Positions 1 to 64,000 of a stretch of 64,000 bases of DNA are shown here, piece by piece. A model generated the notes under the pieces. The model worked only from the letters and a program-made list of their open reading frames with translations. It searched no databases and was not told the origin of the DNA. The stretch is from Algoriphagus limi (lineage in GTDB: Bacteria > Bacteroidota > Bacteroidia > Cytophagales > Cyclobacteriaceae): assembly GCF_024919275.1 (NCBI RefSeq), contig NZ_JANWGH010000003.1, forward strand, positions 471,677-535,676, written 5' to 3'. The translations under genes were made by a program, and so were the position numbers. Numbering within the stretch: position 1 is the first letter of the stretch; each line of letters starts with the position of its first letter.

Positions 1-657
1 GAATTGATCTGCAAGTGTCCCAGATTGTAGCTTATAAGAACCTCCAAATTCAGCATGTGAACCATCATTTTGCCAGTGAACGGTACCGTGCACCGTGTTT
101 TCTCTGCCTTGGCCGCCTACCATCTCCATGATATCAATTTCTCCGCAGGCAGGCCAACCCACTTCTGAAAAATTAGATCCAAGCATCCAAAGTGCAGGCC
201 ATAGGCCTTGTCCTCTTGGCATCACAGCACGAATATCCACTCTTCCGTATCGGAATTGTTTCTTATTCATGGATACGATACGTGAAGAAGTGTATTGACT
301 ACCGCCAAAAGCTTCTTCTTTCGCAGTAATAATTAAGTGACCTCTTTCTACTGAGGTATTTTGAGATCGGTAATATTGAAGTTCATTATTGCCCCACCCA
401 TTGTCTCCTCTGCCAGTTTCATGTGACCAATTGGCGATATCCAGGCTATTGCCTTCGAAATCATCTTCCCAAACTAATGTCATACCATCATAGGAAGTGG
501 GAGAAACATATCCTTGTTCCGGTATGGGAATAGTAGCAACTGGGTTGCTGGGATTTGATCCGCTAGGGTTGTCCTTATCTTCAGAATCACAAGAAAGAAA
601 GAAGCCTCCAACGACCCCAAAGAAAAGTAGGTATTGAATTCGAGTTGAAAATTTCAT
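1..657 (-). CDS. GH16 family beta-glucanase lipoprotein (3' end cut by window edge)
   Basis: Secreted glycoside hydrolase family 16 enzyme, expected to cleave beta-1,3 or mixed-linked glucans such as laminarin. The 219 visible residues start with a lipoprotein signal (FLSC, Cys23), then a Ser/Pro/Asn-rich linker, then the GH16 jelly roll beginning near residue 60 (LVWEDDFEG). The active-site signature EIDIME gives nucleophile Glu173, helper Asp175 and acid/base Glu178; aromatic subsite residues (WPALWM) precede it. The reading frame is open to base 1, so the C-terminal half lies outside the window. It follows the duplicated-domain lipoprotein on the same strand, 59 nt downstream of its stop, but a strong hairpin terminator lies between them, so expression may be lower or separate. 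Substrate within GH16 (laminarin, agar, carrageenan, licheninan) cannot be fixed without the full domain; the neighbour favours laminarin-like glucan. Confidence 0.93.
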   Translation of the reverse strand, partial: MKFSTRIQYLLFFGVVGGFFLSCDSEDKDNPSGSNPSNPVATIPIPEQGYVSPTSYDGMTLVWEDDFEGNSLDIANWSHETGRGDNGWGNNELQYYRSQNTSVERGHLIITAKEEAFGGSQYTSSRIVSMNKKQFRYGRVDIRAVMPRGQGLWPALWMLGSNFSEVGWPACGEIDIMEMVGGQGRENTVHGTVHWQNDGSHAEFGGSYKLQSGTLADQF

Positions 658-673
658 TTGATTTTGGGTTTAG

Positions 674-716
674 AAAAAAACACCCGATAGCCAAAAGACC
701 ATCGGGTGAAAAAAAA
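674..716 (-). terminator. Intrinsic terminator between the lipoprotein and GH16 genes
   Basis: On the minus strand CACCCGAT pairs with ATCGGGTG (681-708). Inner G-T and G-C pairs extend the stem to about 12 bp around a TTTT loop, followed by a run of seven T. An A/T run flanks the other side too. It sits directly after the stop codon at 717 and before the GH16 start, so it would terminate or attenuate read-through into GH16. Confidence 0.85.
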
Positions 717-2126
717 TTATTCAGAAATCAGCTTAAAGGTCCACCAAACACCGGTACCTGCCTCTATATGAAGAGTCATCTTCTTAATATCGTCTTGCTC
801 AGTCAGACTCACCACCTTGTATGTAATGCTTTCCGGTACGGATACATTAGGCAACTCACCAGCATTACCAACTTTCGGCAAAGCAATATGAGCACCTACT
901 CCACTAAGTGTAAGAGAAGATCCATCAAATGTATATGTGTAGCTTCCGCTACCATCGAATGGTGCTACTGGAGTACCACAAGAAGGAGATCCGCCCTGCC
1001 ATTCCTCTAGCCAAGTTTGATCTCCCATGTTGTAGGAATAAGCTCCGTCTTCCGCAAAGGTATATACATCGTCAAAGAAGCAAGCACGGGCACTTACGTC
1101 ATCTGCACTTGAAGAAAACCATTCTGTACTTCCCTCTGTTGGCCCAACACTAAATGCACCAGCAACAGGCTCCATTTTCCAATTTCCAACAATAGAAGTA
1201 GTTTCATTTCCTCCAGAGCCGATTTCACCAGAGATCAATTTAAAATCCCACCATACTCCTGAACCAGCTTCGATTCGAAGAGTCATTCGTCTTGTATTTC
1301 CATCTACTACTGGATCAATGATGGAATAAGTGATTTGATCAGGGATAGAAGCACCTTGAGAAACTTCACCAGCGTTATTTACTTTAGGAAGCCCTAAGTA
1401 AGCACCTTCTCCGATTACGGTTAAGGAGGTACTAGTGTAAGTATATTGATAAGTACCTCCATTATACGGAGCTACTGGAGTTCCACATCTGTCGGTATCT
1501 ACACCTTGCCAAGGCTCTAGCCAGGTGGCATCCCCTAAATCAATTACGAAAGAGCCGTCTGCTCCAAAAGTATATGTGTCGTCATAGAAACAAGCTCGTG
1601 TAATGACATCACTTGCTGAAATAGAAAACCATTCTCCGTTTCCAGGACCTGGACCAACTGCTAAAGATCCAGCAACTGGTTCTACTAGCCAAGTTCCCGT
1701 GATGTCAAAAGCAGGTTTTGCTGATGCAACTGTAAATGAAAGGTTCGTGGATTCGGCATTTCCATTGCTGTCTTTGGCAGTAACGTCTAAGTTGTAGTCT
1801 CCTGGCTCAAAACCTCCTGCTACAGTAATTGTAACAGTTTGCTTATCTCCAGTGAGAGCTTCCGTTCCTGACGCTGCAGTAGCACCACCACTGGTAATTA
1901 CATAATCTAAAGTAGAAAGGGAACTGATCGCACCATTGTCTACCCCGTCGTCTAAAGTGACATTGATTTTAAAATCCTCACCTTCTGTCAATCCACCGGT
2001 AATTGCACCTAGTGTGATCTTCGGTGGAGTGTCCACCACCGGCACATCTGAAAACCCGTTGTCACAGGCCCAAGTCAAAGCTAAAAGCGATAATACCGCA
2101 ATGATTTTGGGAAAATTGTTTTTCAT
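717..2126 (-). CDS. Surface lipoprotein with tandem-duplicated C-terminal domain, glucan-locus associated
   Basis: Predicted outer-surface lipoprotein of 469 aa. The start is taken at the ATG at 2126, because translation then begins with MKNNFPK and a normal signal peptide ending in LTWAC (Cys21); an upstream in-frame ATG at 2174 would put a charged, non-signal-like stretch in front. Residues about 30-135 look like an Ig/cadherin-type beta-sandwich. Residues about 140-300 and 311-469 are two copies of one domain sharing the same ordered motifs: G-W-EPVAG, EWFS, RACF.DD, TWLE.WQG, CGTPVAP, LPKV..AGE and GVWW.FKLIS. Domains ending in GVWW-FKL recur next to GH16 enzymes in marine bacteria, so a glucan-binding role in place of SusE/SusF is likely but inferred. 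It is the first visible gene of the minus-strand unit; no SusC/SusD pair is inside the window. Confidence 0.85.
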   Translation of the reverse strand: MKNNFPKIIAVLSLLALTWACDNGFSDVPVVDTPPKITLGAITGGLTEGEDFKINVTLDDGVDNGAISSLSTLDYVITSGGATAASGTEALTGDKQTVTITVAGGFEPGDYNLDVTAKDSNGNAESTNLSFTVASAKPAFDITGTWLVEPVAGSLAVGPGPGNGEWFSISASDVITRACFYDDTYTFGADGSFVIDLGDATWLEPWQGVDTDRCGTPVAPYNGGTYQYTYTSTSLTVIGEGAYLGLPKVNNAGEVSQGASIPDQITYSIIDPVVDGNTRRMTLRIEAGSGVWWDFKLISGEIGSGGNETTSIVGNWKMEPVAGAFSVGPTEGSTEWFSSSADDVSARACFFDDVYTFAEDGAYSYNMGDQTWLEEWQGGSPSCGTPVAPFDGSGSYTYTFDGSSLTLSGVGAHIALPKVGNAGELPNVSVPESITYKVVSLTEQDDIKKMTLHIEAGTGVWWTFKLISE

Positions 2127-2480
2127 AGAATTTAAATTTTTTTCTAATGTCTCAGACTCTTTATAATTTCCCAAAAAATGATGTTCTACAACAATTCATC
2201 AGAGTGAGAATTTGTCTACATCAAAAACTCATCAAAAAATCCAATAAATAGCCTTAATGATTCATTTAGGCTTATTCTGACATGAAAATATTTTCACATT
2301 TAGAAAAAATCATTTTCACAATCCAGACAGTGCTAGTGTTGGAATTCCTGATTTTACAGAACTAGGTAAATTAGAAAATTCATTCAGGATTTACTTTGGA
2401 ATCAGTTGCTTAAAAGGATTTAAATCTTCACCAAGATGAAAAATAAATTCAAATTTTTTCAAAAGTCGGAAACTTTCTCA

Positions 2481-2488
2481 TACATTTG
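2481..2488 (+). promoter_or_regulatory. -7 element TACATTTG of the MarR gene promoter
   Basis: Matches the Bacteroidota TAnnTTTG element. It lies 33 nt before the chosen ATG at 2522 and directly abuts a palindromic site, which would allow autorepression. No convincing -33 TTTG box was found. Confidence 0.6.
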
Positions 2489-2489
2489 T

Positions 2490-2501
2490 ATGTATATACA
2501 T
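2490..2501 (+). promoter_or_regulatory. Candidate MarR operator 1 (ATGTATATACAT)
   Basis: A 12-bp perfect palindrome at the expected transcription start of the MarR gene. Its 10-bp core TGTATATACA recurs at 2994-3003, just before the yceI-like gene. MarR proteins usually bind such AT-rich palindromes in their own promoters; the pairing here is inferred. Confidence 0.55.
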
Positions 2502-2521
2502 TAAATTCATTTGTAAATAAA

Positions 2522-2974
2522 ATGGGAAAGATAGAAGATGCTATAAGACAGAAGGAATTTAAAGATCCTTACAATAAGGCTGTGGTCAACTTGCTTTATA
2601 CGCACAGTTATTTAGTGACTATCCAAAACTCCCTTTTCAAGCCATACGATATTTCTCCTGAGCAATATAACGTGTTACGCATCTTGAGAGGACAAAATGG
2701 GCAACCTACTACAGTCTCTTCTATTCAAGATCGGATGTTAAATAAAATGTCAAATGCGTCAAGGCTTGTTGAAAAGCTGAAAACCAAAGGGCTGCTTATT
2801 AGAGAAGAATGTCCTACCGATAGAAGACAAGTGGATGTGGTAATTTCCGAAAAAGGTTTGAATCTCCTCAAAGAGTTGGAGGTCAAAGTAGAGGAATCCA
2901 ATCGTACATTGATTCATTTGAATGAAGAAGAGGTTGCCCAGCTCAATGATCTGCTTGATAAGATGCGGGGGTAA
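2522..2974 (+). CDS. MarR-family transcriptional regulator
   Basis: Winged-helix dimeric repressor of 150 aa, the usual MarR length. The start is the ATG at 2522 (MGKIEDAIRQ); an in-frame ATG 36 nt upstream at 2486 would lie inside the promoter/palindrome. The winged helix spans about residues 45-110, with the recognition region RMLNKMSNASRLVEKLKTKG and the wing motif CPTDRRQVDVVIS typical of the family. It is followed in the same direction by YceI, a ring-cleavage dioxygenase and a carboxylesterase. MarR plus extradiol dioxygenase plus esterase is the arrangement of Mhq-type quinone/electrophile-responsive genes in Firmicutes, so sensing of electrophiles or phenolics is a reasonable inference. 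No conserved N-terminal sensing cysteine is visible, so the signal could instead be a ligand. Confidence 0.9.
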   Translation: MGKIEDAIRQKEFKDPYNKAVVNLLYTHSYLVTIQNSLFKPYDISPEQYNVLRILRGQNGQPTTVSSIQDRMLNKMSNASRLVEKLKTKGLLIREECPTDRRQVDVVISEKGLNLLKELEVKVEESNRTLIHLNEEEVAQLNDLLDKMRG

Positions 2975-2993
2975 AAAAATTTCAAATAATAAA

Positions 2994-3003
2994 TGTATAT
3001 ACA
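2994..3003 (+). promoter_or_regulatory. Candidate MarR operator 2 (TGTATATACA)
   Basis: The same 10-bp palindrome core as at 2491-2500, here in the 77-nt gap between the MarR gene and the yceI-like gene, in the wider context AATGTATATACAAAT. It suggests a second regulated promoter for the downstream genes, although no clear TAnnTTTG box follows it. Confidence 0.5.
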
Positions 3004-3051
3004 AATAATGTTAAAACAATTTAATCAATTACTTACTAAACAAACACAACT

Positions 3052-3579
3052 ATGAGTACTACAAAATGGACTATCGACCCAACACACTCTGAAGTATCAT
3101 TTAAAGTAAAGCACTTGGTGATCTCTACAGTTACAGGTTTCTTCCGCTCATTTGAAGGTTCTGCCGAGAGCACTTCAGACGACTTTGATGGAGCTTCTGT
3201 TTCTTTCTCTGCTGCTATCGATAGCATTGACACCAATCAGACTGATCGAGATAATCACTTGAAGTCTGCTGATTTCTTTGATGCTGAAAACCATCCAAAA
3301 CTTTCTTTCGAAGGTAAGGTTAGCAAGCAGTCTGGAGACTATAAGTTGGTGGGTGAATTGGAAATGAGAGGTACCAAAAAGCAAGTTGAGTTGGACGTGG
3401 ATTTTGGTGGTGTTGTAGCCGATCCATACGGTCAAACAAAAGCTGGTTTTGAAATCGAAGGTAAAATCAACCGAAAAGAGTTTGGTTTGGCTTGGTCCGC
3501 AGTCACTGAAGCAGGTTCTGTAGTCGTAAGTGATCAGGTTCGCTTACACTTGAACATTCAGCTTGTAAAGCAGGCATAA
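3052..3579 (+). CDS. YceI-family lipocalin-like protein
   Basis: Protein of 175 aa belonging to the YceI family, beta-barrels that bind polyisoprenoid or other hydrophobic molecules. It opens with the family hallmark TKWTIDPTHSEVSFKVKHLV and continues with G.F..F.G, ID..SI.TN...RD.HL.S.DFFDAE..P and the G-EL-M-G-T-K motif. There is no signal peptide, so it is a cytoplasmic version, common in Bacteroidota. It sits 77 nt after the MarR gene with a palindrome in the gap, so it probably belongs to that regulon. A role in binding a quinone or isoprenoid chain would suit the detoxification neighbours, but this is inference. Confidence 0.92.
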   Translation: MSTTKWTIDPTHSEVSFKVKHLVISTVTGFFRSFEGSAESTSDDFDGASVSFSAAIDSIDTNQTDRDNHLKSADFFDAENHPKLSFEGKVSKQSGDYKLVGELEMRGTKKQVELDVDFGGVVADPYGQTKAGFEIEGKINRKEFGLAWSAVTEAGSVVVSDQVRLHLNIQLVKQA

Positions 3580-3590
3580 TAAATAACTTC

Positions 3591-3618
3591 AACCTTTGGG
3601 GATAATTCCCCAAAGGTT
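3591..3618 (+). other. Perfect 12-bp intercistronic hairpin
   Basis: AACCTTTGGGGA, loop TAAT, TCCCCAAAGGTT. It begins 11 nt after the yceI-like stop and ends 25 nt before the dioxygenase start. No T-run follows (GCCTTAAAAATT), so it is not a classical intrinsic terminator; an RNA processing or 3'-stabilising hairpin that sets unequal expression of the two genes is more likely. Confidence 0.75.
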
Positions 3619-3643
3619 GCCTTAAAAATTAACCCCTAAAACC

Positions 3644-4594
3644 ATGAAAGTACTAATCACAGGTATCCATCATATCACAGCGATCGCTGGTGATCCTCAA
3701 AAAAATATCGATTTCTACACTGGCGTATTGGGGTTACGTTTGGTGAAAAAAACCATCAATTTTGATGCGCCGGATGTTTATCATTTTTACTTTGGTGATG
3801 AATTGGGTCGTCCTGGTACTGTATTTACCACTTTCCCTTTCAAAGGGGCAAGACGGGGTGTAAAAGGTACTGGTGAGCTGACCTATACCGCTTTTTCCAT
3901 TGGTAAGAATTCTCTTGAATTCTGGATAGACCGTTTGCGAAAATTTGGTATTCCTGTTTCTGATGTTCAGACTCGCTTTGGAGATCAATTTATTCGATTT
4001 GAAGACCATGATGGAATGGGGTTGGAGCTGATTGCAAATGATCAAGATGATAGGGAAGGTTGGCCTCAAGGTCATATCCCGGCGGAGCATTCAATCAAAG
4101 GTTTCTATGGAGCTACCTTGAACTTAAGAGCCAAGGATTTGACAGAGATTCTTTTGATGGATCATATGAATTATCATTTCATTGGACAGGAAGGTGACCG
4201 GTATCGATATGGAACGGAAGGAAAACCAGGAGATATTGTAGATATTAGAATTGATAAAAGTGGTAACCGAGGAATGCAAAGCGCTGGGACGGTTCATCAT
4301 ATAGCATTCCGAACTGCAAATGAAGACTCACAATTGGAAATGCAGCGGATTTTGATGCAGCATGGTTATGGGGTGACGGAAGTTCGAGACCGAAATTATT
4401 TTAAAAGTATATACTTCAGAGAGCCAGGTGGAGTCCTTTTTGAGATTGCTACTGATGAGCCCGGATTTGCTATTGATGAGGAAGAAGAAAGACTTGGTGA
4501 ATTGTTGAAATTACCGGAATGGGCTGAGTCATCTCGTCCACGCATTGAGCAATTGCTTCCTGAAGTCGAAGTAAACTTAGAAAAGTATGTCTAA
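3644..4594 (+). CDS. Two-domain VOC ring-cleavage dioxygenase (MhqO/MhqA-like)
   Basis: Protein of 316 aa with two vicinal-oxygen-chelate repeats, the size and layout of MhqO/YdfO-type extradiol dioxygenases. Domain 1 opens with GIHHITAIAGDPQKN and FY..VLGLRLVK and carries the candidate ligand Glu in GLELIAN. Domain 2 opens with GTVHHIAFRT and ends with GG.LFEIATDEPGF, giving the second His/Glu set. Such enzymes are thought to open hydroquinone or catechol rings with Fe(II). It overlaps the next gene by 8 nt, so the two are translationally coupled. The start is the ATG at 3644, matching the family's N terminus just before GIHHIT. The substrate is not shown by sequence. Confidence 0.9.
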   Translation: MKVLITGIHHITAIAGDPQKNIDFYTGVLGLRLVKKTINFDAPDVYHFYFGDELGRPGTVFTTFPFKGARRGVKGTGELTYTAFSIGKNSLEFWIDRLRKFGIPVSDVQTRFGDQFIRFEDHDGMGLELIANDQDDREGWPQGHIPAEHSIKGFYGATLNLRAKDLTEILLMDHMNYHFIGQEGDRYRYGTEGKPGDIVDIRIDKSGNRGMQSAGTVHHIAFRTANEDSQLEMQRILMQHGYGVTEVRDRNYFKSIYFREPGGVLFEIATDEPGFAIDEEEERLGELLKLPEWAESSRPRIEQLLPEVEVNLEKYV

Positions 4595-5198
4595 TATGAT
4601 TTTTGCTGGGGAGAAACCTAACCAAGGTGGAAAAGCTGCTATTTTGATTCATGGAAGGGGCGCATCTGCTGAAAGCATCCTTTCTTTACAATCTTATTTG
4701 AATTTGGATGAGTATGCTTTGGTTGCTCCTCAAGCTTCCAATCATACTTGGTATCCTTTCAGTTTTATGGCTCCAGATGAAAGTAATCAGCCTAAATTGG
4801 AAGAATCCCTTTCTAAAATACAGGACGCGTTTGGTTATTTAACCCAGGCTGGCGTTTCTCCTTCTGATATTTTGATTTTGGGATTTTCCCAAGGAGCCTG
4901 TTTAAGTTTGGAATTTGCAGCAAAGAATGCTCAGAAATTTGCAGGAGTTGTTGCTTTTACTGGAGGGCTTATTGGTGAAAAGCTCAACCCTTCCAAATAT
5001 TCAGGCGATTTCCAGGGAACAACAATTTTGATTTCTGGAAGCAAGCAGGACATGCATGTTCCGTTAAGCAGAATGCAGGAGTCAGCGGACTTGTTGACAA
5101 GAATGGGGGCAGATGTTACTCTTGCATCATTCCACGACTCCATGCATACCATTCGCCAAGAAGAAGTGGATTGGGTTAACAAGAATTTGTTAGGCTAA
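4587..5198 (+). CDS. Carboxylesterase/phospholipase-type alpha/beta hydrolase (MhqD-like)
   Basis: Cytosolic alpha/beta hydrolase of 203 aa in the phospholipase/carboxylesterase family. It shows the oxyanion region ILIHGRGASAES, the nucleophile elbow GFSQGA, an acid Asp in GSKQDMHVP and a catalytic His in SFHDSMHTI. The GRGA start and overall length match MhqD/YodD-like esterases. It overlaps the dioxygenase by 8 nt and is the last gene of the MarR-linked unit, consistent with the dioxygenase-esterase pairing of quinone-responsive loci. The exact ester hydrolysed is unknown. Confidence 0.88.
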   Translation: MSNMIFAGEKPNQGGKAAILIHGRGASAESILSLQSYLNLDEYALVAPQASNHTWYPFSFMAPDESNQPKLEESLSKIQDAFGYLTQAGVSPSDILILGFSQGACLSLEFAAKNAQKFAGVVAFTGGLIGEKLNPSKYSGDFQGTTILISGSKQDMHVPLSRMQESADLLTRMGADVTLASFHDSMHTIRQEEVDWVNKNLLG

Positions 5199-5247
5199 TA
5201 TCCATTTCGATTTTGATCTTAGCATGCTTTTTTGAGTAAATTCAAAC

Positions 5248-6054
5248 GTGCAGACCAATTCCTTTATTTACCTTTTTTCAATTTCCTACTACGGTGCCCG
5301 CTACAAGGGCTGGGCTATCCAAAAAGGACAGCCAACCATTCAGGGTAAGTTGGAGCGGGTTTTCCGGTACGTTTTAGGTCATGAAGATTTTAAGTTACTA
5401 GGAGCAAGCCGTACGGACTCTGGAGTAAGTTGCAGAAAAGCTTATTTCCAACTGTTCCTAAAAGAGCCTTCTGATTTAAAGGGAAAAGTTCCTTTGATCA
5501 ATTCCTATTTGGGAGGAGAAATACAAATTGCTTTCAAGGGGCTTTGTAGCCCTGAGTTTAATTTGATTCAGGCTTCCAGAATGAAAACCTACCGCTACTT
5601 TTTTACGGATGACACTAACCCTCATCCTTTCTCATCGAGTTTCCTTGTTTCCTTATTTTCAGAAATTGATATTGAGAAAATGAGATTGGCAGCAAAAAGC
5701 TTTATGGGGACTCATGATTTTTATGCCTTTTGTACTCCTTCAGATACCAAATCCGATTATTCGAGAACCATCCTCCAATGCGATATTCAACCCGCTAAGG
5801 ATACTCCTTGGGTTGATTTAGGTCAAAGGGTTTATATGATGGAGGTGATTGGAACAGGTTTTCTCTATCATCAAGTTCGCAAAATGATGCAATCAATTTG
5901 GAAGATTGGAATGGGTGAATGGGAATTAGATGAATTGAAAAAGCGCTTGGAAAATCCTCGTTATAGCTGGGAAAAAATTCCCACGGCCCCTCCATTTGGT
6001 TTGTTTTTATGGGATACCGAATTACAAGAGGATTGGAGGTTGGAAAAGGACTAA
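5248..6054 (+). CDS. truA: tRNA pseudouridine synthase A
   Basis: Converts uridines 38-40 of the tRNA anticodon arm to pseudouridine. The 268-aa frame shows the TruA order: ISYYGARYKGWAIQ, QGKLE, the catalytic motif SRTDSGV with Asp57, TYRYFF, F.GTHDF..FC and the C-terminal GTGFLYHQVRKMM. The catalytic motif is SRTDSGV rather than the more usual RTDAGVHA, which is common in Bacteroidota. The start is the GTG at 5248; no in-frame ATG lies nearby and the domain begins a few residues later. It stands alone, 49 nt after the esterase and before a repeat-bearing gap. Confidence 0.93.
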   Translation: MQTNSFIYLFSISYYGARYKGWAIQKGQPTIQGKLERVFRYVLGHEDFKLLGASRTDSGVSCRKAYFQLFLKEPSDLKGKVPLINSYLGGEIQIAFKGLCSPEFNLIQASRMKTYRYFFTDDTNPHPFSSSFLVSLFSEIDIEKMRLAAKSFMGTHDFYAFCTPSDTKSDYSRTILQCDIQPAKDTPWVDLGQRVYMMEVIGTGFLYHQVRKMMQSIWKIGMGEWELDELKKRLENPRYSWEKIPTAPPFGLFLWDTELQEDWRLEKD

Positions 6055-6071
6055 ATTTCAAAAGGGGTAAG

Positions 6072-6127
6072 GTTGGAAAGTTGGATTCTTCACCTTTCAA
6101 CTTTCCAACATTAATAACTTTCCAACT
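6072..6127. repeat. Three copies of a CAACTTTCCAAC word, two as an inverted repeat
   Basis: GTTGGAAAGTTG (6072-6083) and its exact complement CAACTTTCCAAC (6098-6109) form a 12-bp stem with a 14-nt loop; AACTTTCCAACT follows at 6116-6127. The same word recurs at 11180-11192. It lies between truA and rimO and looks like an interspersed intergenic repeat of this genome. Confidence 0.75.
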
Positions 6128-6137
6128 CAATTTTAAC

Positions 6138-6145
6138 TACCTTTG
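6138..6145 (+). promoter_or_regulatory. -7 element TACCTTTG of the rimO promoter
   Basis: Exact TAnnTTTG match within CTACCTTTGCACTCC, a very typical Bacteroidota promoter context. The predicted transcription start is near 6152, which rules out the in-frame TTG at 6143 as start codon and supports the GTG at 6170. Confidence 0.75.
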
Positions 6146-6169
6146 CACTCCCAAATCGAAGCGAATTCT

Positions 6170-7483
6170 GTGAAAGCGAGAACATTAAAGAAAGACAAAG
6201 TCAATATCATCACCATGGGTTGCTCCAAAAACCTGGTGGATTCAGAAGTTTTGTTGACCCAACTCAAGGGGAATGGAATTGACGCCAGTCTTGAGTCCAA
6301 TGCTGATGATAATAACATCATTATCATCAATACTTGTGGCTTTATTGACAATGCCAAGCAGGAGTCTATCGATACGATTTTGCAATATGTTGATGCTAAG
6401 GAGCAAGGCTTGGTAGATAAAGTCTATGTGACAGGTTGTCTTTCTCAGCGCTACAAAGATGATTTGGAAAAAGAAATTCCCCAGGTCGATGCATTTTTTG
6501 GGACAAGGGATTTGCCAGCCATTCTGAAAAAATTCAAGGCTGATTACAAGCATGAGTTGGTAGGTGAGCGATTGCTCACTCATAATGCGCATTATGCCTA
6601 CATGAAGATCTCTGAAGGATGTGACCGTCCTTGTTCTTTCTGTGCTATTCCTTTGATGCGGGGAGGTCATATCTCTCGACCAATTGAGGAATTGGTCAAA
6701 GAAGCACAACATAAGGCTGCAAATGGTACGAAGGAATTATTACTGATCGCACAGGATTCAACCTATTATGGTTTGGATTTGTATAAAAAGAGAAATCTGG
6801 CAGAGCTGCTTCGACAACTTTCTGATGTAGAGGGAATCGACTGGATTCGATTGCATTATGCTTATCCTACGGGTTTTCCGATGGATGTCATTGAAGTGAT
6901 GAAGGAGCGTTCCAATATTTGTAATTACTTGGATATTCCTTTGCAGCATGGCTCTACAGATGTTCTAAAGGCCATGCGTCGTGGAACTACCCGAGAAAAG
7001 CAGGAGGAATTGATCTATAGAATACGGGAAATGATTCCTGAAATAGCCATCCGAACTACTTTGATCGCCGGACACCCAGGAGAGGGAGAAAAGGAATTCC
7101 AGGAAATGGTGGACTTTGTGGAGCGAATGAAATTTGAGCGTTTGGGAGTTTTCACTTATTCCCATGAAGAAAATACCCATGCGTTCTCGATGGAAGACAA
7201 ACTTTCCCAAGAGGAAAAGCAAGAACGCGCTAATTATTTGATGGAGGTTCAGGAGCAAATCTCCTATGACTTGAATCAGGAGAAAGTTGGGAAGACCTTC
7301 AAAGTGCTCATCGATAAGAAAGAAGGGGGTTATTTCGTGGGCCGCACCGAATTTGACTCTGTGGAGGTTGACAATGAGGTATTGATTGATGCTTCGAAAT
7401 ATTATTGTAGGGTTGGAGATTTTGTGCAGGCTAAGGTGACTGATGCGACAGAGTTTGATTTGTATGCTGATGTAATCAGTTAA
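6170..7483 (+). CDS. rimO: Ribosomal protein S12 (Asp) methylthiotransferase
   Basis: Radical-SAM methylthiotransferase that modifies the conserved aspartate of ribosomal protein S12; 437 aa with the GTG start at 6170. The N-terminal UPF0004 domain has the cysteines in TMGCSKN, NTCGFI and TGCLSQRY that bind the second Fe-S cluster. The radical-SAM motif is CDRPCSFC, and a TRAM domain forms the last ~65 residues. The motifs GCSKNLVDSE and SEGCDRPCSFCAIP separate it from MiaB. A TTG at 6143 would extend the frame by nine codons but overlaps the promoter element. It is monocistronic or leads into the MORN protein 76 nt downstream. Confidence 0.94.
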   Translation: MKARTLKKDKVNIITMGCSKNLVDSEVLLTQLKGNGIDASLESNADDNNIIIINTCGFIDNAKQESIDTILQYVDAKEQGLVDKVYVTGCLSQRYKDDLEKEIPQVDAFFGTRDLPAILKKFKADYKHELVGERLLTHNAHYAYMKISEGCDRPCSFCAIPLMRGGHISRPIEELVKEAQHKAANGTKELLLIAQDSTYYGLDLYKKRNLAELLRQLSDVEGIDWIRLHYAYPTGFPMDVIEVMKERSNICNYLDIPLQHGSTDVLKAMRRGTTREKQEELIYRIREMIPEIAIRTTLIAGHPGEGEKEFQEMVDFVERMKFERLGVFTYSHEENTHAFSMEDKLSQEEKQERANYLMEVQEQISYDLNQEKVGKTFKVLIDKKEGGYFVGRTEFDSVEVDNEVLIDASKYYCRVGDFVQAKVTDATEFDLYADVIS

Positions 7484-7559
7484 AAATCAGTTTTAAATAT
7501 TATTGGAGTTGTTCTTGGCTAGTCTTATTTTTAGCTAGTTCGCTATTTCAAAAACCATT

Positions 7560-8930
7560 ATGTGGTCATTTATTGTATCTATATTTTTTCTTTTTTCCGC
7601 TCCTGATACAGTTGAATTGAGCTATCTGTATTTTGGAAATACCAATCTTTTGGGCGTAGGAGAAATCATTAATGGAAAGAAAGAAGGATTGTGGAAGGTT
7701 TACTATTCCAACAATCCTCTCGATAATCCTCCGCCTAATTTGCTAAGAGCAAACCGGAAGGTCTTTGAGGAGAAATTCACTCCTGAAAGAGTTGTGTTTC
7801 AAATTAATTTCAAAGCGGATCTTCCTGAGGGCCTTTATCAAGAAAATTATCCTTCGGGAGAGATTAAATCCATCACGTTTTATGTGGATGGAAAACAAAA
7901 TGGTGATTTTCGGGAATTTTATAAAAATGGCGAGTTGAAGGCTCAGGGAGCCTATCTGGATGGGAAAAGAGAAGGGATTTGGGAAGAGTTTTATCAGAAC
8001 GGAATCACCAAGATAGAAGTCAATTACATGGAAGGCCTAATGCAAGGCAATGCTTTTGGATATTATCCTGACGGAAAGGCTAGGTGGGAAATTCCCTATC
8101 AAAATGGAGAATTGGACGGTAACTACCGCTTGTTTTTCGAAAATGGAAATTTGCAGGAAAGGGGAACTTACTCAGATGGAATCCCAAATGGACTTTTGGA
8201 AGAATTTGATGAAAAGGGGAAGCTGATTGTCCGAGGGAATTTTTTGAATGGGAAACCTGAGGGTGAATGGATTTCTTATGACAAGAATGGAGAATTAGTT
8301 TTCAAAGGATATTTTAAAGAAGGATTACCCTCCGGTGAATGGACGGAGCGCGTCGAAATTGTCTCAGGCTTTTTTAGAAAAGGAAACTATTTAAACGGGC
8401 TGAAAGAAGGGGAATGGATTCTTATCGATGAATCCGAAGAAACCTCACAAGTTGAAATTTTTGAAGCGGGTGAATTGGTGTCTGTGGGTCCATTTTTAGT
8501 TGGAGAAAATGAATTAAATGGAGGGAAGTTGAGAAAAGGAACCGGGCAGCGAATATTCTATGATGCCGAGGGCCACATTATAGCTAAAGGGAAATATTCC
8601 AAAGGAATACCAAAGGGTGACTGGTACTTTTATTTTCCAAAATCAGATCGAGTTACAGCAGCTGGGAGAATGGTAGGCACTGATCGGATCGGTTTGTGGT
8701 ACTTCTATAGCTATGAAGGGAAAATTATTGACCAACAAGATTACATTCCCGATTATTCAAACTCAAGTAACCCTGCCATCAATTCCGGGGGCTCCACAAC
8801 TAGCCGAAATATAAGGTCAATGGGATTTAATGCAAATCCTAATGGGTCGGTGGATGCTTTACGGTCAGCGCAAGAAAGTATGTTTAGAACGCAGAATAAT
8901 ATGAATGGGTCTTTTTTATTAAGAAATTAA
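7560..8930 (+). CDS. MORN/YwqK-type repeat protein
   Basis: Protein of 456 aa built largely of about 23-residue repeats of the form (F/Y)..NG.L...G.Y..G...G.W..(F/Y), from about residue 30 to 400. These are the MORN-like repeats annotated as the YwqK antitoxin family. The N terminus (MWSFIVSIFFLFSAP) is a hydrophobic signal-like segment, so it is probably exported. The last ~55 residues are Ser/Asn-rich and low-complexity. No toxin gene is adjacent, so an antitoxin role is not supported; in Bacteroidota such proteins are common and of unknown function. A GDPD gene follows after only 6 nt, suggesting co-transcription. Confidence 0.82.
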   Translation: MWSFIVSIFFLFSAPDTVELSYLYFGNTNLLGVGEIINGKKEGLWKVYYSNNPLDNPPPNLLRANRKVFEEKFTPERVVFQINFKADLPEGLYQENYPSGEIKSITFYVDGKQNGDFREFYKNGELKAQGAYLDGKREGIWEEFYQNGITKIEVNYMEGLMQGNAFGYYPDGKARWEIPYQNGELDGNYRLFFENGNLQERGTYSDGIPNGLLEEFDEKGKLIVRGNFLNGKPEGEWISYDKNGELVFKGYFKEGLPSGEWTERVEIVSGFFRKGNYLNGLKEGEWILIDESEETSQVEIFEAGELVSVGPFLVGENELNGGKLRKGTGQRIFYDAEGHIIAKGKYSKGIPKGDWYFYFPKSDRVTAAGRMVGTDRIGLWYFYSYEGKIIDQQDYIPDYSNSSNPAINSGGSTTSRNIRSMGFNANPNGSVDALRSAQESMFRTQNNMNGSFLLRN

Positions 8931-8936
8931 GTTTAC

Positions 8937-9827
8937 ATGACTATTAAACTGAAGCTTTTGAAAAATATACTCTTAGGACTTTTGATGGTCTTCCCTCTTT
9001 CCGTGATTGCTCAGTTTTCCTATGATCTCCAGGGTCACCGTGGCAGCAGGGGATTGATGCCAGAAAATACGATCCCAGCTATGATTAAAGCGATGGATTT
9101 GGGAGTAATGACTTTGGAAATGGATTTGGCAGTAACGAAGGATGGCCAAGTGATTCTTTCGCATGAACCTTTCATGAATCCAGTCATTTGTTTGACCCCA
9201 AATAGAGATGAAATTCCCATGGATGATCATTCACATAACATTTACCAAATGACTTATGCTGAAGTTTTAGCCTATGACTGTGGAAGTAAAGTTCATCCGG
9301 GATTCCCGCAGCAGGTTAAATTTTTTGCTACCAAACCTTTGCTGCGGGATGTCTTTGAAGTAGCAGAAAAGTATGCAAAAGACATGGGTTTGCCGGCACC
9401 ACGCTACAATATTGAGATCAAAAGTAGTCCTGAAGGAGATGGGGTATATCATCCCGGGGTAGCAGAATTTTCGGATCTTGTAGTCAAATTAATCTCTGAA
9501 TTAATTGGCTGGGAGCGGGTAAATATCCAATCGTTTGACTTACGGGTGTTGAAGTATATTCATGAAAAATATCCAGAAGTTCCCTTGGCTATGTTGGTGG
9601 AAAATGCAAGTCGATATCAACAGGATTTGGATGAATTGGGGTTCGTTCCTGAATTCTATTCTCCTTATTTTTTAGCCTTGGATAAGGAGATTGTAGAATC
9701 CTTGCACCAAAAAGGGATGAAGGTTGTTCCTTGGACTGTTAACACCAAAGAGCAGATGGAGAGATTATTGGATTTGGGAGTCGATGGAATAATCACGGAC
9801 TATCCAAATTTAGCCCCGAAGCGATAA
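8937..9827 (+). CDS. Glycerophosphodiester phosphodiesterase, exported
   Basis: Hydrolyses glycerophosphodiesters to glycerol-3-phosphate and an alcohol. The 296-aa product begins with a signal peptide (cleavage after about VIAQ26) and shows the GDPD signature GHRGSRGLMPENT (His34, Arg35), metal ligands Glu61 and Asp63 in TLEMDLAVTKDG, and the second catalytic His76 in LSHEP. The C terminus NTKEQMERLLDLGVDGIITDYP is canonical for the TIM barrel. It is periplasmic by prediction and tightly linked to the MORN protein gene. Confidence 0.93.
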   Translation: MTIKLKLLKNILLGLLMVFPLSVIAQFSYDLQGHRGSRGLMPENTIPAMIKAMDLGVMTLEMDLAVTKDGQVILSHEPFMNPVICLTPNRDEIPMDDHSHNIYQMTYAEVLAYDCGSKVHPGFPQQVKFFATKPLLRDVFEVAEKYAKDMGLPAPRYNIEIKSSPEGDGVYHPGVAEFSDLVVKLISELIGWERVNIQSFDLRVLKYIHEKYPEVPLAMLVENASRYQQDLDELGFVPEFYSPYFLALDKEIVESLHQKGMKVVPWTVNTKEQMERLLDLGVDGIITDYPNLAPKR

Positions 9828-9852
9828 TTATTGCCATTTCAGAACCTTGGGT

Positions 9853-9860
9853 TAATTTTG
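9853..9860 (+). promoter_or_regulatory. -7 element TAATTTTG upstream of the GNAT-like gene
   Basis: TAnnTTTG match 20 nt before the ATG at 9881, with a TTG at 9831-9833 at the right distance (19 nt) to act as the -33 box. Confidence 0.6.
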
Positions 9861-9880
9861 CCCACTAAAATTCTCCCCCA

Positions 9881-11044
9881 ATGAAATTGATTGAAGTTAC
9901 CACACCTGCCCATCAAAAGGAATTCATTGAGATGGCGGTAAGGTTATACAAAAACGAGAAAAACTGGATCCGACCGCTCGATAAAGATATTGAAGGACTT
10001 TTCCACCCAGATACAAATAAGCTTTTTCGTCGGGGAGCAAAAGCTAAGCGATGGTTACTTCAGGAGGATAAGGGTCAAACTATCGGTCGTATTGCTGCCT
10101 TTATCAATCCTAAAATGAAGGAAAAGCAACCGACTGGCGGAATAGGTTTTTTTGAATGCATCGACAACGAGGAAGCTGCTTTCATGCTATTTGATGTTGC
10201 CAAAGATTGGCTCCAAAGTGAAGGAATGGAGGCTATGGATGGTCCGATTAATTTTGGGGAGCGTGATAAGTGGTGGGGCTTGCTTGTTGATGGGTTTTCT
10301 GAACCCAATTATAACATGCCGTGGAACTTCAAGTATTATCAGAAGTTCTTCGAGGATTACGGTTTTAAGCTTTATTTCAAGCAGTTTACCTACATGCGAC
10401 CCGTTCAGGAATTGCGCTTTGATGAAAAGATGATCAAGCGGGCCAATCAGATAATCGCAAATCCAGATTATTCATTTCGATATATCAAAGGAAAGGAGTT
10501 GAAGGAGAAAGCTCCCGAGTACTTTATGAACGTTTACAACAAGGCTTGGGCAAGGCATCTAGGCAAATCCCTCAGCTTGAAGGAAGCTCAAATCATGTTT
10601 GGGAAAATGAAGCCCATTATCGATCCAAGGCTGATTTATTTTGGATTTTATAAAGGAGAGCCTGTTTCTTTCTTTATTAATATTCCGGAGATTAATCAAA
10701 TTTTCAAGCATGTCAATGGGAAAATGGATCTGATCGGAAAGCTGAAGTTCCTTTGGTACAAGACCTTTTCTCCACCTAATAAAATGCTGGGTTTAGTATT
10801 TGGAGTAGTTCCAGAACATCAGGGTAAAGGAGTAGAAAGTGCGATGATAATTTCTTATGATAAGATGAGTAATGATCCAAAATTCCCTTACAAAACCATA
10901 GAAATGAACTGGATTGGTGATTTCAATCCTAAGATGATGCGTGTTTGCGAACAGCTATTGGCTGATATTTACAAAACCCATCATACCTATCGATATTTGT
11001 TTGATAGGGAAAAGCCGTTTGAAAGACATCCGATTTTCGATTGA
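9881..11044 (+). CDS. GNAT-fold N-acetyltransferase-like protein of unknown substrate
   Basis: Cytosolic protein of 387 aa without signal or membrane segments. The C-terminal part contains an acetyl-CoA-binding-like stretch, GVVPEHQGKGVESAMI (around residues 307-322), the V-x-x-x-x-Q/R-G-x-G-x A motif of GNAT enzymes. The N-terminal 120 residues (FIEMAVRLYKNEKNWIRPLD) are found in a family of paired GNAT-like proteins widespread in Bacteroidota. Conserved aromatic and Trp residues (MPWNFKYYQKFFEDYGF) suggest a peptide or amino-acid substrate, but no function is established. It has its own promoter and is followed by a repeat-rich gap. Confidence 0.75.
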   Translation: MKLIEVTTPAHQKEFIEMAVRLYKNEKNWIRPLDKDIEGLFHPDTNKLFRRGAKAKRWLLQEDKGQTIGRIAAFINPKMKEKQPTGGIGFFECIDNEEAAFMLFDVAKDWLQSEGMEAMDGPINFGERDKWWGLLVDGFSEPNYNMPWNFKYYQKFFEDYGFKLYFKQFTYMRPVQELRFDEKMIKRANQIIANPDYSFRYIKGKELKEKAPEYFMNVYNKAWARHLGKSLSLKEAQIMFGKMKPIIDPRLIYFGFYKGEPVSFFINIPEINQIFKHVNGKMDLIGKLKFLWYKTFSPPNKMLGLVFGVVPEHQGKGVESAMIISYDKMSNDPKFPYKTIEMNWIGDFNPKMMRVCEQLLADIYKTHHTYRYLFDREKPFERHPIFD

Positions 11045-11068
11045 CGATTTACGAAGGACGATTTACGA
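11043..11068. repeat. Direct repeat GACGATTTACGA x2
   Basis: Two identical 12-mers, 11043-11054 and 11057-11068, with a 14-nt period at the end of the GNAT-like gene, the first overlapping its TGA stop. Part of a repeat-rich gap before the adenosine kinase gene. Confidence 0.7.
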
Positions 11069-11111
11069 GGCTTATGAGAACCTCAATCGATATCTTTAGG
11101 GCTTGAAGTTT

Positions 11112-11150
11112 TAATATCGAATATCGAATGCTGAATTTCGAATAATGAAG
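11112..11150. repeat. ATATCGAAT / TTTCGAATAATGAAG interspersed repeat
   Basis: AATATCGA and ATATCGAAT occur back to back, then GAATTTCGAATAATGAAG. Such TCGAAT-rich strings look like the interspersed intergenic repeats often seen in Cytophagales genomes. Confidence 0.55.
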
Positions 11151-11179
11151 TGAACCAACTTTATAACCTTTACACATTA

Positions 11180-11192
11180 CAACTTTCCAACT
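11180..11192. repeat. Fourth copy of the CAACTTTCCAACT word
   Basis: Identical to the word at 6098-6109 and 6116-6127; it lies 9 nt before the adenosine kinase ATG, where it could influence translation start. Confidence 0.65.
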
Positions 11193-11200
11193 ATTAAAAA

Positions 11201-12196
11201 ATGAAAAAATACGACGTAACAGGCATAGGAAATGCCTTAGTAGATATTGAATTCAAAGTCACAGATCAGTTTTTTGCTGATAATGGAGTTGAAAAGGGCT
11301 TGATGACTTTGGTGGATGAGGATAGACAAAATCACCTAATGAAGGCGATTAATCATGCCGAAGCGAAGAAACAAGCCGGTGGATCAGCTGCTAATACCGT
11401 TGTGGCGGTAAGCCAGTTTGGAGGAAAATCCTTCTACTGTTTCCGAGTTGCCAATGACGAACTTGGCCATTTTTACCTTCAGGATTTGATTGATTCGGGT
11501 GTGGATATCGCCTTGGTTCCAGAGCGCTTGGAAAATGGAGTAACTGGAAAATGCCTAGTAATGGTAACCGAAGATTCCGAAAGGACTATGAATACCTTTT
11601 TGGGAATTACTCAAAATTTTTCCATTAAAGATATACACGAGTCGGCAATCAAAGATTCTCAGTATCTATTCATCGAAGGATATTTGGTGACTTCCCCAAA
11701 TGGGAAAGAGGCCATGATGCATGCTAAAAAAATTGCTGAAGAAGGCGGCACTAAGGTTGCCATGACATTTTCTGATCCTGCGATGGTTAAATACTTCAAG
11801 GAGAACTTTGATGATGTAATCGGACCAAGTGTGGATTTACTTTTTGCGAATGAAGAAGAAGCGCTTTTGTATACCGGGAAAAGCAATCTTGCAGAAGCTC
11901 GGGAAGAGATGAAGAAAGCGGCGAAACATTTTGTGATTACTCAAGGAAAAAACGGAGCGATGATCTTTGATGGAGATACCTTCATTGATATCGAACCATA
12001 TAAAACCACTGCGATTGATAGTAATGGTGCAGGAGATATGTTCGCAGGAGCATTCTTGTATGGTATCACCAATGGCCACAGTTATGCATCGAGTGGAAAA
12101 TTAGCTTCTATGGCAAGTTCCCAGATTGTAAGTCAATTCGGCCCGCGTCTACAATGGCATCAAGCTAAAGATATTCTTGCTCGATTGAATCCTTGA
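11201..12196 (+). CDS. Adenosine kinase-like PfkB-family sugar kinase
   Basis: Cytosolic carbohydrate/nucleoside kinase of 331 aa in the ribokinase fold, of the type annotated adenosine kinase in Bacteroidota. The N terminus DVTGIGNALVDIEF and QAGGSAANTVVAVSQFGG are PfkB signature 1 regions. The C-terminal signature is AIDSNGAGDMFAGAFLYG with the catalytic Asp in GAGD. The start is the ATG at 11201. It probably converts adenosine to AMP using ATP, but related ribokinases act on other sugars or nucleosides, so the substrate is inferred from similarity of the N-terminal motif. Confidence 0.88.
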   Translation: MKKYDVTGIGNALVDIEFKVTDQFFADNGVEKGLMTLVDEDRQNHLMKAINHAEAKKQAGGSAANTVVAVSQFGGKSFYCFRVANDELGHFYLQDLIDSGVDIALVPERLENGVTGKCLVMVTEDSERTMNTFLGITQNFSIKDIHESAIKDSQYLFIEGYLVTSPNGKEAMMHAKKIAEEGGTKVAMTFSDPAMVKYFKENFDDVIGPSVDLLFANEEEALLYTGKSNLAEAREEMKKAAKHFVITQGKNGAMIFDGDTFIDIEPYKTTAIDSNGAGDMFAGAFLYGITNGHSYASSGKLASMASSQIVSQFGPRLQWHQAKDILARLNP

Positions 12197-12219
12197 AAAA
12201 AGGGGGGCAATTGGTAATA

Positions 12220-12266
12220 GTCAGTCCGAGCGGAGTCGAAGGGTCCTCGATTCAGCTCGGATTGAC
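12220..12266. repeat. 47-nt imperfect palindrome with GAGCGGAGTCGA word
   Basis: Two 20-nt arms (12220-12239 and 12247-12266) match as complements at 17 of 20 positions around the 7-nt loop AGGGTCC. The word CAGTCCGAGCGGAGTCGAAG is a familiar interspersed intergenic element of Bacteroidota. It sits between the convergent adenosine kinase and nitroreductase genes and could also act as a terminator, though no T-run follows. Confidence 0.7.
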
Positions 12267-12287
12267 CCATACTACCGTGCTTTAGTT

Positions 12288-13019
12288 TTACTTCTTGACT
12301 ATAAGCTCCGAGCTAGGTACCCGAAACCTAGGGCCATAAATCCCTTCCGGAAGGCCTTTGCCGCATCCTATTATCATGCAGATTTCAGCTTCTGCTGGTA
12401 AATCAAGAAGCTTTTTCACCCGCTTGGAATCAAACCCTTCCATCGGGCAGGTATCATAGCCCACCGCTTTCATACCTAGCATAAAAGTCATGGCAGCTAA
12501 GGCTGCGCTTTTATGAACAGAAATCCGAACTTCAGTTTCTCCTACTTCACGGACCATCGGGCGACGCAAACCCACCCACCAAGCAATGATTTTCTTGATT
12601 AGAGTCCAGCCCGGATATTTTCCGAAAAGTTTTGGGATGAGGTTTTTGTAATAGTTACTGGCCTGTTTTACCTTTTTTTCTGATTGATTTTGAACGGATT
12701 CACTGAGGTATTTATAATTCGCCTCAGCCCGAGATTTCCAAAGGTCTCTTCGAGTGATCATGACCACGAGTTCACGAGCGGTGGTGGCTGCCTTTTGCCG
12801 CATGCAAAGATCTGCTAATGGCTTTTTGAGTGGTGATGATTCCGGAACACGGATGAATTGGTAGAGTTGAAGATTGGAGCTATTAGGTGAAAGAATGGCT
12901 GCCTCCAGACATTTCTGAACTTGATCATGGTCAAAGGGAGATTCTTGATCGAATATTCTCACTGATCTCCGCTCTTTTACAGCATCGAAAAATCCTATTT
13001 CATCTCTTAATTCCTGCAT
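12288..13019 (-). CDS. Nitroreductase-family FMN oxidoreductase
   Basis: FMN-dependent NAD(P)H oxidoreductase of 243 aa. The FMN-binding motif ERRSVR (residues 16-21) and AAILSPNSSNLQLYQF are typical. The central insertion of about 50 residues (NYKYLSESVQNQ...ARRPMVREVGE) is longer than in minimal family members. The C-terminal AALAAMTFMLGMKAVGYDTCPMEGFD is the usual flavin/dimer region and MIIGCGKG the closing strand. The physiological substrate is unknown; nitroaromatics or quinones are usual for the family. It has a good promoter of its own. Confidence 0.9.
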   Translation of the reverse strand: MQELRDEIGFFDAVKERRSVRIFDQESPFDHDQVQKCLEAAILSPNSSNLQLYQFIRVPESSPLKKPLADLCMRQKAATTARELVVMITRRDLWKSRAEANYKYLSESVQNQSEKKVKQASNYYKNLIPKLFGKYPGWTLIKKIIAWWVGLRRPMVREVGETEVRISVHKSAALAAMTFMLGMKAVGYDTCPMEGFDSKRVKKLLDLPAEAEICMIIGCGKGLPEGIYGPRFRVPSSELIVKK

Positions 13020-13048
13020 TTATCCGATTTTTTGGTGATTAAGTCGAT

Positions 13049-13056
13049 CAAATGTA
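13049..13056 (-). promoter_or_regulatory. -7 element TACATTTG of the nitroreductase promoter
   Basis: TAnnTTTG on the minus strand, 29 nt before the start codon, with TTTG at 13078-13081 as -33 box (21-nt spacing). Confidence 0.65.
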
Positions 13057-13110
13057 AGCTTTATCCTTATTTTCAAGCAAAATTATCAGGAAGCATTAAA
13101 CCAACTGCCT

Positions 13111-14598
13111 ATGTTTTTTGAATTAATCCGGCTTCAGTACCTGAAATCGGTCCGTTCTACGGCTTTCGCAAAAAGCCTAATGACCAATATTTTCCTTGGA
13201 TTCATCATACTCCTATTATTGAGTTATGTTTTGATGGCTGGCCTATTCTTGGGAAGGATTATTGAAAATTTCGCTGAAGGTCAGAATCCTGTTGACTTAT
13301 TAAACAGCTTCCTGATTTTCTTCTTTTTGACGGAATTCCTCTACCGATATTTTATTCAAAGTTTGCCGGTAGTTGATCTGGAGAGCTTACTTCACCTTCC
13401 TATAGGAAAGCGCAAAATCATGCATTTGTTGCTGGTTCGGACATTTATTTCGCCAATCAATATCATTGCTTTGCTGCTATTCCTGCCATTTAGTATGCAG
13501 ACTATCGTTCCAGAATATGGAAGCCTTGCAGCTTGGACTTGGATAGGTTCAATAGTGCTGACAAGCTGGATTTTGCACTGGTTTATGCTATGGTTCAAGC
13601 AGCGATTTGAGGATTCTACCTTGGGTTTGTTGATTGTTATGGCCGTTTTGGTTCTTGGTGGAGGATCAAGCTACATGGGATGGTTCAATTTGGGTGAATT
13701 GACCAAACCTGTTTTTGACATGGCAATATCCTCACCAATTCCATTGGTGGTTTTGTTCCTAGTCTTTTTGGGAAGCTATTGGCTTTGCTACAGATACCAC
13801 GTTGCCAATGCATACTTAGAAGATCTTTCTTCCGATGACGACGGTCGCGTAAGAGGACAATCCATTGGTTTCTTTTCTCGATTTGGATTGGCAGGAGAGA
13901 TGGCCAATATCGAATGGAAACTCATTGTACGCCATAAGAAAAGCCGGACTTATCTCATGCTCTCAGCATTCTTTCTTCTTTATGGGATGGTATTTTATAC
14001 TCAGCCAGCCTATATGGAGAATGAAAGTATGGGCTTCATGTTGATTTTTGTTGGTGTGTTCATCACCGGGATCTTTATGATTCAATACGGACAATTATTT
14101 CTCAGTTGGAACTCGGGCAATTTTGATTTTTACCTCCAGAAAAATGATGGGGTAGAGCAATTGGTAAGAGGGAAGTATCTATTGTTTATTTCCATTTCTG
14201 TGATTTGCTTCTTGGCCTCCATACCATATGTCTATTTCGGTTGGAAAATTCTTTTGATACATGCAGCTACTTTCCTGTTTAATGTGGGAATTCTGATTCA
14301 TGTGATTATCTATTTGGCACTTTGGAAGCCCAAACCAATGGACTTGAATAAAGGGGCTATGTTCAACTACGAAGGAGTTGGTGCAGCTCAGTGGTTAATG
14401 GTCATTCCTATGATGATTTTGCCTTATGTTTTTTACCTGCCTTTTGCTTTGCTAATTAATGAATATGCAGGTTTGGCTGCCCTTGCGATTTTTGGGCTTT
14501 TGGGAATCTTATTTTATAAAAAACTCAGCGCGATCAATGTGAATCGTGTGTATGAAAACAAATACGAAATTTCATCTTCATTTAGACAAGAACTATGA
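13111..14598 (+). CDS. DUF5687-like multi-pass membrane protein, exporter permease
   Basis: Inner-membrane protein of 495 aa with about 12 hydrophobic segments and the layout of an ABC-2-type exporter permease. The N terminus MFFELIRLQYLKSVRS and the internal RGQSIGFFSRFGLAGEMANIEWKLIVRHKKSRTYL, which repeats the N-terminal amphipathic pattern, suggest two homologous halves. This fits the DUF5687 family found almost only in Bacteroidota. It overlaps the following ATPase gene by 4 nt (ATGA), so they form a two-gene transporter unit. The cargo is unknown. Confidence 0.85.
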   Translation: MFFELIRLQYLKSVRSTAFAKSLMTNIFLGFIILLLLSYVLMAGLFLGRIIENFAEGQNPVDLLNSFLIFFFLTEFLYRYFIQSLPVVDLESLLHLPIGKRKIMHLLLVRTFISPINIIALLLFLPFSMQTIVPEYGSLAAWTWIGSIVLTSWILHWFMLWFKQRFEDSTLGLLIVMAVLVLGGGSSYMGWFNLGELTKPVFDMAISSPIPLVVLFLVFLGSYWLCYRYHVANAYLEDLSSDDDGRVRGQSIGFFSRFGLAGEMANIEWKLIVRHKKSRTYLMLSAFFLLYGMVFYTQPAYMENESMGFMLIFVGVFITGIFMIQYGQLFLSWNSGNFDFYLQKNDGVEQLVRGKYLLFISISVICFLASIPYVYFGWKILLIHAATFLFNVGILIHVIIYLALWKPKPMDLNKGAMFNYEGVGAAQWLMVIPMMILPYVFYLPFALLINEYAGLAALAIFGLLGILFYKKLSAINVNRVYENKYEISSSFRQEL

Positions 14599-15290
14599 TA
14601 ACGGTAAAAAACCTCAAAAAGCAATACAAGGAAGCGGTTGTATTAGATGTAGATTCTTTGGAAATCCCCAAAGGAGAGTGTTTTGGATTGGTGGGGAATA
14701 ATGGTGCTGGAAAAACCACCTTGTTTCGAATCATGCTGGATTTGGTTCGTCCTACCCAAGGGGAGGTGACTATTGAAGGTTATCAAGTGAATCAAACCGA
14801 AGATTGGAAAAAGTTTACGGGGGCTTATTTGGATGAGCATATGCTTTTGTCCTATCTCACTCCGGATGAATATTTTCAGACTTTGAGAAAGATTTACGGT
14901 ATGTCTGAGGCGGATTTGGAAGTCCACTTGGAGAAATTTACCGAGCTGTTCAATGATGAGGTTCGAGGGAAGAAAAAATATATCCGTGATCTTTCTAAAG
15001 GTAATTTGAAAAAAGTTGGAATTGCCGCTGCACTTTTAGGAAAGCCTGAAGTGGTGTTTTTGGATGAACCTTTTGAAAACCTAGATCCGAGTTCTCAGAT
15101 TCGCCTGAAGAAGTTAATCCTGAAGGAAAAAGAAGAATCTCGAATCACCTTCTTGATTTCCTCTCATGACCTCAATCATGTGACCGAAATCTGTGATCGA
15201 ATTGTACTTTTGGAAAAAGGCAAAATCATCAGAGACCTGCATGAAAAGTCTGAAATGATGAGTGAATTGGAGGCTTATTTTACGGGGTGA
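14595..15290 (+). CDS. ABC transporter ATP-binding protein
   Basis: Cytosolic ATPase of 231 aa powering the DUF5687 membrane partner, with which it overlaps by 4 nt. Walker A is GNNGAGKTT, the signature LSKGN (an LSGGQ variant found in exporter ATPases), Walker B VVFLDEPFENLDP, and the switch His in LISSHDLNH. It resembles the CcmA-type group of exporter ATPases. A good terminator follows at 15313. Confidence 0.95.
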   Translation: MITVKNLKKQYKEAVVLDVDSLEIPKGECFGLVGNNGAGKTTLFRIMLDLVRPTQGEVTIEGYQVNQTEDWKKFTGAYLDEHMLLSYLTPDEYFQTLRKIYGMSEADLEVHLEKFTELFNDEVRGKKKYIRDLSKGNLKKVGIAAALLGKPEVVFLDEPFENLDPSSQIRLKKLILKEKEESRITFLISSHDLNHVTEICDRIVLLEKGKIIRDLHEKSEMMSELEAYFTG

Positions 15291-15312
15291 TTTATCTCGA
15301 TCAATAATGTGA

Positions 15313-15339
15313 AGCTCCTTTTTAAAAGGAGCTTTTTTG
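15313..15339 (+). terminator. Intrinsic terminator after the ABC exporter genes
   Basis: AGCTCCTTTT and AAAAGGAGCT form a 10-bp stem around TA... then TTTTTTG. It ends the DUF5687-ABC unit. Confidence 0.85.
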
Positions 15340-15359
15340 TTTTGAATTTTATAAGTCCA

Positions 15360-15396
15360 AAAACAAAAAAAGCCCGCATTTCTGCGAGCTTTTTTA
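15360..15396 (-). terminator. Terminator copy 1 beside the tRNA-Leu 3' fragment
   Basis: Minus-strand hairpin AGCTCGCA-GAAA-TGCGGGCT followed by a seven-T run. 35 nt (15360-15394) are identical to 15848-15882, the terminator of the intact tRNA-Leu, and both are followed by TGTACCCAGG. Confidence 0.85.
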
Positions 15397-15407
15397 ATGT
15401 ACCCAGG

Positions 15408-15427
15408 CCTGTCTACCGTCAGGTAGG
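15408..15427. repeat. 20-nt insertion in the tRNA fragment (acceptor/T-stem junction)
   Basis: CCTGTCTACCGTCAGGTAGG, a partly palindromic segment (CTACC-GTCA-GGTAG) absent from the intact tRNA between ACCCAGG and GCCGG. Confidence 0.8.
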
Positions 15428-15433
15428 GCCGGA

Positions 15434-15455
15434 TTTGGCTGTCTGATCAGGTTTG
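15434..15455. repeat. 22-nt insertion in the tRNA fragment (T arm)
   Basis: Segment centred on the palindrome CTGATCAG (15443-15450), absent from the intact tRNA between GCCGGA and GTCGAA. Confidence 0.8.
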
Positions 15456-15461
15456 GTCGAA

Positions 15462-15480
15462 CGTGCCTTCGGCACGCAAG
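15462..15480. repeat. 19-nt hairpin insertion in the tRNA fragment (T loop side)
   Basis: CGTGCC-TTC-GGCACG hairpin plus CAAG, absent from the intact tRNA between GTCGAA and CCGGCACGAG. Confidence 0.82.
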
Positions 15481-15578
15481 CCGGCACGAGTGTTACCTCA
15501 TTGGTGTTTGAGACCATTTAGAATTAATTAGGACAAAAATATATTAGTTGGAATTGGCGCTTTTTTGACTTGGATTCA

Positions 15579-15833
15579 CTAAAAATCCTTACTCTCTAAT
15601 TTTTTCAAAAATTCTTTTCCACAACCACTTTTGAGATATTTTTCTCTTTTTCTAGCATCCTCTCGGCAGGAAACTTTTTCTGAAAAAATCAATCTAAATG
15701 GAGCATAGGGTTTTGTTGATCTACCTTTACCTGAGTTATGTTCTTGAATTCGTCTCTCGAGGTTATTTGTCATCCCAACATATATGTAATTTCTATGAAG
15801 GCTCTTGATTGCGTATACAAAAAACTCTTTCAT
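15579..15833 (-). CDS. Single-domain GIY-YIG nuclease, tRNA-linked
   Basis: Small endonuclease-like protein of 84 aa consisting only of the GIY-YIG fold. The motif appears as FFVYAIKS followed by YIYVGMT, then the catalytic Arg in NLERRIQEHN, and KREKYLKSG at the end, as in the URI/UPF0213 group. It lacks a DNA-binding extension, so it is not a full homing endonuclease. It lies on the same strand as, and 17 nt downstream of, the intact tRNA-Leu terminator, and upstream of the copied tRNA 3' half plus a second copy of that terminator. Thus the gene is framed by a direct duplication of the tRNA end, with a spacing of 488 nt. A role in the duplication is possible but unproven; it may also be a passenger. 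Confidence 0.9.
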   Translation of the reverse strand: MKEFFVYAIKSLHRNYIYVGMTNNLERRIQEHNSGKGRSTKPYAPFRLIFSEKVSCREDARKREKYLKSGCGKEFLKKLESKDF

Positions 15834-15847
15834 AACTAAAAATAATC

Positions 15848-15884
15848 AAAACAAAAAAAGCCCGCATTTCTGCGAGCTTTTTCT
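15848..15884 (-). terminator. Intrinsic terminator of tRNA-Leu(CAA), copy 2
   Basis: Minus-strand hairpin AGCTCGCA-GAAA-TGCGGGCT then seven T, directly after the tRNA 3' end. Identical over 35 nt to the copy at 15360-15394. Confidence 0.88.
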
Positions 15885-15886
15885 TG

Positions 15887-15970
15887 TACCCAGGGCCGGA
15901 GTCGAACCGGCACGAGTGTTACCTCATTGGTGTTTGAGACCAACGCGTCTACCAATTCCGCCACCTGGGC
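15887..15970 (-). tRNA. tRNA-Leu (anticodon CAA)
   Basis: Intact 84-nt class II tRNA. The acceptor stem GCCCAGG pairs with CCTGGGT (first pair G-T), discriminator A. D arm GCGGAATTGGTAGACGC, anticodon stem TTGGT/ACCAA enclosing the loop CTCAAAC, hence anticodon CAA, a variable arm (TGAGGTAACACTCG) and T arm GCCGGTTCGACTCCGGC. CCA is not encoded. It is flanked on the 5' side by a broken 5' half and on the 3' side by a terminator and a GIY-YIG gene. Confidence 0.95.
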
Positions 15971-16010
15971 AGGTACATTTTCAATTTCCAAGACAAGTTT
16001 GAGAACTGTA

Positions 16011-16070
16011 TTTGAGACCATCGCGCCTGCCTGCCGGCAGAGGCAGGTCTACCAATTCCGCCACCTGGGC
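16011..16070 (-). pseudogene. tRNA-Leu(CAA) 5'-half pseudogene with one insertion
   Basis: Minus strand from 16070: GCCCAGGTGGCGGAATTGG and TAGA match the intact tRNA exactly, followed by a 22-nt insertion (16026-16047), then CGCG and TGGTCTCAAA up to the anticodon loop, where similarity ends. No variable arm, T arm or 3' acceptor strand follows. It is complementary in extent to the 3' half at 15399-15516. Confidence 0.88.
16026..16047. repeat. 22-nt palindromic insertion in the tRNA D arm
   Basis: CCTGCC, core TGCCGGCA, GA, GGCAGG. It sits exactly between CGCG and TCTACC of the tRNA sequence; these are adjacent in the intact copy. Confidence 0.85.
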
Positions 16071-16081
16071 TTGTCAACGTA

Positions 16082-16105
16082 ATCCCGTTTCTTACCAAAC
16101 GGGAT
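16082..16105. repeat. Perfect 9-bp inverted repeat upstream of the tRNA block
   Basis: ATCCCGTTT, loop CTTACC, AAACGGGAT. No T-run on either strand, so a processing or structural hairpin rather than a standard terminator; it lies between the ABM gene and the tRNA block. Confidence 0.6.
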
Positions 16106-16139
16106 GCAAATATGAATACAATTTTATTTTTCTCCAACC

Positions 16140-16439
16140 TTAGATTTCTACTTCCTCAAATTTTTTTGAGCTGAAAGCAATGGGCCTTTCAGAAAAAAGG
16201 CTTTTGGTATAGGTCCAGACGGATTTAAATAGTTCAGAATCACGGTATTTATTCAAGGCTTCCTCGTTTTCCCAATGGGAATAAGTCAGAAAAATATTTT
16301 TTTGATTTTCATCTTGCCAAAGTTCCAAATGATGGCAACCTGGAAAAGATCGGATCTTTTTCTTATTGGATTCAAAGTTTTTAAGGAAGGCTTGAACCTG
16401 ATTTTCCTGAAATGTCATCCTCACAATTCGAATCAGCAT
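16140..16439 (-). CDS. Antibiotic biosynthesis monooxygenase (ABM) domain protein
   Basis: Small cytosolic alpha+beta-barrel protein of 99 aa in the ABM/YgiN superfamily. It starts MLIRIVRMTF, has the heme- or quinone-type fold motifs F.PGCHHLELW and TYSHWENEEALNKYRDSELFK, which is the usual conserved core. Members act as quinol monooxygenases or heme-degrading enzymes, but many are uncharacterised. It lies 3 nt downstream of the SAM hydroxide adenosyltransferase gene on the same strand, so the two are co-transcribed. Confidence 0.85.
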   Translation of the reverse strand: MLIRIVRMTFQENQVQAFLKNFESNKKKIRSFPGCHHLELWQDENQKNIFLTYSHWENEEALNKYRDSELFKSVWTYTKSLFSERPIAFSSKKFEEVEI

Positions 16440-16442
16440 GGC

Positions 16443-17213
16443 TTAGGGTTTAAAATGAATCATGACAACCGACTCAAAACGAAGGCCAAGCAAATTGCCG
16501 CCATGTCCGTGGTTGATTCCAATTTCCAGATACCCAGAACTATTGAAAAATGCAAAGCAATCACCGGGTTCCACTTGATCATATCCGGAGAAAAGCCGGT
16601 CTAGTGTTTCCCTACCAAATTCAATGGTAAATCTCCCCGGGTTTAATTTGTCAAAAAGTTCTTTGGAAATATTCGTGATAAGGTTGCCATAGCGGTCTAC
16701 CCTCATGACGTGTCCCGTGATTTGCTCTTTAGTAGCCTTTGGGATACGAGGCATGAGCTTTCGGAAATTCTGTAATGGTCCACCAAAGTCATGAATAGCA
16801 GCCCCTGAAGCCACTTTAGCAGCAATCGGAGCTAAAATATCCTTGGCTGGGAAAGAACTCTCCTGTACGTGGATGTCTGCAAACTGTACCACAATCCCGG
16901 GCTCTTTGTCCGCGAGAAGGCTAAAAATGCCATTGTTTGGACCAATGAAAATATGTTCTTCAAGCTTAACCCCGATATATCCATGAGTCATCGATCCAGT
17001 TGTATTAATAGCTACCAAATGAACCGTTCCTTTGGGGAAATCCCGAAAAGTTGAGCGCAGGATAAAGGCCGCATGTGCCAAGTCGTAAGTTTCGATTCGA
17101 TGAGATAGATCGATGATATTCAACTGGGGATTGATGGCCAGCATTTTGGCCTTCACTGCTGGTACGTAGAAGTCCTGATCTCCAAAATCGGAGAGGAATG
17201 TCACCAATGCCAT
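16443..17213 (-). CDS. SAM hydroxide adenosyltransferase (DUF62 family)
   Basis: Enzyme of 256 aa that hydrolyses S-adenosylmethionine to adenosine and methionine, from the fluorinase/chlorinase superfamily. The N terminus VTFLSDFGDQDFYV carries the substrate-binding Asp, then FPKGTVHLVAINT, GPNNGIFS and the C-terminal domain GHVMRVDRYGNLITNI. The water-activating Asp/Arg/His set that marks hydrolases rather than halogenases is consistent with the sequence, though not provable here. It shares a divergent promoter region with phoH. Confidence 0.9.
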   Translation of the reverse strand: MALVTFLSDFGDQDFYVPAVKAKMLAINPQLNIIDLSHRIETYDLAHAAFILRSTFRDFPKGTVHLVAINTTGSMTHGYIGVKLEEHIFIGPNNGIFSLLADKEPGIVVQFADIHVQESSFPAKDILAPIAAKVASGAAIHDFGGPLQNFRKLMPRIPKATKEQITGHVMRVDRYGNLITNISKELFDKLNPGRFTIEFGRETLDRLFSGYDQVEPGDCFAFFNSSGYLEIGINHGHGGNLLGLRFESVVMIHFKP

Positions 17214-17237
17214 AGAAGCAAGTCAATTAAAATTATG

Positions 17238-17245
17238 TACTTTTG
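17238..17245 (+). promoter_or_regulatory. -7 element TACTTTTG of the phoH promoter
   Basis: TAnnTTTG on the plus strand, about 70 nt before the phoH start; faces the minus-strand element at 17263. Confidence 0.5.
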
Positions 17246-17262
17246 TTTGTGAGGGGTTTGAA

Positions 17263-17270
17263 CAAAAATA
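17263..17270 (-). promoter_or_regulatory. -7 element TATTTTTG of the SAM hydrolase promoter
   Basis: TAnnTTTG on the minus strand, 49 nt before the start codon at 17213; the two divergent elements are 17 nt apart, so the promoters overlap. Confidence 0.55.
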
Positions 17271-17316
17271 GAACATTATCCATCCCCCTTCAAGAATATT
17301 TAATCAAAGAAAAAAT

Positions 17317-18306
17317 TTGGTAGAAAAAGTAATCACACTGGAGAATGTGCCGCTTGCGGAATTTTTGGGCCAGGCAAATGAAAATATCCGTCAGCTTGCG
17401 CAAGCATTTCCCCAAAGCAAAATTATTTCTAGAGGAAACGAAATCCGGATTCAGGGTAGTGCCCCTGAAATTTTGCGGATCAACAACCTGATTAATTTGC
17501 TCCTTGAGCATGTAGAGCGCTTTGGTCACCTGAGTCCTGATAAAGTAAAAGATTATTTGGACATCGAAGGCGTGCCATTTGAGCAGACCAATCGCGATGC
17601 TGTTATTGTTTTTGGCAACAAAGGATTGGTAATTAAACCCAAGTCTCCAAACCAGCGGAAGTTGGTTGAAGCTTCCATGAAAAACGATTTGGTTTTTGCC
17701 TTGGGACCAGCTGGAACGGGTAAAACCTACATCGCGGTGGCTTTAGCAGTTAGAGCTTTAAAAAATAGAGAGGTAAAGCGAATCATAATTACCCGACCTG
17801 CTGTAGAAGCCGGGGAAAATTTGGGATTTTTACCAGGTGATTTACAGGAAAAATTAGATCCTTATTTGCGGCCAATCTATGATGCACTTCAGGATATGGT
17901 TCCGCCTGAAAAGCTAAAGTATTATCAGGAAACCCGGGTAATTGAAATAGCACCTTTGGCATACATGAGAGGAAGAACCCTTCATGACGCCTTTGTATTG
18001 CTTGACGAAGCTCAAAATACTACCTCCGAGCAAATCAAAATGTTTTTGACTCGGATGGGGCCAAACTCCAAAGTAATCATTACAGGTGATCAGACCCAGG
18101 TGGATCTTCCAATCCGACAGAAATCAGGTCTAAGTGAGGCTTTGAGAATTCTCAATAATGTCAAGGGAATTGGTATTGTGAATTTGAGTGGTAAGGATGT
18201 GATTCGCCATAAATTGGTGAAGGCAATCATTGAGGCGTACGAAAAAAATCAGGCTGAAAAAGACATAGCTAAAAATGAGTCTGCTGGTAGAAAAAGTGAC
18301 CGGTAA
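17317..18306 (+). CDS. phoH: PhoH-family ATPase
   Basis: Cytosolic P-loop NTPase of 329 aa, the PhoH/YbeZ type thought to act in RNA metabolism and ribosome maturation. The N-terminal KH-like region (about 25-75) precedes Walker A GPAGTGKTYIA, Walker B FVLLDEAQNT, and the family motifs RPAVEAGE.LGFLPGD, YMRGRT and ITGDQTQVDLP. The start is the TTG at 17317 (AAATTGG...); no ATG is available, and the family N terminus begins close to it. The gene ends inside the next gene (32-nt overlap). Confidence 0.93.
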   Translation: MVEKVITLENVPLAEFLGQANENIRQLAQAFPQSKIISRGNEIRIQGSAPEILRINNLINLLLEHVERFGHLSPDKVKDYLDIEGVPFEQTNRDAVIVFGNKGLVIKPKSPNQRKLVEASMKNDLVFALGPAGTGKTYIAVALAVRALKNREVKRIIITRPAVEAGENLGFLPGDLQEKLDPYLRPIYDALQDMVPPEKLKYYQETRVIEIAPLAYMRGRTLHDAFVLLDEAQNTTSEQIKMFLTRMGPNSKVIITGDQTQVDLPIRQKSGLSEALRILNNVKGIGIVNLSGKDVIRHKLVKAIIEAYEKNQAEKDIAKNESAGRKSDR

Positions 18307-18712
18307 AGCCGGAATGGATATCGCTTTTAAAATTCGGACAGAGGTATTTGTCAAAGAGCAAATGGTTGATCCTGAAGCTGAATATGACGAGTTTGAAGAA
18401 TCCTCAACGCATTTTCTAGCATCGATGAATGGGAAGCCTGTTGGTACTGCAAGATGGAGATTTACACCTTATGGCATAAAATTGGAGCGTTTCGCAGTAT
18501 TGAAGGATGAAAGAGGTAAAGGAGTTGGACAAGCTTTGGTCTTGGCAGTACTTCGGGATTTGCTTGTTCATCCTGAGGCTCAGGGAAAAACTCGTTACCT
18601 TCATGCGCAACTACCTGCAGTTCCTCTTTATTCAAGGTTTGGATTTAAGATAGTAGGAGATCAATTCGAAGAATGTAATATTCTCCACTACAAAATGGAG
18701 TTGAAACACTAA
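18275..18712 (+). CDS. GNAT-family N-acetyltransferase
   Basis: Protein of 145 aa in the ElaA-like GNAT group. Conserved motif A is VLKDERGKGVGQALV (acetyl-CoA loop), preceded by THFLASMNGKPVGTARWRF and followed by AQLPAVPLYSRFGF. Substrate unknown. It starts with ATG at 18275 inside the 3' end of phoH, overlapping by 32 nt, so the two are coupled. Confidence 0.9.
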   Translation: MSLLVEKVTGKAGMDIAFKIRTEVFVKEQMVDPEAEYDEFEESSTHFLASMNGKPVGTARWRFTPYGIKLERFAVLKDERGKGVGQALVLAVLRDLLVHPEAQGKTRYLHAQLPAVPLYSRFGFKIVGDQFEECNILHYKMELKH

Positions 18713-18738
18713 ACGAATATATTTTTAAACAACATATT

Positions 18739-19302
18739 ATGAAAAAGATCTTAATTACCTTTTTGATGATTGGTCTCGTGGGCTTCTCCTATGGGCAGAA
18801 TGTCATCTCAAGCAGCAGCGGAAATTCTACAAGTGAATTTACCAATGAAGTGAAAGTTAACTTCTTGAATTTGATTGCATTAGGTTCGATTGAAGCAGGA
18901 TTCGAAAAGTATTTGTCAGATGATCATTCCTTGGATTTACAGGTACATTTGAATGATCGTTTTGGTTTTAATTCCCAGAAAAACGGAAAGAATTATAAGA
19001 CAAACTCTGTACAGGCTTCGATGAATTTTTACTTTGGTAACAATCCAAATGGAAGGTTTTATTTATTCCCCTTAGCAAAAATTCGTTTTGGGGAATTTGA
19101 AGAGCCTTTGGACGGCGGGATTGCAACTACCAATATGAATTCCTTTTTGCTTGGAGTTGGAGGAGGTTTTAAGTGGGAATTTTCTCCGCATTTTGCATTC
19201 GGTCCCTATGGAAGCATAGCTCGTGGATTTAGCGATGAAGTAGCTGAACGTTTTACCCGAATTGAATTTAATGCAGGATTCAGCTTAGGTTACCGTTTCT
19301 GA
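18739..19302 (+). CDS. Small outer-membrane beta-barrel protein
   Basis: Exported protein of 187 aa with a signal peptide (MKKILITFLMIGLVGFSYGQ) and alternating amphipathic strands ending in an aromatic residue (GFSLGYRF), the pattern of 8-stranded barrels. The Gly- and aromatic-rich strands (FGPYGSIARGF) support this. No specific family recognised; porin-like or attachment roles are possible. It is followed by a strong terminator. Confidence 0.75.
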   Translation: MKKILITFLMIGLVGFSYGQNVISSSSGNSTSEFTNEVKVNFLNLIALGSIEAGFEKYLSDDHSLDLQVHLNDRFGFNSQKNGKNYKTNSVQASMNFYFGNNPNGRFYLFPLAKIRFGEFEEPLDGGIATTNMNSFLLGVGGGFKWEFSPHFAFGPYGSIARGFSDEVAERFTRIEFNAGFSLGYRF

Positions 19303-19326
19303 TAAATATTCTTTTAGAAAAAATTT

Positions 19327-19358
19327 AGCCATCCTAATCTTTTAGGATGGCTTTTTTA
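19327..19358 (+). terminator. Intrinsic terminator after the barrel protein gene
   Basis: AGCCATCCTAA / TTAGGATGGCT, an 11-bp stem with loop TCTT, then TTTTT. Confidence 0.88.
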
Positions 19359-19385
19359 TTTTTAAATTGATAGGTGACTTTTCCT

Positions 19386-21299
19386 ATGCGTTTTTCAGAT
19401 TATCCATTTTTACGCTTTCTGATCTTTTTTCTGATCGGTATTTTGATTGGATCTTACATTGAACTGGGATCCGTTTGGAGATTGTTTGCGATCTTATTGA
19501 TCTGCAATTGGCTTCTTTATTTTTACTTGGTTTGGAAAAGAAAGAGCCTCGGTTTGATTTCAATTTTTGGCTACTCTCAATTAATCTTTTTAGGAATTTC
19601 AATTTCATTTTTTGAAAAAAACAAAGGAGAAATCCCCGAACCAATTGAGGGTTCTTATTTAGCTGAGGTCCAGAATTTTGATCTAGAAAAACCTAATTCC
19701 AAAGAGAATCTTTTATTAGTTAAGGCATATCAGACAGAAGAAGGCTGGAAAGAAATAGAGCAATCTGTTTTGGTTTATCATCAAAGTGGATTGGACCTGA
19801 TACCGGGTCAATTGGTTTGGGTAGCTGATTCTCCTGAAATACTAGATCCTCCTCGGAATCCTTATGAATTTGACTATCGAAGCTTTTTGGCTAAAAAAGG
19901 AATTTATGCAAGACAGTTTATCCCAAAAGGAAAAATTCAGATTCTCCGAAATCCTGCCTCCTCCGGATTTAGGCTGGCAAATATTAGGGAATACTTTGCA
20001 AGTTTGATTCGAAATAATATTCCGCAAATCGAGTTTCAACCTATTGCTTTAGCTTTGCTATTGGGACAAAAAGAGCAGCTAGATCGATCCTTAAAGGATG
20101 CCTTTTCAGATGCTGGGGTTATGCATGTTTTGGCGGTTTCGGGATTGCATGTTGGGATTTTGGTAGCGGTTTTGTTGTTTTTGACCAAGCCCTTAAAGCT
20201 GAAATCCTCGATTCGAAAAGTTTATCTGATTGGGGTTGTTTTTATCATTTGGACTTATGCAGGAATCACCGGTTTTGCACCTTCTGTGGTTCGGGCCTCG
20301 GTAATGTTTACCTTGGTTGTTTTAGGAGAAATGCGGGATCGTAAACCCACTATTTTCAATATTTTAGCCTTTTCGGCAATGCTCATGATCGCTCTTAATC
20401 CCTTGGTGATTGAAGATGTAGGCTTTCAGCTTTCTTATGTGGCAGTTTCAGGGATTGTATTAATTCAACCTTTAATCCTGCGTTTATGGTATCCACGCAA
20501 TAGAATTTTGGAATATCTATGGCAATTGGCAGCCGTTTCTATAGCTGCCCAATTAGTCACTTTTCCGATTTCAGTTTGGTATTTCCATAGTTTTCCTGTT
20601 TGGTTTTTACCAGCCAACCTTCTCATCATTCCTTTGACTTTTGTGATTATGCAGGTAGGGATTCCTTTCCTTTTTATAGGTTGGGTTCCTGTAGTGGGAA
20701 AAGGCTTGGGATGGATAGTGGGAAGCTTGATTCAGGTTGAGATTTGGGTTTTGGAGGGATTCAGAATGCTTCCTTTCCGCCTCAAGGAAATTACAATATA
20801 TCCGACTACTATGTGGGTGATTTGGGGTTTTTTGTTGATTTGGGTTGCTTGGGAATATTTTCCTAAAAAGAGATTAATGTACTTGGCGATCCTTCTTATC
20901 TTGGTTTGGTTTGGAGGAAGGTGGTATAATTCAAAAGGCCTTACTCAAAATCAAGCTACTATTTATCGCGCAAAAGATGGTTGGGCAATAGATTTTTGGG
21001 CAAATGGTTTTTTAAAGTCTTGGAATCAAGGAATACAACCTGATGAAATGAAGTTTTTGATTTCGCCCAACCGAGTAAAAAAAGAATACGGAAATCAACC
21101 CAAAGCACTTACAACGATGCAAGGGCCGCAAGGAGAACTTTATTTTCCGGAAATGGGAATCATGTTGGCAAATGATACGCTTTATTTTCCTCAAGATAGA
21201 AAATTGAGCTTGCAGGTTTGGGATGAATCTTCCTGGAAAAGCACAGATGAGAGGGGAGTTTTACCGCTTTCTAAATCAGCTGTACAAATCACTTTTTGA
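19386..21299 (+). CDS. comEC: ComEC/Rec2-family DNA-uptake channel, short form
   Basis: Inner-membrane protein of 637 aa. Start taken at the ATG at 19386 rather than the GTG at 19374. N-terminal hydrophobic helices, an OB-like region (about 90-170) and a Competence domain with ALLLGQKEQLD, VMHVLAVSGLHVGIL, GFAPSVVRASVMF and VIEDVGFQLSYVAVSG are typical. About 10 membrane helices follow. The C-terminal metallo-beta-lactamase domain of the long form is missing: the last 120 residues hold no HxHxDH motif, as is usual in Bacteroidota. It would import single-stranded DNA; no other competence genes are nearby. It leads directly into an enoyl-CoA hydratase. Confidence 0.92.
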   Translation: MRFSDYPFLRFLIFFLIGILIGSYIELGSVWRLFAILLICNWLLYFYLVWKRKSLGLISIFGYSQLIFLGISISFFEKNKGEIPEPIEGSYLAEVQNFDLEKPNSKENLLLVKAYQTEEGWKEIEQSVLVYHQSGLDLIPGQLVWVADSPEILDPPRNPYEFDYRSFLAKKGIYARQFIPKGKIQILRNPASSGFRLANIREYFASLIRNNIPQIEFQPIALALLLGQKEQLDRSLKDAFSDAGVMHVLAVSGLHVGILVAVLLFLTKPLKLKSSIRKVYLIGVVFIIWTYAGITGFAPSVVRASVMFTLVVLGEMRDRKPTIFNILAFSAMLMIALNPLVIEDVGFQLSYVAVSGIVLIQPLILRLWYPRNRILEYLWQLAAVSIAAQLVTFPISVWYFHSFPVWFLPANLLIIPLTFVIMQVGIPFLFIGWVPVVGKGLGWIVGSLIQVEIWVLEGFRMLPFRLKEITIYPTTMWVIWGFLLIWVAWEYFPKKRLMYLAILLILVWFGGRWYNSKGLTQNQATIYRAKDGWAIDFWANGFLKSWNQGIQPDEMKFLISPNRVKKEYGNQPKALTTMQGPQGELYFPEMGIMLANDTLYFPQDRKLSLQVWDESSWKSTDERGVLPLSKSAVQITF

Positions 21300-21342
21300 A
21301 TTGCCCTGTACACCTGCTAATTTCAAGAGCAAAGAATTACGC

Positions 21343-22119
21343 ATGGAAGCTCCAATTAGACTCGAAAAGTCAAACCGAATCGGAAAAATAACGCTGAACC
21401 GTCCAGAGAAGAGAAATGCCATGAGCCCTGAATTAGTTGAGGGAATGCTGGGAGTTTTGGATGATTTAGAATCAGACAAGGATGTAAAAGTTGTAATTAT
21501 TGCCGCGGAAGGAAAGGCCTTCTGTGCAGGGGCAGATTTGGCCTATTTACAACAGATGCAAAGCTTTACTCCCGAGGAGAATCTCGCTGATAGTCAACGG
21601 CTGATGAGTTTATTTGATCGAATTTATAGTTTTCCCAAACCAGTGGTTGCTCAGGTTCAAGGTCATGCTTTGGCAGGAGGGTGTGGCTTGGTGACGGTTT
21701 GTGATTTTGCATTTACTGCTCCAGAAGCACTCTTTGGATATACAGAAGTGAAAATTGGTTTCATACCAGCATTAGTTTCGGTTTTTTTACAGGAGCAAAT
21801 TGGTGCTGCAAAAACTCAAGAATTACTTCTTTCAGGTGAATTGATCTCTGCTCAGAAGGCAGCGGAATTAGGGATCGTTACATCGGTGGTAGAGGCTGAG
21901 TTTTTAGAAAAGGAAGTCCAGAGTTTTGCACAAAAACTTATTGAAAATAATTCGGGTCATGCCATGACCACAACCAAGGCACTTCTTCGAAGCTTGCATC
22001 AGGAGGAAAGACAAAAGAAACTCGAAGAGGCTGCGGTTTTGAATGCTAAATCCAGATCCCACTCTGATTGTGTGAAAGGAATTTCAGCATTTTTAAATAA
22101 AGAAAAACCAAGCTGGTAA
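21343..22119 (+). CDS. Enoyl-CoA hydratase/isomerase family protein
   Basis: Crotonase-fold enzyme of 258 aa. The start is the ATG at 21343 (MEAPIRLEK), giving the normal family N terminus and no overlap with comEC; a longer in-frame version from 21223 would overlap comEC and add an unrelated segment. Oxyanion-hole motifs are AFCAGADLAYL and GHALAGGCGLVTVCDF; FGYTEVKIGFIPA carries the usual catalytic Glu position. It could hydrate enoyl-CoA, e.g. in leucine or fatty-acid breakdown (methylglutaconyl-CoA hydratase is possible). RecQ starts immediately after its stop. Confidence 0.92.
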   Translation: MEAPIRLEKSNRIGKITLNRPEKRNAMSPELVEGMLGVLDDLESDKDVKVVIIAAEGKAFCAGADLAYLQQMQSFTPEENLADSQRLMSLFDRIYSFPKPVVAQVQGHALAGGCGLVTVCDFAFTAPEALFGYTEVKIGFIPALVSVFLQEQIGAAKTQELLLSGELISAQKAAELGIVTSVVEAEFLEKEVQSFAQKLIENNSGHAMTTTKALLRSLHQEERQKKLEEAAVLNAKSRSHSDCVKGISAFLNKEKPSW

Positions 22120-24036
22120 TTGGAAAATAAAGCCAAGGAAATTCTGCAGCAGGTTTTTGGATTCGGAGATTTTCGGCCAGTCCAAAGGCAAGTCATCCAA
22201 TCTGTTTTGGATGGAGCGGATAGCCTTGCTCTAATGCCAACAGGTGGCGGAAAATCCCTTTGCTATCAGATTCCAGGCTTGACCCTAGAAGGGCTTTGTT
22301 TGGTGGTCAGTCCTTTGATCGCTTTGATGAAGGATCAGGTCGATCAACTTCGAGCTAGAGGAATTTTCGCTCAAGCGATCTATTCTGGAATGAGTTATCG
22401 GGAGATTGATCGGGCTTTGGATAATTGCATCTATGGGAATTACAAGTTTCTATATGTCTCTCCCGAACGATTAAAGTCCGATATTTTTATTGAGCGCTTC
22501 AAGCAAATGCCCATCAATTTGATAGCTGTCGATGAGGCGCATTGTATTTCCCAATGGGGGTATGATTTCAGGCCTCCTTATCTAGAAATTGCTGCTATTC
22601 GATCCTTTCATCCGAATGTCCCCATGCTGGCTTTGACTGCTTCTGCCACCCCACAGGTTCTGGAAGATATTGTGGAGAAGTTGGAGATGAATAAACCTCA
22701 GGTTTTCAGGCAAAGTTTTGCCAGGGAAAATCTGAGTTATCATGTTCGCTTGATAGAAAATAAATTAGAGAAAGGAAAAGAAATTCTGGATAGAGTAGGC
22801 GGAAGTGCTATTTGGTATGTGAGAAATAGGCAAGGCACTCAGCAAATAGCCAAAGCACTCTATCAATTAGGGATTTCTGCCACTTTTTACCATGCAGGCT
22901 TATCGGTGAAGGACAGAACGGAACGACAAGAAGCATGGATGAAAAACCAAGTTCGGGTGATAGTCTCTACCAATGCATTTGGGATGGGAATTGACAAGCC
23001 TGATGTGCGGGTGGTGATTCATTCTGATGTACCTGAAAATATCGAAAGTTATTATCAAGAAGCTGGACGTTCGGGAAGAGATGGCAAAAAGTCTTATGCT
23101 GTTTTGCTTTGCAATGAGGAAAATCTGGAAAAGTTGATGGATCGGGCTGCCCTAGTTTATCCTCCCATCGATTTTATCAAGAAGGTCTACCAATGCCTGG
23201 CCAATTATTTCCAGATAGCCGTTGGAAGCAATATGCTCAGCAGCTTTGATTTTGATTGGGGAGAGTTTGCAAAAACCTACAATTTGGGTGTTTTGGAGAC
23301 CTTTTATGCACTAAAGGTTTTGGAAGAGGAAGGTTTTATTGGCTTGAGTGAAAGTTACTATAGTCCATCCCGACTTCACTTTTTGGTGAATCCTCAGCAA
23401 TTGTATGAATTTCAGATCTCCCAAGCTCGATTGGATCCGGTTATTAAAATATTACTTCGGACCTATGGAGGGAATTTGTTTTCGGAATACATCAAAATCC
23501 AGGAATCCAAGCTCGCCAAGTTTCTGGAAATAAAGGAATCGGAGTTAGTAAAGCTTTTGGAGCGAATGGCTCAATTGGAAATTGCGGATTATGAAAAGCG
23601 AAAAGACAAGCCACAAATCACCTTTTTGACTGCTCGATATGATGCAGCCAAGTTACCCCTGAATGTCAAGCGAATTAGCCAAAGAAGGGATTTGACTTTA
23701 GAAAAAGCCAAAAGTATGGTCATGTATGTCCACCAAAATTTGATCTGTCGTACGCAGTTTATACAGGAGTATTTTGGGGAGAAAACAGACGAAGCCTGTG
23801 GAATATGCGATTGGTGTATTGCTCATCGAAGGGATCCGGGTGCTTTGGGAGAAAAACTTAGAAAGTGGATAATTGAAACTTTGCGGGTGGCTGGTGAGTT
23901 AGAACAAGACTCACTCATCAATCAGGTGAATTATTCTAATGCTGAATTCGCTGTCGAATTGATTCGAGAACTGATCGATGATGGGGCTATCAAATTGACT
24001 CCTTCCGGAACCCTAAAATTAAGCCTTGATGAATAG
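22120..24036 (+). CDS. recQ: ATP-dependent DNA helicase RecQ
   Basis: 3'-5' helicase of 638 aa acting in recombination and repair. Motif 0 FGFGDFRPVQRQVI, Walker A MPTGGGKSLCYQ, Walker B/aromatic loop AVDEAHCISQWGYDFRP, motif VI GRSGRDGKKS. The RQC zinc cysteines are in ICRTQF and ACGICDWC; there is no HRDC domain, as in shorter Bacteroidota RecQ proteins. The start is a TTG directly after the hydratase stop codon (TAATTG); no ATG is available. The next gene overlaps its 3' end by 8 nt. Confidence 0.95.
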   Translation: MENKAKEILQQVFGFGDFRPVQRQVIQSVLDGADSLALMPTGGGKSLCYQIPGLTLEGLCLVVSPLIALMKDQVDQLRARGIFAQAIYSGMSYREIDRALDNCIYGNYKFLYVSPERLKSDIFIERFKQMPINLIAVDEAHCISQWGYDFRPPYLEIAAIRSFHPNVPMLALTASATPQVLEDIVEKLEMNKPQVFRQSFARENLSYHVRLIENKLEKGKEILDRVGGSAIWYVRNRQGTQQIAKALYQLGISATFYHAGLSVKDRTERQEAWMKNQVRVIVSTNAFGMGIDKPDVRVVIHSDVPENIESYYQEAGRSGRDGKKSYAVLLCNEENLEKLMDRAALVYPPIDFIKKVYQCLANYFQIAVGSNMLSSFDFDWGEFAKTYNLGVLETFYALKVLEEEGFIGLSESYYSPSRLHFLVNPQQLYEFQISQARLDPVIKILLRTYGGNLFSEYIKIQESKLAKFLEIKESELVKLLERMAQLEIADYEKRKDKPQITFLTARYDAAKLPLNVKRISQRRDLTLEKAKSMVMYVHQNLICRTQFIQEYFGEKTDEACGICDWCIAHRRDPGALGEKLRKWIIETLRVAGELEQDSLINQVNYSNAEFAVELIRELIDDGAIKLTPSGTLKLSLDE

Positions 24037-24628
24037 CTTCTTTGACGATCTTTTTGGAAAGATTTTTAAGAATCCAGCCAAAAACCCTGTAAAGGTGAAG
24101 GAGAATTATGAGTTTAAAGAAGCGGATTTGCAGGAAATTGAGAGTTGGATGGAAAGTAATGAAGCGACCCGCTTATTTGATCAAGTCTATCGGAGTTATC
24201 ATTTGAAAAGGACCGGAATCAACCAGAGTCCACAGGTTCATCTTTTCCAATCTCCCTATGCAAATGGTTTCGCGGTTACCTACGAGCACCCGTTTACGCC
24301 AGAAACTTTTTCCAAGCTTTTCTTGGCTTTTTCGCGACGCATCCTAGCTTTGGGGTATAAGCAGGTGAGTCTTGATCGAAAAATGGAAGAAATTAACGAT
24401 CAGGTAAAAACCACAGAAAAGTTTTACCTTAAGCCTCCCTTGCAATCACCCTCCGAAAATCAGCGGATTTCCCAGCTTTTCGGAAATGTAAGTATTGAGA
24501 AAATCAGTATTGACAATAAACCCAGTTACCTGAAGCTTCTGGTGACGGTCTATTCGGACCGACTCTATGAAGATGCTCAACCTTTCGACCAAATGATCGA
24601 TCGCTTATTCGATACCAAAAATGGATAG
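24029..24628 (+). CDS. Conserved hypothetical protein
   Basis: Cytosolic protein of 199 aa with no recognised domain. It starts with ATG at 24029 (a TTG lies 3 nt before) inside the recQ end, and overlaps the following nudix gene by 8 nt, so it is coupled to both. The sequence is charged and amphipathic (FDQVYRSYHLKRTGI, FSRRILALGYKQVSLDRKM) and ends in a sheet-like segment (YLKLLVTVYSDRLYEDAQPF). No signal, membrane or metal motif is seen. A role in repair or nucleotide hygiene is suggested only by its neighbours. Confidence 0.75.
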   Translation: MNSFFDDLFGKIFKNPAKNPVKVKENYEFKEADLQEIESWMESNEATRLFDQVYRSYHLKRTGINQSPQVHLFQSPYANGFAVTYEHPFTPETFSKLFLAFSRRILALGYKQVSLDRKMEEINDQVKTTEKFYLKPPLQSPSENQRISQLFGNVSIEKISIDNKPSYLKLLVTVYSDRLYEDAQPFDQMIDRLFDTKNG

Positions 24629-25172
24629 ATACACCTTTCAAAAACAACTGGAATTGTACAGAACCCCTTACGAAGAGGAGGCTGAATTTATTGCTGATTT
24701 TGCGACTTTGACAGAGGATCCGCTTGCTTACAAGCGGGAAAGACTGGCTGGACATTTTACAGCTTCATCCTGGATTGTAAATAAGAAGCGAACGCACACT
24801 TTGCTGACTTTGCATCGAAAATTGGGGCGTTGGCTTCAATTGGGAGGTCATGCCGATGGAAATGAAAACCTGATGGAGGTGGCTATGAAAGAGGCAAGAG
24901 AAGAAAGTGGCTTACAGAATCTTCGATTAGTGGAAGAGCAGATTTTTGATTTGGATAAACATATTATTCCGGAGCGTCCCCATGTTCCCGAGCATTACCA
25001 CTATGATGTTCGCTTTCTTTTGGAAGCGGATATGAATGAACCCCTTCAGATTAGCGATGAGAGTATTTCTTTGGCTTGGTTTAGTTTTGATTCAGTAGCT
25101 GATATGATTGGGTACAATCCTTCCATTCTTCGAATGCTTGAAAAAACCAGTAAATCAGAAATTTTGCTTTAA
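24621..25172 (+). CDS. Nudix hydrolase
   Basis: Cytosolic pyrophosphatase of 183 aa. The Nudix box GGHADGNENLMEVAMKEAREESG fits the G-x5-E-x7-REUxEExGU pattern with the metal-binding Glu residues. The N-terminal ~45 residues precede the domain and contain FIADFATLTEDPLAYKRE. The substrate (oxidised nucleotides, ADP-ribose, CoA) cannot be told. It sits in a tight run between the hypothetical protein and the thioesterase gene. Confidence 0.92.
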   Translation: MDRYTFQKQLELYRTPYEEEAEFIADFATLTEDPLAYKRERLAGHFTASSWIVNKKRTHTLLTLHRKLGRWLQLGGHADGNENLMEVAMKEAREESGLQNLRLVEEQIFDLDKHIIPERPHVPEHYHYDVRFLLEADMNEPLQISDESISLAWFSFDSVADMIGYNPSILRMLEKTSKSEILL

Positions 25173-25187
25173 GACCTAAGGATTCAT

Positions 25188-25610
25188 ATGAATACTTTTG
25201 AGGGATTTGATTTTTCGGTTCCGATTCAGGTTCGATTTTCGGATATAGATGGCTATATGCATGTAAATAATGGGATTTATTTCAATTATTTTGAGCATGC
25301 CAGAGCCCAATATCTATATGAACTTTGTGGCTGGAATATCATGGAAGTTGGTACAGTAGTGGCTCGGATAGAGTTAGATTATGTACGTCCCATCCATATG
25401 GAAGATAAGATTAAAGCATATGTCCGTTGCAGCCGATTGGGTAATACATCTTTTGACTTGGAGCAAGTTTTAGTGGATGAATCTAGTCAACGGGTTTTTG
25501 CAAAATGTAAAACCATCATGGTATCCGTTTCTATGGAAAACATGAAACCTGTCTCTATTCCAAACAATTACCGAGAGATTATGGAAGCAGATCTCAACAA
25601 AAGCGCTTGA
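25188..25610 (+). CDS. 4HBT-type acyl-CoA thioesterase
   Basis: Hotdog-fold thioesterase of 140 aa. The family motif IQVRFSDIDGYMHVNNGIYFNYFEHAR carries the catalytic Asp, and the remainder (YVRPIHMEDKIKAYVRC) is standard. It resembles YbgC/FcbC-type thioesterases acting on small acyl-CoAs. It lies 15 nt after the nudix gene and immediately before the promoter of the TPR lipoprotein gene. Confidence 0.9.
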   Translation: MNTFEGFDFSVPIQVRFSDIDGYMHVNNGIYFNYFEHARAQYLYELCGWNIMEVGTVVARIELDYVRPIHMEDKIKAYVRCSRLGNTSFDLEQVLVDESSQRVFAKCKTIMVSVSMENMKPVSIPNNYREIMEADLNKSA

Positions 25611-25615
25611 TTCCC

Positions 25616-25623
25616 TATCTTTG
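25616..25623 (+). promoter_or_regulatory. -7 element TATCTTTG of the TPR lipoprotein promoter
   Basis: Exact match in CCTATCTTTGCGC, 18 nt before the GTG start at 25642. An apparent TTG start at 25621 lies inside this element. Confidence 0.75.
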
Positions 25624-25641
25624 CGCAAAATCAATAAGGAA

Positions 25642-26349
25642 GTGAAGAAAATTTGGATTTTGGGGCTGCTTGTATTCAGCCTTGGAGCTTGTGCACCCAG
25701 CGAGGAAGAGCTGATAAAAGCAGGAATGGAAAAAATGGATACCCAACAATGGGATGATGCCATTTCTATTTTTGATAGGGTTTTGGAGAAAAATGCAAGC
25801 CAAGGACAGGCACTCAATGCAAAGGGAGTTGCCCTATTTCAGCAAGAAAAATACAAGGAGGCAATTTCCGTTTTCTCTGAAGCCATCGAAGTAGACTCAG
25901 CCAGTTATAAGCCTTGGTTTAATCGAGGGAATTCACACTTCGAATTGGGGAACTTGAAAGAAGCGGTGTCAGATTACAATATGGCCAATCGCTTGGATCC
26001 TCAACAGACTGATATTTACTACAACCGAGGTTTAGCGCTTTTAGGAATTGAATATTATGAAGATGCTATTTTGGATTTCGATATGGCGATTCAGGTAAAT
26101 CCCAATCAAGCCCTGGTGTATTTTAATAAAGGAAAAGCTCAAATGGGAAATAATGACCCAATTGGAGCACTTGAATCTTTGACTAATGCTGTCAATTTGG
26201 ATCCCAAAAACGGAGCTGCATATTATTTATTGGGAGTGACTAGATTGAGTGCTTTGAATGAAAAATCGGAGGGATGTGCTGATTTACAAATGGCTCTTTC
26301 CTTGGGGTACCAAGAAGCTGAAAGCTGGGTGAAAGACTTCTGTCAGTAA
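25642..26349 (+). CDS. TPR-repeat lipoprotein
   Basis: Exported 235-aa protein. GTG start at 25642 gives the signal MKKIWILGLLVFSLGAC with lipobox LGAC (Cys17), so it is tethered to the periplasmic or outer-membrane face. Five to six 34-residue TPR units follow (WDDAISIFDRVLEKN, YKEAISVFSEAIEVD, LKEAVSDYNMANRLD, YEDAILDFDMAIQVN, PIGALESLTNAVNLD), forming a protein-interaction scaffold. The TTG at 25621 is rejected because it lies in the promoter. tsaC follows with 1 nt spacing. Confidence 0.9.
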   Translation: MKKIWILGLLVFSLGACAPSEEELIKAGMEKMDTQQWDDAISIFDRVLEKNASQGQALNAKGVALFQQEKYKEAISVFSEAIEVDSASYKPWFNRGNSHFELGNLKEAVSDYNMANRLDPQQTDIYYNRGLALLGIEYYEDAILDFDMAIQVNPNQALVYFNKGKAQMGNNDPIGALESLTNAVNLDPKNGAAYYLLGVTRLSALNEKSEGCADLQMALSLGYQEAESWVKDFCQ

Positions 26350-26350
26350 A

Positions 26351-27316
26351 ATGGCTATCATCGGTCAGGACATAGAGAAAGCAAAAGAATTTTTGGAAGC
26401 TGGCCAATTGGTTGCTATTCCGACTGAGACAGTATATGGTCTAGCTGGGAATGCGCTTGATGTCGGAGCAGTGGCAAAGATTTTTGAAACTAAAAATCGC
26501 CCATCTTTTGATCCTTTGATCGTCCATACAGATTCAATCGAAAAAATTGGAGCTTTTGTAGGCGAAATTCCTGATCCTCTACGAAAGTTGGGAGAGAATT
26601 TTTGGCCAGGACCTTTGACGCTTTTGCTGGAAAAGAAAGCAATCATTCCTGATTTAGTAACTGCTGGATTGAATCGAGTTGCCGTTCGGCTTCCCCGACA
26701 TTCTTTGACGAGAAGTTTACTTGAAGCATTAGACTTTCCTTTGGCAGCTCCTAGTGCTAACCCCTTTGGCTATATCAGTCCAACTCGGGCAACTCATGTT
26801 GAAAAGCAATTGGGGGATAAAATCCCCTATATTTTGGATGGAGGAAGCTGTGTAGTTGGCTTGGAAAGTACCATTGTGGGGATGGAAGATGGGAAAGTGA
26901 CTGTTTATCGCTTAGGAGGCTTAGATCTAAATCAAATCACAGAACTAGTGGGAGAAGTTGAAATTAAGTCCCACAGCAGTTCAAATCCAGCGGCTCCAGG
27001 TTTGTTGAAGAGTCACTATGCGCCTTCCAAAGAGTTCGTTTTAGGTAATTTGGATGAGTTAGTCCCCGAAATGCTACAAAGAGGAAAACCTTTTGGGGTT
27101 TTGAGTTTAAGTAAGCGTTTTACTTTGGATTGTCCTGCACCCCAATTTCAATTGAGTCCTAGCGGGGATTTGGTGGAGGCTGCCCGGAATTTATTTGATT
27201 ATTTGCGTCAATTGGATCAATCAGGTGTGGAGTTGATTTTGGCTGAGTTGATGCCTGAAAAAGGATTGGGCCGTGCTATTAATGATCGCTTAAGAAGAGC
27301 TGCTGCTAAGGGATAA
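26351..27316 (+). CDS. tsaC: L-threonylcarbamoyladenylate synthase
   Basis: Makes threonylcarbamoyl-AMP from Thr, bicarbonate and ATP for the t6A37 modification of ANN-decoding tRNAs. At 321 aa it is the long Sua5/YwlC form: YrdC domain (about 1-190) with PTETVYGLAGNA, KNRPSFDPLIVH, WPGPLT, VAVRLPRH and APSANPFG, plus the C-terminal Sua5 domain (about 205-320; RRAAAKG end). It follows the TPR lipoprotein by 1 nt. Confidence 0.94.
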   Translation: MAIIGQDIEKAKEFLEAGQLVAIPTETVYGLAGNALDVGAVAKIFETKNRPSFDPLIVHTDSIEKIGAFVGEIPDPLRKLGENFWPGPLTLLLEKKAIIPDLVTAGLNRVAVRLPRHSLTRSLLEALDFPLAAPSANPFGYISPTRATHVEKQLGDKIPYILDGGSCVVGLESTIVGMEDGKVTVYRLGGLDLNQITELVGEVEIKSHSSSNPAAPGLLKSHYAPSKEFVLGNLDELVPEMLQRGKPFGVLSLSKRFTLDCPAPQFQLSPSGDLVEAARNLFDYLRQLDQSGVELILAELMPEKGLGRAINDRLRRAAAKG

Positions 27317-27422
27317 TTTTTAACCCTTGATTTCCCACTTCAAGAAAATCGCTTTTTGTTGTAATCTTTGATAAATTCGACCGTGTTTTTCGAATTTTCT
27401 AAAATCTATTAAATCCTATTTT

Positions 27423-28622
27423 ATGAATCCTAGAATCAAAAACGTAGATAATCTGAGTTTCGAGGGGAAGAAGGCCCTTGTACGGGTGGATTTCAACGTC
27501 CCTTTGGATGAAAATCTGAAAGTAACGGATGATACCCGGATACAAGCTGCTTTGCCTACCATCAAGAAAATACTAAAGGATGGAGGAGCGGCTATTTTGA
27601 TGTCTCATTTGGGAAGACCTAAAAATGGTCCGGAAGACAAATTTTCTCTGAGGCACATTGTTATGGACTTGGAAAAAGCCTTGGGGCAACCTGTTAAATT
27701 TGCTTCTGATTGCATTGGAGAAGAAGCAAAAATGTTGGCGGCTGGCTTGAAGCCTGGAGAGGTCTTGCTTTTGGAAAACCTTCGCTTCTACAAAGAAGAA
27801 GAAAAGGGAGATCCGGAATTCGCAAAGAAATTGGCCTCCATGGGCGATATCTATGTAAATGATGCCTTTGGTACTGCGCATCGTGCTCATGCCTCTACAG
27901 CGGTCATAGCACGGTTTTTTACAGAGAAAGTTTGCGGCTACCTCATGCTTTCCGAGCTAGAGAATGCTGACAAGGTTTTAGGCAATCCTGAAAGACCTTA
28001 CACAGCAATCATGGGAGGTGCTAAGATCTCAGATAAGATTTTGATCATAGAGCGTCTGTTGGATAAAGTGGACAATTTGATCATTGGTGGAGGGATGTCC
28101 TATACGTTTGCCAAGGCTCAAGGCGGAACAATCGGAGATTCTTTGCTGGAAGCTGATAAGTTGGACTTTGTGTTGGAGTTGATGGAAAAAGCCAAATCAA
28201 AAGGCGTGAATTTGATTCTTCCAGTTGATACTGTGATTTCAAAGGCTTTTGCCAACGATGCAGAACAAGGCTTGGCTAATAAAGGGGAAATTCCTGACGG
28301 TTGGATGGGCTTAGATATCGGTCCCAAAACCCGTGAATTGTTTGCTGAAACGATTTTGAAGTCCAAAACTATTCTTTGGAATGGCCCAATGGGTGTGTTT
28401 GAAATGGAGTCATTCGACAAAGGAACAAAAGCAGTGGCTGAAGCCGTTGTGGAGGCTACTAAAAATGGAGCTTTCTCCTTGATCGGTGGAGGTGATTCAG
28501 CTGCTGCAGTCAATAAATTTGGCTTTGGAGATCAGGTTTCCTTTGTATCTACCGGTGGTGGAGCTTTATTGGAATATATGGAAGGAAAAGAGTTGCCTGG
28601 CGTGGCTGCTTTGAGACCTTGA
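27423..28622 (+). CDS. pgk: Phosphoglycerate kinase
   Basis: Cytosolic glycolytic enzyme transferring phosphate from 1,3-bisphosphoglycerate to ADP. 399 aa with the signatures [68 protein letters not shown] and [11 protein letters not shown]. The 106-nt leader upstream is AT-rich with a near-consensus TAATCTTTG. A bidirectional terminator separates it from tsf. Confidence 0.97.
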
Positions 28623-28641
28623 TAAAAAAATAAAAGCAATA

Positions 28642-28677
28642 AAAAACCCTTTCTGAATCAACAGAAAGGGTTTTTTT
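28642..28677. terminator. Bidirectional terminator between pgk and tsf
   Basis: AAAAACCCTTTCTG, loop AATCAA, CAGAAAGGGTTTTT: a 14-bp stem with A/T runs, usable from both the pgk and tsf sides. Confidence 0.9.
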
Positions 28678-28696
28678 ATGATTAGTCGGAAGTTAA

Positions 28697-29527
28697 TTAT
28701 CCGATAGAGATTCTCTTGAAAGCTGCAACGGTCAAACCTTTGCTTACTCCATCCAAGTATTGAGCGATGGTTTTGCTGCTGTCTTTTACGAACTGCTGGC
28801 TCAACAAAGTATTTTCTTTGTAGAATTTGTTCAATTTGCCCATTGCAATTTTTTCCAACATTTCTTCAGGCTTACCTTCAGCTCTAGCTTGCTCTTTACC
28901 TACTTCGATTTCACGCTCGATAGTAGAAGCATCTACTCCGTCTTTGTCAACAGCTACTGGGTTCATAGCTGCAATTTGCATTGCAACGTCTTTTCCAGCT
29001 TCTTCAACGTCAGCTCCGTTAGTGTTGGTCAAACCTACCAATACACCCAATTTACCATTGGAGTGGATATAAGGAACAACAGCCTCAGCAGAAACGGTCT
29101 CGAAGTGAGAAACGTCGATTTTCTCACCGATTTTACCGGTCATCTCAACAATTTTTTCTGCTACAGTGATTCCTTCGATAGGTAAAGCCATGATAGCTTC
29201 TTTAGAAGTAGCACCGTTTTCTACAGCTAGGTTCAAAAGGGTGTTTGCGAAAGCACCGAACTCTTCGTTTTTAGCTACGAAGTCAGTTTCGCAAGTCAAG
29301 GAAAGAATAGTTCCTTTTGTTCCGTCTTCGCTAACGTGAGTTACCACTACACCTTCTTTGGTTTCGCGATCAGCTCTGGAAGCAGATACTTTTTGACCTT
29401 TTTTACGTAGGATGTCGATTGCTTTTTCGAAATCGCCTTCAGCTTCAGTCAAAGCTTTTTTGCAATCCATCATACCGGCACCGGTCATTTGTCTCAATTT
29501 GTTTACTTCTTGTGCAGTAATTGCCAT
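28697..29527 (-). CDS. tsf: Elongation factor Ts
   Basis: Nucleotide-exchange factor for EF-Tu, 276 aa. N-terminal UBA-like domain MAITAQEVNKLRQMTGAGMMDCKKAL, the core SLTCETDFVAKNEEF and the two-domain dimerisation region are canonical. The second conserved signature is GKIGEKIDV. It is last in the rplM-rpsI-rpsB-tsf series, 172 nt after rpsB with a terminator in between. Confidence 0.97.
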   Translation of the reverse strand: MAITAQEVNKLRQMTGAGMMDCKKALTEAEGDFEKAIDILRKKGQKVSASRADRETKEGVVVTHVSEDGTKGTILSLTCETDFVAKNEEFGAFANTLLNLAVENGATSKEAIMALPIEGITVAEKIVEMTGKIGEKIDVSHFETVSAEAVVPYIHSNGKLGVLVGLTNTNGADVEEAGKDVAMQIAAMNPVAVDKDGVDASTIEREIEVGKEQARAEGKPEEMLEKIAMGKLNKFYKENTLLSQQFVKDSSKTIAQYLDGVSKGLTVAAFKRISIG

Positions 29528-29631
29528 TTTCGGGTCTGTTTATGGAATTAAACGATATTTATTTCATTTGAAAGCCTGCTAGGCAAGTTTTGGATCTGAT
29601 TCATTTTGGAATCCGACCCCATCAGATAAAA

Positions 29632-29674
29632 CAAAAAATTGAACATCGGCCGGAACCAGATGTTCAATTTTTTT
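29632..29674 (-). terminator. Terminator between rpsB and tsf
   Basis: TTGAACATC / GATGTTCAA (9 bp) with an 11-nt loop, followed on the minus strand by TTTTTTG. It would cut or reduce read-through from rpsB into tsf. Confidence 0.8.
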
Positions 29675-29699
29675 AATTATTTCAAAATCAGCAGTGGGA

Positions 29700-30461
29700 T
29701 TATTCTTTGGTTTCAGCGTCAACGGCTCTTTTAGCCTCTTCCTCTTCAGAAAGTTTCGCTTCTTCCTTCTCTTTTTTGCGCTCAGCTAGGCCTTCTTCAA
29801 TAGCCGCACCGAATGCTTTGACGAGTAGATTAACTGATTTGAATGCATCATCATTGGCAGGGATAGGGAAATCCACCTCATTTGGGTTGGAGTTTGTATC
29901 TACCAATGCGAAAACAGGGATACCAAGCTTTTGTGCTTCGGCAATCGCAATGTGCTCACGCTTGATGTCTACGATGAAAAGAGCAGCAGGAAGTCTGGTC
30001 AAGTCAGCGATACCGCCAAGAACAGTTTCCATTTTGTCTTTTTGACGAGAGATCATCAATCGCTCTTTTTTCGCCATGTTCTTGAAAGAATCTTCTTTCA
30101 TCATCTTATCCAAAGAAGACATCTTCTTCAAGGATTTTCTGATAGTAGCGAAGTTGGTCAACATACCACCCAACCATCTTTCGGTTACGTAAGGCATGTT
30201 TAGACGGCGAGCTTCGTCAGCTACTAGGTCTTTAGCCTGTTTTTTAGTAGCCACGAACATTACTTTTTTGCCTGATCTTACGATCTGCTTGACTGCGGCG
30301 GATGCTTCTTCGAGGCAGGCAAGCGTTTTATTAAGGTCGATAATGTGGATTCCGTTCTTCTCCATGAAGATGTATGGAGCCATACGGGGATCCCACTTTC
30401 TCGTCAAGTGTCCGAAGTGAACACCAGCATCCAATAAGTCTTTGTATTCGATTTTTGACAT
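29700..30461 (-). CDS. rpsB: 30S ribosomal protein S2
   Basis: 253-aa S2 with hallmark segments [36 protein letters not shown] and the C-terminal Lys/Glu-rich tail ([18 protein letters not shown]). Part of the small-subunit body. It follows rpsI after 39 nt, so it shares that transcript. Confidence 0.97.
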
Positions 30462-30500
30462 GAATTAAATTGGTTTCTATTAATTGGGAGGAAGTTCCGA

Positions 30501-30887
30501 TTAACGCTTGGAGAACTGGAATCTTCTTCGTGCTTTTCTTCTTCCTGGCTTCTTACGCTCGACCATACGAGGGTCACGAGTCAAGAATCCTTCTTTCTTC
30601 AATGGACCTCTGTGCTCTTCATTTACTTCGCACAAAGCTCTGGCGATTGCCATTCTAGCAGCTTCTGCTTGTCCTTTGATTCCACCGCCATCTACATTGA
30701 TCTTGATGTCGAAGTTTCCGTCTTCACCTACCAAAGTCAAAGGCTGCTTAACCACGATTTGGTGTAGGTCAAATGGGAAATATTTCTCCAAAGACTGCTT
30801 GTTTACGGTGATTTCTCCTTTACCCGGCTGCAAATAGATTCGGGCTACTGAGGTTTTTCTTCTACCGATTGTATTGATTACATCCAT
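30501..30887 (-). CDS. rpsI: 30S ribosomal protein S9
   Basis: 128-aa S9 with IGRRKTSVARIYLQPG at the N terminus and the terminal RKKPGRRKARRRFQFSKR, whose last residues contact P-site tRNA. It follows rplM by 12 nt. Confidence 0.97.
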   Translation of the reverse strand: MDVINTIGRRKTSVARIYLQPGKGEITVNKQSLEKYFPFDLHQIVVKQPLTLVGEDGNFDIKINVDGGGIKGQAEAARMAIARALCEVNEEHRGPLKKEGFLTRDPRMVERKKPGRRKARRRFQFSKR

Positions 30888-30899
30888 GAGTTATTACGA

Positions 30900-31343
30900 T
30901 TAGAGCGTGATGGTTTTAGGTTGCTGCGCTTCATGTGGGTGCTCAGCTCCTTCATACACGTACAAGTTTCCGTACATTTTTCTTCCTAGTCTGTTTTTAG
31001 GCAACATGCCTCTTACAGCTTTCTCAACCAAGATGGCAGAAGACTTTTGCTTCAACAATCTAGGAGTAGAAATTCGCTGTCCTCCTGGATATCCGGTGTG
31101 GCGAACGTAAACTTTCTCGTCCCACTTTTTACCGGTCAATCGAACTTTGTCTGCGTTGATTACAATGACATTGTCACCACAATCCACGTGTGGGGTGAAA
31201 TTCGGCTTGTTTTTCCCCCTTAAGATTTTCGCTACCTCACTGGCTAATCGACCCAAAACTGCAGCCTGAGCGTCCACTACCACCCATTGCTTGTCTACAG
31301 TTGCGTCATTAGCCGATACGGTCTTATAGCTTAAAGTATCCAC
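30900..31343 (-). CDS. rplM: 50S ribosomal protein L13
   Basis: 147-aa L13 with WVVVDAQAAVLGRLASEVAKIL, HVDCGDNVIVIN and VRGMLPKNRLGR. The start is GTG at 31343 (VDTLSYKT). First gene of the rplM-rpsI-rpsB transcript, with a good promoter and about 50-nt leader. Confidence 0.96.
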   Translation of the reverse strand: MDTLSYKTVSANDATVDKQWVVVDAQAAVLGRLASEVAKILRGKNKPNFTPHVDCGDNVIVINADKVRLTGKKWDEKVYVRHTGYPGGQRISTPRLLKQKSSAILVEKAVRGMLPKNRLGRKMYGNLYVYEGAEHPHEAQQPKTITL

Positions 31344-31393
31344 TGTGTAACTGTTTAATTTTTAGCTTGTTAAATGTTTTCGACCCCCAAAAA
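31344..31393 (-). promoter_or_regulatory. Leader of the rplM transcript with a possible hairpin
   Basis: Between the predicted start and the GTG, GTGTCCC-TTTTT-GGGGGT can form a short stem near the 5' end. Ribosomal protein leaders often mediate autoregulation by the encoded protein; this one is unproven. Confidence 0.4.
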
Positions 31394-31399
31394 GGGACA

Positions 31400-31407
31400 C
31401 AAAGATA
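31400..31407 (-). promoter_or_regulatory. -7 element TATCTTTG of the rplM promoter
   Basis: Minus-strand consensus TATCTTTG with TTTG at 31428-31431 (20-nt spacing), the best full promoter in the window, as expected for ribosomal genes. Confidence 0.8.
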
Positions 31408-31600
31408 GAAGTATTTTATTTTCCATGCAAAATATTTCAAATGCTACCTCCTAATTTTCATGTGGTTATACTTGTTTTCAATCGTCACATGGAATCTCAA
31501 AGGCCCAATAAACTGTAAAATTTAAAGGTTTAAGCCTTTTTGTAATTCAAAGGTTTAGCATCCGAATACCAAATTTTCGATGGATTTCCTGGTTTGATAA

Positions 31601-32311
31601 TCAGGTGTTTTTCTCCAATTGATGGATTAAAACTTGAAAATCCTTCGGATATGGGGCTTCTACGAAAATTTCTTTTCCGTCCAGTCCCTCAAATCCAATC
31701 GAAAAAGCATGCAAGGAAACCCGCTGCATAATCGGCAGCTCTTCGGTGTCCTTCTTGAGATTGAAGCGGCGCTTCAATGAAGAAAGGTATAAGGCCCTTC
31801 CACCGTACAGCTCATCCCCACAAATTGGGGATTTGAGGTAAGCCAGATGAACCCGGATTTGATGCAATCGACCTGTGATCGGTTTACATTCAATCAAGGA
31901 ATGAGCCCGATATGTTTTAAGTGTGTTAAAAACAGTTTGGGCTGGCTTGCCTTCCTTACTGACTTTAGCGACTCCTTTGGCTGATGCAACGAGGTTTCTG
32001 TCTACGAGCAAGTGCTCATATTCCTTGATTCCCTCTACTACAGCGTGGTAGATTTTGCTAACTTTCCGGTTTTCAAACTGGATGGCCAAGTGCCTGTAGG
32101 CCTCTGGATTTTTAGCAATCACCAGACATCCGGATGTCTCCTTGTCCAATCGATGACACAGCTGGGCATCTGCTGAGTAATCCTTGGCAAGGTCCAGGAT
32201 GTTCTGCGCCTCATGCCTATCGTCTAAGCTCGATAGGTAAGGCGGCTTGTTGATTACCAGGTAATCCGCGTTTTCAAACAGAATAAGTTTCTGAAAATCT
32301 ACTTTCTTCAT
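31601..32311 (-). CDS. RluA-family RNA pseudouridine synthase
   Basis: 236-aa cytosolic enzyme converting uridine to pseudouridine in rRNA or tRNA. Catalytic motif LCHRLDKETSG (Asp56), N-terminal LVINKPP and C-terminal TGRLHQIRVHLAYLK with ICGDELYGG are family hallmarks. No S4 domain, so it resembles the short RluA/TruC-like types. The target site is not known. The AT-rich stretch after its stop has no clear terminator. Confidence 0.93.
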   Translation of the reverse strand: MKKVDFQKLILFENADYLVINKPPYLSSLDDRHEAQNILDLAKDYSADAQLCHRLDKETSGCLVIAKNPEAYRHLAIQFENRKVSKIYHAVVEGIKEYEHLLVDRNLVASAKGVAKVSKEGKPAQTVFNTLKTYRAHSLIECKPITGRLHQIRVHLAYLKSPICGDELYGGRALYLSSLKRRFNLKKDTEELPIMQRVSLHAFSIGFEGLDGKEIFVEAPYPKDFQVLIHQLEKNT

Positions 32312-32339
32312 GGATTCTCCTGCCTCTTCAAAGAGGGTG

Positions 32340-32347
32340 CAAAGTTA
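32340..32347 (-). promoter_or_regulatory. -7 element TAACTTTG of the pseudouridine synthase promoter
   Basis: Minus-strand TAnnTTTG, 28 nt before the start codon at 32311. Confidence 0.55.
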
Positions 32348-32380
32348 GAGGGAAAATGACAGTTAAAAAATTAACTCACA

Positions 32381-33466
32381 TTATTTCAAGCTCCCCTCAC
32401 TTGTTTTCTGTGAATCCTCAGGTGCATTGACTTTCACCAAAGGCAGTGAAAAACTAAAAATCGATCCTTTGCCTACTGTGGAGCTGACGGAAATTTTGCT
32501 TTTATGGCCTTCCAAAATATGCTTAACAATGGCAAGCCCGAGTCCCGTTCCCCCTTCTTTTTTATTCCGGCTTTTCTCTACGCGATAGAATCGCTCAAAA
32601 ATTCGTTTCAAATCTTCCGGCGGAATGCCTTGTCCATCGTCTTTAATATCAACTTGGATATGATTTTTTTGGGTCTTTAATAAAATCTTTACCTCACCGG
32701 CTTCATGGTTGTATTTGACGGCATTGAAGATCAGGTTTTGGCAGACTCGGTAGATTTTTTGACGATCTGCATGCGTGATGTAGCTCTTTTCAGGATCGTA
32801 TTTGAAGTTGATCTTTACATTTCTCTTGGAAGCTTTGTGTTCTAATTCCTCGATCACTTCCTCGATCACTTCCTTCAAATCAAAGTCTGTGAATACAAAC
32901 TTGATTACCCCACTTTCCATTTGATTCAGCGTAAGCAAGTCCTGAACCAAGTTGTCTAAAGAGTCTAGGCTTTTTGCAGCCCGCTTCAGAAACTTCATCC
33001 GTACATGCTTATCATCAATTGCACCGTCTAAAAGTGTGTGGATATACCCCTGAGTCGCAAAAATGGGAGTTTTCAATTCATGGGAAATATCGGCGATAAA
33101 TTCCCTTCTAAACTCCGCATTTTTCTGAAGGGCCTCAATCTCCTTCTGGCGGGCAAGCGCATAGGAATTGATGACTGCATTGATTTTCCGTAAAGGAGAA
33201 ATAGAAGATTTGGTTTTCTTCTCCTGAATTTCGGATAGGTCTTTCTTTTGAATCTTCTCAAGCAGTTGGTAGATATTGCTAATCTCTCGGAAGACTAAAA
33301 ATTCAAGGGTAATGGAAATTAAAAGGTAGGAAGTGGAAAAAGCAACTCCCCCTGCTACGAGGATAACCAAGGTTGAAGCCTCATCCACTAAGGATAAAAA
33401 AGCTACCACCAAGACCGAAATGGCCAAGGCCAATACAACAGCAATCCCTCGGGAAGTAGTGAGCAT
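32381..33466 (-). CDS. Membrane sensor histidine kinase (PhoR-like)
   Basis: 361-aa kinase with two N-terminal membrane helices (about residues 8-27 and 32-58) that leave almost no periplasmic domain. A short linker leads to the HisKA dimer helix with the phospho-accepting His129 (ADISHELKTPI), then the HATPase domain with N-box NLIFNAVKYN, G1 DDGQGIP, F-box RIFERFYRVEKSRN and G2 GGTGLGLAIVKH. The YVGI-like short sensor resembles PhoR/WalK-type kinases. It lies 3 nt after the response regulator gene. Phosphate sensing is possible but unproven. Confidence 0.93.
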   Translation of the reverse strand: MLTTSRGIAVVLALAISVLVVAFLSLVDEASTLVILVAGGVAFSTSYLLISITLEFLVFREISNIYQLLEKIQKKDLSEIQEKKTKSSISPLRKINAVINSYALARQKEIEALQKNAEFRREFIADISHELKTPIFATQGYIHTLLDGAIDDKHVRMKFLKRAAKSLDSLDNLVQDLLTLNQMESGVIKFVFTDFDLKEVIEEVIEELEHKASKRNVKINFKYDPEKSYITHADRQKIYRVCQNLIFNAVKYNHEAGEVKILLKTQKNHIQVDIKDDGQGIPPEDLKRIFERFYRVEKSRNKKEGGTGLGLAIVKHILEGHKSKISVSSTVGKGSIFSFSLPLVKVNAPEDSQKTSEGSLK

Positions 33467-33469
33467 GAA

Positions 33470-34159
33470 TTAACCCAAATCGAACTTATAACCTACACCT
33501 TTTACCGTAGTGATGTAGTCATCTCCGATTTTTTCGCGGACTTTTCGGATGTGTACATCTACCGTTCGAGCAAGTACAAATACATCCGCTCCCCAAATAT
33601 TCTGAAGAAGCTCATCTCTACTGTAGACGATATTAGGGTTTTTGGCAAGGAAATACAAAAGTTCAAATTCTTTCTTCGGAAGAGTGATGGTTTTCCCAGC
33701 TTTTTCAATGGTGTAGCTTCCGCGGTCGATTACTAAATCTCTAATTTTGATCTGCGCCTGCTCTTGTTCTTTTTTAGCCTCTCTTCTGAAAAGCGCTGCA
33801 ATTCGGCTCATCAAAGCTCTTGGCTTGATAGGTTTGGTAATGTAGTCATCCGCTCCCACGTCAAAAGCAGCTACTTCCGAGTACTCCTCCATTCGGGCTG
33901 TCAGGAAGATTACGAAGGTGTTTTTCAATTCAGGGATTTCCCGAATTTGCCGGCAGGTTTCGACTCCGTCCTGATTGGGCATCATGATGTCCAGGAGAAT
34001 CACATCTGGTAAAAATTTGGAGGCCTTTTTAACCGCTTTCACACCATCTTCAGCAGTTTCTACTTCATAGCCTTCTTTCTGGAGGTTGTATTTTAGTATC
34101 TCAACAATGTCCGGTTCGTCATCTACAACAAGGACCTTGATTTTCTGCTTATCGCCCAT
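33470..34159 (-). CDS. OmpR/PhoB-type response regulator
   Basis: 229 aa. Receiver with acidic pocket VDDEPD and phospho-acceptor Asp57 (LLDIMMP), conserved Lys (ITKPI), then a winged helix with EFELLYFLAKNPN, YSRDELL..IWG, RTVDVHIRKVREKIG and TVKGVGYKF. It is the partner of the downstream histidine kinase. Target genes are unknown; no other two-component gene overlaps. Confidence 0.95.
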   Translation of the reverse strand: MGDKQKIKVLVVDDEPDIVEILKYNLQKEGYEVETAEDGVKAVKKASKFLPDVILLDIMMPNQDGVETCRQIREIPELKNTFVIFLTARMEEYSEVAAFDVGADDYITKPIKPRALMSRIAALFRREAKKEQEQAQIKIRDLVIDRGSYTIEKAGKTITLPKKEFELLYFLAKNPNIVYSRDELLQNIWGADVFVLARTVDVHIRKVREKIGDDYITTVKGVGYKFDLG

Positions 34160-34312
34160 TGGGTTTCGTGCTTATTGATTTGCTTAAAATTAAGTAATAT
34201 TTGAGGATAGGACGCAATTTTTTTGGCATTTCGAATGAGTTGAAGTCTAAAAAAGGAAGGGAGAAGCTGATTTTTGAAGCTAAGGTTACCGTAAGGTTAC
34301 AGGACTGTGAAA

Positions 34313-35095
34313 TCAATAGCGAAGCCCGCTTGCTGATTTTAATTCCAAATTCAGAGAACCCAGAAACAAATTCGCTTTGATCTTCACAGGGATCTTGTTT
34401 TGATCTTGTGTTACCCATACAGTAACCGGGAAGTCGCCTCTGAAGAGTCTGTTCTTGGGGATTTGAGGTGAAAAAATGAATGTGTCTTTCTCTCCAATCT
34501 CGGTATCTATGCGCTCTTGCCCCTCGTAGATTAATTTTATGTTATATATTTCTTTGTCAAAAAATCCTAGGATTTCTACTGTGTCTCCAACTTGCAAATT
34601 GCTCAGATCAAGTGTTCGCAGATAGTAGAATCCGCTGACAATATCTTGGACTTTTCCTGGCAGTGAATATTCCTTTTCCTCTTTCAGAAATTTATTCTCT
34701 TTGTCAAAAAGCTGCATTTTGGCTTTTTTCTTTTGCTGATCGAAAAATACCTTCTCGTGCTTTCTGTATTTTCCTTCTTCGATATGTCGATAGGAAACGG
34801 AAGGCAGTTTGGACTCCAATTCCCAAATGCTTCCCCAATTATCATTTACTCTTCCGAAAATCGTCGCAGCACCCTTTGTTTTCCCATATACATCAATTTT
34901 GAAATGGGTTTTCTCATTGATGGTTTCAGGTTTTTTACCGATTTTCATGGTCGCATCGGCTAGGTTAAACCAACCATAGCTAACCTCAAATTCTAACTCT
35001 TCTCCGTAGGTAAATGGATAGTTATGCTGTCCCAGGACGACCTGAGAAAAAAGCAGGATTAGAGTAAAGAGAGAGAATTTGATACTTTGTTTCAT
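34313..35095 (-). CDS. DUF3108-like exported protein
   Basis: 260 aa with a signal peptide ending at about VVLGQ. The start is the ATG at 35095; an in-frame ATG 42 nt upstream would place an extra segment before the signal. The body is beta-rich (FTYGEELEFEVSYGWFNLADATMKI, FGRVNDNWGSIWELESKLPSVSYRHIEEGKYRK), a typical DUF3108 pattern. It may act in the periplasm or outer membrane; no function is known. The region before recA separates it from that gene. Confidence 0.8.
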   Translation of the reverse strand: MKQSIKFSLFTLILLFSQVVLGQHNYPFTYGEELEFEVSYGWFNLADATMKIGKKPETINEKTHFKIDVYGKTKGAATIFGRVNDNWGSIWELESKLPSVSYRHIEEGKYRKHEKVFFDQQKKKAKMQLFDKENKFLKEEKEYSLPGKVQDIVSGFYYLRTLDLSNLQVGDTVEILGFFDKEIYNIKLIYEGQERIDTEIGEKDTFIFSPQIPKNRLFRGDFPVTVWVTQDQNKIPVKIKANLFLGSLNLELKSASGLRY

Positions 35096-35268
35096 ATTAA
35101 TTGACAATACCTGACAAAAAGCTGGTATTTTTAACATGATTACGAAAAAGCATGCCGATTAGTGGCGAAAAATACGAATTTGCCTCTCGAAATCAAGATG
35201 AATGGCACTTTTGACCATATCCTTTACAAGATTTAACTTTAACGTAAGAATTCTTTAAACATAGACTC

Positions 35269-36294
35269 ATGAGTACGAATGCAGAAAAATTAAAGGCTCT
35301 CCAACTCACCATTGACAAGTTGGAAAAGGCCTATGGAAAAGGGACCGTCATGAAACTGAGCGATAATACGGTGCAGGATATTCCTGCTATTTCCACCGGT
35401 TCGCTTGGTTTGGATATGGCCTTAGGTGTAGGAGGAATCCCTAGAGGAAGAGTAATTGAGATTTATGGTCCAGAGTCTTCCGGTAAAACAACCTTAACCA
35501 TGCACTGTATTGCGGAAGCTCAGAAAGCAGGAGGCTTAGCCGCTTTTATTGATGCGGAGCATGCTTTTGATAAAGTATATGCAGAAAAACTAGGCATTGA
35601 TACTGAAAACCTATTGATCTCGCAGCCGGATAATGGTGAACAGGCTTTGGAAATTGCAGAGCATTTGATCCGATCCGGAGCCATTGATATCATTGTCATC
35701 GACTCCGTAGCAGCCTTGGTTCCTAAAGGTGAATTGGAAGGAGAAATGGGAGAAAGCAAAATGGGTCTTCAGGCTCGTTTGATGTCTCAAGCCCTTAGAA
35801 AATTAACAGGGGCAATTAACAAAACTGGATGCGCTTGTATCTTCATCAACCAGCTTCGTGAGAAAATTGGGGTGATGTTTGGTAACCCAGAAACTACTAC
35901 AGGGGGTAATGCCTTGAAATTCTATGCTTCTGTCCGATTGGATATTCGTCGCATTGGACAAATCAAGGAGAGTGCTGATAATGTAACCGGAAACCGCACC
36001 CGAGTGAAAGTGGTTAAAAACAAAGTGGCACCACCGTTTAAAGTAGTGGAATTTGATATTATGTATGGTCAGGGGATCTCTAAAGTTGGAGAGGTGATTG
36101 ACTTAGGAGTAGAATTTGACATAATTAAAAAGGCTGGTTCTTGGTTCTCTTACAATGGAGAGAAACTTGGACAAGGTCGTGATGCTGTCAAAAATCTTCT
36201 TCTAGATAATCCTGAGTTGATGGAAGAATTGGAAGGTAAAATCAAGGCAGCTGCCGGATTACTTCCAGTCGATCCAACGGCCGATATGGACTGA
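35269..36294 (+). CDS. recA: Recombinase RecA
   Basis: Forms ATP-driven filaments on single-stranded DNA for strand exchange and SOS response. 341 aa with Walker [11 protein letters not shown], the lead [20 protein letters not shown], Walker [14 protein letters not shown] motif and loop 2 [21 protein letters not shown]-terminal tail ends in acidic PVDPTADMD. No SOS-box-like site identified. A hairpin terminator follows. Confidence 0.98.
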
Positions 36295-36317
36295 TTTGTT
36301 TTTGAGTTTGATTGATC

Positions 36318-36354
36318 AAAAAAGGGAAGCCGAATTAATCGGCCTCCCTTTTTT
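36318..36354. terminator. Bidirectional terminator between recA and the permease gene
   Basis: AAAAAAGGGA-GCCGA / TCGGC-TCCCTTTTTT with one mismatch, loop ATTAA; T-run on both strands. Confidence 0.85.
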
Positions 36355-36374
36355 AATTTGTATAATCAGCTTTT

Positions 36375-37625
36375 TTAAGCTGTTCGAATCGCTTCTACCG
36401 GGTCCATTCTTGCTGCGAGTGTAGCAGGAACAATTCCTGAAACCACCCCGATAATGGAAGAGACTCCCAAGCCGAGAATGATATTTCCAGGAGATAAAAT
36501 TAAATCCAAGCTCCCCAGTTGAACGAAACTTAGGAAGTAAACAAGAATAATTCCCGTACCTCCTCCAATCAAACTCAGACAAACTGCCTCAAAAAGAAAC
36601 TGGAAAAGGATAAAGTAATTTTTAGCTCCTAGGGATTTTTGGATGCCAATGATATTGGTTCGCTCCCGAACGGAAACAAACATGATATTAGCAATTCCGA
36701 ATCCTCCTACCAAAATAGAGAATCCACCTATTACCCAACCTGCAGTAGAGATTACATCAAATACGGATCCAATGGCATTTTGAAGAAATTCGGTTTTGTT
36801 AAGTGAAAACGAATCGTCTTCTGTTGGCTTGAGTGCTCTTTTTGCACGAAGCAAGCCGATCATTTCATTTTCTATTCCTACCAAACCCACATCTTCTTCC
36901 ATTCCTTTGGCAGCAATAGTTGGATTTATTCCATTTTTCCCAGTATTGAAAAGCTTGGTAAAGGCTGGATAGGGTATAAGACATGCTTCATCTTTGGAAG
37001 GAAGGTCCAAAACTCCACTTCCTTCTTCCTCAAATACCCCAACAACCACAAATTTTAAACCTTTGATTTTAAATTCTTTCCCAATAGGAGATTGGTTTGG
37101 AAAAAGGGTGTCGGCAATCTTTTTACCAATTACAGCTAGATTTCGAGCAGCCTTGATCTCATTTCCATTGAAAAGCCGGCCTTCTTCGATAGGTGCATCA
37201 TATACATCCCCATAATCTTCAAAAGCCCCGGTAAGCTGCACGCCTTGATAGGCATTACTTCCGGCTGTTACTGTCGTACTAGCAGATGCCGAGATGGTAA
37301 TTCCTTCCGCAGAGGTCAGTCTACTCTTCAGAAATTCATATTCCTCTACGGTGTTATTGGGTCTTCGGAAGTATTTCCACCAAGGGAAATTTCCCGGAGG
37401 GCCAGACTGGAAAGGAAATTTATCAACACGAATCACATTGGTTCCAAGAAAAGCGAAGGAAGATTTGATGTTGTTTTCTAGGGAATCCACAAGTGTGAAA
37501 ACTGCAATGATGGCAAATATACCGACTGTAACCCCCAATAATGATAAAACTGTGCGGGTTAGATTGGATTTCAGGGCATTGAGAGCGAAGCGAAGGCTCT
37601 CCCAAGAAAGTCTCAAAAAAAGCAT
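36375..37625 (-). CDS. MacB/FtsX-type ABC transporter permease
   Basis: 416 aa in the MacB-like FtsX-fold family. A first membrane helix near residues 25-50 (TVLSLLGVTVGIFAIIAVFTLV) is followed by a large MacB_PCD periplasmic domain (about 50-250) and three C-terminal helices including GGFSILVGGFGIANIMFVSVRERTNIIGIQKSLGA. The conserved ERTxEIGxxxSLGA segment is typical of FtsX-fold permeases. No ATPase partner is adjacent; it could pair with one elsewhere. The export cargo is unknown. Confidence 0.92.
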   Translation of the reverse strand: MLFLRLSWESLRFALNALKSNLTRTVLSLLGVTVGIFAIIAVFTLVDSLENNIKSSFAFLGTNVIRVDKFPFQSGPPGNFPWWKYFRRPNNTVEEYEFLKSRLTSAEGITISASASTTVTAGSNAYQGVQLTGAFEDYGDVYDAPIEEGRLFNGNEIKAARNLAVIGKKIADTLFPNQSPIGKEFKIKGLKFVVVGVFEEEGSGVLDLPSKDEACLIPYPAFTKLFNTGKNGINPTIAAKGMEEDVGLVGIENEMIGLLRAKRALKPTEDDSFSLNKTEFLQNAIGSVFDVISTAGWVIGGFSILVGGFGIANIMFVSVRERTNIIGIQKSLGAKNYFILFQFLFEAVCLSLIGGGTGIILVYFLSFVQLGSLDLILSPGNIILGLGVSSIIGVVSGIVPATLAARMDPVEAIRTA

Positions 37626-37685
37626 AGTGGGGAATAGTTGGTTAAATCAATCTTTAAAGTTAGGGGATTTTGGATATTATATTCT

Positions 37686-37693
37686 TATCTTTG
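37686..37693 (+). promoter_or_regulatory. -7 element TATCTTTG of the queA promoter
   Basis: Exact consensus in TCTTATCTTTGCAC, 64 nt before the start of queA. The -33 box is not obvious. Confidence 0.65.
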
Positions 37694-37749
37694 CACTTTT
37701 TAGAGTAAATCTAAACAAAAAATTATAGCCATACATCTAAAGCTTCTCT

Positions 37750-38799
37750 ATGAAATTATCAGATTTCAAATTTGACGTACCTAAGAAACTTGTCGCGCTT
37801 TATCCAACTGAAAACAGGGACGAATCCAGGCTCATGGTCGTTCATCGTAAAACAGGGGAATTCGAGCACCGAACTTTCAAAGATATCCTAGAATATTTCG
37901 ATGAAGGTGATGTTTTCGTAATGAATGATACGAAAGTGTTTCCTGCCCGATTGTACGGAAATAAGGAAAAAACAGGTGCAGAGATTGAAGTTTTCTTGCT
38001 TCGAGAATTGAACCCGGAATTGAGACTTTGGGATGTGTTGGTAGATCCAGCCCGAAAAATCCGTGTAGGAAATAAATTGTATTTCGGGGATTCTGATTTG
38101 GTTGCTGAGGTAATTGACAATACCACTTCCAGAGGTAGAACCATCCGATTCTTATTTGATGGTACGCAGGAAGAATTCTACAAAGCGATAGATACGCTTG
38201 GAGAAACTCCGCTTTTGAAGGAAATCATCGACCGCAAAGTTGAGCCTGAGGATCGTGAGCGTTACCAAACCGTTTTCGCAAAAAATGTTGGGGCAGTTGC
38301 CGCTCCTACAGCAGGTTTACACTTTACGCCTCATTTGTTGAAGCGCTTAGAATTGAAAGGAATTGAAGTGACTCCGATTACCCTTCATGTTGGATTGGGA
38401 ACTTTCAGACAGGTAGATGTGGAGGATTTGACCAAGCATAAAATGGACTCTGAGAATTATGATATTCCTGAGAAAACCGTTGAATTGGTCAATGAAGCTT
38501 TGGATAGCAAGAAAAGAGTTGTCGCTGTAGGAACGACTGTTCTAAAAACTGTTGAATCTTCTGTCACAGCTAGCAATCATTTAAAAGCCTCCAGCGGATG
38601 GACTGATAAATTCATCATTCCTCCTTACGAATTCAAAATCGCCAATGCTTTGATTACTAATTTCCACTTGCCAGAATCAACCCTGTTAATGACAGCTGCA
38701 GCATTCGGTGGCTATGATCTAATCATGAAAGCTTATAAAGAGGCAATCAAAGAAAAATACCGCTTCTTCTCTTACGGAGATGCGATGTTGATACTTTAA
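37750..38799 (+). CDS. queA: S-adenosylmethionine:tRNA ribosyltransferase-isomerase
   Basis: Transfers the ribosyl moiety of SAM to preQ1 in tRNA, a late step of queuosine synthesis. 349 aa with [54 protein letters not shown] and [16 protein letters not shown], all family-specific. No other queuosine genes are in the window. A terminator separates it from ispD. Confidence 0.96.
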
Positions 38800-38803
38800 T
38801 AAA

Positions 38804-38828
38804 AGGCTCCTTTCGAGGAGCTTTTTTA
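38804..38828 (+). terminator. Terminator between queA and ispD
   Basis: GGCTCC-TTTCG-AGGAGC type hairpin with TTTTTT after it. Confidence 0.75.
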
Positions 38829-38890
38829 TTTTTACCCAGTATTGAAAAAATCTTGAGTAGGAAAACACTACTTTTTCCAAAAACTAAATA

Positions 38891-39574
38891 ATGCAAAAAG
38901 CAGCAGTCTTGGTAGCAGGCGGAAGAGGAACCCGGATGGGTGGTCCTATGTCCAAGCAATACCTTCCTATAGGAGGGATGCCTATTTTGATGCATACCCT
39001 TTCAGTTTTTCATCGGGTAGATTCAGATATGGAATTGATTTTGGTAATTCCGAAGGATGATTTTGAGCTTTGGGGTAACTTATGTCAGCAGCATGATTTT
39101 TCCATCCCTCACCAAGTCGTAGCCGGAGGGAATTCGAGATTTCAATCTGTGAAAAATGGAATTGCTGCTGTTTCTTTTTCAGAAGGAGTGGTGGCGATTC
39201 ACGATGGAGTCCGGCCTTTTGTACATGAAAGTGTGATCAAAGAAAGCTTTGAAAAGGCAGCAGAAACCGGAAGTGCCGTTGCAGTAGTAGCATTAAAAGA
39301 CTCTATTCGAAAATTGACCGATGATGATCGGAGTTTTTATCAGGAGCGTCAATATTTCCGATTAGTACAAACTCCACAGACTTTTGATATCCAAAAAATC
39401 CGGAAAGCTTTTGAAGTGACAGAATTACCCCAATTTACGGATGATGCAACCGTCTATGAACATCAAGGTTGGCAGGTTACTTTGATTCCTGGAAATCCAG
39501 AGAATATCAAAATTACCACACCTGAAGACATGGATTACGCGGAGTTTTTGATTCAGAAAATGAAGAGTCGGTAA
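38891..39574 (+). CDS. ispD: 2-C-methyl-D-erythritol 4-phosphate cytidylyltransferase
   Basis: Third step of the MEP isoprenoid pathway: CTP plus MEP gives CDP-ME. 227 aa with the nucleotidyltransferase start AVLVAGGRGTRMGGPMSKQYLPIGG, AIHDGVRPFV, the catalytic-core RLVQTPQTFD and PGNPENIKITTPEDM. The fold and family features are clear. A membrane protein and a LytST-like pair follow. Confidence 0.95.
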   Translation: MQKAAVLVAGGRGTRMGGPMSKQYLPIGGMPILMHTLSVFHRVDSDMELILVIPKDDFELWGNLCQQHDFSIPHQVVAGGNSRFQSVKNGIAAVSFSEGVVAIHDGVRPFVHESVIKESFEKAAETGSAVAVVALKDSIRKLTDDDRSFYQERQYFRLVQTPQTFDIQKIRKAFEVTELPQFTDDATVYEHQGWQVTLIPGNPENIKITTPEDMDYAEFLIQKMKSR

Positions 39575-39701
39575 AAATTACCTGCAATTTCACCGACTTT
39601 TTCTCCGCATTCACCGACTTTTTAGATAAGCTATCGATAGTGACTATTTGCCTAGAAGATGTTATGCCACATTTGAGCATCATTCAAAACTCAAAAAAGC
39701 G

Positions 39702-40535
39702 ATGGCAAATTATTCTAAACCCAGTTCAAGTAGCGACGGAGGATTAATCTTCGGATTTATCATCTTAGGCTTAGGCGTTTTATTACTTCTTCGAAAATTG
39801 GGAATTTTCTTTCCCGCATGGTTACTAAGTTGGCCCATGATTTTGATTGCAATTGGGCTTGTAGTATCGATTAAGCATCAATTCCGCTCCTTATTTGGTG
39901 GAATCATGTTGTTTCTTGGCGTTTACTTTCTTTTGGATCGAGAATTCGCTTTTGACTTCGGAATGGAGCGATACATTTTACCGATCGGCTTGATCATTTT
40001 GGGTATTTATCTCATTACCCAAAAGCAAAAAGAAAAGCGGATTATGGATAATGTTCAGGATCAAATCCGAAATAAGACCTTTAAATCCCCTGATTCCGAA
40101 TCTGGAGGTGAAGGCTCATCCAGCAATTTTGCCGGTTCAGGCACTACCGATTCTTCTCAAAAGCCACCAATTTCTGGTGTTTCGGGAACAAGCTTTTCAG
40201 ACCGAATCAATATCGACGCAGTCTTCAGTGGGGTAAATAAGCGGGTTTTATCCAAAAATTTCCAGGGAGGAAAACTAACTGCCGCCTTTGGTGGAGTAGA
40301 CTTGGATTTGACACAGGCGGATTTTTCCGGCTTAATTAATCTTCAGGTTGACGTAATATTCGGGGGGATGAAAATCATCGTACCACCGCATTGGGATGTA
40401 CGAGTGGAAGTGACCAATGTCGCTGCAGGAGTGGAGGACAAGCGAATCTACAGACAGTCTGAAGTAGATGCTGATAAAGTACTTGTACTTCGAGGCACGG
40501 TCTTCTTTGGCGGTTTGGAAATCAAATCATTTTAA
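39702..40535 (+). CDS. LiaF-like/DUF5668 membrane protein
   Basis: 277 aa. The start is the ATG at 39702 (MANYSKPSS); an upstream in-frame ATG at 39648 would give an unlikely leader. Four N-terminal membrane segments (about 13-95: GLIFGFIILGLGVLLLL, WPMILIAIGLVV, GGIMLFLGVYFLL and YILPIGLIILGIYLI), a Ser/Gly-rich linker, then a beta-helical C-terminal LiaF-like domain (FGGVDLDLTQADFSG, DVIFGGMKIIVPPHWDV). It precedes a LytS-like sensor kinase gene by 30 nt. LiaF-like proteins inhibit neighbouring kinases in Firmicutes; here that role is only an analogy. Confidence 0.82.
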   Translation: MANYSKPSSSSDGGLIFGFIILGLGVLLLLRKLGIFFPAWLLSWPMILIAIGLVVSIKHQFRSLFGGIMLFLGVYFLLDREFAFDFGMERYILPIGLIILGIYLITQKQKEKRIMDNVQDQIRNKTFKSPDSESGGEGSSSNFAGSGTTDSSQKPPISGVSGTSFSDRINIDAVFSGVNKRVLSKNFQGGKLTAAFGGVDLDLTQADFSGLINLQVDVIFGGMKIIVPPHWDVRVEVTNVAAGVEDKRIYRQSEVDADKVLVLRGTVFFGGLEIKSF

Positions 40536-40565
40536 CGAATTTCCATCAATCAAATCGCAAGAACT

Positions 40566-41606
40566 GTGTTTTCAAGGGCCTTTCGATCCACCAAAAAGTA
40601 CTATTGGATTATCCAAGGAGCCAGCCTAGCCTGGTTCCTTGGTACTTTTTTGATCTTAAGGCATTATGAAATCGAAACGTTTAAAGCCCTAATTGATGCT
40701 GGAATTTTCACTCTTCTTTTTGTTGGCTTGGTGACTGTTCTAGATCGAATTTTCACTTTTTACAATCCCAAAAGCGGGAATATGATTCTCCTTTTGATTT
40801 TACCTTTGATTCTGTCTTTTTTGGTGGTATTGCTGCATCGATTTTCCGCTGGATTGGCTTTCTCAGAAGAGGCGGAGTATCTCGATTTTTTAAAACAGCA
40901 CTTTTACCTTCGCTGGGCAATTTTGGCATTGGCTGCTTTGATGATCACATTATTGGCCATGGTGGTTTCGAGATTAGAACAGCAGGAAGAAACCAAAAAT
41001 CGGGAATTGCACATGATGGAGTTGAGCAAGGAAGCTGAACTTTCCCAATTGAGACAGCAGCTTCAGCCTCACTTTTTGTTTAACAGCTTGAATTCAATTA
41101 GTGCTTTGGTCATAAGTCAGCCGGATCGAGCCAGAGAAATGGTGATAATGCTTTCGGATTTTCTGAGAGGGACCATTCGAAAAGACCTAAAGACTTGGAC
41201 TACTTTAAAAGAAGAGCTCGATTATTTGCAGATGTATCTTGAAATTGAGCGGGTGCGATTTGGGCATAGGCTTGAGGTTTTATTTGAAATTTCGCCTGAT
41301 TCCGAAGAACTCAAAATTCCTCAATTATTGATTCAGCCGCTTTTGGAAAATGCCATCAAACATGGGCTGTATGGAGTAACAGGAGAAGTAAAAATCCATT
41401 TGAGTTCAAGGAAAGAGCAACATTATCTGGTTGTTCAAATTGAAAATCCCTATGACCCGGAAAACCCTCCTCAAAAAGGAACAGGTTTTGGGCTAAGTTC
41501 TCTTCGAAGAAGGCTTTACTTACTTTTTGGAAGAAATGACCTACTCAGCACCTCTGAAGAAGGAACAAGTTTTTCAGTAAATTTGAAGATACCCCAACCA
41601 AAATGA
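40566..41606 (+). CDS. LytS-like sensor histidine kinase (His_kinase family)
   Basis: 346 aa; GTG start at 40566. Four membrane helices (about residues 12-132), then a linker and the His_kinase domain with phospho-accepting His169 in QLQPHFLFNSLNSIS, followed by an HATPase domain with IPQLLIQPLLENAIKHGL and GTGFGLSSLRRRL. It overlaps the next gene by 4 nt. Sensing ligand is unknown; a LiaF-like membrane protein directly upstream could modulate it. Confidence 0.92.
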   Translation: MFSRAFRSTKKYYWIIQGASLAWFLGTFLILRHYEIETFKALIDAGIFTLLFVGLVTVLDRIFTFYNPKSGNMILLLILPLILSFLVVLLHRFSAGLAFSEEAEYLDFLKQHFYLRWAILALAALMITLLAMVVSRLEQQEETKNRELHMMELSKEAELSQLRQQLQPHFLFNSLNSISALVISQPDRAREMVIMLSDFLRGTIRKDLKTWTTLKEELDYLQMYLEIERVRFGHRLEVLFEISPDSEELKIPQLLIQPLLENAIKHGLYGVTGEVKIHLSSRKEQHYLVVQIENPYDPENPPQKGTGFGLSSLRRRLYLLFGRNDLLSTSEEGTSFSVNLKIPQPK

Positions 41607-42331
41607 TCAAAACCATCATTATTGACGATGAACCTTTGGCTGCCAGCGTGGTTCAAGAATTTTTGAAAGATGATGAGCGCTTTGAAATCGCAGCTATCTG
41701 CCATGACGGCTTTGAAGGCTACAAAGCTATTCAGCAACATGAGCCGGATTTGATTTTTTTGGATGTGCAAATGCCCAAAATCACTGGGTTTGAGATGTTG
41801 GAGTTATTGGATAATCCTCCAGAGGTGATTTTTACGACCGCTTTTGATCAGTTTGCCTTGGCAGCTTTTGATGCGAAAGCCATTGATTATTTACTTAAGC
41901 CTTTTTCCAAGCAGCGATTTCAACAGGCAATAGATCGGTTTTTAGAAAAACATTCTGCAGGAGAGGCAAAGCAAAACGCCTCTATTTCCGAATTGGCAGA
42001 TAAAGGACAGCGTTTGGTGGTTCGGGTGAAGAATGAAATTAAAATTATTCCCACTGAACAGGTAAGCTATTTTGAAGCAGCAGATGATTACATTCGGATC
42101 GTAACAGAGTCAGGTACTTATCTCAAAAAGATGACCATGAAAGCTTTGGAAGATGCGGTGTCACCTGAAAAGTTTGCTCGAATCCATCGATCCTACATGC
42201 TGAATCTAAATGAAATCACTCGGATCGAACCCTATGAGCGGGATAGCTATTTGGTATTTTTGAAAAGTGGGCAAAAACTTCCGGTCAGTAAAACTGGATA
42301 TAGCCGTTTACGACAAGTACTTGGGCTTTAG
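41603..42331 (+). CDS. LytTR-type response regulator
   Basis: 242 aa. Receiver domain with IIDDEP and Asp54 (IFLDVQMP), Lys in LLKPF; LytTR DNA-binding domain from about 130 with VSYFEAADDYIRIVTESG, FARIHRSYMLNLNEI, LPVSKTGYSRL. It is the cognate partner of the preceding kinase (ATGA overlap). No obvious direct repeat operator found near its promoter. Confidence 0.95.
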   Translation: MIKTIIIDDEPLAASVVQEFLKDDERFEIAAICHDGFEGYKAIQQHEPDLIFLDVQMPKITGFEMLELLDNPPEVIFTTAFDQFALAAFDAKAIDYLLKPFSKQRFQQAIDRFLEKHSAGEAKQNASISELADKGQRLVVRVKNEIKIIPTEQVSYFEAADDYIRIVTESGTYLKKMTMKALEDAVSPEKFARIHRSYMLNLNEITRIEPYERDSYLVFLKSGQKLPVSKTGYSRLRQVLGL

Positions 42332-42342
42332 TCTAAAAGACA

Positions 42343-42366
42343 AAAAGCCCCAAAAAGGGGCTTTCA
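42343..42366. terminator. Terminator between the LytTR gene and DUF2795 gene
   Basis: AAGCCCC-AAAAA-GGGGCTT. The better T-run lies on the minus strand (TTTTTG), so it best serves the DUF2795 gene. Confidence 0.8.
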
Positions 42367-42367
42367 A

Positions 42368-42589
42368 TTAATATTCGTCTTCGTTAAAGAAGAAATCGTC
42401 CTTGGTCGGATAATCCGGCCAAATTTCTTCGATGGTTTCATAAGGTTCTCCATCGTCTTCCAATTCTTGGAGGTTTTCTACCACTTCAAGTGGTGCTCCT
42501 GAGCGGATAGCGTAGTCGATCAACTCGTCTTTGGTTGCTGGCCAAGGAGCGTCTTCCAAGTAGGATGCTAATTCTAGTGTCCAGTACAT
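42368..42589 (-). CDS. DUF2795 family small acidic protein
   Basis: 73 aa, MYWTLELASYLEDAPWPATKDELIDYAIRSG: the DUF2795 core, followed by an acidic, Asp/Glu-rich C terminus (EEIWPDYPTKDDFFFNEDEY). Common and conserved in Bacteroidota, function unknown. It has its own promoter and terminator. Confidence 0.88.
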   Translation of the reverse strand: MYWTLELASYLEDAPWPATKDELIDYAIRSGAPLEVVENLQELEDDGEPYETIEEIWPDYPTKDDFFFNEDEY

Positions 42590-42626
42590 AGTATTCGTTT
42601 TAGAGTGTTCCGGATTATAAAGGGTG

Positions 42627-42634
42627 CAAAATTA
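42627..42634 (-). promoter_or_regulatory. -7 element TAATTTTG of the DUF2795 gene promoter
   Basis: Minus-strand TAnnTTTG 37 nt before the start codon at 42589. Confidence 0.5.
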
Positions 42635-42666
42635 TCTTTTTTTTCAAATATGTATGCTTGTACTCA

Positions 42667-43914
42667 TTATTTCTGAGAAAGTTGCTTTAAGATGTGATTT
42701 TTTACATCCACTTTCCGCTTAAGACCAAATAATTTTTTCTTCATCATAATTTCAAAGTCTCCAGTCTGAACTCGGAAATTGCCTGAATTGTCCTGTGCGG
42801 TTTCATATTCAGTCTGATCTCGGTGAAGCAAATCTTTCAAAAGCGCTGTTTGGATTTGAAGTTGCTCCTGAGGGGACTTACCATCGAAATTCGAGTATTT
42901 GTTGTGGATCAACTTGTCCAAAAAAGCTTTCTCAAAAACCACGTCAGAGAAAAACTGAAAAGAACGTGCCAAAAGATTGGCGTCTTTAGGCTTGCGAGGA
43001 GGGAGTTTTCGCCATTCTTGCTGAATTTCCTTTGCCCGCTGGATTAGCTCAGGGCTGGTGTCTTTGGAAGCCAATTTTTTGATTTCCTCAGTTAGCGTTT
43101 CCACTTTCTTCATCACCTCCCGAGGGTGCATTTGCGGCCCAGGGTTTAGAGTACGCTTATACCGAGAAAATATTCGATTGTTCAAGCGAGAAAACTCATC
43201 CCAAAGTGGCTGTCTTTTTTCAGCAGGAACTTTTCCAGCGGCTTTCCATTCTTTTTGAATTCGCTTGCTGATTTCAAAAGCCATCTTGGCATCAGGAAGA
43301 TCGTGTGCTTCTCGGGCTTGAACCACCAAAGCCTCATAAACCTTGATGTTTTCTTCTGCCTGAAGGGCCATGCCTTCATAATAATGTCTTCTGTTTTCGA
43401 AGAAGTGTTGCACGGCATCATTAAACTGTGCTTCTATTTCTTCTTGGATTTCTTTTTCGACAGGACCGGTTTTGATCCATCGCATCTTCAAATCCTTGAA
43501 AGCTTCTGTAGTTTGTTTCCAGTCTGTGTCATCCTTCAGGGCTTCAGCTTCCTGGATCAAAGCCTTTTTGATTTCCAGATTTTTAGCTCGATTGCTTTGG
43601 ATGATTTCGTTTAGGTAGTTTTCCTGCTGATTAAGCTCTTCTATCAAAGGAACAAAATCGCCAAGTGCATCAGAGGCATACAAAGAATCCCGAAGGTGGA
43701 TCAATTTCATCAAGAAAGAACCCTTGTTTTGGTTCTCTTGAATATCCGTTTTCAGTTTTTCTACCTTTTCCTTGATCTGCTCAAAACGATCCTCAAAATA
43801 AGCGATGGTTGATGCCTCATCTTCCTTCACTTCGCCGATTTCTCGATCAGGTTTTCCCAAAAATCCCTTCAGAAAAACTTTATTGTCTTTAATGTATCCA
43901 TATGGATGCTCCAT
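42667..43914 (-). CDS. DUF349-repeat protein
   Basis: 415 aa, highly charged, mostly helical. Several DUF349 repeats with conserved W..FK.LK..W...G pattern: WKQTTEAFKDLKMRWIKTGPV, RIQKEWKAAGKVPAEKRQPLWDEFS, EIQQEWRKLPPRK. Coiled-coil tendency throughout; no signal sequence, so cytosolic. No function is known; in other bacteria DUF349 proteins are weakly linked to nucleic-acid handling. Confidence 0.88.
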   Translation of the reverse strand: MEHPYGYIKDNKVFLKGFLGKPDREIGEVKEDEASTIAYFEDRFEQIKEKVEKLKTDIQENQNKGSFLMKLIHLRDSLYASDALGDFVPLIEELNQQENYLNEIIQSNRAKNLEIKKALIQEAEALKDDTDWKQTTEAFKDLKMRWIKTGPVEKEIQEEIEAQFNDAVQHFFENRRHYYEGMALQAEENIKVYEALVVQAREAHDLPDAKMAFEISKRIQKEWKAAGKVPAEKRQPLWDEFSRLNNRIFSRYKRTLNPGPQMHPREVMKKVETLTEEIKKLASKDTSPELIQRAKEIQQEWRKLPPRKPKDANLLARSFQFFSDVVFEKAFLDKLIHNKYSNFDGKSPQEQLQIQTALLKDLLHRDQTEYETAQDNSGNFRVQTGDFEIMMKKKLFGLKRKVDVKNHILKQLSQK

Positions 43915-44046
43915 CGCACTACAGTAGGTTATAGGTGGTCGTTTTCAATTTTCCGCAAATTAATTAATTCAAAAGCACTTATCCTAAGAAAGGGCTTTTT
44001 TTGCATCTTTGCTGTTTAACGCAAATTCTCAGGAAAAATTCAACGC

Positions 44047-45726
44047 ATGAGTGCAGAAAAAATCATCTTTTCCATGGCCGGGGTATCAAAAATCTACCCG
44101 CCTCAGAAAAAAGTATTAAAAGATATCTATCTCTCATTTTTCTATGGTGCCAAAATCGGTGTCTTAGGTCTAAATGGTTCAGGTAAATCCTCCTTGCTCC
44201 GGATTATCGCTGGAGTAGATAAAGACTATCAAGGTGAGGTCGTTTTCTCGCCGGGATATACCGTGGGAATGTTGGAGCAGGAACCTAAGCTCGATCCAAA
44301 TAAGACGGTGAAAGAAGTCGTGGAGGAGGCAGTAGCTGATACCGTGAATTTGTTGAAAGAGTTTGAAGAGATCAATGAGAAATTCATGGATCCTGCCTTG
44401 ATGGATGATCCTGATGCGGTGAACAAATTGATTGAGCGTCAAGGGGAGGTTCAGGAAAAACTGGATGCTGCCAACGCTTGGGAATTGGATGTGATGCTCG
44501 ATAAGGCGATGGATGCTTTGAGACTCCCTCCAAGTGATGCTAATGTTGGTAATCTTTCCGGAGGAGAAAAAAGACGAGTAGCACTTTGTCGATTGTTGCT
44601 TCAGGAGCCGGATGTATTGCTTTTAGATGAACCTACCAACCACTTGGACGCGGAATCTGTTCTTTGGCTTGAGCAACATTTGCAGCAATATAAAGGAACA
44701 GTTATCGCTGTGACTCACGACCGTTATTTCTTGGATAATGTGGCCGGATGGATTTTAGAGTTGGATAGGGGAGAGGGTATTCCTTGGAAAGGAAATTACT
44801 CTTCGTGGTTGGATCAAAAACAACAGCGCTTAAAGCAAGAAGAAAAGACAGAATCCAAGCGTCAAAAGACTTTGGAGCGGGAATTGGAATGGATCCGAAT
44901 GTCTCCAAAAGCCCGACAGTCAAAAGGGAAAGCCCGACTGAATGCTTATGATAAGCTGGTAGGAGAAGAAGCAAAAGAGAAAGAAGCAAAATTGGAGCTC
45001 TTTATTCCACCTGGGCCTCGATTGGGTGCTAAGGTGATTGAAGCTAATCATGTTTCGAAAGCTTATGGTGATAAGTTGCTATTTGAAGATTTGAGTTTTT
45101 CTCTGCCTCAAGGTGGTATTGTAGGAGTAATCGGTCCAAATGGTGCGGGTAAAACCACGCTTTTCAAATTAATTACAGGACAAGAGAAACCGGATTCCGG
45201 AAACTTTGAAGTTGGTGAGACAGTGAAGCTTGCCTATGTGGATCAAGAGCATGATCATTTGGATCCAAATAAAACAGTGTACCAAACGATCTCTGAAGGC
45301 AATGAATTGATGAAGTTGGGAAATAAGGAGGTGAATTCGAGAGCCTATGTTTCCAAGTTCAACTTTGCCGGATCTGATCAGGAGAAAAAAGTCGGAGTGC
45401 TTTCAGGGGGTGAGCGTAACCGCGTGCATTTGGCTTTGACCCTGAAAGAAGGAGGAAACCTCTTGCTTTTGGACGAACCGACCAACGACTTGGATGTAAA
45501 TACACTTCGTGCCTTGGAGGAAGCCTTGGAAAACTTCGGAGGCTGTGCGGTGATTATCTCCCACGACCGTTGGTTCTTGGATAGAATTTGTACACATATT
45601 CTGGCTTTTGAGGGAGATTCTCAGGTTTATTGGTTTGAGGGTAACTTCACCGATTACGAAGAGAACAAGAAAAAGCGTTTGGGTGATGTCACTCCGAAAA
45701 GAATTCGGTATAAGAATTTGAAATAA
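44047..45726 (+). CDS. ettA: Energy-dependent translational throttle protein EttA
   Basis: ABC-F ATPase acting on the ribosomal E site; 559 aa. Two ABC domains: Walker [11 protein letters not shown] and [10 protein letters not shown], signatures [11 protein letters not shown] and [11 protein letters not shown], Walker [12 protein letters not shown] and [11 protein letters not shown]. The linker (about 240-315) carries [21 protein letters not shown] typical of EttA. It is cytosolic. A near-consensus CATCTTTG lies at 44004-44011, about 36 nt upstream. Confidence 0.95.
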
Positions 45727-45740
45727 TATTGAATGTGATC

Positions 45741-45777
45741 ACTCCCCGGTTTAAAACACTTCGGGGGGTAATTCCTT
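45741..45777 (+). terminator. Possible terminator after ettA
   Basis: ACTCCCCG / CGGGGGGT (8 bp, one wobble) with a 13-nt loop, then a weak T-rich tract (AATTCCTTTT). Loop size and weak tail make it uncertain. Confidence 0.45.
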
Positions 45778-45887
45778 TTCTTTGGAGAATTTTAATTTAA
45801 ATAAGAATTATAAGTTTGCACGGGGTTTAGGTGAAATCCTAGGGAAAAATTATATAAAAAACTGATACTTATTTTAAGAAATTTTTT

Positions 45888-46346
45888 CTAATCCAACCCT
45901 GAATGCCAAGTATCCATGCAAATTTTCCAATCCCCGTTGTCTTGCTTCCTCCAAGTAGCAACATAAACTCCTCGGTTGTAAATACTGTCATTTGTGTCCC
46001 TGTCAATAAAATATTCAACGTAGCCCCCTATGGTGATTACTTGGTTTTGACTGATTATCATTTCAGGTTCATCAAAACTTTCCAAGGCTAATTTTTTGGC
46101 TTTTAAGTATTCATTCCAACTATCTTTTTGATCCTTGACACCTCTTTGATAAATTCCAGATGGTGTAAGTCTTAGAAAATCATTTTCAAAATAACTGAAA
46201 AATTCGTCAGTTCCTTGACCATATAAGGTGTACATTTCATTATAAGTAGCCAGTACCTGGTTCTTAATTTCATTTTCATTTGTTTTCTTTTCTGAACAAC
46301 CAAAAATGAGTAAGGCTATAAGGATAATAGGAGCTATATTTTTCAT
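45888..46346 (-). CDS. NTF2-like (SnoaL/DUF4440-type) lipoprotein
   Basis: 152 aa; ATG at 46346 gives MKNIAPIILIALLIFGCSEKK with lipobox IFGC (Cys17), better than the ATG at 46406. The rest is an NTF2-like fold (VLATYNEMYTLYGQGTDEFFSYFENDF, VYVATWRKQDNGDWKICMDTWHS), the C-terminal W..DGDWKI.....HS motif. Ligand or activity unknown. Confidence 0.8.
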   Translation of the reverse strand: MKNIAPIILIALLIFGCSEKKTNENEIKNQVLATYNEMYTLYGQGTDEFFSYFENDFLRLTPSGIYQRGVKDQKDSWNEYLKAKKLALESFDEPEMIISQNQVITIGGYVEYFIDRDTNDSIYNRGVYVATWRKQDNGDWKICMDTWHSGLD

Positions 46347-46440
46347 AGTAATTTTTATGTAGAGGATACTATCTGAATAATTTACATTCTTCTTCAGGTG
46401 AATCACCTTAAATTTAGGATAGAAGTTACAAGTTTTTTAA

Positions 46441-47661
46441 CTATTTCCTCCTCAACTCCAACACCGTAATTTCCGGCCAAATCCCAACCCGTCCCGGAAA
46501 AGCCAAGAATCCAAAGCCTCTATTCACATGAAGGTATCTGCCCAATTCTTCATATAAACCAGCCCATTTGGGGTATCGAAGTGAAGCAGGACTCCACTTG
46601 ATAAAGCCGGGGATTTCTATCCCAAACTGCATTCCATGGGTATGTCCACTCAGTGTGAGGTGAATATGGTGGGCAAAAGATTTTACTTCCTCATCAAAAT
46701 GAGAAGGATCGTGACTCATCAGAATTTTGAAGCTTTCCTTGGTCAGATTAGCCGCTGCTTTTGCCAAGTCTCCATATTGAGCAAATCCTTTTCCCCAATT
46801 CTCTACGCCAATAAGATCTATACTTGAATTGCCCTTTTGGATTTGGATGTTTTCATTCCGAAGAAGCTTGAATCCCAATTCTTCCTGAATTTGAAACAGG
46901 CGCTGCATATTGGATGCTTTGGCTTCCTGACTCGGCCAAGACATGTAATCCCCATAATCATGATTTCCCAAAATGGAGTATTTGCCCATCGGAGCATGGA
47001 GTTTTTTGAAGGTCTCTATCCAAGGCTCCATCTCCTCAGATCGGTTGTTCACCAAGTCTCCGGTAAAAAGAATGACATCCGAGCCTTGTCGATTGATTAA
47101 GTCTACTCCATATTCCAATTTCTTTTTATCATTAAAACTTCCGGAGTGAATGTCCGAAATCTGAGTGATGGTGAAGCCATCGAATTCTTCAGGAAGGTCA
47201 TCAAATTCCAAGGTATGCCTGATCACTCGATAGCGGTATTTTCCTATCAGCACACCATGCAGGATTCCTACAAAGGGGATAGCAGCTAGTGCCAAGGCTG
47301 TCTGATTTAAAAATTTTCTTCGATCTGGTAAAAAGTCTCCTTCACGGCTTCCAGTAAGGGAGTGAAAGACTCCAGTGGAAACCCGCAAAATATCTTCCCC
47401 AAATAAGAAAATCAGGATAATCAGTTTAGGAATTATTGAAAGAATAAGCAGAGAGGCCATTCTCCCAAAGTTTGGACTAGAAACCCCTCTATTGTTAAAG
47501 GTTAAAAATGTGTAAGCAACAAAAAGGTAAACGATAATGGAAAAGGCCCAAAATGCAATTTTGATCCATAAGTTACCAGGAAATGAAGTCTTGAAAGCCT
47601 GAATAGCATACCAATCAATCAAGAAGAGGAAAGCCAAATAGAAAAGAATACGGATGAGCAT
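46441..47661 (-). CDS. Membrane-anchored metallophosphoesterase
   Basis: 406 aa. Four to five N-terminal helices (to about 135), then a calcineurin-like domain with metal ligands in ITQISDIHSGS, LFTGDLVNN, SILGNHDYGD, LMSHDPSHF and TLSGHTHGMQFG. The order and YkuE-like features fit; substrate unknown. It faces the large cytochrome gene on the same strand and lies 56 nt downstream of its stop. Confidence 0.93.
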   Translation of the reverse strand: MLIRILFYLAFLFLIDWYAIQAFKTSFPGNLWIKIAFWAFSIIVYLFVAYTFLTFNNRGVSSPNFGRMASLLILSIIPKLIILIFLFGEDILRVSTGVFHSLTGSREGDFLPDRRKFLNQTALALAAIPFVGILHGVLIGKYRYRVIRHTLEFDDLPEEFDGFTITQISDIHSGSFNDKKKLEYGVDLINRQGSDVILFTGDLVNNRSEEMEPWIETFKKLHAPMGKYSILGNHDYGDYMSWPSQEAKASNMQRLFQIQEELGFKLLRNENIQIQKGNSSIDLIGVENWGKGFAQYGDLAKAAANLTKESFKILMSHDPSHFDEEVKSFAHHIHLTLSGHTHGMQFGIEIPGFIKWSPASLRYPKWAGLYEELGRYLHVNRGFGFLAFPGRVGIWPEITVLELRRK

Positions 47662-47717
47662 GATGCCTACTAATTAAAGATTTGAATGGGTTTGAAATTA
47701 AAAGGGGAAAGTTTGGG

Positions 47718-50700
47718 CTATTTCTCCATCGGATGCATCTGAAGCAATTCATCAGCATTCCAAAATCCTTTCTTATCCATTACTTCTTCCCTAACCTGTT
47801 TAACCAAATCCGAAGAAATAGGAGAGGCTTGATTTCCAAAGGAATTGCGTACATAGGTAAGTACTGCAGCAATTTCGGTGTCATTCAGCATGCCTTCATA
47901 AGGGGTCATCGGAACCTGTCCCGGATATACGCGACCGTTGACTTCGATTTCCCCCATGATGCCTTTTAATACAATTTTGATTAATCGTTCTTGATTACCA
48001 GTTACCCAAGAGGTGCCACGGAGTGGAGGGAATTGGGAAGCGGTCAATCCGCCTCCATCCAATTGATGGCAAGTTCCACAAAATCCTTCCCTAGCGTAGA
48101 TTTCTTTTCCAAGAACAAAAAGCTCTCGATCAGAACCTGTCAAACTGGATTTGATATCTTCTTCTTTTTTCTCCTCGACTGAAAGTCCATTAATATGTGC
48201 AATGGCTGTTTCTAAAGTTCGAGGAATCCAAGTCCCATCTTTTGGCTGTTTTTCAACCTCTGCCAAAACTCGCACTCCCTCTTCCTGAGGTAGCCAAGAG
48301 GCGGCGGCTATGACTTCCATGCGAACCCTCCCATGTGGGTCAGAAGCCGCTTTCAGAAGTAAGTCTGCTTGGTCTTTGACTTGATGACCAGTATATCGGA
48401 GTACTCGAACTGCAGCGGCTCGTACACGATGGTCTTTTGACTCCAAGAGTGATTCCAAAAGGTCCTGATTAAGCTGATTGATTCCCCATGTCACCCAAAG
48501 TGCCTCTAAACGGTTGTGTTCGTAATTTGGATCGGATGGATCCAAGTCAGCTATCCATTTTTCAACAGCTTGATAAACTTCCGAAGCGTCTCGTCCTCTC
48601 AATTCTCTTCGAGTTCGATAGCGGGCTCGATATTCAGGAAGCTTCAGATTTTCCAAAAGTTCTGGAATACTGGCACCATCAATTTTAGCTGGCGTAACCA
48701 AAGGCCGTGATGGATAGGTAATCCGATAAATTCTGCCATGCACATGATCACGAAGCGGATCCCGGGCATTGTGCTGCATGTGACCGATTAGAATGTTATG
48801 CCAGTCAACGATGTATAATGAACCATCAGGAGCAAATTCAAGATCAACTGGACGGAAGTTTCGATCGGTAGAACTAACCAAGTCCTGACGAAATTCTGTT
48901 TTGAAACCGACAGAATCTTCAATCATTCGATGTTGCTTAGTACCTAAGAAACCAATGGTGTTATTCAATAAAATATCTCCCTGAACTTCATCCGGGAAGT
49001 GACGACTGGAAACGAATTCTAAGCCCGAAGTGGGTCGGACCATTTGGTCTTTTTCTACCAAGTTTGGCCCCTTGAAATTGGAGTTGCCATATCGAGGGAG
49101 AACAGATCCCGGTAGCATCCAATTGAGGTTTGGACCGGAAGTCTCGAGGTAAAAATTTTGACCCCAGTCATCGAAAGCAATTCCCCAAGGGTTTGGAATA
49201 GCGACTTGGTTGACACGCTCCAATTTGTGTCGCTTCGGTTCATACCGATAAAATCCCCCATTCGTTGCTCGTACCGGACCATATGATGTCTCAACATTGG
49301 TATGTAAAAAGACTCCTTCAGCCATGTAAATCGCTCCCGATTCATCGGTGGTATAAGCAGAAATCGCATGATGGGTATCATGATCATCAAAACCTGAAAG
49401 CAGGATTATTTTTTTGTCCGCTTTATCATCTCCATCCGTGTCTTGAAGAAGGACTAGGTTGGGTAATTGAGATACGTAAACTCCTTCTGCGGCAATTTCA
49501 AAGCCCACTGGTAGATGCAAGTTCTCTGCAAAAATGGTTTGCTTATCTGCTTTGCCATCATTGTCCGTGTCCTCCAGAATGATGAGTTTGTCAGATGGTT
49601 TTGGATCTCCGGGTTTGAAATGAGGGTAGCTTGGCATGGTTGCAACCCACAACCTTCCTTTATTATCGAAAGAAAGTTGAACTGGATTAGCCAAATCCGG
49701 GAATTCTTCTTCAGATGCGAAGAGTTCGATTTTATATCCTTCAGGAACTTTTAGACTTGCTAAAGCATCTTCTCCATATTTGTATTCCAAGCTGCCATTT
49801 GCCTGTGGATTGTAGTTGGTTTCTACCTCGGGTAAATCTCTGGTTTTTGCATCAGCTGCTATCAAATCGTATTTTTTTCCCTGAGCTGCAGCCCAAATGG
49901 CAGAATCTCGATTGGCGGTGAGTTGACGGATTTTTTCCAACTCATAGGGGTAATTATCCGGGCCAAATGGATCATACCTTCTTCCAAAAACATGGACGCC
50001 ATTTGGGATTTTGTAATCATTGTGCCACATCCAGTTTTTTTCCATTACAGCCTGATGTACGGATTCTAGTTTTCCGTTTTCCTTTTGATCAGCTTCTCCA
50101 AAAAGTTCATCTGCCAATAATTGAGCTAATTTTTTATATCCTTCTTCAGTAAGTTGTGAGCCATCAATTGTCAAAGGTTCAGCAGTAGATTCATACCATT
50201 TCTGACTCGCTGTGAATGCATCTACAAAAACCAATTCATGTTTTTTGGCTACTTCCTCAATCGCTTGGGTATAAGCGCGAATGATTTCATTTTGCTCGAT
50301 TCCATCCGGAACATCTACGATATCGGTAATATCTTCCATCGCGATAGGAGAAACCAGTGCCAATTGAGGTGCAGTTTTCCCATTATACTTTTGAGCTTTG
50401 GAATGAATTACCCAAGCTTCCAGCTCATCTTTAAAGTTTTGAAGTTTTTCTATTCCCTGAAAAGACTCACTGAAACCAAAAAAGCCAATCACCATATCCA
50501 TTTGAAGGCGTGTTAGCCATTGGTCTGGTTTTTCAAAAAATCCCTGTGAGTCGGAGTAAGTTGCGTATTCATCTTGAAACAGCTCAGCTCCTGGGAAAGC
50601 CCATGGATCATTGGTTGCAGAGCGAGGGCGAAATCCCGGCGTGTCTCCTGGGTCAGCCATATTCCGAATGAATAAAGTACTATCAGGATATCGGATCTGC

Positions 50701-50864
50701 ATTTCAGTTTCAAACCAGCCAAATTCCATCATTCTGGAAGCCAGGTTTCCTCCAACTAAAGCAATACGGCTGCCTTTATTTAAGGCGAGCTTTTTTTCTT
50801 TTTGGCAGGAGGAAAGAAGGACAATAAAAAGAATTAGGATGGCAAGAGAAGCACGTTTCATCAT
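47718..50864 (-). CDS. Large PVC-type heme-c lipoprotein with N-terminal SGNH-like domain
   Basis: 1048-aa exported lipoprotein (lipobox LSSC). Domains in order: SGNH-like hydrolase fold (about 30-255; LVGGNLASRMMEFG at the usual GDS block, GFFGFSES and DGSQLTEEGY at later blocks), linker, six-bladed NHL/dehydrogenase-type propeller (about 370-740; LPVGFEIAAEGVYVSQ, GIAFDDWGQNFYLETSG), HEAT-like helical region (about 750-900), and a C-terminal cytochrome c domain with GFCGTCHQLDGGG and an axial Met in PMTPYEG. The usual SGNH Ser, Asn and His positions are not conserved, so that domain is probably non-hydrolytic. Likely periplasmic electron transfer coupled to oxidation of an unknown carbohydrate or alcohol. 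Divergent from the 893-aa homologue. Confidence 0.9.
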   Translation of the reverse strand: MMKRASLAILILFIVLLSSCQKEKKLALNKGSRIALVGGNLASRMMEFGWFETEMQIRYPDSTLFIRNMADPGDTPGFRPRSATNDPWAFPGAELFQDEYATYSDSQGFFEKPDQWLTRLQMDMVIGFFGFSESFQGIEKLQNFKDELEAWVIHSKAQKYNGKTAPQLALVSPIAMEDITDIVDVPDGIEQNEIIRAYTQAIEEVAKKHELVFVDAFTASQKWYESTAEPLTIDGSQLTEEGYKKLAQLLADELFGEADQKENGKLESVHQAVMEKNWMWHNDYKIPNGVHVFGRRYDPFGPDNYPYELEKIRQLTANRDSAIWAAAQGKKYDLIAADAKTRDLPEVETNYNPQANGSLEYKYGEDALASLKVPEGYKIELFASEEEFPDLANPVQLSFDNKGRLWVATMPSYPHFKPGDPKPSDKLIILEDTDNDGKADKQTIFAENLHLPVGFEIAAEGVYVSQLPNLVLLQDTDGDDKADKKIILLSGFDDHDTHHAISAYTTDESGAIYMAEGVFLHTNVETSYGPVRATNGGFYRYEPKRHKLERVNQVAIPNPWGIAFDDWGQNFYLETSGPNLNWMLPGSVLPRYGNSNFKGPNLVEKDQMVRPTSGLEFVSSRHFPDEVQGDILLNNTIGFLGTKQHRMIEDSVGFKTEFRQDLVSSTDRNFRPVDLEFAPDGSLYIVDWHNILIGHMQHNARDPLRDHVHGRIYRITYPSRPLVTPAKIDGASIPELLENLKLPEYRARYRTRRELRGRDASEVYQAVEKWIADLDPSDPNYEHNRLEALWVTWGINQLNQDLLESLLESKDHRVRAAAVRVLRYTGHQVKDQADLLLKAASDPHGRVRMEVIAAASWLPQEEGVRVLAEVEKQPKDGTWIPRTLETAIAHINGLSVEEKKEEDIKSSLTGSDRELFVLGKEIYAREGFCGTCHQLDGGGLTASQFPPLRGTSWVTGNQERLIKIVLKGIMGEIEVNGRVYPGQVPMTPYEGMLNDTEIAAVLTYVRNSFGNQASPISSDLVKQVREEVMDKKGFWNADELLQMHPMEK

Positions 50865-51053
50865 GAGGATTGGATTCTATAGATCGGGCAAATGAATAGG
50901 AAATATCGCTTTTATTTCCCTAAGGTTCAACTGAAGTGAAATCAAGGTCTTTTAAAACAAAATTTCCTCCTCTTTTTTGTGAATGGTAGATCATTTGGGT
51001 GCTTATCTCTTTTGCTTTTTTTAAATTTCAAATTGAAAACCAATTAGTAGCCC

Positions 51054-53735
51054 ATGATAACCCAAAATCAAATCCTATATTCTTTCTTTTTTGTGGCCTT
51101 TTCATTCTTGGTTTTTTCCTGTGAAAAACCCAGCCCTGAGCGACAATTAACAGGAAATCCAAAAATCGATAAACTCAAAATCCCAGATGGATTTAAAGTC
51201 GAACACCTCTACAGTCCGGGAGAAAATGATCAGGGATCCTGGGTGGCAATGACTTTTGATGACAAGGGCAGAATGATTACTGCCGATCAATATGGTTTCC
51301 TTTATCGACTGACTATTCCTTCAATTGGTTCAGAAGATTTGACTCCACAGGTAGAAAGATTGATAGTTGGAAATGTGGCTGAGCCTCAGGTTGGGATGGG
51401 ATATGCCCAAGGATTATTGTATGCTTTCAATAGCCTTTATGTCATGGTTAATCATAATCCGGACGATAAATTTTCAAAAAGCACAGGCTTGTACCGGATT
51501 CAGGATTTAGATGGAGATGATCAATATGAAACGGTTACCGAAATTCGGACTTTTTCCGGGGAGCCAGGAGAACATGGGCCTCATTCCTTGAAATTATCTC
51601 CGGATGGAAAGCATATTGTGCTTTCTGCTGGAAATCATGTGGATGTTCCCGAGATGGATCAATATCGACTTCCTAGAGTTTGGGATGAGGATAATCTTTT
51701 TCCATTGATTAAGGATCCTCGTGGTCATGCGAATAATCGAAAAGCTCCCGGTGGATGGATTGCTCAAATTGATCCCGAAGGAAAAAATTGGGAATTGATC
51801 GCTGCAGGTTTTCGAAATGAGTTTGATATCGCTTTCAATGAGGTAGGGGATCTTTTTACCTATGACTCGGATATGGAGTGGGACTTCGGAATGCCTTGGT
51901 ATCGCCCCACTCGGATTAATCATGTGACAAGTGGAGCTGAATTTGGCTGGCGTACAGGGAATGCCAAATGGTCTCCCAATTATCCGGACAATCTCCCAGC
52001 AGTTTTGAATATCGGGCAAGGTTCTCCGACTAATGTCATGTTTGGCACAGATGCGAAATTCCCAGCCCACTATAGAAAGGCGCTTTACGCTTTTGACTGG
52101 AGTTTTGGGATAATTTATGCGATTCATTTAGACCCTTCAGGAGCTAGTTATCAAGCTACTGCTGAGGAATTCATTTCAGGGTCCCCACTTCCTTTGACGG
52201 ATGGTACGATCGGTCCAGATGGAGCGATGTATTTTGCCTCAGGAGGTAGAAGATTGGAGTCGGATTTATATCGGGTGTATTTCGATGGTGATTTGGATAT
52301 ATATACTCCTTTGAGCATGGAGAATCTTCCTTCCGAAGCCAAACTCCGTCGTGATTTGGAGAAATTCCATGTAGATCCTGCTGATCCCGCAGGTTTGGAA
52401 TTGGCTTGGGGAAATCTTGATCATGCTGACCGATTTGTTCAGTATGCAGCCCGGATAGCCTTAGAACATCAACCAGTGAATTCTTGGAGAGAAAAAGCCT
52501 TAGCTGAAACAAATCCTGTAAAGAAAACCCAGGCTATTTTGGCATTGGCTCGGCACAGCCAAAATGCAGATGCTATTCCCATGCTTCAGGCTTTGATGAG
52601 CATTGATTATTCTGAGCTTTCTGAAAAAGAAAAGCAGGATTTACTTCGGACGATTGAGGTGATTTTATATCGATTTGATGATGCTTCAAATCCCGTTAAA
52701 TCTGAATTGATAGCTTATCTTTCACCGAATTTCCCTGCTGATGACAACATGCTGAATCGCTCACTTTCAGTGCTTTTGACTCATCTTAATGCACCGGATG
52801 CGGTGGAAAAGACCTTGGCATTGCTGAAGACTGCTAAAGATGATGCTGATTACCAAAAGACATTTACATCCTCGGCGGAGCTGGTTTTTCGAAATCCTCA
52901 ATACGGTTTGGATATAGCGAATATGCTCGCAAATGTTCCACCAGCCCAAGCGACCTATTTTGCTACCGTCTTGGGAGGAGCTGAGACAGGCTGGACTCCT
53001 GAAATGCGGGAAGAATATTTTGCTTGGATCAAGAATGCTCTGACCAATTACAAAGGGGGTAGAAGCTATGTTGGTTTTTTGGATCGAACCCGAAAAATGG
53101 CTCTGGCACATGTAGTCCCTGAGGATTTTGAAAAATATGATGAGCTTTCAGGTGGGAAACTATTGACTTCGAGTGGAAATGATATAGCCGATACAGGGAT
53201 CCAACCAGAAGGTCCAGGAAGAAGTTGGAAAGTGGAAGATGCACTTGCAATTGTAGAAAATCTCCAGGGAAGGGACTATCTCAAAGGGAAGGCCATGTAT
53301 CAGGCCACGCTTTGCCAGTCTTGTCATACCATGCAGGGTGAGGGTGGAATTATTGGACCGGATTTAACCCAATTAGGCACACGCTTTTCCAAGAAGGATA
53401 TTTTGGAAGCTACCATCAATCCAAGTGCTGTGATTTCTGAACAATATCACGCGACGGTTTTTGAATTGAAAGAGGGAGGTTCTATCGTTGGTCGCTTGAC
53501 CAATGAGGATGACGCTAATTATTACGTGTCTCAAAACCCTTTTGCTCCGGATGATTTACGTACTATTCCAAAAAATACCGTGGCTTTTACCAAAAATTCA
53601 GATGTATCCATCATGCTTCCCGGTCTTATTAATCGCCTTAATGAAGAAGAATTGAAGGATTTAATGGCCTACTTGATATCTGGAGGGAATGAAAATCACG
53701 AGGTGTTTCAAGATCAAAGTATTGAAGGAAATTGA
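51054..53735 (+). CDS. PVC-type heme-c/beta-propeller lipoprotein
   Basis: 893-aa exported lipoprotein; lipobox in FLVFSC near residue 23. Domains in order: propeller of the sorbosone-dehydrogenase-like type (about 40-420; WVAMTFDDKGRMITADQYG, GFRNEFDIAFNEVGDLFTYDSDMEWD), HEAT-like helices (about 430-700), and a cytochrome c domain with LCQSCHTMQGEGG and an axial Met in the SIMLPGL segment. It shares propeller-HEAT-cytochrome order with the 1048-aa protein but lacks the SGNH-like part. The two genes are divergent with 189 nt between them and may be co-regulated. Substrate unknown. Confidence 0.9.
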   Translation: MITQNQILYSFFFVAFSFLVFSCEKPSPERQLTGNPKIDKLKIPDGFKVEHLYSPGENDQGSWVAMTFDDKGRMITADQYGFLYRLTIPSIGSEDLTPQVERLIVGNVAEPQVGMGYAQGLLYAFNSLYVMVNHNPDDKFSKSTGLYRIQDLDGDDQYETVTEIRTFSGEPGEHGPHSLKLSPDGKHIVLSAGNHVDVPEMDQYRLPRVWDEDNLFPLIKDPRGHANNRKAPGGWIAQIDPEGKNWELIAAGFRNEFDIAFNEVGDLFTYDSDMEWDFGMPWYRPTRINHVTSGAEFGWRTGNAKWSPNYPDNLPAVLNIGQGSPTNVMFGTDAKFPAHYRKALYAFDWSFGIIYAIHLDPSGASYQATAEEFISGSPLPLTDGTIGPDGAMYFASGGRRLESDLYRVYFDGDLDIYTPLSMENLPSEAKLRRDLEKFHVDPADPAGLELAWGNLDHADRFVQYAARIALEHQPVNSWREKALAETNPVKKTQAILALARHSQNADAIPMLQALMSIDYSELSEKEKQDLLRTIEVILYRFDDASNPVKSELIAYLSPNFPADDNMLNRSLSVLLTHLNAPDAVEKTLALLKTAKDDADYQKTFTSSAELVFRNPQYGLDIANMLANVPPAQATYFATVLGGAETGWTPEMREEYFAWIKNALTNYKGGRSYVGFLDRTRKMALAHVVPEDFEKYDELSGGKLLTSSGNDIADTGIQPEGPGRSWKVEDALAIVENLQGRDYLKGKAMYQATLCQSCHTMQGEGGIIGPDLTQLGTRFSKKDILEATINPSAVISEQYHATVFELKEGGSIVGRLTNEDDANYYVSQNPFAPDDLRTIPKNTVAFTKNSDVSIMLPGLINRLNEEELKDLMAYLISGGNENHEVFQDQSIEGN

Positions 53736-53839
53736 TTTGCTAAGCTTGATCAGTTTGGCTTATTTCATTCCTTCAGGTGACAATTATCATTTTTAAGTTG
53801 GTATTTGGAAGGTAATATTGATTACCAATTCCAGAAGCC

Positions 53840-54295
53840 ATGAAATCTAACCGTCTTTCCAAAAAAAGCATTTTGCAAGCCTGTAAAGTCAAGCAGGAAT
53901 TAACCATTTCTGATTTTGAGCAAGAGCTAAAAAATATTCGTGAAAACCTGACCAATCATGATGAAAGTGCCAGCCAATCTCAGAAAGGAAGCGGGGATCA
54001 AAATGAAATGATCGTTAGGCTGGAGCATGAGCTTACCTTCTTGAAAAAAGAGCTTCAAATTCTGGAATCCATAGACCCAGAAAAGGAATTTCAAACAGTG
54101 GATGAAGGAGCAGTAGTTGAAACAGATCAGCGAATCTTTTTTGTGTCAACTTCCATTGAACAGGTGGATGTGAATGGAAAATGCGTCTTTGGAATCTCTA
54201 CCAAAGCACCCATTTTTCAAGCCATGAAAGGAAAGAAAAAAGGGGATTCCTTTGAAGGTGGAGGTATCCACTATTTTATTGTGGATGTATATTAA
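53840..54295 (+). CDS. GreA/GreB-like transcription factor family protein
   Basis: 151 aa. A coiled-coil helical N-terminal part (about 1-85; LEHELTFLKKELQILE) is followed by a GreA/GreB C-terminal FKBP-like domain (about 90-151; GAVVETDQRIFFVSTSIEQVDVNGKCVFGISTKAPIFQAMKGKKKGD). Acidic tip residues for transcript cleavage are not obvious, so it may act on RNA polymerase without that activity, like other Gre-domain proteins of Bacteroidota. Convergent with a rhodanese gene (7-nt gap). Confidence 0.82.
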   Translation: MKSNRLSKKSILQACKVKQELTISDFEQELKNIRENLTNHDESASQSQKGSGDQNEMIVRLEHELTFLKKELQILESIDPEKEFQTVDEGAVVETDQRIFFVSTSIEQVDVNGKCVFGISTKAPIFQAMKGKKKGDSFEGGGIHYFIVDVY

Positions 54296-54302
54296 GATCT
54301 TT

Positions 54303-54716
54303 TTACTCCCTAACGATCGGTAAACCTTGCTGATACCAAGCCTGTATACCTCCCTGTAAATGGTACACATTCGTAAAGCCCATTTCGACTAATTGCTCAG
54401 CTGCTTCCCTACTTCTAGCACCAACAGCACAATACAGAAGAACTGGCTTGTCTTTTGGGAGTTCTTGGACTTTTTTCTGAAAATCAGGCTGGTAGTAATC
54501 GATTTCGATAGCTCCTTCGATTTTCCCCTGAGCGATTTCTCCCGGAGTTCTTACATCCAGGATATTTCCGGTACTTCCTAATTTGCTGAATTCCTGTGGG
54601 TTCAGGTTCACTACAGAAGCTCCGGAATTAGTTACGGTTTGATTAGTTCCCTTGTCAGATTGGCAGGAAACAGCAATCAAAAGAAGGAAAAGGAAAAAGG
54701 GCGTCAGGTATTTCAT
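54303..54716 (-). CDS. Rhodanese-domain lipoprotein
   Basis: 137 aa with signal and lipobox near AVSC (about Cys18). One rhodanese domain with the active-site loop CAVGARS (Cys near 96) and the initial ILDVRTPGEIAQGKIEGAIEIDY. Likely periplasmic sulfurtransferase or persulfide carrier; acceptor unknown. It has its own promoter. Confidence 0.92.
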   Translation of the reverse strand: MKYLTPFFLFLLLIAVSCQSDKGTNQTVTNSGASVVNLNPQEFSKLGSTGNILDVRTPGEIAQGKIEGAIEIDYYQPDFQKKVQELPKDKPVLLYCAVGARSREAAEQLVEMGFTNVYHLQGGIQAWYQQGLPIVRE

Positions 54717-54732
54717 TTGAACGGTTTTTTGA

Positions 54733-54740
54733 CAAATGTA
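54733..54740 (-). promoter_or_regulatory. -7 element TACATTTG of the rhodanese gene promoter
   Basis: Minus-strand TAnnTTTG 16 nt before the start codon at 54716, giving a very short leader. Confidence 0.5.
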
Positions 54741-54790
54741 ATAGGAATCAGTAATGCCTTTCTGTGAGAAAAATTACTAAAAGAAACGGA

Positions 54791-55162
54791 TCAAACGTGC
54801 TGATCGATTAAAATACCGTTTCCATCAGGATCAAATAATAGGATGCTTCCAGGCCCTTTTCCATTAGGATCAGTTTCTTGCGCAAGAGGAATCCCACCGT
54901 TTTTAAGTGATTGCTGAATTGATCTTACATCATCGAAATTTTCAAGAACTTGGGCATCCTGATTCCAACCTGGATTAAAGGTCAAAATATTTTTTTCGAA
55001 CATTTCGTGAAAAAGTCCGATTAGCGTTTGTTCATTTTTCATGATCAGGTAATTCATTTCTTCACTTCCTGCGAAGACAGAAAAACCCAATTGCTTATAA
55101 AATTTCCGCGAGGCTTGTAAGTCCTTGACTGAAAGACTGATTGAAAAAGCTCCAAGTTTCAT
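54791..55162 (-). CDS. VOC-family (glyoxalase-like) protein
   Basis: 123 aa, ATG at 55162 (MKLGAFSISLSVKDLQ); an in-frame ATG at 55222 would add an unrelated leader. One VOC fold unit with SLSVKDLQASRKFYKQLGF and a C-terminal LLFDPDGNGILIDQHV. Candidate ligand residues are Glu/His at the usual places. Function unknown; often annotated glyoxalase/bleomycin resistance. Confidence 0.85.
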   Translation of the reverse strand: MKLGAFSISLSVKDLQASRKFYKQLGFSVFAGSEEMNYLIMKNEQTLIGLFHEMFEKNILTFNPGWNQDAQVLENFDDVRSIQQSLKNGGIPLAQETDPNGKGPGSILLFDPDGNGILIDQHV

Positions 55163-55314
55163 AATGTAGGGGTTTGATGAGTTATTAAGATAAGTAATTC
55201 TATCCGGTCTTTCAGGGTACAAATTCTTGATCGAGTGGTATTTTTCTCCTTTATCCCTTTTTGGGTTTGAAAATTCCCAACTTTTTATTCATTTCATACC
55301 AAACCCAATCAAGC

Positions 55315-56676
55315 ATGAAAAAATTACTCTTCGTCCTCTTTCTCCTTCCTGGTATTTCATTAGCGCAAAATCATGAAGAAAATATTCAAAGCATTTTCAA
55401 TCTGGAGTTGACCAAAGGCCATACCTATGAAAATCTACGCTACCTCTGCAAAGACATTGGTCACAGGCTATCGGGCTCTCCCCAAGCAGCTGCTGCGGTG
55501 GAATATACCCGTCAACTTATGGAAAGCTATGGATTTGACACAGTTTATTTACAGCCGGTAATGGTTCCGCATTGGGTGCGTGGTGGAAAAGATGAGGTTA
55601 AGATTGTCAATTCCGAAAAATTGGGCACAGTAGACCTTCAGGCCTTGGCCTTAGGAAATACTCAAGGGACAGGACCAAGTGGATTGGTGGGAGAAGTAGT
55701 GGAGGTTCAAGGATTGGAGGGGTTGCGAGCCTTGGCAGAGGGTGCAAAAGGAAAGATTGTCTTTTACAATCAGCCCATGGACCCTACCAAAGTCAATACT
55801 TTTCAAGCTTACAGCGGAGCAGTTGGTCAACGAGGTTCAGGTGCCGCTGAAGCATCGAAGTATGGAGCGATTGGAGTTATTGTACGCTCCATGAGCAATC
55901 GGATCGATCATATCCCACATACTGGAAATCAGCGCTATAATCCTGATTTCCCTGAGATTCCTTCTTTGGCAATCAGTACCCAAGATGCGGAGCTTTTAAG
56001 TGATTTGCTGAAAGAACAATCTGATTTGAAGGTCTTTTTAAAATCTCAGGGAGAAATGAGAGGTCAGGTTCTTTCTTACAATGTGATTGGTGAAATCCGA
56101 GGTACTGAGAGACCAGATGAAATCATCGCTGTAGGTGGGCATTTGGACTCTTGGGATGTGGGTGAAGGAGCGCATGATGATGGAGCAGGGTGTATGCAGG
56201 CAATTGAGGTTTTGCGGATTTACAAGGAATTGGGTTGGAAGCCGAAACGAACCATCCGAGCTGTAATGTGGATGAATGAAGAAAACGGCTTGATGGGAGG
56301 AAGAGAATATGCTCGTGTAGCCAAAGAAAAAGGTGAAAAACACATTGCTGCTATCGAGTCGGATTCTGGAGGTTTTTTACCAATCGGGTTTTCTTCAACA
56401 GGAACCGAATCCCAACGTTCCAAATTAGCCTCTTGGAGAGATTATTTTACCCCCTATAATATTTGGAAATTGGACGTGCCAGGTGGAGGCGCTGATATTG
56501 GTCCGCTTCGGGATCAGGGGCCTATCTTGATTGGTCTACATCCAGATTCACAGCGATACTTTATCTATCACCATACAGCAGCTGATGTTTTTGAAGCAGT
56601 AGATCAACGGGAATTGGAGTTAGGTGCTGCAGCGATGACTGCCTTGGTTTACCTAATCGAACAAGAGGGGATTTAA
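55315..56676 (+). CDS. M28-family exported peptidase
   Basis: 453 aa; start at ATG 55315 (MKKLLFVLFLLPGISLAQ) with a signal peptide, rather than the upstream ATG at 55261. PA-domain-like insertion (about 120-265), then a di-zinc M28 catalytic region: HLDSWDVGEGAHDDGAG, MWMNEENGLMGG, IESDSGGFLP and the final His in FIYHHTAADVF. Aminopeptidase or carboxypeptidase of the periplasm. A GT2 gene overlaps its stop codon (TAATG). Confidence 0.93.
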   Translation: MKKLLFVLFLLPGISLAQNHEENIQSIFNLELTKGHTYENLRYLCKDIGHRLSGSPQAAAAVEYTRQLMESYGFDTVYLQPVMVPHWVRGGKDEVKIVNSEKLGTVDLQALALGNTQGTGPSGLVGEVVEVQGLEGLRALAEGAKGKIVFYNQPMDPTKVNTFQAYSGAVGQRGSGAAEASKYGAIGVIVRSMSNRIDHIPHTGNQRYNPDFPEIPSLAISTQDAELLSDLLKEQSDLKVFLKSQGEMRGQVLSYNVIGEIRGTERPDEIIAVGGHLDSWDVGEGAHDDGAGCMQAIEVLRIYKELGWKPKRTIRAVMWMNEENGLMGGREYARVAKEKGEKHIAAIESDSGGFLPIGFSSTGTESQRSKLASWRDYFTPYNIWKLDVPGGGADIGPLRDQGPILIGLHPDSQRYFIYHHTAADVFEAVDQRELELGAAAMTALVYLIEQEGI

Positions 56677-57653
56677 TGTTAGAAAAAGAGGAAAAAGTTC
56701 CTGAAATCAGTATTCTCATCCCCTTCAAAAATGCTGAGAAGTGGATAGAGGAATGTCTTGAATCAATCATTACTCAAAGCTTCCCCGATTTTGAGGTGAT
56801 TGGCGTGAATGATTTTTCACAGGATAAGAGTGCTTTGATTTTTGAGGAATATGTCAAAAAAGATCCCCGATTTAAACTTCTTTCAAATACAGGACATGGA
56901 GTTATTCCCGCATTGGATTTAGCTTTTTCAGCTTCCAAAGGGAAAATGATTACCCGGATGGATCCGGATGATCGCATGCCGGAAAAACGGTTGGAAATTA
57001 TGCGGAACCGACTGCTCCGCTGCGATAGGCATACCGTTGTGACAGGAAAGGTGCTTTATTTTTCAGAGCATGAAGTAAGTCCTGGTAACCTAGATTACCA
57101 AAGTTGGCTCAATGATATCAACATGCATGGGAATCAATATGCCCAAATTTACAGGGAATGTGTTATCGCCTCTCCCAATTGGCTGACTTATCGGGAAAAT
57201 ATTGATTTAATTGGTGGATTTGGAAATCTACACTATCCGGAGGATTATGATTTGGCTATCAAATGGTATGAAAGGAAAATAAATTTTGAAGCTGTACAGG
57301 AATTAACCTTATACTGGAGGGAACATCCCGATCGGAGTACCCACAACTCTAATTATTTCACCCAAAAGCTTTTTTTAGAATTAAAAATCAATGCCTTTTT
57401 AAAATTGGATTTTAGAGGCGGTCCTTTGTTGATTTGGGGGAAAAACAAAAAATCAGAGCTGATCTCCAAGATTTTGAAGGAGCATCAAGTTCATTTTAAG
57501 ATTCACGATACCAAGGACTTCAAACTCATTGAAAAAATCTCCAACCCACAATTACTGGTAGCCATATATCCTGAAGAAAAGGAGCGAATTGAAATCCAAA
57601 AGTACCTGACGTTGATAGGTCTCAAGGAAGGGACCGATTGGTGGTGGGTTTAG
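56676..57653 (+). CDS. GT2-family glycosyltransferase
   Basis: 325 aa. GT-A fold with ISILIPFKNAEKWIEECLESII, the NDFSQD segment, and the metal-binding DPDD in TRMDPDDRMP. The C-terminal half (VIASPNWLTYRENIDLIGGFG, LHYPEDYDLAIKWYER) is typical of family 2. Donor and acceptor unknown. Its start overlaps the M28 stop by 1 nt and its stop overlaps the convergent penicillin-acylase gene by 4 nt. Confidence 0.9.
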   Translation: MLEKEEKVPEISILIPFKNAEKWIEECLESIITQSFPDFEVIGVNDFSQDKSALIFEEYVKKDPRFKLLSNTGHGVIPALDLAFSASKGKMITRMDPDDRMPEKRLEIMRNRLLRCDRHTVVTGKVLYFSEHEVSPGNLDYQSWLNDINMHGNQYAQIYRECVIASPNWLTYRENIDLIGGFGNLHYPEDYDLAIKWYERKINFEAVQELTLYWREHPDRSTHNSNYFTQKLFLELKINAFLKLDFRGGPLLIWGKNKKSELISKILKEHQVHFKIHDTKDFKLIEKISNPQLLVAIYPEEKERIEIQKYLTLIGLKEGTDWWWV

Positions 57654-60067
57654 TTTTTTGGATAAAATTGCTCGGTATAGGCTTTTTTTGATTGAATCTT
57701 TTCCTTTGAAAAAGGAATCCCCACAAACTCATCATTTGCCCAAATCGGGAATAAATTCTTGTAAAATGGGCTTTCGGGATTTCCGGATTGTCCTGGCGTG
57801 TTGATTCCAATTGTATTTTCCCAATCACCAGTGTCTACTACAATTCGGAATGAGGCTCCCGAAGTATTATTATCTCCGTAGGCATTGGCACCTGGCGTAA
57901 AACTATAGCCACCTCGAGGTAGGATATCGGTATTCAATTTGGCTTGCCATGCTTTATTGACCACTAGACCCAAAGGATGAATAATTTGGGCATGTTTGTA
58001 ATCCGCTTGACCATATTGCCATTTGGAGGGGTTTTCGCCAAGTTTTTCTTCTAATGTTTTAATGGCCTGCTCAAAACTTTCCGCCAATAATCGATCTCTA
58101 TTACCAATAGGGTTGTTGTTGTACATTTTTTCAGGATTATCCATCCATTCCAAAACCCGCGTTAACTGAATACTGCCCATCCAAGGCTTCACTTCATCAG
58201 GGATCATCAATTCAGAGATGTTCCTTCTCAGAATTCGTTCCCACATCACATAGACTCCAGCTTCAATAGAATTAGGACTTAGAACAAAATCCCAAGCCTG
58301 TAATACTTGACTTAGGGAATCAACGCGCTCATTTTCCCAAGTCAAACTTTTAAGAAAAGGAATCAATCGTCTTGCTGGCAAGGCGAGGTAGTCGTTTTGC
58401 AAGGCTCCCATTTCTGAAACGGTGAATTTTTTATTTTGACTCAGAACCTCTTTGATTCGCTCTCCCCGAAAATCATCAGACCATTCATAGCCCAAAGCCT
58501 CTGGATAAGGGTAATTTTCCTCGGCTACATTTTGATTAGCTGTCGCAATAAAGCCTGATTCCGGATTGACTGAATGGGGTCTGTCTTCAATAGGGAGATA
58601 GCCATCCCATTCATAATCTCCATTCCCAGCTGTCGTAATCAAACCTGAGAAACCTCTTCGAATTGGGGTAATTCCGGTTGCCTGCCACCCGATTGTTCCA
58701 TCTTTTCCAGCCCAAACCATATTTTCAGCTGGTATATTATTGTAGGTACATGCCTTCCGAAATTCTTCCCAAGTTTGAGATTGGTCCATTCGCAAGCTAG
58801 CTAAATAGGGTGCAGAACCCGGTTCCAGCCAAGCGCATTCTACCGCCACCGCTTTATTCAAATCCTCATCGATAAAAGTCACTGGACCGTGAATGGTGTA
58901 GTGATGTGTGACGATTTCTTCTTTTCCGCCTTTGACCCGGATGGTATCCTGGATTTTCTCCATTTCTTTCCATTCTCCCTGAAAGAAATATAACTCTGGG
59001 TTTTCAGGTGAAATGTCATAAACACGTAGGTCTTCATTGTCCGTAGAGAAAATCGTAAGTCCCCAAGCTCCGTAATCGTTATGACCGATTGACACTCCCG
59101 GAATCTCAGGTTCTCCTGCTCCGATGACGTTCCACCCTGGTGCATTCAAGTGAACCCAATATCGAAGGGAAGGAACAGCCTGAAGTCTATGTGGATCGTT
59201 TGCCATGAATGGATAGCCGCTTGCTGTTTTCTCTCCTGAAACCACCCAATTGTTGCTTCCTTGAGCGAAGGCATCGGACTCCAAGGTGTACCGAATGGAT
59301 TCTTCAAGTAATGCAGTTGATTTTTCAAACTCATCCTCACTTATTCGAAATGATTCCACAATATCCTCTTTGCGAAATTCTACTCTCTTTCTAAATGCTT
59401 GGTAGGGAGCTAGAATATCCTTCATTAGCAATTCCTCTGGTATGCTTGGGTCCAAATCCAAAACTGGTTCATTGGGATGGAAATAATAAAATTCTTTGGC
59501 TTTCTCAGGACCAATTTGACTTACCACCCGACTGATATCGAGTTCATCTACCACATTTTCCAGAAGCCCCTGATGTCTGGAAATGACCACTTCCCAAGTC
59601 CAATATTCAGGAAGGATTTCAAGCATTTTAAACTCTATTGGAAGCAATTCTGGATTGTCCCGTACTTCAGCGATGTAGGTGTTAATTCCTTCGACAAAAG
59701 CATCGACGATTTCAACCCCACGAGGATGATAATGCCTCAGTTCCGTTTCCTTATCACCTCGAAATTTAAATAGTCTTACCCCTCGGTCTCGTTCCAACTC
59801 ACGTTCCCCTAGAATTTCCGCGAGAGTTCCTGTAGCCTGTCTACGCCACAATTCAAATTGAAAAAGCCGATCTCTTGCAGCCAAATATCCTTGGGTGAAA
59901 AAGAGATCTTGCTCATTTTGAGCAAAAATATGGTTGATTCCATTTTCATCCCGAATCACTTCCACTTCCTCCTGTAAACCGGGGATTTGAAGTTGATTTT
60001 TTTGGCAGGCTGCCAAAATCAACAACAGGAAAAAAGCTAGGAGTCGGAAGTTTAATCTTGATTTCAT
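57650..60067 (-). CDS. Penicillin-acylase-family N-terminal nucleophile amidase, lipoprotein
   Basis: 805 aa with lipobox LAAC (Cys21). Alpha chain (about 30-260), spacer and the autoprocessing site AFAQGSNNWVVSG with nucleophile Ser271, followed by a beta chain carrying ASGYPFMANDPH and a Asn/Arg-containing oxyanion region (MVWAGKDGTIGWQATG). Matures by self-cleavage into a heterodimer. Likely periplasmic; substrates could be acyl-homoserine lactones, beta-lactams or other amides, undetermined. Confidence 0.93.
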   Translation of the reverse strand: MKSRLNFRLLAFFLLLILAACQKNQLQIPGLQEEVEVIRDENGINHIFAQNEQDLFFTQGYLAARDRLFQFELWRRQATGTLAEILGERELERDRGVRLFKFRGDKETELRHYHPRGVEIVDAFVEGINTYIAEVRDNPELLPIEFKMLEILPEYWTWEVVISRHQGLLENVVDELDISRVVSQIGPEKAKEFYYFHPNEPVLDLDPSIPEELLMKDILAPYQAFRKRVEFRKEDIVESFRISEDEFEKSTALLEESIRYTLESDAFAQGSNNWVVSGEKTASGYPFMANDPHRLQAVPSLRYWVHLNAPGWNVIGAGEPEIPGVSIGHNDYGAWGLTIFSTDNEDLRVYDISPENPELYFFQGEWKEMEKIQDTIRVKGGKEEIVTHHYTIHGPVTFIDEDLNKAVAVECAWLEPGSAPYLASLRMDQSQTWEEFRKACTYNNIPAENMVWAGKDGTIGWQATGITPIRRGFSGLITTAGNGDYEWDGYLPIEDRPHSVNPESGFIATANQNVAEENYPYPEALGYEWSDDFRGERIKEVLSQNKKFTVSEMGALQNDYLALPARRLIPFLKSLTWENERVDSLSQVLQAWDFVLSPNSIEAGVYVMWERILRRNISELMIPDEVKPWMGSIQLTRVLEWMDNPEKMYNNNPIGNRDRLLAESFEQAIKTLEEKLGENPSKWQYGQADYKHAQIIHPLGLVVNKAWQAKLNTDILPRGGYSFTPGANAYGDNNTSGASFRIVVDTGDWENTIGINTPGQSGNPESPFYKNLFPIWANDEFVGIPFSKEKIQSKKAYTEQFYPKN

Positions 60068-60149
60068 GGTTCTGGGGTTTGAAGAAATTTCTACAATAAA
60101 TCGGGGATTTCCAATGAATTGTCACGGTAGGAAAGGAAAACTGAAAAAA

Positions 60150-60184
60150 TGAAAGCCCCGATTTCTTTAATCGGGGCTCCCACC
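60150..60184 (-). terminator. Terminator of the Hsp20 gene
   Basis: AGCCCCGATT / AATCGGGGCT (10 bp) with a 5-nt loop; on the minus strand it is followed by TTTCATTTTTT. Confidence 0.82.
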
Positions 60185-60218
60185 TTACTAACAAAAAAGT
60201 ATTTCCCTAGGGAAGCTA

Positions 60219-60665
60219 CTAACCTACTTCAATGGCTTTCTTATGTTCGCCCTTGATCATTTTACTTTTTGGAAGGACTAATCTGAGCAATCCATTTTTG
60301 TAGTTGGCATCAATGGATTCTTCAGATACATTTTCGGGAAGCACAAAAGATCTTCGGATACTGGTGTAAGAAAATTCTTTCTTACGGTATTGATCTCTTT
60401 CCTCTTCTTCATGATGTTCTTTTTCAGCGCAAATATTCAATACGCCTTCTTCAACATCTATTTTGAAGTCCTTCTTATCAAATCCCGGAGCTGATAATTC
60501 GATCTTAAATTCTTTGTCATTTTCGATCACATTAGCTGAGGGAACCTCCACGGTTTTATCCATGAACCAAAACTTGTCATCCCATTCGAAGGGATTTTCT
60601 GCTCCAAAGAAGTCTTGGGCCATTTTGGGCCAAAAACCTCTACTTCTTTTAGTTATAGCGCCCAT
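60219..60665 (-). CDS. Hsp20/alpha-crystallin small heat-shock protein
   Basis: 148-aa cytosolic holdase chaperone. Alpha-crystallin domain (about 45-140) with EFKIELSAPGFDKKDFKIDVEEGVLNI, RRSFVLPENV and the ANYKNGLLRLVLPK segment; the N terminus has an aromatic stretch (FGAENPFEWDDKFWF) for oligomerisation, and a C-terminal IEVG end. No CIRCE-like element seen upstream. Confidence 0.94.
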   Translation of the reverse strand: MGAITKRSRGFWPKMAQDFFGAENPFEWDDKFWFMDKTVEVPSANVIENDKEFKIELSAPGFDKKDFKIDVEEGVLNICAEKEHHEEEERDQYRKKEFSYTSIRRSFVLPENVSEESIDANYKNGLLRLVLPKSKMIKGEHKKAIEVG

Positions 60666-60774
60666 GATTCTTTGTGTTTAAGTGAATTAATGACCTTAAT
60701 TTCCTTTTCTTTTAAAGGGAATTGAATGATATCCATCACATCTAGAGGTGATTCCGATCAAAGAAAAAGTATAA

Positions 60775-61848
60775 TCAAAAATCGTATTGAATATTCTCTA
60801 TTTTCAACTTCAACCATGTCCAATCATTTTCCTCAAACCGCCAAGTTGCTCGCATTGTACTTGGAATTTTTATGCCCTGAAAAGTTGAATATTCTTGTAC
60901 GGTTAGGATCCAAGGAAAGCGTTTTGATTCGGGTTTGTTTTCATAAAACCTCAAAGCTTCAAATCGAATGAAATCTCCATTTTCGTCAAAAAAGAAGGTG
61001 CCGGTTCCAATAGTCTCTCCGATTGTTAAGGAGGCTTTTGCGGAATTTCCATCTAATTCCTGCCAGGAGATAGCAGGATGGAGCGCTAGACTTGGAATCC
61101 AGACAAGTTCACCCAAAAGTCGCTGAATACTTCCTTCGTCAATTTTCTCTCCCTTCTCTTCAACGATGGGGAAAATACCGCCGAGCAGAATCAGCATTTC
61201 TCCTTTTCCATTCAAACACTGATCTCTTCCAAAAATTTTTATCCCAGGTAGCATTTGCATTTCAACTTCCCAATGGAAAGCCGGATAATTCACACGAGTA
61301 AGTTGAAAAGCTGTCGCAAGCTTCCAATCATCTTGACTCGGCTTCATTTTCAACTCTGCGCTTTGGTGTATCTCTGCCATTGTCATAGGATTGGTTTCAT
61401 CAAAACCTATCCGGTTTAGCCACTTGATAAGGGGTTTAGGTAATTCCCTTATTTTTCGAAGTTCTACAGATTCAGTTTTCTCTCGGAAAGCTGCTTTTTC
61501 ATCTTCAAGCTTTTGGTTCCAATTGGATATGAAAAGCATTTGAATCGCTGTAATGAGAATGATTATGTTTGGGATGGTTCCAAACTTGGCGTCCTGCCAA
61601 ACAGAAAAAATTAATACCTGAGAGATCAGGACTGCTAGTATTCCAAAATATCCTGCTGACGGATTTTCCAAGAATCCGAGAATTGCAAAAACCAAAAAAA
61701 GGATAGTTCCCAAAAGCCAAACCCAACCCAAAGCAGGAGAAATAGGAGCTGTCAACTGCTCGATTTGTGCAAACTTGAAAGCTTTTAAAAATCCAAGCAA
61801 ATGAATAAGACCATGAAGAATAGCAATTAAAATGATAGCAGTTTTCAT
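60775..61848 (-). CDS. DUF6544-like membrane protein
   Basis: 357 aa. Four N-terminal helices (MKTAIILIAILHGLIHLLGFLKAF, LGWVWLLGTILFLVFAILGFL, FGILAVLISQVLIFSVW, IPNIIILITAIQMLFIS), then a soluble domain of about 220 aa with conserved QSAELKMKPSQDDWKLATAFQLTRVNYPAFHW and GETIGTGTFFFDENGDF. This matches the DUF6544/DUF6920 type of Bacteroidota. Function not known. Confidence 0.78.
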   Translation of the reverse strand: MKTAIILIAILHGLIHLLGFLKAFKFAQIEQLTAPISPALGWVWLLGTILFLVFAILGFLENPSAGYFGILAVLISQVLIFSVWQDAKFGTIPNIIILITAIQMLFISNWNQKLEDEKAAFREKTESVELRKIRELPKPLIKWLNRIGFDETNPMTMAEIHQSAELKMKPSQDDWKLATAFQLTRVNYPAFHWEVEMQMLPGIKIFGRDQCLNGKGEMLILLGGIFPIVEEKGEKIDEGSIQRLLGELVWIPSLALHPAISWQELDGNSAKASLTIGETIGTGTFFFDENGDFIRFEALRFYENKPESKRFPWILTVQEYSTFQGIKIPSTMRATWRFEENDWTWLKLKIENIQYDF

Positions 61849-61947
61849 AGTAAAAAATGGTTTAGTTGACCTGGCTCTAATTTTAAAAAATTACAAATCA
61901 ATTCAAATTTTACGTAGCTTTCTAATTGCTAATCATTCGCTAAAGCC

Positions 61948-63582
61948 ATGAAAAAAATCAACCTTCTAATTCTTGCTTCCCTAGTTGCTTGGGCAGCATG
62001 TAGCCCTGAAAAGCCTTATCAATTTCAAGTCTCTGACCTAGAACCACTCATTGATACCTTATCCTCTGATTATTTTGAAGGACGGATGCCTTTTTCGGAA
62101 GGCGAGAATAAGACGATAGGTTATCTAGTTCATGAATTTGAGTCTTATGGTTTGGAGCCTGGAAATGGTGACTCCTACATTCAGGATGTTCCCTTGGTTT
62201 CAATTTTCACAGAAGCTTCTCCAACCATGGAAATCAAATCGTCTAACGAGTCCATGACATTGGAAGGATTGAAGGATTATGTTTTATGGACGCAGCGAAC
62301 GGATTCTGAAGTACAATTTGAAGATGCAGAATTAGTCTTTGCAGGATTTGGAATCGTGGCTCCGGAATATGGCTGGGATGATTACAAAAACATCGATGTG
62401 AAAGACAAGATCGTCGTAGTCTTGGTCAATGATCCTGGCTTTGGAACTGAAGATGCCTCATTTTTCAAAGGAAATACCATGACTTACTATGGCCGATGGA
62501 CCTATAAATATGAGGAAGCAATTCGTCAGGGAGCTTTGGGGTGCTTGATTGTCCATAATACTATTCCGGCTGGTTATGGATTCAATGTGATTCAAAATTC
62601 TTGGAATGCTTCCAAGCTTTACTTGGACGATCGGGGAAAGGAGGGTTATAAATTGGCCTTTGAAGGTTGGGTGACCTTGCCTACTGCCAACAAGCTTTTT
62701 GAAATGGCTGGGCTGAATGAAAGAGAATTATTGGCAAAGGCTCGAAAGCCAGATTTTGAAGCTATTCCTATGGGTTTGACGGCAAGTTCATCGATGGCAG
62801 TAAACGCCACCTACAATACCTCCAAAAATGTGGTTGCAAAAATCACTGGTATCGAGCAGCCTAAAGAATATGTGATTTATACTGCGCATTGGGATCATTT
62901 TGGAATAGGAAAACCAGATGAAACAGGAGATAGTATCTACAATGGAGCCTTGGATAATGCTTCTGGTACGGCTGCTTTATTAGCTTTGGCTAAAGCTTTT
63001 CAGGAGTCAAAAGCCCCAAATCGAACGGTTGTCTTTTTAGCAGTTACTGCAGAAGAGCAAGGGTTATTGGGCTCTGCTTATTACGCTCAAAACCCAATCT
63101 ATCCATTGGGTAAAACCGTTGCGAATATCAATATAGATGGGGTCAATCCTTATGGGAAAATGCGGGATGTTTCTGTGATTGGTAGAGGACAATCAGAAAT
63201 GGAAGATCTTTTGGATGTGGAATTGCAAAAGCAGGGGAGATATGCGGCTCCAGATCCAAATCCAGTGGCTGGTTACTATTTTCGTTCAGATCATTTCAAT
63301 TTTGCCAAGGTAGGGGTTCCTGCTCTTTACTTCCAAAATGGAATTGACCATGTGGAAAAGGGAAAGGAATACGGAAAAGAACTCGAGGAAAATTACACGA
63401 TTGAGTATTATCATAAGCCTTCCGATGAGTACGATCCAGAACGTTGGAATTTGGAGGGAGCTGCAGAAGATGTACAATTACTTTACAACATTGGCCAGAA
63501 TATCTCGAATTCTACCCAATGGCCAAATTGGAAAGAAGGATCCGAATTCAAGGCTATTCGGGATGGGTATATGAAGAAGTAG
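61948..63582 (+). CDS. M28-family peptidase lipoprotein
   Basis: 544 aa; lipobox AWAAC (Cys18). PA-type inserted domain (about 130-290; ELVFAGFGIVAPEYGWDDYKN), then the di-zinc M28 core with AHWDHFGIG, LDNASGTAALLALA, VTAEEQGLLGS, NINIDGVNPYG and a final His in FRSDHFNFAKVG. A long C-terminal stretch (about 460-544) follows. Exported aminopeptidase by prediction. A terminator lies between it and the next minus-strand gene. Confidence 0.93.
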   Translation: MKKINLLILASLVAWAACSPEKPYQFQVSDLEPLIDTLSSDYFEGRMPFSEGENKTIGYLVHEFESYGLEPGNGDSYIQDVPLVSIFTEASPTMEIKSSNESMTLEGLKDYVLWTQRTDSEVQFEDAELVFAGFGIVAPEYGWDDYKNIDVKDKIVVVLVNDPGFGTEDASFFKGNTMTYYGRWTYKYEEAIRQGALGCLIVHNTIPAGYGFNVIQNSWNASKLYLDDRGKEGYKLAFEGWVTLPTANKLFEMAGLNERELLAKARKPDFEAIPMGLTASSSMAVNATYNTSKNVVAKITGIEQPKEYVIYTAHWDHFGIGKPDETGDSIYNGALDNASGTAALLALAKAFQESKAPNRTVVFLAVTAEEQGLLGSAYYAQNPIYPLGKTVANINIDGVNPYGKMRDVSVIGRGQSEMEDLLDVELQKQGRYAAPDPNPVAGYYFRSDHFNFAKVGVPALYFQNGIDHVEKGKEYGKELEENYTIEYYHKPSDEYDPERWNLEGAAEDVQLLYNIGQNISNSTQWPNWKEGSEFKAIRDGYMKK

Positions 63583-63603
63583 TGAAATTGAAAAAATGAT
63601 TAT

Positions 63604-63637
63604 AAAAATGCTCGAGATAAAATTTCTCGAGCATTTT
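63604..63637. terminator. Bidirectional terminator after the M28 peptidase gene
   Basis: AAAAATGCTCGAGA / TCTCGAGCATTTTT, a stem of at least 10 bp with loop TAAAATT; runs of A/T on both sides serve both convergent genes. Confidence 0.88.
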
Positions 63638-63640
63638 TAT

Positions 63641-63868
63641 TTATGATTTCGCCAATAGGAGTTGAAATTCCAAAGGACTGCAAGACTGGAATTCATCTTC
63701 TGCTAAGTCCTCGAAAATCTCTTCATCAAATTCCATCTCGGTCTTTTCGATTTTTCCGTCAGGATGAACAATAAGTTCTACTCCTGTCAAATCATCTGGA
63801 TTCACCTGAACCAAAACCTGATAATCGTCAAAGATTCGCTTGAAATACTGTGCTATTGATTTGGCCAT
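63641..63868 (-). CDS. Small acidic conserved hypothetical protein
   Basis: 75 aa, strongly acidic (VHPDGKIEKTEMEFDEEIFEDLAEDEFQ). No family recognised with confidence. It has its own promoter and shares a terminator with the convergent M28 gene. The start at 63868 (MAKSIAQYF) is preceded by AT-rich sequence. Confidence 0.7.
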   Translation of the reverse strand: MAKSIAQYFKRIFDDYQVLVQVNPDDLTGVELIVHPDGKIEKTEMEFDEEIFEDLAEDEFQSCSPLEFQLLLAKS

Positions 63869-63890
63869 GGTGCTTTTTTTAAATTTTTTT

Positions 63891-63898
63891 CAAAAATA
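63891..63898 (-). promoter_or_regulatory. -7 element TATTTTTG of the small acidic protein gene
   Basis: Minus-strand TAnnTTTG 22 nt before the start codon at 63868. Confidence 0.5.
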
Positions 63899-63943
63899 GG
63901 ACATAATTTTCATGATTGGATTTTGACAATTCCAAACCCTTTC

Positions 63944-63951
63944 TAAATTTG
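63944..63951 (+). promoter_or_regulatory. -7 element TAAATTTG with -33 TTTG, promoter of the terminal gene
   Basis: TAAATTTG with TTTG at 63922-63925 (18-nt spacing), 10 nt before an ATG at 63962. Confidence 0.65.
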
Positions 63952-63961
63952 TCACAAGCTT

Positions 63962-64000
63962 ATGAAAACAACAACAAACAAATATTGGTGGTGGCATCTA
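63962..64000 (+). CDS. Start of a gene cut by the window edge
   Basis: ATG at 63962 opens MKTTTNKYWWWHL with no stop to base 64000, preceded by a good promoter. The Trp-rich start could lead into a membrane protein, but only 13 codons are visible, so no family can be named. Confidence 0.5.
   Translation, partial: MKTTTNKYWWWHL

What the first reader, a model, noticed from the sequence alone, without database searches (positions are those of the whole stretch)
15360..16070. tRNA-Leu(CAA) split into 5' and 3' halves flanking an intact copy and a GIY-YIG gene
On the minus strand the order is: 5' half (16070-16011, ending at the anticodon loop), intact tRNA-Leu(CAA), terminator, GIY-YIG nuclease, then a 3' half starting at the anticodon arm (15516-15399) plus a second copy of the same terminator. 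The two halves break at nearly the same place and together make about one tRNA. This looks like a segment (intact tRNA + terminator + nuclease) inserted into, or duplicated across, the anticodon region of a second tRNA-Leu. A tRNA-targeting GIY-YIG mobile unit is a possible explanation; tandem tRNA duplication with decay is the main alternative.
Basis: partly seen in the sequence, partly recalled or inferred. Interest (0 to 1): 0.82.

Follow-up and report, generated by a model that had tools for sequence, protein, structure and literature searches.

The report
tRNA-gene-invading GIY-YIG mobile elements
A very small gene for a likely DNA-cutting enzyme has invaded a tRNA gene, leaving an intact tRNA beside displaced broken pieces; the same arrangement, aimed at different tRNAs, recurs across Bacteroidota and looks like a widespread, apparently undescribed kind of selfish element.

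Summary
They overlap, carry inserts, and come from separate events. Near relatives have one uninterrupted tRNA-Leu(CAA) at this site and no GIY-YIG gene; one relative has only the nuclease and the 3' piece; others have only 5' pieces.

The locus belongs to a family of small GIY-YIG nucleases. 191 of 247 distinct genes lie within 700 bp of a tRNA gene, all 191 on the same strand, as do 52 of 60 class-level loci. Nuclease clade predicts tRNA amino acid: 13 changes on the tree against 66-73 in shuffles. A displaced tRNA piece lies on the far side of the nuclease in 148 of 186 cases; 118 of those 148 hold a strong hairpin. Tandem arrays occur; one has ten copies in identical units. 182 of 295 Bacteroidia genomes have a homologue.

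Best reading: a homing-type element that cuts a tRNA gene, inserts, and supplies a replacement tRNA end, working like phage SegB and fungal mitochondrial mORFs. Cleavage and mobility are inferred, not shown. Ten paper searches found no description.

The parts
15579..15833 (-). GIY-YIG nuclease gene, 84 aa
   Evidence: PF01541 E 2.3e-18; Y7, Y18, G20, R28, H32, E64 invariant in 15 rows, E64 90% or more in a second set of 20; dN/dS 0.09 against L118; AlphaFold pLDDT 91, nearest folds UPF0213 BH0048 and Slx1
15886..15970 (-). intact tRNA-Leu(CAA); no other intact copy of its anticodon arm found in the genome
   Evidence: of 5 matches to the arm pattern only this and the 3' remnant have the tRNA-Leu(CAA) arm
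16008..16070 (-). 5' remnant: tRNA nt 1-23, palindrome, nt 24 to about 41
   Evidence: absent from empty sites L119/L120 and from L118
16026..16047 (-). 22-nt palindromic insert at the D-loop/3' D-stem junction of the 5' remnant
   Evidence: only place in the genome that matches CTGYCKGCNRGCAG
15399..15516 (-). 3' remnant: tRNA nt 29-85 with three inserts
   Evidence: also present in L118/L037, absent from L119/L120
15462..15480 (-). 19-nt quasi-palindromic insert at the T-stem/T-loop junction of the 3' remnant
15434..15455 (-). 22-nt insert in the T-loop of the 3' remnant; weakly self-complementary
15408..15427 (-). 20-nt quasi-palindromic insert near the T-stem/acceptor boundary of the 3' remnant
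15853..15877 (-). terminator-like hairpin after the intact tRNA
   Evidence: read directly
15364..15390 (-). second copy of the terminator-like hairpin, after the 3' remnant
   Evidence: read directly; aligned

Best explanation
This is a chromosomal mobile element of homing type that targets a tRNA gene. Proposed cycle: the small GIY-YIG nuclease cuts an uninterrupted tRNA gene of its cognate isotype. The break is repaired from an element-bearing copy. The element inserts and brings a replacement tRNA end, so one intact tRNA is rebuilt and the resident end is pushed to the far side of the nuclease gene as a remnant. In one layout the order is tRNA - terminator - nuclease - 3' remnant; in the other it is 5' remnant - nuclease - tRNA. 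A palindrome within the remnant would keep it from being cut again. Because the rebuilt tRNA can still be cut, further rounds add copies and give tandem arrays. When the nuclease decays, only remnants stay. The window holds an active-looking element of the first layout plus the 5' remnant of another event. SHOWN by sequence: empty sites, separate events, linkage and strand bias, clade-isotype match, remnants, hairpins in remnants, arrays, broken copies, purifying selection. INFERRED: cleavage of the tRNA gene, repair-driven insertion, the protective role of the palindrome.
For: Empty sites with the same flanking genes. In 30 SAM_HAT-anchored loci, 4 carry GIY (one of them, L135, frameshifted) and 26 do not. 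Linkage: 84 of 89 named-genome GIY genes and 104 of 158 genus GIY genes have a tRNA within 700 bp, all 188 on the same strand; 191 of 247 when overlaps are allowed, all same strand; 52 of 60 class-level loci, all same strand (one of the 60 repeats a named locus). Chance in the own genome is about 0.7%, yet all 4 small GIY genes there adjoin tRNAs. Amino-acid label: 13 changes for 11 states against 66-73 in 100 shuffles. Remnants in 148 of 186, or 157 of 191 by a gapped method; hairpins of 7 bp or more in 118 of 148 remnants against 28 of 740 control windows and 41 of 191 intact tRNAs. Tandem arrays L018, L019, L058, L066 and L276, whose nine start-to-start 457-bp units are identical and rejoin the tRNA at nt 48. 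Degenerate GIY copies L012, L022/L135. dN/dS 0.09 from 5 nonsynonymous and 11 synonymous changes. Precedent: phage SegB, a GIY-YIG homing endonuclease, cuts inside tRNA genes and drives tandem amplification (PMC13096335, passages and section 10).
Against: No cleavage or movement was observed. The intact tRNA beside the element equals the empty-site tRNA and should itself be cut, so some control or continual repair must be assumed. An 84-aa bare catalytic domain leaves little room for a long recognition site. The nearest folds after UPF0213 are structure-specific Slx1 nucleases, with I-TevI far weaker. 38 of 186 tRNA-linked genes show no remnant above threshold. 56 of 247 genes have no tRNA within 700 bp: 34 form one clade, and 22 lie elsewhere, some at contig ends or inside arrays, others unexplained. 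The palindrome is not unique to the element.
Confidence: 0.7

Rival explanations
1. Ordinary tandem tRNA duplication followed by decay, with a GIY-YIG gene that happened to lie nearby.
For: Tandem arrays and decayed tRNA pieces exist; some 5' remnants occur without a nuclease.
Against: Same-strand tRNA linkage in 191 of 247 genes and the clade-isotype match need a functional tie. The remnant sits on the far side of the nuclease from the intact tRNA in 148 of 186, and 118 of these hold a strong hairpin.
Confidence: 0.06
2. A structure-specific nuclease (Slx1-like) that acts on hairpins or cruciforms. It keeps palindromes and tRNA-like hairpins in the genome rather than homing to a tRNA sequence; the palindromes are its real partner, as REP sequences are for RAYT transposases (REP/RAYT recalled).
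For: Hairpins enriched in remnants; exact loop/stem junction in 53 of 111 inserts against 14.4 expected, rows not independent; a related clade of 34 GIY genes lies among other dispersed repeats, with shared sequence on both sides of the gene in 24 of 34; Slx1 chains rank just below UPF0213.
Against: The clade-isotype match implies sequence targeting. 16 of 19 fetched dispersed palindromes have no GIY or tRNA nearby. The own genome has a single place that matches CTGYCKGCNRGCAG.
Confidence: 0.14
3. A domesticated host function: the nuclease maintains or regulates tRNA dosage, or is an anti-phage device, and the remnants are regulatory tRNA-like RNAs.
For: Purifying selection; homologues in 182 of 295 Bacteroidia genomes; in phages SegB-driven tRNA amplification serves counter-defence (PMC13096335, passages).
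Against: Patchy presence at one site within a genus, broken copies, opposite layouts (5' or 3' remnant), runaway arrays of identical units.
Confidence: 0.1

Closest known systems
SegB of T4-like phages (free-standing GIY-YIG homing endonuclease)
   Same: GIY-YIG nuclease beside tRNA genes; cuts inside tRNA genes; drives tandem amplification of the nuclease-tRNA segment (PMC13096335, section 10 and passages)
   Different: Phage, and the paper reports no preference for tRNA isotype. Here: bacterial chromosomes, a bare catalytic domain (84 aa in the window), clades tied to isotype, a displaced tRNA end, hairpin inserts in the remnant. No close phage relative found: 3 of 50,697 phage records at E<=1e-4.
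Fungal mitochondrial mORF elements (atp6, atp9, cox2, nad3)
   Same: Endonuclease element inserts in a gene, supplies a replacement end and displaces the native end downstream (PMC3630166, passages; the atp9 case is GIY-YIG)
   Different: Protein genes in mitochondria; here tRNA genes in bacteria, in both 5' and 3' layouts.
Integrative elements that restore tRNA 3' ends (recalled, no call)
   Same: Insertion in a tRNA gene that rebuilds it
   Different: Those use tyrosine recombinases; here a single GIY-YIG gene. Array units measured are 345-457 bp.
UPF0213 GIY-YIG proteins (1zg2, 1ywl)
   Same: Closest solved structures by sequence; 1zg2 is also the best fold match and 1ywl ranks 11th
   Different: Entries are titled hypothetical or UPF0213 proteins; tRNA linkage was not tested for them.

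Membership tests
GIY-YIG nuclease superfamily | GIY-YIG catalytic domain over Pfam gathering score | tested here: met
   66.7 bits against 22.6
GIY-YIG nuclease superfamily | Catalytic Tyr, Tyr, Arg, His, Glu conserved (roles recalled) | tested here: met
   Y7, Y18, R28, H32, E64 invariant in 15 rows; in a second set of 20 rows the first four are invariant and E64 is 90% or more
Free-standing homing endonuclease (intronless homing) | Gene occupies a site that is uninterrupted in relatives | tested here: met
   L119, L120; 26 of 30 anchored loci lack GIY
Free-standing homing endonuclease (intronless homing) | Nuclease cuts the empty allele | not testable with these tools
   needs a cleavage assay
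Free-standing homing endonuclease (intronless homing) | Element-bearing allele is immune to its own nuclease | tested here: inconclusive
   118 of 148 remnants hold a strong hairpin, but the intact tRNA equals the empty-site tRNA
SegB family | Close homology to SegB | not tested
   no direct comparison made; only 3 distant phage hits of any kind
Group I intron endonuclease TIGR01453 | Score over NCBIfam cut-off | tested here: not met
   20.4 bits against 56.05
Tyrosine-recombinase tRNA integrative element | Integrase gene within the unit | tested here: not met
   apart from GIY the longest ORF listed between the remnants is 65 aa and overlaps the tRNA; these short ORFs were not scanned against families

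The most novel reading that the evidence does not exclude
A large family of minimal GIY-YIG elements, each clade specialised on one tRNA isotype, that survive by gene-end replacement. They displace an essential tRNA's end, supply a new one, and recruit dispersed palindromes to disarm the leftover target. A related clade has switched from tRNAs to dispersed repeats, so the family would be a transposase-free counterpart of REP/RAYT systems.
Probability: 0.25. Interest if true: 0.92.

Novelty: new variant of a known kind. Interest (0 to 1): 0.8.

Why it matters
If true, many Bacteroidia genomes (homologues in 182 of 295 sampled) carry a selfish element whose target is essential tRNA genes and whose insertion makes it hard to lose, because the element then encodes the working tRNA end. 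It would explain a class of tRNA pseudogenes and repeats in these genomes, extend the SegB idea from phages to chromosomes, and offer very small nucleases whose clades track tRNA isotype, so target recognition could be dissected directly.

Tried and rejected
Rejected: one split tRNA (the pieces overlap and have separate histories). Rejected: palindrome as an exclusive part of the element (46 exact copies in 19 of 59 genus genomes; of 19 fetched, one per genome, only 3 lie in tRNA-Leu remnants). Weakened: a strict loop/stem-junction rule for inserts (53 of 111 exact, 14.4 expected; only 36 of 84 distinct inserts). Rejected: Rfam RNAs as targets of the tRNA-less clade (searches found none near its 34 members). 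Led nowhere: tying the copy number of the TTCGACTNCGCTCAGNCTGAC repeat to that clade; I compared by eye only, and G025 and G073 have clade members but no copy of this repeat. Phage vector: only distant hits, and the one opened has no annotated tRNA within 1.5 kb. Ten paper searches gave no description of this element; PMC2330249 is not held.

Rows dropped: of 277 GIY domains, 25 duplicates and 5 SAM_HAT-fetched rows before the 247; rows under 60 aa before the tree (247 to 228); rows without tRNA or with an undetermined tRNA type before the amino-acid test (228 to 170); short flanks before the remnant count (191 to 186). Genus loci were taken from a capped list of matches and class loci from the top of another capped list.

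Full report
THE LOCUS. On the minus strand the window reads: 5' tRNA-Leu remnant (16070 to about 16008), intact tRNA-Leu(CAA) (15970-15886), terminator, GIY-YIG gene (15833-15579), 3' remnant (15516-15399), second terminator. Of five genome matches to the anticodon-arm pattern only the intact gene and the 3' remnant have the tRNA-Leu(CAA) arm, so this looks like the only tRNA-Leu(CAA). Both remnants carry inserts: a 22-nt palindrome at the D-loop/D-stem junction of the 5' piece, and inserts of 19, 22 and 20 nt in the T-arm and near the acceptor of the 3' piece. The 22-nt T-loop insert is only weakly self-complementary.

EMPTY SITES AND SEPARATE EVENTS. The nearest named match is Algoriphagus (L037, A. 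kandeliae, 95% GIY identity). Using the neighbour SAM_HAT gene as anchor, 57 of 59 genus genomes had a match and the best 30 loci were fetched. All 30 have tRNA-Leu(CAA) downstream. Four carry GIY (the own genome, L118, L131, and the frameshifted L135); 26 do not. At the score threshold 23 have neither GIY nor remnant, though L122, L126, L129 and L146 of these show a shorter, decayed 5' piece by eye. L119 and L120 (98% and 97% SAM_HAT identity) align to the window with the element absent. L118 has tRNA - terminator - GIY - 3' remnant and no 5' remnant; its contig has the same length as that of L037, so the two are apparently one genome. L123 has two tandem 5' remnants and no GIY. The window therefore stacks two events. 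Nine of nine GIY-fetched Leu(CAA) loci of the genus that I checked also have SAM_HAT upstream.

THE FAMILY. Of 277 GIY domains, 25 duplicates and 5 SAM_HAT-fetched rows were dropped, leaving 247, with 245 distinct domain sequences. A tRNA lies within 700 bp in 84 of 89 (named genomes) and 104 of 158 (genus), all 188 on the same strand. Allowing overlaps it is 191 of 247, all 191 same strand, 149 of them within 150 bp. Chance in the own genome is about 0.7% (37 tRNAs), yet its four small GIY genes sit by Leu(CAA), Leu(TAA), Ala(GGC) and Met(CAT), the last two at 182 and 197 bp. Sixty further loci, taken from the top of a class-level list, one per genome, gave 52 with a tRNA, all same strand, over Met, Leu, Ala, Arg, Ser, Glu, Asn, Asp, His and Phe; one of the 60 repeats a named locus. 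The named set was fetched by similarity to a Leu-linked protein, so its isotype mix is biased. On the tree the tRNA amino acid changes 13 times for 11 states against 66-73 in 100 shuffles (170 rows). Of the 56 unlinked genes, 34 form one clade with no Rfam RNA nearby; the other 22 include contig ends and inner array copies, and some I cannot explain, such as L021, L185, L187, L201 and L228.

REMNANTS AND PALINDROMES. In 148 of 186 tRNA-linked genes a tRNA piece lies on the far side of the nuclease at a score above every null draw (null maximum 13.0). A gapped method gave 157 of 191. A hairpin of at least 7 bp occurs in 118 of 148 remnants, 28 of 740 control windows and 41 of 191 intact tRNAs with leader. 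The commonest insert resembles CCTGCCTGCCGGCAGGCAGG and recurs in Bacteroidota and in MAGs labelled Saccharibacteria (L045), Ignavibacteriaceae (L097) and Ignavibacterium (L105). Met, Thr, Val and Asp elements mostly show other inserts. Inserts fall exactly on loop/stem junctions in 53 of 111 cases against 14.4 expected; related rows are not independent. The same palindrome is also a dispersed repeat elsewhere. Leu 5' remnants align most often to nt 24, the palindrome, or just past it (nt 30-45); of 34 Leu 3' remnants 19 have their inner edge at nt 28-37.

ARRAYS AND DECAY. L018, L019, L058 and L066 show repeated [GIY + 3' remnant] units. L276 has an intact tRNA-Met followed by ten GIY copies; its nine start-to-start 457-bp units are identical and match the intact locus from tRNA nt 48 onward. 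L277 has eight copies after an orphan 3' half and no intact tRNA in the fetched stretch. Broken GIY copies occur at the window's site in relatives (L012, L022/L135). Window against L118: 5 nonsynonymous and 11 synonymous changes, dN/dS 0.09.

MECHANISM. The pattern fits homing with gene-end replacement. A cut in the tRNA gene is repaired from an element-bearing allele; the resident tRNA half is completed by the element and the other resident half becomes the remnant. The published SegB motif RAWTSGAAC reads on the other strand as GTTCSAWTY, which I note matches the T-arm GTTCGAATC (my inference; motif from PMC13096335, where it was found at 23 of 83 sites). That T-arm region is broken by the insert in most Leu elements with a 3' remnant. 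Identical arrays suggest that the intact tRNA can be acted on again. The open problem is how the rebuilt tRNA avoids constant cutting. The predicted fold (pLDDT 91) is closest to UPF0213 BH0048, the only match at E<=0.001, then Slx1, with I-TevI much weaker, so structure-specific cutting stays possible.

NOVELTY. Cutting of tRNA genes by a GIY-YIG homing endonuclease (SegB; PMC13096335, section 10 and passages) and displaced gene ends (fungal mORFs; PMC3630166, passages) are known. I found no report of this element in ten searches of an open-access library that lacks most subscription journals. I call it a new variant of a known kind.

Noticed in passing
L148, L150, L152, L193 and the other loci of the 34-member clade: A related clade of GIY genes without tRNA lies among other dispersed repeats (TTCGACTTCGCTCAGCCTGAC-like and GTCATTTCGACCAAAGGGAG-like); upstream and downstream flanks share sequence in 24 of 34 loci. 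In G028 7 of 30 copies of one repeat lie within about 500 bp of two tRNA-less GIY genes, L150 of the clade and L181, too short for the tree.
   Followed up: partly
L258, L259, L261, L262, L264-L275: The palindrome CCTGYCTGYCGRCAGRCAGG is a dispersed repeat that also occurs without tRNA or GIY nearby, in 16 of 19 fetched loci; 3 of these 16 lie inside an open frame of 100 aa or more.
   Followed up: partly
L027, L170, L175, L200: Near-complete tRNA copies with odd anticodon calls (agct, agca, gcaa) beside Ala-type GIY genes.
   Followed up: no
L061:2749-2850: tRNA matched by Rfam over 102 nt that ARAGORN missed, beside two GIY genes; possibly an insert-bearing tRNA.
   Followed up: no
L277: Array of eight GIY genes headed by a 3' tRNA-Met half, with no intact tRNA in the fetched 4.4 kb.
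   Followed up: no
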